A stretch of 29,019 nucleotides of DNA from a virus, in IMG/VR virus record IMGVR_UViG_3300042466_000179, positions 1 to 29,019 of that record; one strand, 5' to 3'. This document shows, one piece after another, positions 1 to 29,019 of this stretch (position 1 is the stretch's first letter; every line of letters begins with the position of its first letter). The notes under the pieces were generated by a model. The model saw nothing but the letters and a program-made list of their open reading frames with translations, ran no database searches and was not told the origin of the DNA. The position numbers and the translations under genes are program-made.

Positions 1-72
1 CTTTAGCATAAAAGCAACATATTTAAGTTTCTAGCCTTTTTTGCCCTAATTTTGTCAATTTTTATCAATTTG

Positions 73-501
73 TCAGCCTGTGCGTTGGTGCATTGCGTAG
101 CTGTAGTCGTCCTGGGTGTACGCCTTCTCACCTTCCATTGTCCAGTGTAAGTAATTACCCTTGCGCTCTTGACCTGTCTTATGACTGTGATCGGCATGGC
201 ACAGGCTTTGAAAGATGTTGTGCAGGAAAGCGTGCTGTCCTATGTGCCGCCAAGGAAATACGTGATCTACGTGTTGTGCAGCCTCAATACGCCCTTTAGA
301 TAGGCAGGCTTGGCATAAGGGCTGTAAGGATAGCTGGCGGCGTCTGATGCTGCGCCAAGCTGGTGTTTGATATACGCTGTCAGTCTGTCTAGCGTCTAGA
401 TTGTCTTTGCCGCCGTGCTTAGTGCAAAAGCTGTTTAGCTTGCTTCTTGGTTCATTGCAGCCTAGTTCACCGCATTTAAGGTTGCTTGGGTATGTCGGCA
501 T
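73..501 (-). CDS. HNH endonuclease, terminase-associated type
   Basis: A 142-aa protein with an HNH nuclease core. Cys63 and Cys66 form a CxxC knuckle, followed by HVDH at 77-80, Asn95, and a Cys101-His102 pair within LCHADHSHKT. These match the metal-binding and catalytic pattern of phage HNH nucleases. A second candidate zinc site at the N-terminus is Cys10, Cys15, Cys26 and His29. In HK97-like phages an HNH protein of this kind is encoded next to the terminase small subunit and helps DNA packaging; that role is inferred here because no terminase gene is inside the window. The gene points off the left edge, consistent with terminase lying beyond it. There is no convincing Shine-Dalgarno sequence before the ATG at 501, and a 240-nt stretch with no clear gene separates it from its upstream neighbour. 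Confidence 0.85.
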   Translation of the reverse strand: MPTYPSNLKCGELGCNEPRSKLNSFCTKHGGKDNLDARQTDSVYQTPAWRSIRRRQLSLQPLCQACLSKGRIEAAQHVDHVFPWRHIGQHAFLHNIFQSLCHADHSHKTGQERKGNYLHWTMEGEKAYTQDDYSYAMHQRTG

Positions 502-629
502 TATTTGTTAGGCATAGGACAAGCCAATCGGGTGATATCCCCAACTTTGGCTATCCTTTCGGACTACCACCCCCATAAGGTCTAGGTTCTATTTCCAGAG
601 CGCCCTATATCGTTGGGCTAGCCGTCACA
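502..629 (-). other. Non-coding stretch with RNA-like hairpins
   Basis: No credible ORF was found here. Read on the minus strand, it contains a short hairpin closed by a GNRA-type loop (GTCC GAAA GGAT) and, just downstream, a nested stem in which CCAA pairs with TTGG and an inner GGG pairs with CCC. It could be a 5' untranslated structure for the HNH gene, a processing site, or chance. No tRNA cloverleaf or known ribozyme core was recognised. Confidence 0.25.
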
Positions 630-725
630 TCACCACGTTTGCTCTGTTCCTGTGATACCCCTAGCAAGTTCACGCGCTGGCTTGTCAGTAAGGCGCATCT
701 CTTTTCTCGATAGCCACCGGGACAT
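630..725 (-). CDS. Possible 31-aa peptide or read-through extension
   Basis: This is a 31-codon ORF beginning MSRWLSRKEMRLTD. It lies in the same frame as the zinc-ribbon gene that ends at 744, so suppression of that gene's TGA would extend the upstream protein through this stretch. A weak purine-rich tract (GAGAAAAGAG) precedes an internal ATG that would give a 22-residue product. No homologue was recognised and the length is within what chance allows. Confidence 0.2.
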   Translation of the reverse strand: MSRWLSRKEMRLTDKPARELARGITGTEQTW

Positions 726-743
726 AGGTGCATTGTTTCGCCA

Positions 744-1001
744 TCAGCAATCGGTACTGGAACGCAAAAAGCCACTTTCTACTGCGTTCTGATGTTGCAC
801 CACCAGTTCCCTTGTAAGGGTAACGCATGAGAAAATGGCCTCATGATTGTCCTGTGGTGCAACACTTGACGGGTTTATTGTATCAGTTTTACATACCAAA
901 TTAAATATTTCGTACCGTTCGCAGCTTTTGCAGTGCCAAGCCTCACGGTTTCTTGTTAAATTGTGTTGCGTTATGTCTCCACCGCATTGGCAAATTCTCA
1001 T
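744..1001 (-). CDS. Small zinc-ribbon protein
   Basis: An 85-aa protein. The first third looks like a compact zinc ribbon: Cys4 and Cys6 near the start, then NREAWHC with Cys24 and Cys27 (CKSC). Small phage proteins of this pattern (MRIC...NREAW.C..C.RYE) are common, but their role is unknown to me. The C-terminal half has no visible motif. The start codon overlaps the stop of the preceding DUF1364-like gene in an ATGA junction, so it is probably translationally coupled. Binding of nucleic acid by the ribbon is a family-level guess only. Confidence 0.65.
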   Translation of the reverse strand: MRICQCGGDITQHNLTRNREAWHCKSCERYEIFNLVCKTDTINPSSVAPQDNHEAIFSCVTLTRELVVQHQNAVESGFLRSSTDC

Positions 1002-1273
1002 TTAATCAATGCTTTTGTCTTTTCGTGGGCTGCTTGCCACATGGTTTGTCGTTCCTGTTTGCTTAACTTTGCGCCTTGATCGATCTCATAATGGCACGTT
1101 TGGCATAAGGCAGCTACAAGGTTGTCGTCTGCTTTTATTCCCCGGCCCTTATTGCCGCCCCAGTTTGTATGTGCTGCCTGCACCATTTCTCCACTTCCGC
1201 AATGCTGGCAGTTTAGCAGGGCAACCCGTTTAAGCAAGGCTTTATCTCTGACGTATTGGTGTTTAGGAAACAT
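998..1273 (-). CDS. DUF1364-like HNH-type nuclease domain protein
   Basis: A 91-aa protein with a condensed HNH-like metal site: Cys22 and Cys25 (CQHC), His35 within VQAAHTN, Asp49-Asp50, then Cys57, Cys60 and His61 (CQTCH). This spacing resembles the DUF1364 family found in lambdoid nin-type regions. The ATG at 1273 was preferred over an upstream in-frame ATG at 1381 because it has AAAAAGG at proper spacing and overlaps the end of ninB by only 11 nt, whereas the longer form would run deep inside ninB. It sits between NinB and a zinc-ribbon gene, so a role in recombination or DNA processing is plausible but unproven. Confidence 0.7.
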   Translation of the reverse strand: MFPKHQYVRDKALLKRVALLNCQHCGSGEMVQAAHTNWGGNKGRGIKADDNLVAALCQTCHYEIDQGAKLSKQERQTMWQAAHEKTKALIK

Positions 1274-1670
1274 CAATGCCTTTTTGCGCTGCCCAAGCGT
1301 ACAGAAACTCAATAAATTCGCTGCTTTCGCCCGTGGTAAATTTGTGGCTTTGCAGGCCAAGCTGGACAATCCGCTCACCATCTAGGCTTGGGCAAACCTT
1401 GCCGATCTTCCTGTCTGTGTCATGCGCCCATTGATCAACCAGCAATCTTTTCCAGTCGTCAGGCGTCCAAGTGCTGCCTGCTGCCGCCATTTGCTTGCTG
1501 ATTTTTCCAATAAGACTGTGAAACATTGCGTTCTGCTCAGTGCTTCGGCGGCTTTGCTTGATTTCAATCGTCATTTTGTGCCCAGCCATCAGCATTGACT
1601 TGAGCGTGGGCCAAATAACCGTCATCATTTCCCGATGGGCCTGCACAGGTTCCCATACTGCAATTTTCAT
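1263..1670 (-). CDS. ninB: NinB-like recombination protein
   Basis: A 135-aa protein resembling lambda NinB (Orf), a single-strand DNA-binding recombination mediator that helps load annealing or RecA-like proteins. Family features: the N-terminal strand pattern, the central SRRSTEQNAMFHSLIGKIS stretch matching NinB's basic 'RNRSLDQNRKLWA' region, W-x-P-D-D-W-K near residues 68-74, and the C-terminal TGESSEFIEFLYAWAAQKGI helix equivalent to 'MRVGEFAELLELIQAFGTERG'. Length is close to lambda NinB (146 aa). It overlaps the VRR-NUC-like gene by an ATGA and the DUF1364-like gene by 11 nt. Functionally it would pair with the ERF protein encoded in the rightward operon. Confidence 0.85.
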   Translation of the reverse strand: MKIAVWEPVQAHREMMTVIWPTLKSMLMAGHKMTIEIKQSRRSTEQNAMFHSLIGKISKQMAAAGSTWTPDDWKRLLVDQWAHDTDRKIGKVCPSLDGERIVQLGLQSHKFTTGESSEFIEFLYAWAAQKGIDVS

Positions 1671-1933
1671 TTCAAAACTCCAATCATGCGTAAAGCGGCC
1701 TCAGAGCCATCAATTCTCGCCAAGGTACTACCAGACCAATTCTTAAAAAAATCGTCTTGTAGGGCCGTTAAACGCTTTCTAGGGCCATCTTTGACCTCAA
1801 CCAGAAACGTATGGCCTTTGTAGCCGACCAAAAGATCAACAGGTAGGCCAATGATCCACACAAAAGCGCCAGCAGCCCGTAGTGCTAAAACAATCTCTTG
1901 TTGGTTTTTGTCAACCCTGGCTGCGTGTCTCAT
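1667..1933 (-). CDS. VRR-NUC-like PD-(D/E)XK nuclease
   Basis: An 88-aa single-domain nuclease. Visible active-site elements are Glu13 in the first helix, Pro31 and Asp33 (GLPVDLLV), and EVK at 46-48, giving the E...D...ExK signature of the restriction-endonuclease fold. The following LTALQDDFFKNW with Gln59 is typical of VRR-NUC domains, which cut branched DNA such as Holliday junctions or flaps. Length matches stand-alone phage VRR-NUC proteins (about 85-110 aa). It is coupled by ATGA overlaps to the gene on each side. With NinB it suggests a recombination-intermediate processing set. Confidence 0.85.
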   Translation of the reverse strand: MRHAARVDKNQQEIVLALRAAGAFVWIIGLPVDLLVGYKGHTFLVEVKDGPRKRLTALQDDFFKNWSGSTLARIDGSEAALRMIGVLK

Positions 1934-2157
1934 TTCAGCGCCTTAATTCGTTCGATGATCATTGATCGCAATCCCGGAAAATCTTGTTCCAATTCCCGAA
2001 AGCGTTGAAGTAGGTACTCGCGGCGTCCATCCTTCAGGGCTTGATCTCCACCAGCTAACGCCATTTCCGCATATGTCGATATCAATGTCTCCAGTGAGTT
2101 CGAGTGCGCTTGTAATGTCGGCTTCAGTGTGGTCATGGCCTGCTTTGGTTTCGTCAA
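1930..2157 (-). CDS. Hypothetical protein, start uncertain (frame b)
   Basis: The C-terminal part, from about 2064 to the stop, has coding-like codon use and a helical character (EYLLQRFRELEQDFPGL, then MIIERIKALK). It ends in an ATGA overlap with the nuclease gene. The N-terminal part is doubtful. The TTG at 2157 and ATG at 2136 lack Shine-Dalgarno sequences, and the residues before ISTYAEM look like a shadow of another frame. In that other frame (1943-2185) a well-formed N-terminus begins behind a strong SD. Either two genes overlap, or one gene has been shifted in frame. No function recognised. Confidence 0.5.
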   Translation of the reverse strand: MTKPKQAMTTLKPTLQAHSNSLETLISTYAEMALAGGDQALKDGRREYLLQRFRELEQDFPGLRSMIIERIKALK

Positions 2158-2185
2158 GCAGCTTATGGGCTTGGTAGTAATTAAT
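1943..2185 (-). CDS. Alternative ORF with AUU start (frame a)
   Basis: Read from ATT at 2185, this frame encodes (M)NYYQAHKLLDETKAG, then HTEADITSALELTGD. That resembles a small phage family beginning MNYWxAHKLLDxVKAG and ending near LTGD. A strong Shine-Dalgarno, GAGGAG within 2193-2198, lies 7 nt before the ATT, inside the last codons of the HNH homing endonuclease gene. After LTGD the frame continues to a stop at 1943, but those residues look like shadow coding while the -2157 frame becomes coding-like. The ATT could be a true AUU start (as in infC), a mutated ATG, or a sign of a broken gene. Confidence 0.4.
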   Translation of the reverse strand: MNYYQAHKLLDETKAGHDHTEADITSALELTGDIDIDICGNGVSWWRSSPEGWTPRVPTSTLSGIGTRFSGIAINDHRTN

Positions 2186-2669
2186 TTTTACTCTCCTCGG
2201 TTAAATTTTTCCAGCGCCTATAAAGTCTTATGTCTCTAATTGTTTCTTTTTTAACTTTATAAACTTTTGATAAATCACTGTCAGAAATTCCTGCTAAACA
2301 TTTTTTCCTAATTTCAAAAACTTGTGCTGGATTTAATATTGATCTGCATTTTGGTTTTATCAGTCTTCTTGCTTGTCTATTTTTTTGCCACATATCATTT
2401 ACGTTTTGTTTTTGTGTTCCAGCAAATAAATGATCTGGATTTACACATTGCGGTACGTCACAAGTGTGGCAAATAAGAATTTTAGGATTTGTCAATTGAA
2501 TGCCGTGATGCAGCATATAAAACAACCTGTGCGCGTTGTAGTTTTTTCCTTTGTAACCAACCCATCCATATGGATGTTTGTGTGTTTTTACTGCACCCAT
2601 CCATATCCAACATCCTGATTCTGGAATTCTTAAAATTTTGCTTTCGTATTTTTCTAATTCGGTGTTCAT
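2181..2669 (-). CDS. HNH homing endonuclease (HNH_3 type)
   Basis: A 162-aa protein with the HNH_3 layout: GCWIW at 19-23, NAHRLFY at 45-51, CHTC at 67-70, then CVNPDHLFAGT at 75-85 and a following Asn. The last 35 residues (about 129-154, SDSDLSKVYKVKKETIRDI) form a helix-turn-helix that would recognise DNA. This is the usual build of free-standing homing endonucleases, which cut alleles lacking the insert and spread by repair. The gene is visibly more AT-rich than its neighbours, does not share the 4-nt overlaps of the operon, and has its own clear SD (AAAGGA) before the ATG. These are signs of recent insertion. It sits between a zinc-finger gene and a gene whose 5' end is abnormal. Confidence 0.9.
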   Translation of the reverse strand: MNTELEKYESKILRIPESGCWIWMGAVKTHKHPYGWVGYKGKNYNAHRLFYMLHHGIQLTNPKILICHTCDVPQCVNPDHLFAGTQKQNVNDMWQKNRQARRLIKPKCRSILNPAQVFEIRKKCLAGISDSDLSKVYKVKKETIRDIRLYRRWKNLTEESKN

Positions 2670-2722
2670 GCTATTCCTTTTGTAGCTATAACGTCAATGT
2701 TTATAAGGGCTAGAGGCATATT

Positions 2723-2965
2723 TCACCATTTTTCATCAGGTTGTTTATACCAATCAGCAACAGGCTTACTCAGCAGCTGGCGGTCAGCCCATTTCTTGTA
2801 CGTCGATGTTGATTGATTGACAGGCTTCGCGCCCCACTGGTGATGCGAACACTTTGGTGGCGATCCTTCCAGTCGTACGCTCCACAGGTTGCCGCATCCG
2901 TTGACGCTGCACAGCAGGCTTGGGCCGTCATCACGGTTCTTTGATTCTGGTGGTGCAAAACTCAT
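2723..2965 (-). CDS. Zinc-finger hypothetical protein
   Basis: An 80-aa protein with a likely zinc site, Cys19-x4-Cys24 (LLCSVNGCGNLWSV) and Cys39-x-His41-His42. This pattern occurs in small phage proteins encoded next to replication initiators. The C-terminal 35 residues are polar with several Trp. The start overlaps the stop of the replication gene by 4 nt, so the two are probably co-translated. A role in replication is suggested only by position. Confidence 0.65.
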   Translation of the reverse strand: MSFAPPESKNRDDGPSLLCSVNGCGNLWSVRLEGSPPKCSHHQWGAKPVNQSTSTYKKWADRQLLSKPVADWYKQPDEKW

Positions 2966-3771
2966 TTTGTGTACTTTCCGTCAATAATGCGTTGAAAATT
3001 TCGGGCGTTCAAAACCCATTCCAGATCAGGCCGCCACGTTCTGCCTTCAGACTCAAAACCGTTTGCCAAGCTGGTGTTCTTCGCTATGTAGTTGAAAAAG
3101 CTGTCCCACCACTTGATGCCTGCTGCTTCCGTTTCGTAACCATCAGGGCTGTATGCGCTCGGCTTGCTGGCCTGGCTCCATCGCTGTTTGGTGGTTGCTC
3201 TGCGTGTCCCCTCCCAGCTTCGCGGCTGCGCCAAGTGCGGTAAATGCTTTGCCCAAAGTTTCAAAATCTCCTCTTGCGGACAGGCCATCAGCTTTGCTGT
3301 GGACAAAGTAGCTTTAGCTACTGGTATTAATAAAGAAGAAGAAGAAGAAGAAGAAGAAGAAGGGGTTGGTTTTTGTTTAACCTCGTTTCCAACCTCGGGG
3401 TTATCCTCAAGGTTAACCTTCAAGTTAGGGTTTCCACCTAGTTTTCCACCCTCTGCCCTCTTGTTTCGCAGGCATTCGTCTCTGACCATGCGCTTAGAGT
3501 AGATTTCACCTCCTTCAGCAAAGTCGTAAACACCAGCCTGGTTCAACTCATCCAGCCAACCTATAACTTCAGGCAAGGTTGCCCCGACCATGCTAGCAAG
3601 GTTGAGTGGAAGGATAACCTTGTTGCCAACCTTAAGGTGTCCATATGGATTACCTTCGTGCATGAAACAGATCATGTCAATCCATAGGCCACGCGCAGCT
3701 GGTGAACAAGATCGCAAGGCAGTGTCTCGCAGCCAATCGGCTGGGTAAAACTGAAACGATGGTCGCTTCAT
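2962..3771 (-). CDS. Replication initiation protein-like, Ser-linker type
   Basis: A 269-aa two-domain protein. The N-terminal ~110 residues (FQFYPADWLRD, then a run through VGATLPEVIGWLDELNQAGV) match the winged-helix DUF1376-like domain of phage replication initiators. A polar linker follows with repetitive Asn/Val/Lys residues and nine consecutive serines encoded by a TCT run. The C-terminal ~100 residues (TTKQRWSQ, then IKWWDSFFNYIAKN, then W-R-P-D-L-EWVLN and F-Q-RIIDGKYTK) match the C-terminal part of the same proteins. It probably binds the origin and recruits host helicase, as lambda O or DnaT-like proteins do. The ATG at 3771 was chosen over 3798 because it makes an ATGA overlap with the upstream gene and has GGGGCGAG before it. 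No helicase or loader gene follows. Confidence 0.75.
   Translation of the reverse strand: MKRPSFQFYPADWLRDTALRSCSPAARGLWIDMICFMHEGNPYGHLKVGNKVILPLNLASMVGATLPEVIGWLDELNQAGVYDFAEGGEIYSKRMVRDECLRNKRAEGGKLGGNPNLKVNLEDNPEVGNEVKQKPTPSSSSSSSSSLLIPVAKATLSTAKLMACPQEEILKLWAKHLPHLAQPRSWEGTRRATTKQRWSQASKPSAYSPDGYETEAAGIKWWDSFFNYIAKNTSLANGFESEGRTWRPDLEWVLNARNFQRIIDGKYTK
3333..3362. repeat. AAG trinucleotide microsatellite (10 units)
   Basis: Ten perfect AAG units on the plus strand. On the minus strand they encode most of the poly-serine linker of the replication protein. Changes in unit number would lengthen or shorten the linker without breaking the frame. Confidence 0.95.
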
Positions 3772-4004
3772 GTCTCGCCCCATTCTTTTGAACCACAAAC
3801 CTTTAGAACAAGGAATCTTTCAGTCTGGCAGTTTTTTGCAAGCCGTGTGGCTTCTTTTAGTGCTGCATCAAATGAGTCTTGGTAACAGCTAAACCTAAAG
3901 GATTTAGTTGACCTGGCTTGCCGCATAACGACAAACTTTAAAGCTATGTTTTCAAGGGGGATGTTGCCAATGTGTTTTGGCTTTTTGAGCGTTAGTGTTG
4001 CCAC
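3768..4004 (-). CDS. Hypothetical protein, GTG start
   Basis: A 78-aa basic protein beginning MATLTLKKPKH from a GTG at 4004 with AAGG shortly upstream. Hypothetical proteins with this N-terminus occur next to replication genes in related phages, but I know of no function. It has one predicted alpha-helix (FDAALKEATRLAKN) and no zinc or catalytic motif. It overlaps the replication initiator by an ATGA and lies about 100 nt downstream of cro in the same transcript. Confidence 0.7.
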   Translation of the reverse strand: MATLTLKKPKHIGNIPLENIALKFVVMRQARSTKSFRFSCYQDSFDAALKEATRLAKNCQTERFLVLKVCGSKEWGET

Positions 4005-4106
4005 TGTTTAACCTTACTGATGTAGGTTGCCGATACTTGAACACTGATGGCAGGACGGTATCAGAATCGTCTTTTCGGGAGCTACCCTAGCCGTGTAAAT
4101 TGAATT

Positions 4107-4262
4107 TTACAGCACAAACCAGCCTGGTCGCAACAGTTTCAGCTGCCAAATCCGTGCCTCTGGGATCTCTGTCCACTGGCTGATAGCAGCAGAATTGATC
4201 TCTAGCAATGCCGCCAGCTTGGCCTGGGAGCCAGCAAGAGTGATCGCCTGTTCTTTAGTCAT
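4107..4262 (-). CDS. Cro-like repressor, YdaS type
   Basis: A 51-aa helix-turn-helix protein. MTKEQAITLAGSQAKLAALL forms helices 1-2, and EINSAAISQW is the recognition helix with the usual Ser-Gln-Trp. It ends in the characteristic IPEARIWQLKLLRPGW. This is the compact YdaS/Cro architecture that opens the leftward early operon in many temperate phages. It would bind operators in the adjoining 150-nt control region and repress both divergent promoters. The ATG at 4262 is the only start giving the full fold. No CI partner is encoded nearby; the rightward divergent gene is not a repressor, so a CI gene, if present, must lie outside the window. Confidence 0.85.
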   Translation of the reverse strand: MTKEQAITLAGSQAKLAALLEINSAAISQWTEIPEARIWQLKLLRPGWFVL

Positions 4263-4271
4263 GCCCGATTG

Positions 4272-4284
4272 TAAGCCAGCTTTA
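4272..4284 (+). promoter_or_regulatory. Candidate operator half 1 (left)
   Basis: TAAGCCAGCTTTA. It is repeated in inverted orientation at 4350-4362 with 12 of 13 bases the same. It sits just upstream of cro, overlapping a minus-strand TACAAT that could be the -10 of the leftward promoter. Its position suggests a Cro or CI binding site. Confidence 0.5.
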
Positions 4285-4314
4285 CAGAGTGAGAGCTGTC
4301 AATACCTGACTAAA

Positions 4315-4329
4315 GTTAAGGGGATTAAC
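4315..4329. promoter_or_regulatory. Candidate central operator, perfect dyad
   Basis: GTTAA GGGGA TTAAC: a perfect 5-bp inverted repeat about midway between the two outer TAAGCCAGCTT sites and just upstream of the rightward -35 box. It is a plausible third operator of the divergent switch. Confidence 0.45.
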
Positions 4330-4336
4330 AAAGTAG

Positions 4337-4366
4337 TTGACGCAATGATTTAAGCTGGCTTATGAT
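4337..4366 (+). promoter_or_regulatory. Rightward early promoter (sigma70 type)
   Basis: TTGACG at 4337-4342 and TATGAT at 4361-4366, separated by 18 nt. This is a strong match to the sigma70 consensus and would start transcription about 40 nt ahead of the first rightward gene. The -10 box overlaps the right-hand candidate operator (4350-4362), so repressor binding there would block it. Confidence 0.7.
4350..4362 (-). promoter_or_regulatory. Candidate operator half 2 (right)
   Basis: Minus-strand TAAGCCAGCTTAA, the inverted counterpart of the site at 4272-4284. It lies in the spacer and edge of the -10 box of the rightward promoter. Confidence 0.5.
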
Positions 4367-4413
4367 GCAGTCAATCCCCAACGCAATTCCGCAGGGGTCT
4401 TTTAGAAAACATC

Positions 4414-4668
4414 ATGATCAAGTTCAACAAATTTAACGTAACAAACGGCACTGACAAGGCTCGCGTTTTTTACTCGCAATACACCCGCACCGATGGCCAA
4501 GAGTGCGTTGTTCTGTACTCCAAAGACTATGACCGCGCACTGGGTCGCATCTTCAGTGACGAATACGTCAACAACACCGATTCAATGACTGATTATTTTG
4601 AGCGCGGCCAAGTAGTGTTGTTTGCTGACCATCCCCTCTACGCTGCCGCAGCAGCCAGGGCCAACTAA
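4414..4668 (+). CDS. Hypothetical early protein
   Basis: An 84-aa protein and the first gene of the rightward operon. It contains a compact alpha/beta pattern (KARVFYSQYTRTDG, VVLYSKDYDRALGRIF, then SMTDYFERGQVVLF and DHPLYAAAAARAN). Proteins with this 'YDRALGRIF...YF' signature are widespread in Burkholderiales phages as first early genes, but no function is known to me. It has no canonical SD; the leader reads AGAAAACATC before ATG and is nearly repeated before the next gene. Confidence 0.75.
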   Translation: MIKFNKFNVTNGTDKARVFYSQYTRTDGQECVVLYSKDYDRALGRIFSDEYVNNTDSMTDYFERGQVVLFADHPLYAAAAARAN

Positions 4669-4676
4669 AACCAAAC

Positions 4677-4690
4677 GGGGCTTCGGCCCC
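4677..4690 (+). promoter_or_regulatory. UUCG tetraloop hairpin between early genes
   Basis: GGGGC TTCG GCCCC: a perfect 5-bp stem closed by the exceptionally stable UUCG loop, 8 nt after the stop of the first early gene and 12 nt before the next start. There is no following T-tract, so it is not a good intrinsic terminator. It more likely tunes translation or protects a 3' end. Confidence 0.7.
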
Positions 4691-4702
4691 TGAAAGAACA
4701 TC

Positions 4703-5020
4703 ATGTACTCATCACCCGTCACTGTGACCAAATTTGTCAACGGGGTCGCACAGACCCCAACCATCCACGCCGCCTCAAAGGGCGGTTACATCCTCTGCGT
4801 CAATGACGCAGGGGTAAGCGGCTACTCTGACCGTGTAGATCTCTGTCGGTCCACCGTCTGCTTTGTACTCTGTCGGTCTACCAGCTTGTCCACGATTGTG
4901 GCCTGCTGGTTTGATCTGGGCGGCGAAGGCGGCAACGCCCGTGTCTACCACGCCGATGGCTCTGCGCTGTCGGTCTCTGAGCTGGCTGCTGCCAGTGAGC
5001 AGCTAGGGGAGATGGCATGA
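4703..5020 (+). CDS. Hypothetical early protein
   Basis: A 105-aa protein with no recognised family. It begins with a beta-rich segment (SPVTVTKFVNG) and ends with a helix (LSVSELAAASEQLGEMA). In the middle LCRST occurs twice, nine residues apart, encoded by a 27-bp-spaced repeat of CTCTGTCGGTC(C/T)ACC (4841-4855 and 4868-4882). The ATG follows the GAAAGAACATC leader. Its stop overlaps the next start in an ATGA. Confidence 0.6.
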   Translation: MYSSPVTVTKFVNGVAQTPTIHAASKGGYILCVNDAGVSGYSDRVDLCRSTVCFVLCRSTSLSTIVACWFDLGGEGGNARVYHADGSALSVSELAAASEQLGEMA

Positions 5021-5346
5021 GCGCCCCTGTCTGGACGGCTGGCTACAAGCCAACTAAGGAAGACCTGAAGGGTCTGTATAACCACCGCTTTGAGACTGCT
5101 GGCGGCTTGGTGCTAGATTGCTACTTAGCTTTCGAGGAAGAAGAACGCGCTACTTTTGATCACCCTGGCAGTGCAGCAGCTGTCGAACTTATCTGGGCTT
5201 TGGTTGAAAGCGTTGATATCAGCGAGGTCATCGGGGATTTGGCGGCAACCATTGAGAAAGAAGCTTTGGAGGACATGGCGGTCCAGGCTGAACATGACCA
5301 GTACGACCGTGGACAGGAACGCTACGAAGATAGGAACGCAGAATGA
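5017..5346 (+). CDS. Hypothetical acidic early protein
   Basis: A 109-aa strongly acidic helical protein (AFEEEERATFDHPGSAAAVE, then IEKEALEDMAVQAEHDQ). No domain recognised. It is linked to both neighbours by ATGA overlaps, so it is translated as part of the early operon. A charge pattern like this is compatible with a host-takeover or DNA-mimic protein, but nothing specific supports that. Confidence 0.65.
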   Translation: MSAPVWTAGYKPTKEDLKGLYNHRFETAGGLVLDCYLAFEEEERATFDHPGSAAAVELIWALVESVDISEVIGDLAATIEKEALEDMAVQAEHDQYDRGQERYEDRNAE

Positions 5347-5612
5347 ATCACGCAATCAATTGGACGCTGGCATCTTTAACAGCATTGGTGTTGTCCACGG
5401 CATACCTGCTTGACGGCCCTAGCGATCACCAGGCTGCAATGGATGCGGCAAATGATGCCAAGGCTACGCAAGCAGAACAAAGAGCGCAGGCGAGGTTTGA
5501 ACGTGCTGCACAGGAAATGTGTGGCGATAACGCAGGGTGGACGCAGCTGGAGAACGGCAGTGTCCAATGTTTTACCAAAACGGGTCGGAAGACTCAGAAA
5601 GTGCAATTGTGA
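5343..5612 (+). CDS. Hypothetical membrane-anchored or exported protein
   Basis: An 89-aa protein with an N-terminal hydrophobic segment (residues about 7-23, WTLASLTALVLSTAYLL) acting as signal anchor or signal peptide. An Ala/Gln-rich helix follows, then a C-terminal piece with two cysteines (MCGDNAGWTQLENGSVQCF). Similar proteins with the CGDNA...VQCFTK ending are common in Burkholderiales phages and are uncharacterised. The two Cys could form a disulphide in the periplasm. The start is fixed by an ATGA overlap. Confidence 0.7.
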   Translation: MNHAINWTLASLTALVLSTAYLLDGPSDHQAAMDAANDAKATQAEQRAQARFERAAQEMCGDNAGWTQLENGSVQCFTKTGRKTQKVQL

Positions 5613-5914
5613 TTGATCAACTTAATTCTGGATATGAAAATCCAAGTCCTATTGACCGCCTGGTCACGGAACAAAAAAATCTTATTGACAAGGCTAGACT
5701 GGCCGGCGGTAATCCAGAGATAGCTGATATCTGCGAAAAAACCTTTTTTAATATAGCGTTTTTAGCTAACCGCGCATATCAGGAATTAATACCCGAAGAC
5801 CAACTGTTTTATAAAGAAATGATTGATGCCTATTACAAAGATTTAGAGCATACAGAACTTAAAAACATACAAACAATCATGAACAACCTTATTCACTTTT
5901 GTAAAAAATCATGA
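5609..5914 (+). CDS. Hypothetical protein, GTG start
   Basis: A 101-aa helical protein. The GTG at 5609 overlaps the upstream TGA as GTGA, matching the 4-nt overlaps of the whole operon; the in-frame ATG at 5567 would run inside the previous gene with its SD 14 nt away. Residues ANRAY, then PEDQL about nine residues later, recur in the next gene (ANRAY, PEDRL), so the two look like diverged duplicates. Codon use is more AT-rich than its neighbours. Function unknown. Confidence 0.6.
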   Translation: MIDQLNSGYENPSPIDRLVTEQKNLIDKARLAGGNPEIADICEKTFFNIAFLANRAYQELIPEDQLFYKEMIDAYYKDLEHTELKNIQTIMNNLIHFCKKS

Positions 5915-6105
5915 AAATCGAAGATATCTTGTCTGGAATTACAGACATTGCCAACCGTGCGTATGCAGGTTCACCACCCGAGGACAGGCTGGCGTTTGAG
6001 GTTGGAATGCTGCACAGCAAATTGCGCGAGATGTCTTTTTTGCTTGCGAACGCTACGAAACACATCAAAGAACTTGAAATTGAACTTGCATACGAAAGGA
6101 AATGA
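5911..6105 (+). CDS. Hypothetical protein, paralogue of upstream gene
   Basis: A 64-aa helical protein (MKIEDILSGITDIANRAYAG, then PPEDRLAFEVGMLHSKLRE). It shares the ANRAY...PED-L motif with the gene ending at 5914 and is likely a shortened duplicate of it. The C-terminal half is a probable coiled coil (KHIKELEIELAYERK). The start makes an ATGA overlap. Confidence 0.6.
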   Translation: MKIEDILSGITDIANRAYAGSPPEDRLAFEVGMLHSKLREMSFLLANATKHIKELEIELAYERK

Positions 6106-6106
6106 A

Positions 6107-6295
6107 ATGCAAACAATCACGCTTCACCGAATCACGACCCTGGAATTGACCAAGACAAATGCACTGCCCACCAGCTCTGGCGGGTTGTTTTGGCGGCGCA
6201 AGCTGATCGTCACTGATGAGAAAGGCAACAAGACAGAAATTAACCTGTTTTCTGAAACCAAAGAACCATTGGAAATCAAGGAAATAACACTATGA
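6107..6295 (+). CDS. Hypothetical small protein
   Basis: A 62-aa beta-rich protein (MQTITLHRITTLELTK, then GGLFWRRKLIVTDEKGN). The ATG at 6107 follows GAAAGGA at good spacing; the longer frame extending upstream to 5948 overlaps other genes and lacks an SD. It ends in an ATGA overlap with the ERF gene, suggesting it is made together with the annealing protein. No function recognised. Confidence 0.65.
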   Translation: MQTITLHRITTLELTKTNALPTSSGGLFWRRKLIVTDEKGNKTEINLFSETKEPLEIKEITL

Positions 6296-6840
6296 AACAA
6301 ATAGCCTCTGCTTTGGTGAAAGCACAGAAAGCCTTTGGGCCTGCCCTGAAGACCGCTACGAACCCGCATTTCAAGAGTCGGTACGCTGACTTGGCTGCTT
6401 GCGTTGAAGCGGTCATAGGCGGTTTAAACGATAACGGCATAGCACTCATCCAGCGCAACAGCCTGGACGATGCTGGTGTGACGGTGGAAACCGTGTTTGT
6501 GCATGAGTCTGGTGAAATGCTTGAGTGCGGAAAGCTGCACGTTCCCGCTGCTAAACACGATCCACAGGGCTACGGGTCTGCATTGACGTATGCCAGGCGG
6601 TACAGCTTGATGGCGGCTTGCGGAATCGCACCAGAGGATGACGATGGCAATGCTGGCAGCAAGCCAGTACCCAAGGTGACAGACGCCACGATCAAAGCAC
6701 TGCTGGCAGACATTGCTGATTGCTTTACGCATGAACAACTTAAAGAAGCCTTTTTTAAGGGAATCAAAACTGTTGGTGATGACCAAGCTGCCCGTGATCA
6801 GATTACCAAGGCCAAAGACGCAAGAAAGGCAACACTATGA
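6292..6840 (+). CDS. erf: ERF-family single-strand annealing protein
   Basis: A 182-aa ERF-superfamily recombinase, as in P22 Erf. The core is clear: NPHFKSRYADLAACVEAV at 24-41, a central strand region (IALIQRNSLDD), and the hallmark DPQGYGSALTYARRYSLMA followed by CGIAPEDDDGNA. The protein binds single-stranded DNA as rings and anneals complementary strands. A short C-terminal helical domain follows a polar linker. It overlaps the exonuclease gene by 4 nt; annealing protein plus 5'-3' exonuclease form the usual two-component phage recombinase. The SSB-tip protein lies directly after them. Confidence 0.92.
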   Translation: MKQIASALVKAQKAFGPALKTATNPHFKSRYADLAACVEAVIGGLNDNGIALIQRNSLDDAGVTVETVFVHESGEMLECGKLHVPAAKHDPQGYGSALTYARRYSLMAACGIAPEDDDGNAGSKPVPKVTDATIKALLADIADCFTHEQLKEAFFKGIKTVGDDQAARDQITKAKDARKATL

Positions 6841-7466
6841 GCATCCTGTTTAGAGCCAGCGCCTTGTCAGCAATCATGACCGATGGAAAAGGCAAAGATG
6901 AATTGTCTGTTGGTGCTAAAACCTACGTCACTAAGTTGGCAAAGGAATTTGTCTATGGCTACGACGAACGCATCAGCAGCAAGTACATGGACAAAGGCAT
7001 CCAAGTTGAAGATGAATCCATTGACCTTTACAACGCTGTGCATTTATCCAGTTATGCAAAAAACACTGAACGCCGCAAAAACGAATGGATTACTGGCGAG
7101 GCTGACATTGTGGCGGATGACAGGATTATTGACATTAAATCAAGCTGGTGCATTACAACATTTCCAGTGCTTGCGGAACAAGGTGAAGACAAGGGCTACG
7201 AATGGCAGCTAAGAGCCTATATGTGGTTGTGGGAAAAGCCACGGGCAGACATTGCTTATTGCTTAGTCAACACTCCCGAGGAACTAATTGGTTGGGAAAA
7301 CAAAACGTTTCACAAAGTTGACCACATCAACCGCGAGTTGCGTGTGACGGTTGTGCCATACGTCAGAGACACGGTAATGGAAGACAAGATAAAAACCAAA
7401 GTCGAAGCGGCACGGGTTTATTACGACCAAGTGCTTAAAGAAATCAGCGAACAACACATTTACTAA
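6837..7466 (+). CDS. YqaJ-like phage exonuclease, PD-(D/E)XK
   Basis: A 209-aa nuclease of the lambda-exonuclease/YqaJ fold. Active-site elements: MDKGIQVEDE at 51-60 with Glu58 or Glu60, GEAD at 87-90, DIK at 99-101 and Gln124 within YEWQLRAYMW (the helix that completes the motif). It would degrade one strand of double-stranded DNA to give the single-stranded overhangs used by ERF. It is shorter than lambda Exo (226 aa) but within the YqaJ-like range. It is translationally coupled to erf by ATGA. Confidence 0.85.
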   Translation: MSILFRASALSAIMTDGKGKDELSVGAKTYVTKLAKEFVYGYDERISSKYMDKGIQVEDESIDLYNAVHLSSYAKNTERRKNEWITGEADIVADDRIIDIKSSWCITTFPVLAEQGEDKGYEWQLRAYMWLWEKPRADIAYCLVNTPEELIGWENKTFHKVDHINRELRVTVVPYVRDTVMEDKIKTKVEAARVYYDQVLKEISEQHIY

Positions 7467-7474
7467 GGAAAAAA

Positions 7475-7717
7475 ATGGCAATCTCAAAAGAAATTAGCTG
7501 CGTAGTTGGAACATACACCAATGCTCAAGGCGAAAAGAAAAACCGTTATCAACGTATCGGTAGCATCATTCAAACTCAGCGAGGCGAGATGTTGAAGCTG
7601 GACGTTATCCCATTGAAGGAAGGCGGCTGGGATGGCTGGGCATATCTAAATGACCCAAAGCCAAAAGAACAATATCAAGGCTTGCCAAAAGACAACGAAG
7701 ATGACATACCGTTTTAA
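7475..7717 (+). CDS. Small OB-like protein with SSB-type acidic tip
   Basis: An 80-aa protein. The first ~60 residues form a beta-rich block (ISCVVGTYTNAQGEKKNRYQ, then IIQTQRGEMLKLDVIPL, then W-D-GWAYL) that could be a minimal OB-like fold. It ends in DNEDDIPF, almost the bacterial SSB C-terminal peptide (DDDIPF) through which SSB recruits exonuclease I, RecO, PriA and others. It directly follows erf and the exonuclease, with AAGGA 7 nt before the ATG. It is much shorter than SSB (about 170 aa). It probably binds ssDNA or competes for SSB partners; the tip is seen, the function is inferred. Confidence 0.7.
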   Translation: MAISKEISCVVGTYTNAQGEKKNRYQRIGSIIQTQRGEMLKLDVIPLKEGGWDGWAYLNDPKPKEQYQGLPKDNEDDIPF

Positions 7718-7729
7718 GGAGAAATCCGC

Positions 7730-7963
7730 ATGAGCGACTTCGAAGAAGTTACCAAAAAAGCAACTGACTCGCAAATCAAGCAGGCGATTGCTAAACGCAA
7801 ACACCGCTCTGAGGCAGTGTGGCTTGCTAAATCATTTGAGGAGGCCGAGGCTAACGCAAACCTGTTTGCCAAGGCCCGTATACCAATCGGCACCAAAGAT
7901 CGCAACAGAGACTTATCTAGAGCCTTTGACAGGGCAACAACGGCACGGGGGAATCGGACATGA
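7730..7963 (+). CDS. Hypothetical basic helical protein
   Basis: A 77-aa lysine/arginine/alanine-rich helical protein (IKQAIAKRKHRSEAVWLAKS, then FEEAEANANLFAKARIPIG). A good SD (AAGGAG) precedes the ATG. No family recognised. The basic character would suit nucleic-acid binding, but no fold supports it. Its stop overlaps the next start in an ATGA. Confidence 0.65.
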   Translation: MSDFEEVTKKATDSQIKQAIAKRKHRSEAVWLAKSFEEAEANANLFAKARIPIGTKDRNRDLSRAFDRATTARGNRT

Positions 7964-8142
7964 ACCTTAGTTCTGACGGGGCAGAGATAGACAACGCACG
8001 TAAGCTTCAAGTTTATGGTGATTGGATCAGGTTTGTTGATGGAGAAGGATCAAATGTGAAGATTACACCCGGTGTGATCAAACAGCTAATGATCTTTGCA
8101 CTGGAACATGTAAACGAGTTTGAAGAAGGAGCATGGGAATGA
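7960..8142 (+). CDS. Hypothetical small protein
   Basis: A 60-aa protein with a mixed strand/helix pattern (LQVYGDWIRFVDGEGSNVKI, then VIKQLMIFALEHVNEFEE). No family recognised. ATGA overlaps join it to both neighbours, and its last codons (GAAGGAGCA) supply the SD for the next gene. Confidence 0.6.
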   Translation: MNLSSDGAEIDNARKLQVYGDWIRFVDGEGSNVKITPGVIKQLMIFALEHVNEFEEGAWE

Positions 8143-8420
8143 GTGGCGGACACTTTAACTACAAACAGCACCGTTTGCTTGACATAGCAGATGACATAGG
8201 TAGCGAGATACTGACCAACGACAGCACCGAGAAGGATGAGTGGGGCAACAACATTGGTCGGCACTACAGCCCCGAAACCATCGTTGAATTTGAGAAGGCT
8301 GTAAAGGCACTAAAGCTGGCTTACGTTTATGCACAGCGCATTGACTGGCTGCTGAGTTGCGATGATGGCGAGGATAGTTTCCACAAGCGGTTACAGGCAC
8401 AACTGAAGGAGTTGACATGA
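8139..8420 (+). CDS. MSGGHFNY-family hypothetical protein
   Basis: A 93-aa protein starting MSGGHFNYKQHRLLDIADDI, with YSPETIVEFEKAV and RIDWLLSCDDGEDSFHKRL further on. This small family is widespread in phages and bacterial genomes and has no assigned function. The ATG at 8139 is preferred to the one at 8133: it makes the ATGA overlap and lies 8-9 nt from AGGAG, whereas 8133 is too close. Confidence 0.8.
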   Translation: MSGGHFNYKQHRLLDIADDIGSEILTNDSTEKDEWGNNIGRHYSPETIVEFEKAVKALKLAYVYAQRIDWLLSCDDGEDSFHKRLQAQLKELT

Positions 8421-8632
8421 CAACAAGCACAGGAGGCCCAGCGTTTCCCAATGAGGGCGGTGCAGGTAATCTTTGGAACGACAAAGGCATGACCCTGCGC
8501 GATTACTTTGCTGGCAAAGCGATGGGGGCTCTTTTAGTTGACCCGTCATGGCAGGGCAACACCACCGGGACAGTCGCAGCAATTGCCTACGAAATGGCAA
8601 ATGCCATGCTGAAAGAGAGGGAACAGAAATGA
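8417..8632 (+). CDS. Conserved phage hypothetical (MTLRDYF family)
   Basis: A 71-aa protein. GPAFPNEGG near the start and GMTLRDYFAGKAM in the centre are the hallmark of a common uncharacterised phage early protein, followed by a short helix (AAIAYEMANAMLKEREQK). The start is in ATGA overlap with the MSGGHFNY gene, and the end overlaps the next gene in the same way. Confidence 0.8.
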   Translation: MTTSTGGPAFPNEGGAGNLWNDKGMTLRDYFAGKAMGALLVDPSWQGNTTGTVAAIAYEMANAMLKEREQK

Positions 8633-8874
8633 CAACACAACCAGAAGCCTTATGGTTAGCGCACAGGTTGATTAGCATGGCTGACGATGGCGACATGGGG
8701 CGAAAACCAAACCCCAAATGCAGCAAACGCCAAGCCGCCGCCGAACTGCGCCGACTCCATGCAGTGAATCAGGAACTGCTGGCGGCGTTAAACTGGATCG
8801 GCACTGTAAACGCAATGGACTACGAGTACCAAGCTATTGCCCGAGCAGCAATAACTAAAGGAGAAGCCAAATGA
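8629..8874 (+). CDS. Conserved phage hypothetical, helical
   Basis: An 81-aa helical protein (PEALWLAHRLISMAD, then KRQAAAELRRLHAVNQELL, then YQAIARAAI). The ALxLA...AAAELRRLH...NQELL pattern is a frequent uncharacterised phage protein. The ATG at 8629 is fixed by the ATGA overlap; a longer upstream frame from 8548 is a shadow of the previous gene. Codons near its end (AAAGGAG) act as SD for the next gene. Confidence 0.75.
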   Translation: MTTQPEALWLAHRLISMADDGDMGRKPNPKCSKRQAAAELRRLHAVNQELLAALNWIGTVNAMDYEYQAIARAAITKGEAK

Positions 8875-8990
8875 AAGACGATGAGATTGAAGATTTATTT
8901 GCCTACGGCTGGATTGACACCGCCTTGGCAATTGTCCTCGCGCTGCTGGCGCTGGTGGCGCTGTCCTTTTTTGCGGGGTATTTGATATGA
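8871..8990 (+). CDS. Single-pass membrane micro-protein (39 aa)
   Basis: A 39-aa protein with an acidic N-terminus (MKDDEIEDLFAYGWI) and one transmembrane helix (TALAIVLALLALVALSFFAG, then YLI). AAAGGAG precedes the ATG, and the gene has ATGA overlaps on both sides, so it is almost certainly translated although very short. Possible roles include superinfection exclusion or membrane stress modulation; neither is shown by the sequence. Confidence 0.8.
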   Translation: MKDDEIEDLFAYGWIDTALAIVLALLALVALSFFAGYLI

Positions 8991-9340
8991 GCCGCTTACT
9001 ACACGCTGCCGCCCGTGGAGCGAGGATACAAACTAATGATCGAGGCGGCTGGTTAGATGCTGCGTACATTCCTACCGCAGATTACAAGGGTGACGACTTT
9101 CGCATCCACCCGGATGACGAGCACCTCCAGTACGGCCCGATTAGCACGGCGCTGCGGGATGCTTCCGAAAACGTGCAGCCAAGGATGATGTACACAATAT
9201 CAAATTTTATACTTGTGGGTGCTGTATGTGATTACACAGAAGTTGTTGAAAGAAATGATGGCTGGAACAGCGCCTTGAATATACACCGCAGCCTGTTTCT
9301 TTTATTCTTGGCCGAAGCACTGGCCGATTCTGGTTTATAG
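8987..9340 (+). CDS. Hypothetical early protein
   Basis: A 117-aa protein. The N-terminal part contains DDFRIHPDDEHLQYGPIS, a piece found in many small phage early proteins. The C-terminal half is helical and fairly hydrophobic (HRSLFLLFLAEALADSGL). No function known. The start is fixed by the ATGA overlap with the membrane micro-protein. Confidence 0.7.
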   Translation: MSRLLHAAARGARIQTNDRGGWLDAAYIPTADYKGDDFRIHPDDEHLQYGPISTALRDASENVQPRMMYTISNFILVGAVCDYTEVVERNDGWNSALNIHRSLFLLFLAEALADSGL

Positions 9341-9350
9341 GAGATGTGAT

Positions 9351-9641
9351 ATGGACAAAGAACTACTCGAACTGGCGGCGAAGGCTTGTGGGCTGGAAGA
9401 GGCAAAGATGCGGATTGAGTTTAACCAGTGGAACCCTCTCACCGACGATGGCGATGCGCTGCGGCTGGCGGTGCAGTTGCAAATCATTGTTGGTAGGTAC
9501 GACAACTATGTAAGCGCCGCGCCTTTGCATGACGGTGCAAAAGAAATTGTCATCTGGAGCCACAACGAAAAAGACCCCTACGCAGCCACCCGCCGCGCCA
9601 TTGTCCGCGCAGCAGCAGAAATTGGAAGGAGAATGAAATGA
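9351..9641 (+). CDS. Conserved phage hypothetical (WNPLTDDGDALRLA)
   Basis: A 96-aa protein. WNPLTDDGDALRLAVQLQI at 27-45 and the ending AATRRAIVRAAAEIGRRMK identify a common uncharacterised phage family, similar in outline to the DUF2591/NinX-type proteins. GGAG lies 8 nt before the ATG. It overlaps the next gene in an ATGA. Confidence 0.8.
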   Translation: MDKELLELAAKACGLEEAKMRIEFNQWNPLTDDGDALRLAVQLQIIVGRYDNYVSAAPLHDGAKEIVIWSHNEKDPYAATRRAIVRAAAEIGRRMK

Positions 9642-9868
9642 CAGGATTTAATTCAAAGCGCCAAGCAGCGCAAGCCAAGCTGGACGCTGCTGCCGACACG
9701 CTGTCGATCGTGTACCAGCGAGGGTTTGCCGATGGCAAGAGGTCAGTGCAGCGCAAGCCGCTGACGGATGAGGAGATTCAACAAGTGGTTTTGACAGCAC
9801 ACGGAAATCAAGATTGGACGCTTGTATTTGCCCGAGCCATCGAAGCCGCCCACAACATTAAGGAGTAA
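9638..9868 (+). CDS. Hypothetical protein with shared C-terminal module
   Basis: A 76-aa protein. The N-terminal half is an Ala/Gln-rich helix with YQRGFADGKR. The C-terminal half (KPLTDEEI, then VFARAIEAAHNIKE) is a module found again at the ends of the next two genes. The closing Ile-Lys-Glu codons (ATTAAGGAG) contain the SD for the following gene. The module is familiar at the ends of small phage early proteins; its role is unknown. Confidence 0.7.
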   Translation: MTGFNSKRQAAQAKLDAAADTLSIVYQRGFADGKRSVQRKPLTDEEIQQVVLTAHGNQDWTLVFARAIEAAHNIKE

Positions 9869-9876
9869 CGAAATGA
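9842..9876 (+). repeat. Gene-end repeat, copy 1
   Basis: GAAGCCGCCCACAACATTAA continues into GGAG and the next ATG. The first 23 nt are identical to copy 3 at 10775-10797. It encodes EAAHNIKE and supplies an SD. Confidence 0.85.
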
Positions 9877-10547
9877 GTAACAGAGACGTAATGCAACAGG
9901 CGCTGGAGGCGTTGCCTTGTTGCGGTTACACGGACGCGAGTGCGGTCAAGTGGAATCCGTTTAACGGCGTTGTGCAGTGCCATAAATGCGGGCAGGTTTA
10001 TTCACAAAAGAAACAAACAAATGACAGCCAAACGCTGGAAGCCATATTGTCCGTAGTATGTAGATATTTGCCTCCCGACGGCATCAGCAGGGAGCAGGCC
10101 ATGAGCGAAATTATTGGCTTGGTTGACCCGGGCCCATCACCCCTGCCAGTGCAGCCAGCGTTTTATCAACCGGCTGCAAACGAAGCGGTAGAAATTTTAA
10201 AGTCACTTGGCTACGTGTACGAGCCGACATACACTGGACTTGCGTGGGTAGCTAAAAAGTCAGCACAGCCAGAGCAGGAAGCCGAGCCGATTGGAAAACT
10301 CATACCTTGCCGAGAAGGATGGTTTGCTGACATTGATAACCCGCCGCCAACAGACGGCGTTTACGAAATAATGTCCATCTTTACCCTTCAACCGTTGTCA
10401 TTGCAACGCCAGCCGCTGACAAAAAATCAAAGGCTTGCAGTAAAAACAAGAGCCAATCAAGCAATGATAAGAAACCCAAATCTTGCTTGGAGTGATGCCT
10501 TGGTGTTTGAAACCGAAGCCGCTCACCACATTAAGGAGGGGACATGA
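9873..10547 (+). CDS. Hypothetical protein with zinc ribbon and shared C-terminal module
   Basis: A 224-aa composite protein. It starts MSNRDVMQQALEALPCCGYT, a typical phage early N-terminus, and continues with a likely zinc ribbon (Cys14-Cys15 and CHKCG). The middle is low in motifs (NEAVEILKSLGYVYEPTYTG). The end carries QRQPLT, then VFETEAAHHIKEGT, a diverged copy of the module ending the neighbouring genes. The ATG at 9873 has AAGGAG upstream, supplied by the previous gene's end. The mosaic build suggests assembly by recombination. Confidence 0.65.
   Translation: MSNRDVMQQALEALPCCGYTDASAVKWNPFNGVVQCHKCGQVYSQKKQTNDSQTLEAILSVVCRYLPPDGISREQAMSEIIGLVDPGPSPLPVQPAFYQPAANEAVEILKSLGYVYEPTYTGLAWVAKKSAQPEQEAEPIGKLIPCREGWFADIDNPPPTDGVYEIMSIFTLQPLSLQRQPLTKNQRLAVKTRANQAMIRNPNLAWSDALVFETEAAHHIKEGT
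10515..10547 (+). repeat. Gene-end repeat, copy 2
   Basis: A diverged copy (GAAGCCGCTCACCACATTAA), followed by GGAGGGGACATGA exactly as in copy 3. It encodes EAAHHIKEGT and the next gene's SD and start. Confidence 0.85.
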
Positions 10548-10807
10548 CTAACCTAAGACAAGCCAAGCCGGTGGCGACAACGGCAGCGGATCACGTGAAA
10601 AACGAGTACGGCTACTGCCAGTTTCATACTGCTGTGCCAAATGACACTAAACTTTACACCGCCCCACCCCAGCGCCCGTGGGTAGAACTGACTGCCAGCA
10701 CAATATTGAACCTGATGCCCAGCAGCATCCCCGCCGACCACGATGGCGCATTGATGGAGTTTGCCCGTGCCATTGAAGCCGCCCACAACATTAAGGAGGG
10801 GACATGA
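10544..10807 (+). CDS. Hypothetical protein with shared C-terminal module
   Basis: An 87-aa protein. NDTKLYTAPPQRPWVELTAS in the middle and LMEFARAIEAAHNIKEGT at the end are pieces seen in many small phage early proteins. The end is the best-preserved copy of the module shared with 9638-9868. AAGGAGGGGAC precedes the ATG, and the same sequence precedes the next gene. Function unknown. Confidence 0.7.
   Translation: MTNLRQAKPVATTAADHVKNEYGYCQFHTAVPNDTKLYTAPPQRPWVELTASTILNLMPSSIPADHDGALMEFARAIEAAHNIKEGT
10775..10807 (+). repeat. Gene-end repeat, copy 3
   Basis: It matches copy 1 over its first 23 nt and copy 2 over its last 20 nt (ACATTAAGGAGGGGACATGA), ending at the ATG of the next small gene. 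Confidence 0.85.
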
Positions 10808-10896
10808 GCGATACGATGCTTTTCGGCGTCTTAAAAATGCCTTTTGAAATGGCAATGCGAGACGCAGTTCTGGACGCATTGGGCACCATTGCCTAG
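10804..10896 (+). CDS. 30-aa peptide, MSDTMLFGVLKMP family
   Basis: A 30-aa product starting MSDTMLFGVLKMPFEMAMRD. The N-terminus resembles small phage proteins that begin MSDTM-x-GVL-x-MP. Here the protein stops early, so it may be a short natural member or a truncated one. The SD is AAGGAGG, 7 nt before the ATG and shared with the repeat. ATGA overlap. Confidence 0.6.
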   Translation: MSDTMLFGVLKMPFEMAMRDAVLDALGTIA

Positions 10897-10905
10897 GAAA
10901 CGCCC

Positions 10906-11085
10906 ATGAGAGACAAACGCATCGACAAGGCCAAGCGTGGAGGTGAGCCACTGACCGTGGTCTACTCAATCAAACTGACCCAAAGCCAGCGCATTGCATT
11001 AGCACGTCTGGGACCGCAATGGATGAGGAATCAAATTGAACGATCTACCGAATTTCGCAGCCTGGGATCGCCAGACGCTCGATAA
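10906..11085 (+). CDS. Small protein, possible ribbon-helix-helix
   Basis: A 59-aa basic protein: a Lys/Arg-rich start (MRDKRIDKAKRGG), a strand (PLTVVYSIKLT), then two helices (QSQRIALARL and WMRNQIERSTEF). This strand-helix-helix order fits Arc/CopG-type DNA-binding proteins, but no decisive motif is present. SD-like AGGAAA lies before the ATG. The next gene starts inside it in another frame. Confidence 0.6.
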   Translation: MRDKRIDKAKRGGEPLTVVYSIKLTQSQRIALARLGPQWMRNQIERSTEFRSLGSPDAR

Positions 11086-11206
11086 ATTTGCGCTTGAGGT
11101 TTACCTAAAGTTGCAGCAACAGCAGGACCAGCTTGAGCAGCTGCGAGGCGACCTCAAGGACGCCATCGCTGCGTATCGGATACTTATGCGAATGTCCGAG
11201 TGCTAG
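11036..11206 (+). CDS. Small coiled-coil protein, TTG start
   Basis: A 56-aa protein (NDLPNFAAWDRQTLDKFALE, then a Gln/Leu heptad region ending AAYRILMRMSEC). The heptads suggest a coiled coil. TTG at 11036 has AGGA 6 nt upstream; no ATG occurs early in this frame. It overlaps the preceding gene by 50 nt, and its 3' end overlaps the convergent endolysin gene by 23 nt. It is the last gene of the rightward operon. Confidence 0.6.
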   Translation: MNDLPNFAAWDRQTLDKFALEVYLKLQQQQDQLEQLRGDLKDAIAAYRILMRMSEC

Positions 11207-11594
11207 CCTTGTCAATAATTAGTGCTTGACGCCGGGGCTTGTCGCTAATGCTGATATGCGTCCAAGCGTCATACTCTCTAATGATCTGATCAAACGGCAA
11301 CTTGGCTGAAATGATTGCCCTCACAACGGCGTCAGGAGCCATGCCAGGCACTCGGAAATCAGCAGCCAAGCCTTGCCTATGCTGAGAGGTATCTTTGCTT
11401 CCTACGGCGTCATTGACGGCCTTACTGCGAAAGGCTGAGTTGATCATTATGGGCTTGCCGCCAAGTGCTGATTTGACTGTCTCCAGAAACTCAGCCAGGC
11501 GCTGAAGGTTAGCCAACTCCTGTGCATTTGGCGTGTTGTCCAGACTGCGGTGGTCAGTGTGCGTTAGTTCTGCAAGGCTAAAGTGAGGCGTCAT
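11184..11594 (-). CDS. Endolysin, peptidase M15 family
   Basis: A 136-aa single-domain M15 peptidase (peptidase_M15_3 type) that cleaves peptide cross-links of the cell wall at lysis. Zinc ligands are visible as His72 (SQHRQGLAADF), Asp79 and His113 (WTHISI), with Glu107 as the likely catalytic base and the substrate-binding SAFRS at 53-57. There is no signal peptide, so it needs the holin for release. It is the last gene of the leftward operon. It is coupled by ATGA to the holin and overlaps the convergent early operon's last gene. Confidence 0.92.
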   Translation of the reverse strand: MTPHFSLAELTHTDHRSLDNTPNAQELANLQRLAEFLETVKSALGGKPIMINSAFRSKAVNDAVGSKDTSQHRQGLAADFRVPGMAPDAVVRAIISAKLPFDQIIREYDAWTHISISDKPRRQALIIDKASTRTFA

Positions 11595-12076
11595 TTTTTA
11601 CTTAGCAAATCTGTTTTAGCCTGGCTCCCGGCGCTGCTGCCAAAATAATAAGCAATTATCCCGGTCCAAGCGGTTCCCAAGCTTCCCAGCATCATCAAGA
11701 TAGCCGGGTTGCTAGAGTCAATCTTGTTAAAAAACATCATAATCATGATGGTAAAAAATCCAATGGTCACAGCCGCAGCAAGTATGGGTGGCATCATTGA
11801 CCGGGTGGCAGACTGCATATCCCTTGCTGACTTGCGGTCTTCCACCTCTAGCTTCTCGAAATTTAGGCCAAGCTCCTGCGCTTGCTTTTGCAGCTCAATC
11901 TCAGCCAGTTTGACTTGTGCGATCTGGTCGGCGGTTAGCTTGTTGCTGCTAATTAAGTCGCCAACCTTTTCGGGGTCAACACCAATAGCTTTGCTAATAG
12001 CTGATACCGCCATGCCAGCCAAGGGGCCACCCATTGCGGTGGCAATAGTTGGTGCAATCTGTTTAAGCCAGTCCAT
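11591..12076 (-). CDS. Holin, 3TM (PF11351-like)
   Basis: A 161-aa membrane protein. It has a glycine-rich hydrophobic N-terminus (about 8-32), a long charged coiled region (ADQIAQVKLAEIELQKQAQ), and two transmembrane helices (about 97-116 and 125-146). It ends YYFGSSAGSQAKTDLLSKK. This layout and ending match the family of three-TM holins first defined for gene-transfer-agent release. It would form the inner-membrane lesions that let the M15 endolysin reach the wall. GGAG precedes the ATG; the start and stop overlap the neighbouring genes (TAATG and ATGA). Confidence 0.8.
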   Translation of the reverse strand: MDWLKQIAPTIATAMGGPLAGMAVSAISKAIGVDPEKVGDLISSNKLTADQIAQVKLAEIELQKQAQELGLNFEKLEVEDRKSARDMQSATRSMMPPILAAAVTIGFFTIMIMMFFNKIDSSNPAILMMLGSLGTAWTGIIAYYFGSSAGSQAKTDLLSKK

Positions 12077-12531
12077 TATTTCTCCAATAAAAATGACAAG
12101 TTTGCATGGCGGGGGTACTGAACCACACGCTCACCCTCCGGGCATTTGTACTTGATTGTTGCCAGCAGTGTGGCTGTGCCCGGTGCAATTTTTTCTTTTT
12201 TCACCATCGTGAGTTGGTATGTAAACGTATCAATCGTTGGCCCCGCTGGGCCGCTGAACTTACTTGCCGTTGTTGTTGCCTCATGCACCATGCCTGCGGC
12301 GTCACGGATGCTTGGCGTAAAATTCTCCACCGAGCAATCATCCCGCTTTTTGATCCTGGCCACCGTGACATTGATAGGTTGCCCTGCCGCTGCTGTGATC
12401 TTAAAATGCTCTGGTGACCATTCAAGGATTGCCCGGTCAAACCAACCAAATTTGTCTGCCAAGGTGTAACCGCCGCCAATGGCTGCAATGCTGGCTGCGA
12501 CTGCTCCAATGGCTTTGGTCAGATCAATCAT
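12076..12531 (-). CDS. Membrane-anchored protein of the lysis module
   Basis: A 151-aa protein with an N-terminal hydrophobic anchor (about 8-25, GAVAASIAAIGGGYTLA) and a beta-rich region that would sit in the periplasm. It contains two cysteines (DDCSVENF and KYKCPEGE). There is no lipobox. Related proteins beginning with KAIGAVAASIAAIGGGYTL-like sequences are found beside holins and are uncharacterised. A role in lysis or lysis inhibition is inferred only from position and topology. Confidence 0.65.
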   Translation of the reverse strand: MIDLTKAIGAVAASIAAIGGGYTLADKFGWFDRAILEWSPEHFKITAAAGQPINVTVARIKKRDDCSVENFTPSIRDAAGMVHEATTTASKFSGPAGPTIDTFTYQLTMVKKEKIAPGTATLLATIKYKCPEGERVVQYPRHANLSFLLEK

Positions 12532-12680
12532 TTGTCTTTTCTGTTAAATATCTCAAACAACGATTTAACTTTTTCTTCCAGCACAGCAATCTTTATATCC
12601 ATTTTTGCCAGCACAATGATAAGCGTTATCAGCGCCAGCAACATGGGCCAACCTTTTGCCAGTGCTTCAAAAAACTCCAC
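12528..12680 (-). CDS. Small membrane protein of the lysis module
   Basis: A 50-aa protein with one transmembrane helix (WPMLLALITLIIVLA) and a charged C-terminal helix (VLEEKVKSLFEIFNRKDK). The chosen GTG at 12680 follows the previous stop by 1 nt; an internal ATG at 12644 with AAAGG upstream would give a 38-aa form. The two-start arrangement recalls holin/antiholin pairs, but no evidence decides this. It overlaps the next gene by ATGA. Confidence 0.65.
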   Translation of the reverse strand: MEFFEALAKGWPMLLALITLIIVLAKMDIKIAVLEEKVKSLFEIFNRKDK

Positions 12681-12681
12681 A

Positions 12682-12891
12682 CTACAACCCTATTACTTTC
12701 TTGACAAACTCAGCCGCTACGCCTGGCCCAAACAGAACTGCTGCAATCACGACATAAAGCAGATACTCCAGCTTTGCCATGCGCTTTGAGCCAGCAGCAA
12801 AACTCTTTTGGATGCTTTCGTAACGCTCGGCACAGATAGCCTCATGCGTAGCCAGCTTGGCCTCGGTTTCACTGATCATTTTTTTAGCCAT
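12682..12891 (-). CDS. Small membrane protein, holin-accessory-like
   Basis: A 69-aa protein: a soluble N-terminal helix (EAKLATHEAICAERYESIQK) and a C-terminal transmembrane helix (LLYVVIAAVLFGPGVAAEF). The topology is like XhlA-type accessory proteins that sit beside holins. It is the first gene of the lysis group after the fibre genes. No lipobox or export signal. Confidence 0.65.
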   Translation of the reverse strand: MAKKMISETEAKLATHEAICAERYESIQKSFAAGSKRMAKLEYLLYVVIAAVLFGPGVAAEFVKKVIGL

Positions 12892-12897
12892 GATATT

Positions 12898-14484
12898 TTA
12901 GAAAAACATTAGAAAAGCACCACCGGCATTATTAAATTTCCACCCAGTATTATTGCCAGCATCAACATTAAAGTTTGACGTAAAGGCTTGAAACACCGCA
13001 CCGCCAGTTGCGGCACTGTCTTGGATGGTGAGGTAGCTCACACTGTTTGTGCCGCTGGCATCAGAAAGAGTGGCTTGTGATCCGGGTGTTGTTGCTGACA
13101 AAAACTTTTGGTTTGTGCCTGATGTGGCAAACGAGCCGACTGTGCTGGTTGTGCCTGACTTGAGTTGCAACGTGCCGTTCGTCATTGTCAGTGCTCTGGT
13201 TGAGCCAAGCGTCAGGGCGTCTTGCATTGCCCATGAGCCACCAATTCCGTTAAATGTGAGTGGAAAATCTAATGTTTTACCTGCGCTAGTGATTGTTTTT
13301 GTGCCTGACGTAGCTTTCATTTGAACCGCATCAGTTCCGCTACCCAAGCTCATTGCGGAATTTAAAATTAAATTTCCATAAATGGCAGTTGTGTTAGTAA
13401 CCGCTGAGAGACTTCCCGCAAATGTGCTTGTGCCACCGTTAGAAAAATCAATATCGCCATATGACCTAGAAGAGGTAACAACAATAGTGTCTGTACCAGC
13501 GGTAATATAGTAATCTAAAAGATTTACTCCTTCAATTACGGTGGCTGTAAGTGCGCCAGATATGGTGCGGGTTCCTACGCTTCCGCTGTAATTTAATTCA
13601 ACACGTTTGCTTCCTGTTACGGTTAATCCCGTTGCGGTGCTTGTTACACATACTGTTCCACTGTTTGTTGTGGCTACAATTTTTCCAGTTGAACCAAATG
13701 CCAATGTTCTAGTGTTGCTGTTGGAAGAATTAAAAGCGCCCGTAGTCAGTGTGTATCCGTTTAAATCCAACGTGCCGTTTGTCAGCGTACAAGTGCGAGT
13801 AGCACCGGAAGTCAATGCATCTTGAAGCTGGAAAGTACCGCCTACACCGTTGAAGGTGAATGGGCGTGAAATGGTGACGCCATTTGAGTTAATTGTCTTT
13901 GTGCCTGTAGTTGCGGCAAATGTTAAAGTACCTGCGGCATCTGGAACCGTCATTCCAGATGTAGACAATTTTAAACTACCAAAAATTGTAATAACTGAAT
14001 TGTTCCATGTACCGCCAAACCCTGCTGAAGTTGTACCATCAGTAAAATCTAAATCGCGATACGAACCAGCGGTCAGAGTAAGCGCCGCCGTACTGTTGGT
14101 AAACCTGAACGAAATACTATTGGCCTCTGTAACCGCTGTTGGTGTAATTGTTCTTGCTGTGGTCGTAACAGTGGCAGTACAAATAATCAACGGCGTCCCA
14201 GTAACCGTCATGGTCGTAGCGCCCGTAAAAATTGTGCCCGTGCTGTTCAGTGAGATCGTGTTTGTGCCAAAAGCAAGCGTGCCCGTAAAACCCGTGCAAG
14301 TCAGGGTCTGAATCGTTGGGCTAATGTCAAGCGTGACTGTGCCAGCCCCAGATGAGGCATCGTATGTTGCAGTGTCAGAAGTGCTAGGAACAGATGCACC
14401 AGAAGCGCCGCCAGTGGTTGCAGACCAGTTGGTTGTGCTGTTCCAGTTACCTGTACCGCCCGTTACCCAAAATCGTGCTGCCAT
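12898..14484 (-). CDS. Beta-structured tail adhesin with 200-residue duplication
   Basis: A 528-aa Thr/Ser/Gly-rich protein, probably a beta-helical tail-attached adhesin. It opens with FWVTGGTGNWNSTTNWS, a known start of phage appendage proteins. It then carries two copies of a unit exactly 200 residues apart: SYRDLDF at 141 and SYGDIDF at 341, FNGVGG at 211 and FNGIGG at 411, QDALT at 221 and 421. The end (SYLTIQDSAATGGAVFQA, then DAGNNTGWKF) is a recurrent C-terminal piece of such proteins. It lies between the lysis genes and the main fibre gene, so it is likely exposed on the virion and involved in host binding. No enzymatic motif is visible. Confidence 0.75.
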   Translation of the reverse strand: MAARFWVTGGTGNWNSTTNWSATTGGASGASVPSTSDTATYDASSGAGTVTLDISPTIQTLTCTGFTGTLAFGTNTISLNSTGTIFTGATTMTVTGTPLIICTATVTTTARTITPTAVTEANSISFRFTNSTAALTLTAGSYRDLDFTDGTTSAGFGGTWNNSVITIFGSLKLSTSGMTVPDAAGTLTFAATTGTKTINSNGVTISRPFTFNGVGGTFQLQDALTSGATRTCTLTNGTLDLNGYTLTTGAFNSSNSNTRTLAFGSTGKIVATTNSGTVCVTSTATGLTVTGSKRVELNYSGSVGTRTISGALTATVIEGVNLLDYYITAGTDTIVVTSSRSYGDIDFSNGGTSTFAGSLSAVTNTTAIYGNLILNSAMSLGSGTDAVQMKATSGTKTITSAGKTLDFPLTFNGIGGSWAMQDALTLGSTRALTMTNGTLQLKSGTTSTVGSFATSGTNQKFLSATTPGSQATLSDASGTNSVSYLTIQDSAATGGAVFQAFTSNFNVDAGNNTGWKFNNAGGAFLMFF

Positions 14485-14486
14485 GC

Positions 14487-14657
14487 TTACTCCTCAACAG
14501 GTGCATCAACCACTACAGGAGGGTTCTTGACGTAGGCATCCCACTTGTCATAACGGGCTTGCTTCATCGCCTCGATCTCGGCGTCAGTCATCCCGTGGTC
14601 ATCAGCCAAATGCAGAGCGTCACGAAAGCCGTTAATTTCAAAGTCAATCTTGATCAT
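14487..14657 (-). CDS. Small hypothetical protein in fibre module
   Basis: A 56-aa protein (MIKIDFEINGFRDALHLADD, then MTDAEIEAMKQARYDKWDAY). The MTDAEIEAMKQARYDKW stretch is a common small phage piece near tail fibres. It lies between two fibre genes, 2 nt from the next start and 9 nt from the previous stop. Possibly a fibre chaperone by position; not demonstrated. Confidence 0.7.
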   Translation of the reverse strand: MIKIDFEINGFRDALHLADDHGMTDAEIEAMKQARYDKWDAYVKNPPVVVDAPVEE

Positions 14658-14666
14658 GTCAGTTCC

Positions 14667-15995
14667 TTAGAAGCCAAAGACCTTGGCAATCATTTGCCAT
14701 TTTGAAGAGGTGCTGTTGTAGATAAATCCGACGTAATCGGTTAAACCGCCACCACTTGATGCAGTCGGCAGGCTAATGTCCGTAGAGCCTTGGAACACGG
14801 CATTCCACGCAAAGGTCTGCACGTTGGTGCTGGTGAGGCGCAGGATGAACTTTTGACCATTGATTGCTGTGCCAGTTGGCGCATTGATAGTCAAGGTGCC
14901 TACCGCTTGCGTGTTGGCTTGGGTTGCAATGTCGGTTGTGTCAACGTTGACCGTGATGGATATTGCGTCTGCAATAACTACTACTCGGCTTAAAATAGCG
15001 CCCGTAATTGTGGTGAATGTGCCAGCCGCAGGCGTGACGTTGCCAATAATGCCCTGAAAGGATGTGCCAGTTGCTACGCCAAGGTTAGGTGTCACAAGGG
15101 TCGGAGAAGTTGCAAATACAGCCACACCTGTGCCGGTTTCGTCAGTCAAAGCACTGGCAAGATTGGCAGAGGTAAATGAGCCTAATAATGTTGCATTGCC
15201 TGTGGAGGTTATTGCACCGGTCAAGTTTGCATTGGTAGTGACGTTGCCAGCAGTCAAACCAGCCGCTGTGCCGGTGACGTTTGTCATCACGCCTGATGCT
15301 GGAGTGCCAAGGGCTGGCGTGACAAGTGTCGGGCTGGTTGCAAATACGGCTGCGCCTGTGCCTGTCTCGTCTGTCAATGCTGCTGCTAGATTGGCGCTAG
15401 AAGGCGTTGCAAGGAATGTGGCTACGCCTGTGCCTAACCCGCTGATGCCGGTTGCTACGGGCAATCCTGTAGCGTTGGTGAGCGTTGCTGATGCTGGCGT
15501 CCCAAGCACGGGTGTTACCAAAGTCGGGGAAGTAGATAGGACGGTGTTGCCAGAGCCTGTGCTTGTTCCTACTCCGGTGCCTCCATTGACTACGGGCAAA
15601 ATGCCAGTGATATCGGCAGTAGACAGGCTGACGGCATCCCAGGAAGCATTTGTGCCGTCTGTCTGAAGATACTTGTTGGCCTGGCTTGTCTGCGCCGGTA
15701 GCAAAGCATTAAGGCCAGCAGCGGCTGTTGTCTGCCCAGTGCCACCCAAATTAATCGGCACCGTTGTCAAACTGATAACTGATCCATTAATATTTATTGG
15801 GCTAGTGCCAGAATATTGAATAACCCCTACAGGCCCAACTGTTTGAGTCGTGCCGTTTGTGTAAGTGATCAACAAATAATTAGCGTTGTTAATAACAACC
15901 AATGAAATGCTTGCAATTCCAACCCCTGCCACTCCACGATCTAAACTAACAGTGACATTGTTGCCGTCGACTACCGTGACTTGCATATTTGCCAT
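14667..15995 (-). CDS. Tail fibre protein with repeated modules
   Basis: A 442-aa fibre protein. PINLGGTGQTTAAAGLNALL at 80-99 is the familiar fibre motif. It then has repeated units containing SPTLVTP-x-LG (at 156, 221, 298) and SANLA-x-ALTDETGTG (200 and 277, 77 residues apart). The C-terminal ~110 residues form a different beta-rich domain (TINAPTGTAINGQKFILRL, then YVGFIYNSTSSKW), a head seen on many fibres and probably the receptor-contacting or capping part. The repeats would build a trimeric shaft. It is preceded by a 165-aa structural gene and followed by a small gene and the adhesin. Confidence 0.85.
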   Translation of the reverse strand: MANMQVTVVDGNNVTVSLDRGVAGVGIASISLVVINNANYLLITYTNGTTQTVGPVGVIQYSGTSPININGSVISLTTVPINLGGTGQTTAAAGLNALLPAQTSQANKYLQTDGTNASWDAVSLSTADITGILPVVNGGTGVGTSTGSGNTVLSTSPTLVTPVLGTPASATLTNATGLPVATGISGLGTGVATFLATPSSANLAAALTDETGTGAAVFATSPTLVTPALGTPASGVMTNVTGTAAGLTAGNVTTNANLTGAITSTGNATLLGSFTSANLASALTDETGTGVAVFATSPTLVTPNLGVATGTSFQGIIGNVTPAAGTFTTITGAILSRVVVIADAISITVNVDTTDIATQANTQAVGTLTINAPTGTAINGQKFILRLTSTNVQTFAWNAVFQGSTDISLPTASSGGGLTDYVGFIYNSTSSKWQMIAKVFGF

Positions 15996-16007
15996 GATTG
16001 TTTCCCC

Positions 16008-16505
16008 TTAGATTTTTATGATGCCGTCTGACCGTACCAAAAACATCAGAAAAATGATGTTGTCCTCGGCAGGCGTAGGCGAGTTAGCGGGGAATGAAAT
16101 CTTGATGCGTCCAGAAAAGCAAACTGGATTGGTAACGTCAATGCCTAGTTCAGCATCGGTGGTTAACAAGCCCCATGTAGAGTCGTCAATCGTAATGGTG
16201 AATGAACCTGCCGCTGTGACAATGTTGCTGACGGTTAAAGCAACTGCCGTAGGTGTCGGCGTGAAATTGCCGATATCAAAAACTAAACCATTGCGGGTAT
16301 CAATTAGATTTGTAACAGTGCGCCGCAGGATTTGGGCGTTGATGGTGACGCCGGTTAAGTCTACGGGTTGCTGGACGCCTGCTGAGTCTGCTGCGGTGAG
16401 CGTCAGGTTCCAGTACGTTTGTTGGTTGTAGACTAACTCGCCAGCGATAACGGGATTGTCAAACCCCGATACTTGCGATATCGTATTCTTAGAAAACTTT
16501 GCCAA
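16008..16505 (-). CDS. Phage structural protein, fibre-associated
   Basis: A 165-aa beta-rich protein (AGELVYNQQTYWNLTLTAAD, PVDLTGVTINAQILRRTV, then FSGRIKISFPANSPTPAEDN and FLMFLVRSDGI). This conserved family is regularly encoded between the J-like protein and tail fibres, so it is probably an adaptor or baseplate component. The start is TTG at 16505, with AGGGG 6 nt upstream; no in-frame ATG fits. Confidence 0.75.
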   Translation of the reverse strand: MAKFSKNTISQVSGFDNPVIAGELVYNQQTYWNLTLTAADSAGVQQPVDLTGVTINAQILRRTVTNLIDTRNGLVFDIGNFTPTPTAVALTVSNIVTAAGSFTITIDDSTWGLLTTDAELGIDVTNPVCFSGRIKISFPANSPTPAEDNIIFLMFLVRSDGIIKI

Positions 16506-16583
16506 GATGTTCCCCTGCTCGGGTGGTGACGCTCCCCGCTAACTCGCAGGGCTACGATTCTTGTCTTGTAATGTAATTTTACT

Positions 16584-19500
16584 TTATCCGCAAAGATAGA
16601 TGCAAGCGATTAGAGTTGGCGTTGTTGCATCCGCAAACGTCATGGCCTGCCGAGCCTTTGCTACTGTAGTGTTTCGCACAATGTTATCAGATTGCTTCAT
16701 GCCGACACCGGCAACTGAACTGGTAACAATCAAATCACCTGCGGCAAGGTTGCCTGATTCTCCACACACATACATTTGGCCTTCGCCCACAGCGTTGGCT
16801 GCACAATAATTGTACAAATCCTTGTTGGCGTCATATTCTGGATACATGACGGTAATGCTTGTCAGTTTGCCGTCAATTTCTATCCACTCAACTTTTTCAA
16901 TAAAAGCGGCAGGTTGTGCATTTGCCAACAAGCCATTATTGACAACCATTATTCCAACAGGTACTTGATTAGCTGACGCAGACATAGCCACTTCAAATAA
17001 TGTGTTGCTGATATTTTTGGCAATAATTAATTGAACGTCACAAACAATGTAACCAATTGGAATATTTACTCCAACTGTGACTAATACATCGTGAGCGCCA
17101 GTAAATGGCCCGTAGTTAGTGCCAGCCCCGTCCGCATAAAAATCATACGCATTTGCTGCACCAACAATTCCCGATGTAACTGTGCCGCCGTTTGATGCTG
17201 TATTTACTCCACGCACGCCATGATTAGTGGCTCCGGTTTGTGTTGCAACGCCATAGACGCCAACACCTGTTGATGTTGATTGTCCACAAACACCATTTGC
17301 TGCGCTGCCTAAACCATAAACACCAGCAGTAAATATAAAACTATTTGTCCCCGTGGTGTTGTTGCCGTAGATTGCAGGAGCTAAATTTGTGTTAATTATT
17401 GCTGCTGATGCTGGGAAAGTTGTGGCATTAGAATTAATGTACAACGTACCTAGACTGCCACCAGTTTCAATTATTACGCCGCCTGCTGAACTATAAACTT
17501 TTAATGAGTTTGTGGAGTTATCCATCATAACTCTTTGCCCACTTGCTGCCGTTTGTATCAATGCTCCTGTTACTGTTCCTGCTGTAATTGTCCCAAGATC
17601 GGCGCTGATTGCAGATAGATTGCCAACCTTTAGATTTGACAAATATGGCGTGTTCCAGATTGTTTGATTGGCAACGGGATAGTAAATGCCATCGCTTTGG
17701 AACATTGCCTGCGATGCGCCAGGGCTTTGCACGGCATAGGTAAATGCAGTAGCAGACGTAGGCGAAAAACTGGTTGTGTTTGGCAAACCCGTCCCAGCAA
17801 TGGTAACTGCTGCGCCGGTGACTGTTGGATTGCCAGCGTACAAGGCGTAACAAATGACTGCGCTGTTTCCCGTGTTTCCAGTTGCTCCAGTTGCGCCTGT
17901 GGCTCCAGTTGCGCCCGTGGCGCCTGTGGCCCCTGTAGCGCCGTTTTGAGCAATTGCTTGAACGCTAAACCCGCTGGCCCATGATACGGTTGTTGTAGCC
18001 GTGCTTGCAGGCGCTGAAATGCTTATGCTGGCTTGCCAGAGATAGGTTCCTGCTGTGCCTGGGTTAGCAGGTATTGCCACTGCCCAGCCGTTGCCGCCTG
18101 TGTACCCTGCGTTAGATGCTGTGGCCCATGTCCATGTGCTGCTGCCGCTCGGGTTGCCTGGCGTGCTGTTTGCCCACTGGTATAGATACACAGTTGCCGT
18201 TTGCGTGCCTACTGTGCCTGTGGGTGCCCACACTAGCCCAGAACTTGTGCCGCTGATTTGCGATTGTGAAATATCGTTTGCAGCAATAAAGCCAAAATAA
18301 TACGTGCCTGCTGGCAGGATTAAATTTAAAAATGTGAATGTCGTGCTTGGCGTTAATGGTGTCGATGCCGAGGAAACAAAAGTATCCAGCAACGTCCACT
18401 GGCTTGCGGTTGGTGATGCAAACGTAGAATAAAACAATGTCAGTCTTGTTGTGCGTCCTATGCTTGGCGTAGTAATTTGAATGTCAAATGATGGCACATT
18501 GTTTGTCGGGCGTGATGCGCTTACTACGGGTGCGCTTAACGCAGAAAAGAAACTAGCAGACGACAGATTGCTGTTAGGTGCTGGGCTGTATTGAGTGATT
18601 GCAACATCGTCATAAACGGCAGCGTTGTATTCATTCAACTCTAAATTTGCGCCAAGGTTTCCATCAGGCAAGGAAATCTCGCTAACCTTCATTGCCCGAA
18701 ATAACTTGGCACTCCACCCGTAGCTAGTATTTGTAATGGACACCACATCGCCAGCGTCAATCTGTATTGCTGGATACGCTGCGTTAATGCTGACAATCAA
18801 ATCCTCACGGGCCTGCTCTAGCACTCGGTTTGCCAAATAGCTAACCTGCACAGACTCATTGATTAAATCAAAGTTGCAAGAGAATTTATTAATTGGCTCA
18901 TTGGCGTAAAGCAAACCACCGGGAGTTTCTAGGTAAACCAAATCCCTTTGATCGCGGTTTAGCTTGCTGGGGAATTGGGCTTCAATTTGATTGATTGAAT
19001 TTGATATGTCTGTCAGGCTAACTTTTATTTCGCCAATGATGTTGGTATCGTCAAAAGCATAGGAAGTGCTTTCCGCTTTGTTGACAACAATTGACCATTT
19101 TCCAGAAGCAGCGTTATAAGCGTTCCAGCTATCGCAAGCAAGCATGATGCGATCAATATTTGCCAGTACATTTTGACCAGTGTCTAAAACGCCGTTAATG
19201 CGATACCTTGCTTGAGTTGCCGGGTTGCCGCTGCTGTCGGTAAAGGTAATCGTCTGATCGGCGTAGGTGTTAAGTGCTGTAGCTGATGCACTGTCAATTA
19301 ACGCTGCCGCCATGCCGCCGCCGTACACTTCGTTTCTTACATAATCTGCCCACACATCGCCAGGCTTGGCTGCTCCTGTGCTGTTTAGATTTTGCGTGAC
19401 GTTAAAAGTAATTGGCTGTAGATTTGTTGTGCCAGCGTCTTGGCTGTAAATCAGTTTAACAATCGCAAAGGCCAGCCCGTTCATTTGCCGGGTGCCTGTC

Positions 19501-20210
19501 CAGCGTTCAGCAGATGCAATGTCAGAGCCGCCCATGTAAGTGCTTGGCGCTGTGCCGGTTACGTTTGTGATTACCCCTGCATCGGTGGAAGTGTACAAAT
19601 TAATAAAAAGGAAACCATTGATTTTTGTATCAACATTTCCTGCGCCATCTGTTAAGCTGACAACTTTGGTTAAATCGCTGCCATCAAAAGTAATTAGCCG
19701 GTCGCCGTAGTAAAAATTATTATTTGTTGCTGTGCCGGTGCCGGTTCCTGCGCCAGTGCAAGTAAAAACAACACCTACAGTATTTGCCGATGCACCAATT
19801 AACGTAAAGTTAGTTGAGCCTACTGTTGTAATTGTGTAAATTGTTCCAATTAAAAAACTACCGGCTGTTGATGTAGTTGTTCGATTAAAACTAAATTGCC
19901 CATTGGGACTAATGCTGCTGATTGCCAGCACGTAGTACATTGTTTTCTGATCTGTTGTCAGCACGGCATCAACAAATGTGCCGCCCATAAAGGCGCTGCC
20001 GTAAACAATCGGAATTGAGTTAGTAGTATTGGGTGCTACTTGTTGTCTGACGCCTTGATCTACGGGTTGGTTTGCTGTTGGATCGTTCGGCGCAAATATC
20101 CGAGAAACAACATAGCTGACGGCAAAGTTAACAGCAAAAGTTGAGACTGCTACCGCAAAAGTACCGCCTCCTAATAGTGCTGCGCCATAGGCAATAATTG
20201 TTGCAACCAT
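16584..20210 (-). CDS. Tail-tip host-specificity protein (J-like)
   Basis: A 1208-aa protein. The N-terminus has hydrophobic segments (about 1-40) followed by IPIVYGSAFMGGTFVDAVLT, as in central tail-tip proteins of the lambda J type. Residues 115-162 form an inserted small beta domain (IGTIYTITTVGSTNFTLIGA and on). The core includes the hub region with QIDAGDVVSITNTSYG and VSEISLPDGNLG. Fibronectin-like beta domains follow (TTRLTLFYSTFASP), then a collagen-like run at 757-780, a region of Gly-Val-Tyr-Gly type repeats, and a C-terminal domain with EGQMYVCGESGNLAAGDLIV ending ACIYLCG. It would close the tail tip and contact the receptor. Its start overlaps the GNAT stop as TAATG. Confidence 0.85.
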   Translation of the reverse strand: MVATIIAYGAALLGGGTFAVAVSTFAVNFAVSYVVSRIFAPNDPTANQPVDQGVRQQVAPNTTNSIPIVYGSAFMGGTFVDAVLTTDQKTMYYVLAISSISPNGQFSFNRTTTSTAGSFLIGTIYTITTVGSTNFTLIGASANTVGVVFTCTGAGTGTGTATNNNFYYGDRLITFDGSDLTKVVSLTDGAGNVDTKINGFLFINLYTSTDAGVITNVTGTAPSTYMGGSDIASAERWTGTRQMNGLAFAIVKLIYSQDAGTTNLQPITFNVTQNLNSTGAAKPGDVWADYVRNEVYGGGMAAALIDSASATALNTYADQTITFTDSSGNPATQARYRINGVLDTGQNVLANIDRIMLACDSWNAYNAASGKWSIVVNKAESTSYAFDDTNIIGEIKVSLTDISNSINQIEAQFPSKLNRDQRDLVYLETPGGLLYANEPINKFSCNFDLINESVQVSYLANRVLEQAREDLIVSINAAYPAIQIDAGDVVSITNTSYGWSAKLFRAMKVSEISLPDGNLGANLELNEYNAAVYDDVAITQYSPAPNSNLSSASFFSALSAPVVSASRPTNNVPSFDIQITTPSIGRTTRLTLFYSTFASPTASQWTLLDTFVSSASTPLTPSTTFTFLNLILPAGTYYFGFIAANDISQSQISGTSSGLVWAPTGTVGTQTATVYLYQWANSTPGNPSGSSTWTWATASNAGYTGGNGWAVAIPANPGTAGTYLWQASISISAPASTATTTVSWASGFSVQAIAQNGATGATGATGATGATGATGATGNTGNSAVICYALYAGNPTVTGAAVTIAGTGLPNTTSFSPTSATAFTYAVQSPGASQAMFQSDGIYYPVANQTIWNTPYLSNLKVGNLSAISADLGTITAGTVTGALIQTAASGQRVMMDNSTNSLKVYSSAGGVIIETGGSLGTLYINSNATTFPASAAIINTNLAPAIYGNNTTGTNSFIFTAGVYGLGSAANGVCGQSTSTGVGVYGVATQTGATNHGVRGVNTASNGGTVTSGIVGAANAYDFYADGAGTNYGPFTGAHDVLVTVGVNIPIGYIVCDVQLIIAKNISNTLFEVAMSASANQVPVGIMVVNNGLLANAQPAAFIEKVEWIEIDGKLTSITVMYPEYDANKDLYNYCAANAVGEGQMYVCGESGNLAAGDLIVTSSVAGVGMKQSDNIVRNTTVAKARQAMTFADATTPTLIACIYLCG
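17871..17942 (-). repeat. Collagen-like Gly-X-Y repeat in the J-like gene
   Basis: Eight Gly-X-Y triplets (six Gly-Ala-Thr, then Gly-Asn-Thr and Gly-Asn-Ser). The DNA is a 9-nt degenerate repeat. Such runs form triple helices in phage fibres and tend to vary in length by recombination. Confidence 0.9.
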
Positions 20211-20659
20211 TACTGCACCCTAAAAAATGTTGCTTGCATGGGGCTGTAGCCTCTTTTTGTGTAATCAATCCATGAGTTGTTAGCCATCACAGCCGTGACT
20301 GCTACATCAATGCGCCCGTCATCAATTAAATCTGTAGCCAAACGATTAAATTCTTTCCAGAGCCTGCCGCCCACAGTGCCGTTTCTATGCTCTGGCTTTA
20401 CCCACCATGCTAGTTCGTGCAGTTCGTAAACTTCTGGGCACCAGACGTTTGTAGTAATCAGTGCCGCAATAAAACCTCGGGATTCGTTGTCGATCAGTAC
20501 AAAGCCACGCCCTGCCATCATTTGCGTCATCAGGTTGGCAACGTGCGTTTCATCATGCGCTGCTGCTGCTTGTAGTGCAGGCACAGGCGTCTGCGTGCTG
20601 TAGTCCCGCATCATTTGCAGCAATGCAGGCATATCGTGTTTGTTGGCTTCCCGAATCAT
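20210..20659 (-). CDS. GNAT-family acetyltransferase
   Basis: A 149-aa protein with the GNAT layout: MIREANKHDMPALLQMM (strand 1 and helix 1), a central strand pair (GFVLIDNESRGFIAALITT), YELHELAWWVKPEHRNGTVG GRLW at motif A (acetyl-CoA-binding Q/RxxGxG/A-like loop, here R-N-G-T-V-G-G) and a C-terminal VTAVMANNSWIDYTKRGYSP. It sits exactly between a distal-tail gene and the J-like gene, where lambda has K and I. It overlaps both neighbours and must be co-translated with tail genes. Substrate unknown: a tail protein, host protein or small molecule are all possible. Confidence 0.8.
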   Translation of the reverse strand: MIREANKHDMPALLQMMRDYSTQTPVPALQAAAAHDETHVANLMTQMMAGRGFVLIDNESRGFIAALITTNVWCPEVYELHELAWWVKPEHRNGTVGGRLWKEFNRLATDLIDDGRIDVAVTAVMANNSWIDYTKRGYSPMQATFFRVQ

Positions 20660-21309
20660 CCGCTATCCCTCCCGCTTTCAACAACAGTTGTTTGCACGTT
20701 TGAAGTATTGCTGCTGACTGTTGCAGATTGTGGTGGCTTGCCAAAATCAAAATACGTGGCTGCAATCACCGGCACACGGTTCATGCTAGTGTCTGCTGGG
20801 TAGATAAAATTCCACGCCTTGGGAGTCGTTTTAATGCCTTGTATGCGGTTTTCTAGGATGGTCCGAAAGCTGGCGCAGGTTATGCCAACCGTGGCAATGC
20901 GTGTTCGCAGTTGATCATTGAAATCTTCTGTGATTGAGCAATTGCTGACAATGCCAGAGTAGCGTTTAAAAAACTGCTGCGTTGGGGTTGTAATGATTTG
21001 ATTGTTGCTGTCTAGGAATCCACGCCACACATCAATATTGCTACCCTTGATATTTGCGGCAAGCACTGTGGCGACATTGGTGCCGTCTACGCCAGTGAGG
21101 GAAATTGCAAGATCGGCGCTGCTGGCTTTGATGTTTCTGTCAATTGCGCTTATGGATAACAAGCTGCCCAGGTTGCTAAACGTCATGCTGTCTACAGTAA
21201 TCGGCGCTGCTGCATTGCAAAAATAATAGGTTGTCGTGCTGGTGATGAGCCGTATAAATTCGGCTTGGATGATGGATGGGCTGCTCAGTGCAGCCATTGC
21301 GGTAGTCAT
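20656..21309 (-). CDS. Minor (distal) tail protein
   Basis: A 217-aa beta-rich protein (IQAEFIRLITSTTTYYFCNA, DRNIKASSADLAISLTGVDG, then IDVWRGFLDSNNQI and FFKRYSGIVSNCSI). It resembles lambda L-type or DUF2163-like baseplate-hub proteins and occupies that slot between the tape measure and J. Four cysteines (FCNAA, NCSI, ITCAS and surroundings) could include an Fe-S or disulphide site as in lambda L, but this is not clear. ATGA overlaps on both sides. Confidence 0.65.
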   Translation of the reverse strand: MTTAMAALSSPSIIQAEFIRLITSTTTYYFCNAAAPITVDSMTFSNLGSLLSISAIDRNIKASSADLAISLTGVDGTNVATVLAANIKGSNIDVWRGFLDSNNQIITTPTQQFFKRYSGIVSNCSITEDFNDQLRTRIATVGITCASFRTILENRIQGIKTTPKAWNFIYPADTSMNRVPVIAATYFDFGKPPQSATVSSNTSNVQTTVVESGRDSG

Positions 21310-21974
21310 CCTGTAATGTCCTCAATAAACACAAAATCACCATCCCATTGCACAAATGCGCCCGAGGTCATTGGGTTAAGTGTGTAGGTTGGGCATTGTG
21401 CTGCAAGTAGATAAAACGTGCAATCTGAGCCAACTGCGGTTAATGCGTTGCCGATTGTGGGCGTGCCAATAATAGGACGATGCAGGTTAAATGTAATTGA
21501 CGATCCGGGAGGGTGTGGCGACGTGCTGCCCAATGGAACATCTGATGTTACTTTATAAGAATAAATACCAATTTGCAAAAAATCCCCGGCTTTAAATACC
21601 AATTGTGCGGGTGTGCCATTTGGTAAGTTACCAAGCGTGATCTGGGTTCCATTTGCTGTATAAGCACCAATTGTCATTGCAGCTACTTGCGCTTGCACTA
21701 GTTCGCCTTTGTATGCTGTAAACCAATTTAGTAGGCTGCTAGCAAAGGTGATTGTCTCGGGCAGTTGGCGATCTTTGTTGTCAATGGCCTGGATAACGCC
21801 ACGCACTTGCGGGTAATAAAGGTAGGCGTGCGGCCTAACGGTAAATGACCAAGGCACAGATGTAAGGTATTCGGCAACCCGTACCTGGCCTGATCTACTA
21901 ACCTGCTGCCCAACAGTACGCCGGTTCTGGACGCTAATGCTTTGGCTGATTTCAAAGATGGTTTGAAAACTCAT
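21306..21974 (-). CDS. Distal tail protein, Dit/M-like
   Basis: A 222-aa protein directly after the tape measure. N-terminal NRRTVGQQVSRSGQVRVAEY is followed by PWSFTVRPHAYLYYPQ, a pattern of distal tail proteins. Then comes a domain with FKAGDFLQIGIYSYKVTSDV and ITFNLHRPI. It would form the ring joining tube and tip. It is coupled by ATGA to the tape measure and the next gene. Confidence 0.7.
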   Translation of the reverse strand: MSFQTIFEISQSISVQNRRTVGQQVSRSGQVRVAEYLTSVPWSFTVRPHAYLYYPQVRGVIQAIDNKDRQLPETITFASSLLNWFTAYKGELVQAQVAAMTIGAYTANGTQITLGNLPNGTPAQLVFKAGDFLQIGIYSYKVTSDVPLGSTSPHPPGSSITFNLHRPIIGTPTIGNALTAVGSDCTFYLLAAQCPTYTLNPMTSGAFVQWDGDFVFIEDITG

Positions 21975-24184
21975 GTTCTTCCCCTGCCAAGCGATAAGTT
22001 TTTAGCGCCATATGCATTTGCTGCCCAGACTGCTTTACTGCTGCCCAGGATGCGATCTTCAAACGATTTGGTGTCAATTGCTTGAATATTGTAGTTGGTG
22101 ATGTTTGTAGAGCCGCCCATCATTGCCATAGAGTGATTTGGCACAATTGCGCCAGCACTGCGAGGCACAAACAACTCTGGCCCACGTTCGCCAACTAAAT
22201 AGCTGTTGTTGCTTTCAACTGGCCCACCATCCGCTTTAGGCCCAGCAAATGGTTCTGCTAAAGATACTGACGGTGAAAAGACTGCTTTTGCAAGCATTGA
22301 AAATAAATTGTTTGCAGATGCTCTAAATTGAATTGCAAGCATATCTTTAATAACTGACTTTGCAAAATCTCCAAAATTTAATTTTCCAGTTGTTACAAAT
22401 TCATCCAATGCTTTTGTCATGTTGCCCATTAATGAATCAAAACTTTTTGCACCAGCCTCAAAGCTGGTTTCCATGTCTTTGCCAAAAGTCTGCGCCCTAA
22501 ATAAAAATCCATCAAAAACGCCGCCTGATTTTTCGGCTTTTAATATTCTTGTCCGTTCAAGTATATTTTGCAATGCTTTTTCATTTAGTTTTTCTTCTCT
22601 TGCAAGGGCTTCCATCCTGCTCATGCTGTCAAGATTTTTCATTGACATAATGGCTTCAACAGCATCTGCATATTTCCATTGTTGCTCTAACAATTCTTTT
22701 TCTTGCTGCAACTCTTCTGCTTTTAAATAAACTCCTTGACGCTCTAATTTAAACATTTCTTGAGCGCGAATTAAAGATGTTTTGTCTAGTTCTTGCTTTT
22801 CTCGTATTGATGTATTGCCTTCTGAATAGAAAGCATTTAAATTAGCAATGGCTATAGCTGCCTCTTCTGCACTTGCTATTTCATGTGCTGCTTGCTCTGC
22901 TATATTTTTAAAAACTAATGTTCTTTTCTTTTCTTCGTATTCTTGTTTGATTACAAATAATTTTGCGTTAAGAATTATCCAGTTTGTAAGTGCAAATTTA
23001 TTTTCTTCAGTTTTATCTTTATGCAAACGCTCTAAATCTGCTTCTGCTTTTTTCTTTGCATATTCATTATCTAATGTTTGCTGTTCATTTCTAAATTGAT
23101 TTGCTATGGAAAATTCTTCTTCTAATTTTGCTTTTTTTAATTCAAAGTTTTTAGCTTCTGCCGCCTTTGCTGCCGCCATTGCTTTGGTATCAACACCCGG
23201 CGTTATTTGTCTTTTAGGCTCATTTATTTTTTCTTCTGTTTGACTTTTAGAAAATTCATCTGCTTTAATTCTTTGAATTGCAATTAATGCGTCTTGTTCT
23301 CTTTGCAGGGCCAATATTTCTCTGTCAATTCCTGACAAAAGCATTGGGCTATCCAGCACTAACTCTCTTTGTTTTCCTAGCTTAGCAATTTCTTTGCTTA
23401 ATTCTACAATTCGAACCGTAGGATCATTACCAGTGCCAAACCCAATAAACTTTCCAAAAATAGTAAATGACAAATTAGATATATCTAAGGCTTTTAACCA
23501 TTGACCTAATTTTAATAAACTTGGGCCTAATGATTCAGTAATCAATAAGCTAATTTCTCTACCTACGTTTTTAAATAAATCAAATGCCTGTGCCGCATCT
23601 TTAATGGCTTGCTCTTGTTCAAGCGTTGCGCCTTTACCTTCTTTTAATCCTTTGGCAAAATCTACCATGTCTACGCCTTTGGCGGCTTTACCAAATGCGT
23701 CTGCTGCCCGTGCGTTCCGGGTTAACGGGTCTTCCATGTCCGCTATTGCTTGAGTCGTTTTAAGCAACAACTGCTGCGTAGACATACTGCCAATGTCTTT
23801 AAGAGATATGCCTAAATCGCTAAATGTTTTTTGTCCTTCAAATGAGCCTTTTGCTGCTTTGTCTACAAAGTCTGCAAAACTGGCAATCATTTTTCCAGCG
23901 TTTTGGCCCTTGCCACCAGAATTTTCTAACGCATTTGTCAGCTTTATAATTGAATCTATTGCTATGTCATTTGCAGCAGCAACATCACTAAGTTCATCTG
24001 CATATGCTACAGCTTTATATGTTGCAGCAACAAATGCAGCACCTAGTAACAATGTTGCATTTTTAGCTGCACCAGCAGTTGTACTTGCAAATTGATCTAA
24101 CTTTCTGCCAGCAGCCGCTATGCCGGCGACAAACTCGGCACTGTTAAGGCCAAGGAGTACCGCAAGTCGTGCAATATTAGCCAT
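21971..24184 (-). CDS. Tail tape measure protein
   Basis: A 737-aa protein that sets tail length and is ejected with the DNA. The N-terminus (ARLAVLLGLNSAEFVAGIAA) and the early hydrophobic helix (ATLLLGAAFVAATY) are typical. A long charged coiled-coil middle follows (about 300-570, many Glu/Lys/Gln heptads), AT-rich at DNA level. The C-terminus has the conserved GGPVESNNSYLVGERGPELF, then VPRSAGAIVPN. At about 0.15 nm per residue, a tail near 110 nm is expected. Its start overlaps the T-like frame by 8 nt. Confidence 0.93.
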   Translation of the reverse strand: MANIARLAVLLGLNSAEFVAGIAAAGRKLDQFASTTAGAAKNATLLLGAAFVAATYKAVAYADELSDVAAANDIAIDSIIKLTNALENSGGKGQNAGKMIASFADFVDKAAKGSFEGQKTFSDLGISLKDIGSMSTQQLLLKTTQAIADMEDPLTRNARAADAFGKAAKGVDMVDFAKGLKEGKGATLEQEQAIKDAAQAFDLFKNVGREISLLITESLGPSLLKLGQWLKALDISNLSFTIFGKFIGFGTGNDPTVRIVELSKEIAKLGKQRELVLDSPMLLSGIDREILALQREQDALIAIQRIKADEFSKSQTEEKINEPKRQITPGVDTKAMAAAKAAEAKNFELKKAKLEEEFSIANQFRNEQQTLDNEYAKKKAEADLERLHKDKTEENKFALTNWIILNAKLFVIKQEYEEKKRTLVFKNIAEQAAHEIASAEEAAIAIANLNAFYSEGNTSIREKQELDKTSLIRAQEMFKLERQGVYLKAEELQQEKELLEQQWKYADAVEAIMSMKNLDSMSRMEALAREEKLNEKALQNILERTRILKAEKSGGVFDGFLFRAQTFGKDMETSFEAGAKSFDSLMGNMTKALDEFVTTGKLNFGDFAKSVIKDMLAIQFRASANNLFSMLAKAVFSPSVSLAEPFAGPKADGGPVESNNSYLVGERGPELFVPRSAGAIVPNHSMAMMGGSTNITNYNIQAIDTKSFEDRILGSSKAVWAANAYGAKNLSLGRGRT

Positions 24185-24500
24185 TTTTGAATCTTTCTTT
24201 GCTGAATCCGGGTGCTTGCACCATCAACGATAACAGACTGTCATTAGCCTGCGCTGCAAGCTGTTCTTTTGTTGCTGGAGGGCATAAGTAGTCATGTGCC
24301 GCGCCAAGCGTACCAGACAGCTTGTAGGGGGCTGCATTGGGCGGTCTTATGTAGTTAAAGATGCCCGTTGTCAAAACTGCAAGCTGCGACAGCAATCCAT
24401 GATTGCCAATTGTTCCATCAGCATAAAGTGTTTGGATTTGCAGCATGGTGATCTGGTCAAGATTGGCAATAGATTCGGGTGTATGCCCGTTAAAGATCAT
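24177..24500 (-). CDS. Tail assembly chaperone, T-like part of the frameshift product
   Basis: A 107-codon frame from the first ATG, but it is probably expressed mainly as the C-terminal part of a G-T fusion. There is no SD before the ATG at 24500. The frame is open upstream to 24536, giving LIGSLKEQVAAA, and is exactly -1 relative to the preceding chaperone gene. Slippage at G GGA AAC joins them into a 274-aa protein. The middle holds AQLAVLTTGIFNYI-like helices (LLSQLAVLTTGIF). As in lambda GT, the T part would bind the tube protein while G coats the tape measure. Confidence 0.8.
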   Translation of the reverse strand: MIFNGHTPESIANLDQITMLQIQTLYADGTIGNHGLLSQLAVLTTGIFNYIRPPNAAPYKLSGTLGAAHDYLCPPATKEQLAAQANDSLLSLMVQAPGFSKERFKNG

Positions 24501-24532
24501 CGCAGCCGCGACTTGTTCCTTTAACGAGCCGA

Positions 24533-25000
24533 TTAGTTTCCCCGTATCTCCCGGTAAGTGGGGCTGATTACTTCAGCAATTTTTTCAACCAACTCACGTT
24601 GCACACTCAAAGGCCATTCTTGTTCAATCTCAGCGTATGTAATGTCGTCCAAATTGTTGACAGGATTTTCTGCTTGAAGCAGACGCACCATCTCTGTGAT
24701 ACGGGCTTCCATCATTGCTTTGTTTGTCGCTGCCTCGCGCATTGAACGACCAGACACCACTACATCATTTTCTGTAAAAACCAATTCTGAGTTTTCAGCA
24801 GATTTAAATTCATCCAATGATTTTGTCAATTCAACATAAATCTTGTCTACCGTTGTGCTGTCTGGCTTCATTATTCGTGCGTATATGGCATCACTTTCAG
24901 ACACCAGTGGCACTCGCACTTTGAAGGTATGACCTCCAAGATCAAATTGCTTAATGCGTAATTGTGCGCCAGTTCCTAATGCGCTTGATAGTCTTGTCAT
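24533..25000 (-). CDS. Tail assembly chaperone, G-like
   Basis: A 155-aa protein. The N-terminal part is beta-rich (LRIKQFDLGGHTFKVRVPLV). The C-terminal part is helical and acidic (NVRL-free, with ITYAEIEQEWPLSVQRELVE and KIAEVISPTYREIRGN). Position between tail-tube and tape-measure genes and the slippery heptamer overlapping its last codons identify it as the G-type chaperone that coats the tape measure during tail assembly. Stop TAA at 24533-24535 follows the heptamer immediately. It overlaps the upstream HK97-gp10-like gene by ATGA. Confidence 0.85.
   Translation of the reverse strand: MTRLSSALGTGAQLRIKQFDLGGHTFKVRVPLVSESDAIYARIMKPDSTTVDKIYVELTKSLDEFKSAENSELVFTENDVVVSGRSMREAATNKAMMEARITEMVRLLQAENPVNNLDDITYAEIEQEWPLSVQRELVEKIAEVISPTYREIRGN
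24536..24542 (-). promoter_or_regulatory. -1 ribosomal frameshift site G GGA AAC
   Basis: The minus strand reads cgG GGA AAC TAA. The X XXY YYZ heptamer is in the correct phase (codons GGA and AAC of the G-like gene), differs from lambda's G GGA AAG by one base, and stands right before the zero-frame stop. A -1 slip enters the open T-like frame. Confidence 0.88.
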
Positions 25001-25554
25001 GTTTTCACCTTGTTGTATTCGTTTATTCGTCTTGCCAGAACTTCACCAAGTTTTTTTACTGTAGCTTGCGATTGCGATTCTAACGCTGGCCTCATAAATG
25101 AATGGGCTGGATTTCTAGCCGTGCCAAACTCTTGCGCTATTGCTCTGGCATCATATGGAAAATTTATAGATTGAGCGAATTTCTTAAATTTCTTTGCATA
25201 TGCTTTTTTATCTGATTCATATAATGTTTTATTTTCTTCATAAAATGCTTGTCTTTTCTTTTTAGGAAACGCTTTTGTAGTCACGATTGCGATAACCGTA
25301 TCTGATTGCGTTATGTATTTTGATCTCCTGTCTTTGTTGGTTGGACGCCTTGCTGACAATGTTAAATTGTTTGCCAATTGCGTTGTGTCTTTTGGCGCTA
25401 AAGTTTTTGCAGCTTGTAAAACTGTCTTCATCGCTTCCCGCACCGCAGGAATTAGGATTTTGCTTCTAGCATTTTTGTCGCCAATTTGTTGCGATAAACT
25501 TTCAAAAGCAGCATAAACATTGCCGATTCCTTCAAGTTTTATGCTGACGCTCAT
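24997..25554 (-). CDS. Tail completion protein, HK97 gp10-like
   Basis: A 185-aa basic protein. The N-terminal helix region has SKILIPAVREAMKTVLQAAK and TLAPKDTTQLANNLTLSARR; the C-terminal part has IAQEFGTARNPAHSFMRPAL, the signature of the HK97 gp10/tail-component family that joins neck and tail. It is rich in Lys. Its place after the tube gene, rather than before it, is somewhat different from HK97. ATGA overlap with the G-like gene. Confidence 0.85.
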   Translation of the reverse strand: MSVSIKLEGIGNVYAAFESLSQQIGDKNARSKILIPAVREAMKTVLQAAKTLAPKDTTQLANNLTLSARRPTNKDRRSKYITQSDTVIAIVTTKAFPKKKRQAFYEENKTLYESDKKAYAKKFKKFAQSINFPYDARAIAQEFGTARNPAHSFMRPALESQSQATVKKLGEVLARRINEYNKVKT

Positions 25555-25555
25555 G

Positions 25556-25777
25556 TCATCCTCGAATAATATCTTTGTACATTAAATTGTTAAGTTCTAC
25601 GACAAATTTCACGATCTGCTCTGGCGTCATTGTGTTGGCATGGTTGGCAGCTATCTGATGCACCAGTTGGATGCCTGTCATCTTTTGTTGGGTAAACCCA
25701 AACCAATCTTTTCTAGACTCGGCTTGAGTTACCAAAAAATTTAACAGGTCATTCGTGTTCTGTATTTTGTCGGACAT
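25556..25777 (-). CDS. Hypothetical small tail-module protein
   Basis: A 73-aa helical protein (SDKIQNTNDLLNFLVTQAES, then MTPEQIVKFVVELNNLMYKD). No family recognised. It overlaps the next upstream gene (25749-25940) by 29 nt and lies 1 nt from the gp10-like start. Position between tube and completion genes suggests a tail assembly role. Confidence 0.65.
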   Translation of the reverse strand: MSDKIQNTNDLLNFLVTQAESRKDWFGFTQQKMTGIQLVHQIAANHANTMTPEQIVKFVVELNNLMYKDIIRG

Positions 25778-25940
25778 TTTTTTCCAAGAGTTTTAGGCAG
25801 ACATATTCCGCTGAATCTGTGTCTGCCTTTGCCAACGCCTCGGCTATTTCCGGTGCGCTGACTACCTGCTGCCGTGCAAGTGCAGCCAGGTCGCCGTAAC
25901 TGGCGGTCATTTCTGCCAGCACCGCATCTATTGCGGTCAT
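25749..25940 (-). CDS. Hypothetical small tail-module protein
   Basis: A 63-aa helical protein (TAIDAVLAEMTASYGDLAAL, then APEIAEALAKADTDSAEYVC). This frame was chosen over the overlapping 25741-25971 frame because its start forms an ATGA with the tube gene and its composition is protein-like. No function recognised. Confidence 0.65.
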   Translation of the reverse strand: MTAIDAVLAEMTASYGDLAALARQQVVSAPEIAEALAKADTDSAEYVCLKLLEKNVRQNTEHE

Positions 25941-26431
25941 ACTGTATTGCTCCAGCCGTACTGATTGCCACGGGGATGGATGGTGAAATTTACTTTGGCT
26001 TCAGCGCCTGGGGCAGCATCAATTGTCCACTGGCTGACTCGCCCGTTAAATGCGTAGTAAATCGTGTTTGTCCCATCGGTTGCGGCAATCACGTAAGTGC
26101 GATCAATGGTGCCGTTATAGGCGTCTGCACGCAAAAGCAGCAACACGGTATCGCTTGGGTTCCAAGCCGCTGTGATGCTCATGCTTGTCGGCGCTGATTG
26201 CACAGGGATTTTGTCGGATTGACGGGAGCCAGCAACCATGAAAGAGGCTACGGCATCGTCTTGCCCAAATGCCGGGATTGCTTCAACAGGCACCAAGTTG
26301 CCGCTGATTGCCAATGGCGAAACGCTGCCCAAAACGCTCAAATTTGCCGTAGTTAAAGGCGTTGGCGTTGCGCTGGGTTGTGCGTACAAGGTGGCAGAAA
26401 AGCCAGGTAGAATTTTTGTCGGGAGAGCCAT
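25937..26431 (-). CDS. Major tail (tube) protein
   Basis: A 164-aa beta-rich protein (KILPGFSATLYAQPSATPTP, VEAIPAFGQDDAVASFMVAG, then TYVIAATDGTNTIYYAFNG and KVNFTIHPRGNQYGW). Length, composition and position between the tail terminator and the chaperones fit the tube protein that stacks as hexamers. It has its own leader (42 nt free upstream), fitting high expression. Confidence 0.85.
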   Translation of the reverse strand: MALPTKILPGFSATLYAQPSATPTPLTTANLSVLGSVSPLAISGNLVPVEAIPAFGQDDAVASFMVAGSRQSDKIPVQSAPTSMSITAAWNPSDTVLLLLRADAYNGTIDRTYVIAATDGTNTIYYAFNGRVSQWTIDAAPGAEAKVNFTIHPRGNQYGWSNTV

Positions 26432-26473
26432 GATAAGTTCCTTTGTTGAGAGGGTAAAAAATTTATTGTCTTA

Positions 26474-26893
26474 TCAGGTTGGTATATCTAGTGTGCAGTC
26501 TAAGATTACTTGTCCGAGTTTCTCATCATTGTCGTATGTGTTGTAAAGCCATTGCACATCGGCTTTGCTGATCTGTATGCCGTAAGTTGCACCGCCAAAC
26601 AATCCAGAATAGCCGTGGAGCGATTGTAGTATCTGATTGCTGATTGTGAAACCGTCTTCAATAACTTGCGTAAAAATGCTGATTTGAAATACTGGCGTAT
26701 CAATTCCTTTAACGGATTGGTAAATGCCGGTGTAGACCGGCTGGTGAATGTTTCGCAACATCCAAGTTACAAATTTTGGTTCGGTAGCAAAGTTGCGGTT
26801 AAAAGTAGCATACACCGGGACGGGCGTGACAATGGTTGTCAATGCCGCTTGGATGGCCCTGGCATACGTGACAGGGTTTTGCTGGGCTGTCAT
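26474..26893 (-). CDS. Tail terminator protein-like
   Basis: A 139-aa protein (TYARAIQAALTTIVTPVPVY, then TPVFQISIFTQVIEDGFTIS and ILQSLHGYSGLFGG, ending LGQVILDCTLDIPT). The pattern resembles DUF3168/lambda U-type proteins that cap the tail tube. Its position between head-closure and tube genes supports this. ATGA overlap with the head-closure gene. Confidence 0.8.
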   Translation of the reverse strand: MTAQQNPVTYARAIQAALTTIVTPVPVYATFNRNFATEPKFVTWMLRNIHQPVYTGIYQSVKGIDTPVFQISIFTQVIEDGFTISNQILQSLHGYSGLFGGATYGIQISKADVQWLYNTYDNDEKLGQVILDCTLDIPT

Positions 26894-27234
26894 GTTGCAG
26901 TTACCGGGTCATTGCGGTAAGCCATTATCAACACGCTCATGCGGTCGTCTGATTCCTGCACATCGTTGATGCGCCAATCTTGCGTTCTGTACGTGATGCT
27001 AAACAGATGCTGCGAGTTAGCAATTGTCCGCATATTTGGTGTGTAGTTCAAACGAAACCGCACTAGGTTATCGTACAGCCGATATTTTTCCGAGATTTTC
27101 AAATTGTTGCCTACCGCCGACACTGTGGCTCGGGTGTCAAACCATTTTGTCGTGGTTGTGATTTGCTCACCAAAAGCCGTTAGGCTGAAGGTTAGATTAT
27201 TGATTGCAATGTTTTCAAACCGTGCAATCGCCAT
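26890..27234 (-). CDS. Head closure / head-tail joining protein
   Basis: A 114-aa beta-barrel-like protein (YRLYDNLVRFRLNYTPNMRT, then LFSITYRTQDWRINDVQESD and DRMSVLIMAYRND). The pattern, with the Hc-type 'ITYRxxxWRI' strand, is typical of SPP1 gp16/HK97 gp7-type closure proteins that seal the connector. It overlaps both neighbours by 1-4 nt. Confidence 0.8.
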   Translation of the reverse strand: MAIARFENIAINNLTFSLTAFGEQITTTTKWFDTRATVSAVGNNLKISEKYRLYDNLVRFRLNYTPNMRTIANSQHLFSITYRTQDWRINDVQESDDRMSVLIMAYRNDPVTAT

Positions 27235-27893
27235 TACATAACCAATTCTTTGTACGGGCGCAGCAACGTGTCTACGCCAAACGGGATATTTTTTAGCGAT
27301 GCCTCAGTGCTGTTGCTGCGCTGGTTGTAAAGGTGCGTAAGCAGCAGCAGGCCAGCTTGTTTGATGGCAGGATACGTTTGTAGAGGGTTAGGTGCGGTGG
27401 TGTACTGAACGACAATTGGGTTTGCCATATCGCTGGTAATTGTGGGCAGGCTAGTCAAGATAACCCGGTTGCCGCTGGCATCGTAATAGTAGGTTGATGC
27501 CGTCAATAGCGTAAGAGTAGGCGGTGCGCTGTTGTTGTAGTAGCCAACCGAGTTGATTGTTAGCCCTGCTTGTGTAGGATATTGATTTTGGCTGACTGCT
27601 GGCAAATCTAGCGCCATCGGTGCTGTGATAGTCCCTTGTGCGCCGTACCACACCCGATACGTTAAGGAAAATATTGACATTCCCAAATAGTCTTCAATGG
27701 CAAACCTAGTCGCCAGTTCTAGGCTGCTTAGATAGGTGTCTTGGCTTTCGTCATCATACAAATTTAGCTGCTGGGTAATTTCATCCAGCGTTAACCAGGG
27801 CGTTACCACATCCCGATTTAACTGCTCAACTTTTGAGTAATTAAACGGGTTGCGGGTTGCCCCACCTTGTGCGCCAAGGATTTCGCTGGACAT
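27234..27893 (-). CDS. Head-tail connector (adaptor), gp6-like
   Basis: A 219-aa protein. WLTLDEITQQLNLYDDESQD and SSLELATRFAIEDYLGMSIF form the helical bundle of the HK97 gp6/SPP1 gp15 adaptor family, and the C-terminal AIKQAGLLLLTHLYNQRSNS helix completes it. Residues in between form a strand-rich insert (MALDLPAVSQNQYPTQAGL). It would sit below the portal as a ring. The gene lies 2 nt after the capsid gene stop. Confidence 0.87.
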   Translation of the reverse strand: MSSEILGAQGGATRNPFNYSKVEQLNRDVVTPWLTLDEITQQLNLYDDESQDTYLSSLELATRFAIEDYLGMSIFSLTYRVWYGAQGTITAPMALDLPAVSQNQYPTQAGLTINSVGYYNNSAPPTLTLLTASTYYYDASGNRVILTSLPTITSDMANPIVVQYTTAPNPLQTYPAIKQAGLLLLTHLYNQRSNSTEASLKNIPFGVDTLLRPYKELVM

Positions 27894-27895
27894 TG

Positions 27896-28927
27896 TTAGA
27901 CTCCAACCAAGCGAACACCAGCAAACGGATCACGCACGGTAGACACCATTCGGCGCTCGGCGTACAGTGTAATAAAGCCTGGTGCGCTTTGCTCCATTGC
28001 TTGCACAGTCATTTCTTCTACGTCCGCAATCGTAACAAACCTAGGCCAGTTAGCAAGGTACATTGTAAATTTGCCAGCCGCAACGGTTTCCATGTTCGGG
28101 TTTGCGATTACAGGCCAGCCAAAAATATTGTTTACTGCGCCGCCATCATCATCACCAGTTTCTGCCAACAATCGGCTGGCGTTGCCGCTGCTTGCTGCTT
28201 TAAGTTGCCGCAAATCGTGAATTGTGTCTGGGTGCATCATCCAAGCGCAGCCAGGCAAATTCCAATATTGTGCTGGGAAACTTTTTGCCATATTGACCAA
28301 ATCATCGTACACAAATGCAGCGCCGTTTTGCGATACAGTCAATATTGTGTGGATGCCGTCTGTAATTGCTGTGCCAGATGAACCGTAAGCTGCCGAACCG
28401 CTTGCATAATAATTTAGCCCACGTAGGCCATTGGTGCTGCCTGTGCTTGTTGTGCTAGAGCCGGTTTGATCGTTGTTCAAGATCATGCTTGCACCTTCCA
28501 ACTGTGCAAATTCCAGCATCATGTCTTCAACAATTGTTTCGTTAAGATAATTAATGTCGCTCATTACCGCTGTTCGCACGGGCAGGCTGGCGCTGACGAC
28601 ACGGGTTGGCAATTGCCAAATGCTGGTAGCAATGTTCGGTGAACCAGTGTTTGGAGTTGCAGCGTAAAGCCAGGGGTTTGTGCTGTTGGCAGCGTTACCT
28701 GTTTTTGCGACAAACTGCACGCTAGAGCCAGCCGCAGGAATTACCCTAGACAATTCCCGGATTGGATTTGCAAATCGCAGTGCAGCAAAAGCGTTATCAA
28801 AGAATGTGCGCCCACCGATTCCATCTCCAGAACCAGTGAGGGCTGATGCTTCGGACAAATCAATTTTGACTGCATGGCCTTCGTGCAGCGTTTGCTTGAT
28901 GCCCGACAAAATGCGTGCTGTAGTCAT
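27896..28927 (-). CDS. Major capsid protein, HK97 fold
   Basis: A 343-aa protein. ANPIRELSRVIPAAGSSVQF, ISDINYLNETIVEDMMLEFA-like segment (SDINYLNETIVEDM), LILNNDQTGSS-like E-loop region and PGCAWMMHPDTIHDLRQLK followed by NIFGWPVIANPNME match the HK97 capsid fold (N-arm, P-domain spine helix, A-domain). The N-terminal portion before the fold is only about 50 residues, shorter than HK97's 102-residue delta domain, so scaffolding is probably supplied by a separate protein outside the window. The SD is weak (GGGA). Confidence 0.88.
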   Translation of the reverse strand: MTTARILSGIKQTLHEGHAVKIDLSEASALTGSGDGIGGRTFFDNAFAALRFANPIRELSRVIPAAGSSVQFVAKTGNAANSTNPWLYAATPNTGSPNIATSIWQLPTRVVSASLPVRTAVMSDINYLNETIVEDMMLEFAQLEGASMILNNDQTGSSTTSTGSTNGLRGLNYYASGSAAYGSSGTAITDGIHTILTVSQNGAAFVYDDLVNMAKSFPAQYWNLPGCAWMMHPDTIHDLRQLKAASSGNASRLLAETGDDDGGAVNNIFGWPVIANPNMETVAAGKFTMYLANWPRFVTIADVEEMTVQAMEQSAPGFITLYAERRMVSTVRDPFAGVRLVGV

Positions 28928-28945
28928 TTGATTTTCCCGAATGTT

Positions 28946-28980
28946 AAAAAAAGGCAGGGGAAGTCCAACCCCCCCCCTGC
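28946..28980 (-). terminator. Intrinsic-terminator-like hairpin ahead of the capsid gene
   Basis: On the minus strand, GCAGGGG (28980-28974) pairs with CCCCTGC (28960-28954), followed by C and seven T (28952-28946). This is a 7-bp GC-rich stem with a U-tract, the form of a rho-independent terminator. It lies between the stop of the upstream gene (28991) and the capsid start (28927), only 18 nt from the start codon. The loop includes part of a nine-G run. Confidence 0.75.
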
Positions 28981-28990
28981 TAATGGCAAC

Positions 28991-29019
28991 TTAGGTCGAT
29001 GTGCCGGTCGAGCGATAAC
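28991..29019 (-). CDS. 3' end of an upstream structural gene (partial)
   Basis: The last codons read YRSTGTST followed by TAA at 28991-28993, cut by the window edge. The terminator-like hairpin follows 10 nt after the stop, which supports a real gene end. Endings of this kind occur on small capsid-decoration or stabilisation proteins, but too little is visible to say. Confidence 0.4.

Follow-up and report, generated by a model that had tools for sequence, protein, structure and literature searches.

The window analysed here, that is, the whole 29,019-bp IMG/VR virus record IMGVR_UViG_3300042466_000179, carries on its minus strand a gene pair that, judging from sequence comparison, very probably encodes tail assembly chaperones and is expressed by way of programmed -1 ribosomal frameshifting. 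A first-pass annotation made from the window alone had proposed that such a shift joins a G-like and a T-like frame. Comparison with relatives bore this out, revealing a conserved slip site that is invariant in the window's own clade, a conserved -1 frame, a T start codon that is dispensable, its ATG having been lost in places, and a covarying hairpin; we infer that ribosomes slip at this site in vivo. Every element that the annotation described was found, but it had missed an upstream SD-like element with a GGA core and a downstream stem-loop.

The G-like tail assembly chaperone gene (24533..25000, minus strand), recognized as an ORF and from its relatives, encodes 155 aa and ends in CGG GGA AAC TAA. 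The T-like -1 frame (24177..24536, minus strand) is an open frame of 119 codons and a stop that would be entered via the frameshift, and the fusion of 274 aa that had been expected agrees with the sum of the two parts (155 + 119). Directly after T comes the gene for the tape-measure protein (21971..24184, minus strand; PHROG 8462, Pfam Tape_meas_lam_C), the start of which, at 24184, is overlapped by the T stop at 24177. The major tail protein gene lies upstream (25937..26431, minus strand; PHROG 158 major tail protein, E 8e-5), and its product also has a Pfam Phage_tube_2 match below Pfam's cut-off. Profile searches and ORFs together give the minus-strand order major tail protein, two small ORFs and an HK97-gp10-like gene, G, T, and tape measure; as in lambda-type G/GT pairs, both ORFs are located between the major tail protein and the tape measure.

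From this placement and the frameshift, a G/GT tail assembly chaperone is the best reading of the pair, and chaperone function is inferred on that basis. The names "G-like" and "T-like" are appropriate to position, size and mechanism but not to sequence, given that no homology of G or T to lambda gpG/gpT or to the proteins of Burkholderia phage KL1 was detectable; chaperone families diverge widely. Neither protein matched a chaperone family in Pfam or PHROG. An AlphaFold model of G (pLDDT 82) gave no significant Foldseek match in the PDB, and in VIA-align its best matches were 5ir0 (Z 6.7), the HK97 tail assembly chaperone 2ob9 (Z 6.1) and 3fgx (Z 5.2), followed by 3.4, values that are modest, all below 8, and supportive only. 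A Foldseek-type search of a viral structure library with T returned only unnamed relatives and weak rows.

The first-pass annotation had placed a G GGA AAC on the minus strand, in exact phase and directly before TAA, and direct reading confirmed this. The heptamer (24536..24542, minus strand) occupies the last two sense codons of the G ORF in X XXY YYZ phase, within the overlap of the two frames, and the zero-frame TAA (24533..24535, minus strand) is directly 3′ of it. GGGAAAC occurs five times in the window, both strands together, and a phased heptamer arose within the last six codons in 1.3% of codon shuffles of the G ORF, so that the single sequence is suggestive at most. Clade-wide conservation, unlike one sequence alone, is at the level of sequence decisive for the heptamer's significance. 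Scanning IMG/VR with G and T yielded at least 194 junctions, at least 126 of them distinct over 120 nt; these are samples. The window's own clade, clade A, accounts for at least 63 distinct junctions, and CGG GGA AAC followed by TAA or TGA is kept in 63/63 of those among the matches listed, GGGAAAC being invariant throughout. In the same clade-A ORFs these codons are rare (CGG 9% of Arg codons, GGA 11% of Gly codons), and synonymous difference at the last three codons (R, G, N) was 0.00 vs. an upstream median of 0.49. The stop after the site is TAA or TGA in clade A and TAA or TAG in the sister clade, clade B, which includes the Methylophilaceae phage P19250A.

Past the heptamer the -1 frame reads CTA ATC GGC TCG TTA AAG and so on (LIGSLKEQVAAA) before it reaches an ATG, and it stays open to 24177, in keeping with the earlier claim that a slip would continue through open codons into T. 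The ATG (24498..24500, minus strand), 33 nt after the G stop, is not a likely start. As had been noted, it is without an SD: none was found at a proper distance, the sole anti-SD match lying >12 nt upstream. In clades A and B, conservation of T as protein begins with the very first codon past the site. The first T residues are LIGSLKEQVAAAMIFNGHT in the window vs. VVGSLRTQVRAAMVFNGHT in P19250A (46% identity overall), and the stretch before the ATG is conserved as -1-frame protein even in that phage, at ~46% identity. The ATG is absent in 13 of 113 distinct relatives among the matches listed, with six changes on the tree; CTT, CTA, TTA, CTG or TTG replaces it, mostly leaving no start codon. 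Since it was lost six times, T cannot start there, and the second frame appears to be reached by a shift with no need of a start of its own. In many clade B genomes, moreover, the -1 frame is not open farther back than three codons before the G stop, and the shift must therefore occur at the last one or two codons.

A fold of the nucleotides downstream, which the first-pass annotation had recommended as a check for a stimulatory structure, revealed a stem-loop of 12 bp, set 6 nt beyond the heptamer. Its 5′ arm, GCTCGTTAAAGG (24518..24529, minus strand), pairs with the 3′ arm, TCTTTAACGGGC (24485..24496, minus strand), and the 6-nt spacer (24530..24535, minus strand) includes the stop codon. 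The fold energy was -21.8 kcal/mol compared with -12.7 for shuffled sequences (z -3.4; 0/200 shuffles as low). Over 113 distinct sequences among the matches listed, 97.9% of stem cells are paired; an inner hairpin predicted in the apical loop of the window (24499..24512, minus strand) is not conserved, with 52% of cells paired over the 113 relatives listed. Pair 35/71, at the third bases of Ser and Asn codons, is G-C in 74 and A-U in 39 of the 113 distinct sequences listed, with no exception; pair 38/68, at Leu and Phe third bases, is A-U in 66 and G-C in 46 (one exception; 112/113 distinct sequences listed); and pair 32/74, at two further third positions (Gly/Gly), is C-G in 99, U-A in 11 and A-U in three. 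In the T frame these stem exchanges are all synonymous. When the hairpin region was left out of tree building, 14 changes were counted for the Ser/Asn pair and 16 for the Leu/Phe pair, and at each of these two positions 11/11 independent supported tree pairs covaried (p ~0.001). When every pair of columns across 190 nt was scored without preselection, the same two pairs ranked first and second, and beyond the stem no consistent covarying pairs pointed to a pseudoknot between the apical loop and the 3′ flank. A covarying 12-bp stem 6 nt from the slippery site corresponds to the dnaX/IS911 type, in which a stem-loop follows by ~5-9 nt, and on comparative evidence the hairpin appears to be an unusually well-supported frameshift stimulator for a bacterial virus.

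The sister clade keeps an A_AAG tetramer, the adjacent stop and the hairpin, mostly without a tandem heptamer. Before the stop, at least 57 distinct junctions have NNA AAG (one of them, L185, a clade C member) and at least three have NNA AAA, counts that hold by construction because the clade-B-type group was defined by an ending in AAAG or AAAA. Six codons (TCA, GAA, CAA, TTA, GGA and GCA) are found at the clade B P site, and AAG is used there though it makes up 11% of Lys codons in these genes. Full tandem heptamers are present at about six clade B sites among the matches listed, and most sites have three to four A in a row. What counts as evidence is how few junctions, three of the 126 distinct ones listed, fell outside the GGGAAAC and AAAG/AAAA groups; L163 and L166, both clade C, have GGGAAAG 12 codons upstream, and L263 has TCA AAG one codon before the stop. 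In the latter, a clade B member (L263:2827-2904), the zero-frame stop comes one codon later (TCA AAG TTA TAG), with A_AAG and hairpin unchanged. The first-pass annotation had regarded retention of both frames with loss of the heptamer as evidence against a frameshift. Such loss does occur in the sister clade, but A_AAR, the stop and the hairpin persist, and on these grounds the loss would modify the mechanism rather than refute the frameshift reading.

Using clade C T proteins as query, we recovered at least 48 distinct junctions, three of them outlying (L270, L326 and L327) with AAAAAAC. The 48 sites comprise GGGAAAG (41), AAAAAAC (three), GGGAAAA (two), AAAAAAA (one) and GGGAAAC (one). The clade C stem, GGTCAGT...ACTGACC, is unrelated in sequence, and its 6-nt spacing is kept in nearly all 45 rows listed; a Ser/Thr third-base pair exchanges between A-U (30), U-A (nine), G-U (three) and G-C (two). 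In this clade T lacks an ATG, and some members have a TTG or GTG at most. In a subgroup (L293, L163, L298, L300, L305 and L306) GGGAAAG stands 12 codons before the G stop and the hairpin still follows it by ~6 nt, which indicates that the position of the hairpin is tied to the heptamer rather than to the stop. The outlying L270:5900-6345, on an alphaproteobacterial MAG contig, has a T that is remotely related (42%), with A AAA AAC and TAA in the same place; its site sits in a run of eight A, where polymerase slippage could also occur.

Across the lineage the slip site takes the forms GGGAAAC, single-tetramer NNA_AAG, GGGAAAG and AAAAAAC. A last codon AAC goes with a tandem heptamer in all 67 distinct sites listed, which represent only about three independent lineages, and in clade B sites with AAG or AAA as last codon the triplet before it varies freely. 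It is likely that one cassette, usually with adjacent stop and a hairpin at a fixed 6-nt spacing, was kept in this uncultured lineage while its slip site was switched. If this is true, it constitutes a natural experiment in which A_AAG beside a stop and a hairpin suffices for tail-chaperone frameshifting.

Several other explanations can be set against this evidence. Translation of T could begin anew at its ATG, through re-initiation or coupled initiation, and yield a protein of its own, the hairpin regulating how ribosomes reach that start; the ATG is indeed present in 100 of the 113 distinct relatives listed and sits in the hairpin's apical loop, and the P19250A annotation has T as its own protein. 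We consider this very improbable: the six losses on the tree often leave no ATG, GTG or TTG, clade C offers at best TTG or GTG in some members, protein-level conservation in the -1 frame extends to the codons ahead of the ATG, no SD is properly spaced, and the invariant GGGAAAC would be left unexplained. The fusion might instead arise through RNA polymerase slippage at G/A runs, for which the GGGGAAA run of the window and the eight A of L270 could be cited, but a heptamer exactly in XXXYYYZ phase, a stop right beside it and a hairpin spaced as for ribosomal frameshifting all speak for the ribosome, and most clade B sites have just three to four A in a row. Runs of three to four bases are short for polymerase slippage, and of the explanations considered we give this one the least credence.

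Somewhat less improbable than either, though still unlikely, is that frameshifting needs the heptamer alone and that the hairpin is conserved for protein sequence or mRNA stability. Its arms encode the conserved T residues GSL and FNGH, and lambda and KL1 show no such stem at this spacing. Yet the covariation falls on third codon positions where the exchanges are synonymous (Ser/Asn, Leu/Phe, Gly/Gly), which a protein constraint cannot explain, and in clade C a stem of unrelated sequence stands at the same 6-nt distance.

Upstream of the site, an SD-like element, CGGGAG (24548..24553, minus strand), 13-18 nt upstream of the stop, is a probable 5′ stimulator of the shift, a role suggested by codon bias in clade A. 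At codon -6 the third base is G in all 63 distinct clade-A junctions listed (AAG 30, CGG 17, AGG 16), with GA next, so that a GGA core is kept in every one; the background in clade-A ORFs is 15% CGG plus AGG among Arg codons and 49% AAG among Lys codons. In the sister clade the element is not uniform.

Under programmed -1 frameshifting, most ribosomes would end at the TAA and release the 155-aa G-like protein. A minority would be delayed by the stem-loop that begins 6 nt downstream, probably also by SD-like contact upstream; those that slip would re-pair from GGA-AAC to GGG-AAA beside the stop codon and read on in the -1 frame, producing the 274-aa G-T fusion. If the analogy with lambda holds, G would coat the tape-measure protein and the T extension would recruit the tail-tube subunit.

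This kind of frameshift is already known from lambda G/GT, and GGGAAAC has been reported for KL1, Colossus and HCTV-1. Lambda and the window share the order major tail protein, G, T, tape measure, the -1 frame, the GGGAAA core and the overlap of T with the tape-measure start. They differ in that lambda has Z = G and no comparable stem 6 nt downstream; the first-pass annotation had put the lambda site at the same place, which was mistaken, as its GGGAAAG lies five codons before the G stop. In KL1 gp18/gp19, GGGAAAC is directly before TGA, with a downstream hairpin predicted by the authors (PMC3483164). The heptamer abuts the stop in both KL1 and the window, and the product sizes are similar (142/264 aa in KL1 vs. 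155/274 aa), but KL1 has no detectable G/T homology, no matching stem at 6-nt spacing, and an extra gene before the tape measure. GGGAAAC is also found at tail chaperones of Caulobacter phage Colossus and, as G_GGA_AAC, of haloarchaeal virus HCTV-1 (PMC3556154, PMC5009743), which are likened to the window by the shared heptamer alone. P19250A (KX815270; P19250A_0013/0014), in contrast, is homologous (G 43-45%, T 46%, major capsid 56%) and has the hairpin and adjacent stop, but its slip site is TCA AAG TAG, with no tandem heptamer, and the pair is annotated as two separate hypothetical proteins. Shift sites of the NNA_AAG type are known from synthetic constructs and as G_CGA_AAG of IS1222 (PMC5009743). 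Most of clade B would need a single A_AAG tetramer slip like that of IS1222, which is, however, in an IS transposase and not a tail chaperone; the window itself has a tandem heptamer. In E. coli, A_AAC shifts less well than A_AAG, a difference demonstrated with A_AAA_AAG vs. A_AAA_AAC (PMC5009743), and frameshift efficiency in the window may therefore be low. In a search that left most subscription journals outside, no literature was found on a frameshift in relatives of P19250A, on a covarying tail-chaperone hairpin, or on the switching of slip sites at these genes.

This reading puts right how a tail-gene pair is annotated in a widespread aquatic (freshwater-type) phage group, of which the sole isolate found, P19250A, lists the pair as two hypothetical proteins. 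Synonymous covariation between codons supports a phage frameshift stimulator unusually well, and the natural replacement of one slip site by another on a shared scaffold makes the roles of tandem heptamer, adjacent stop and hairpin testable.

Other features of the region were observed in passing. The HK97-gp10-like/neck gene (24997-25554; PHROG 5) is in an unusual place between the major tail protein and G, and P19250A has a similar-sized gene at the matching place. The two small ORFs between it and the major tail protein gene (25749-25940 and 25556-25777, minus strand) overlap by 29 nt with frames offset by +1. Of the two, the 73-aa ORF is conserved across clades A, B and C, and the 63-aa ORF, with a weak Phage_TAC_15 match (E 0.08), is patchy in relatives. 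These two as a second frameshift or chaperone pair were rejected, given the +1 offset and a 63-aa ORF that is missing or unrecognisable in most relatives. A genome-contig search for the host gave just two MAG contigs and no clear host. Elsewhere in the tail module, a 149-aa ORF (20210-20659) has the look of a GNAT-type acetyltransferase, its translation being judged by eye, and after the tail genes a 1208-aa ORF (16584-20210, minus strand) contains a collagen-like GATGATGATGATG stretch.
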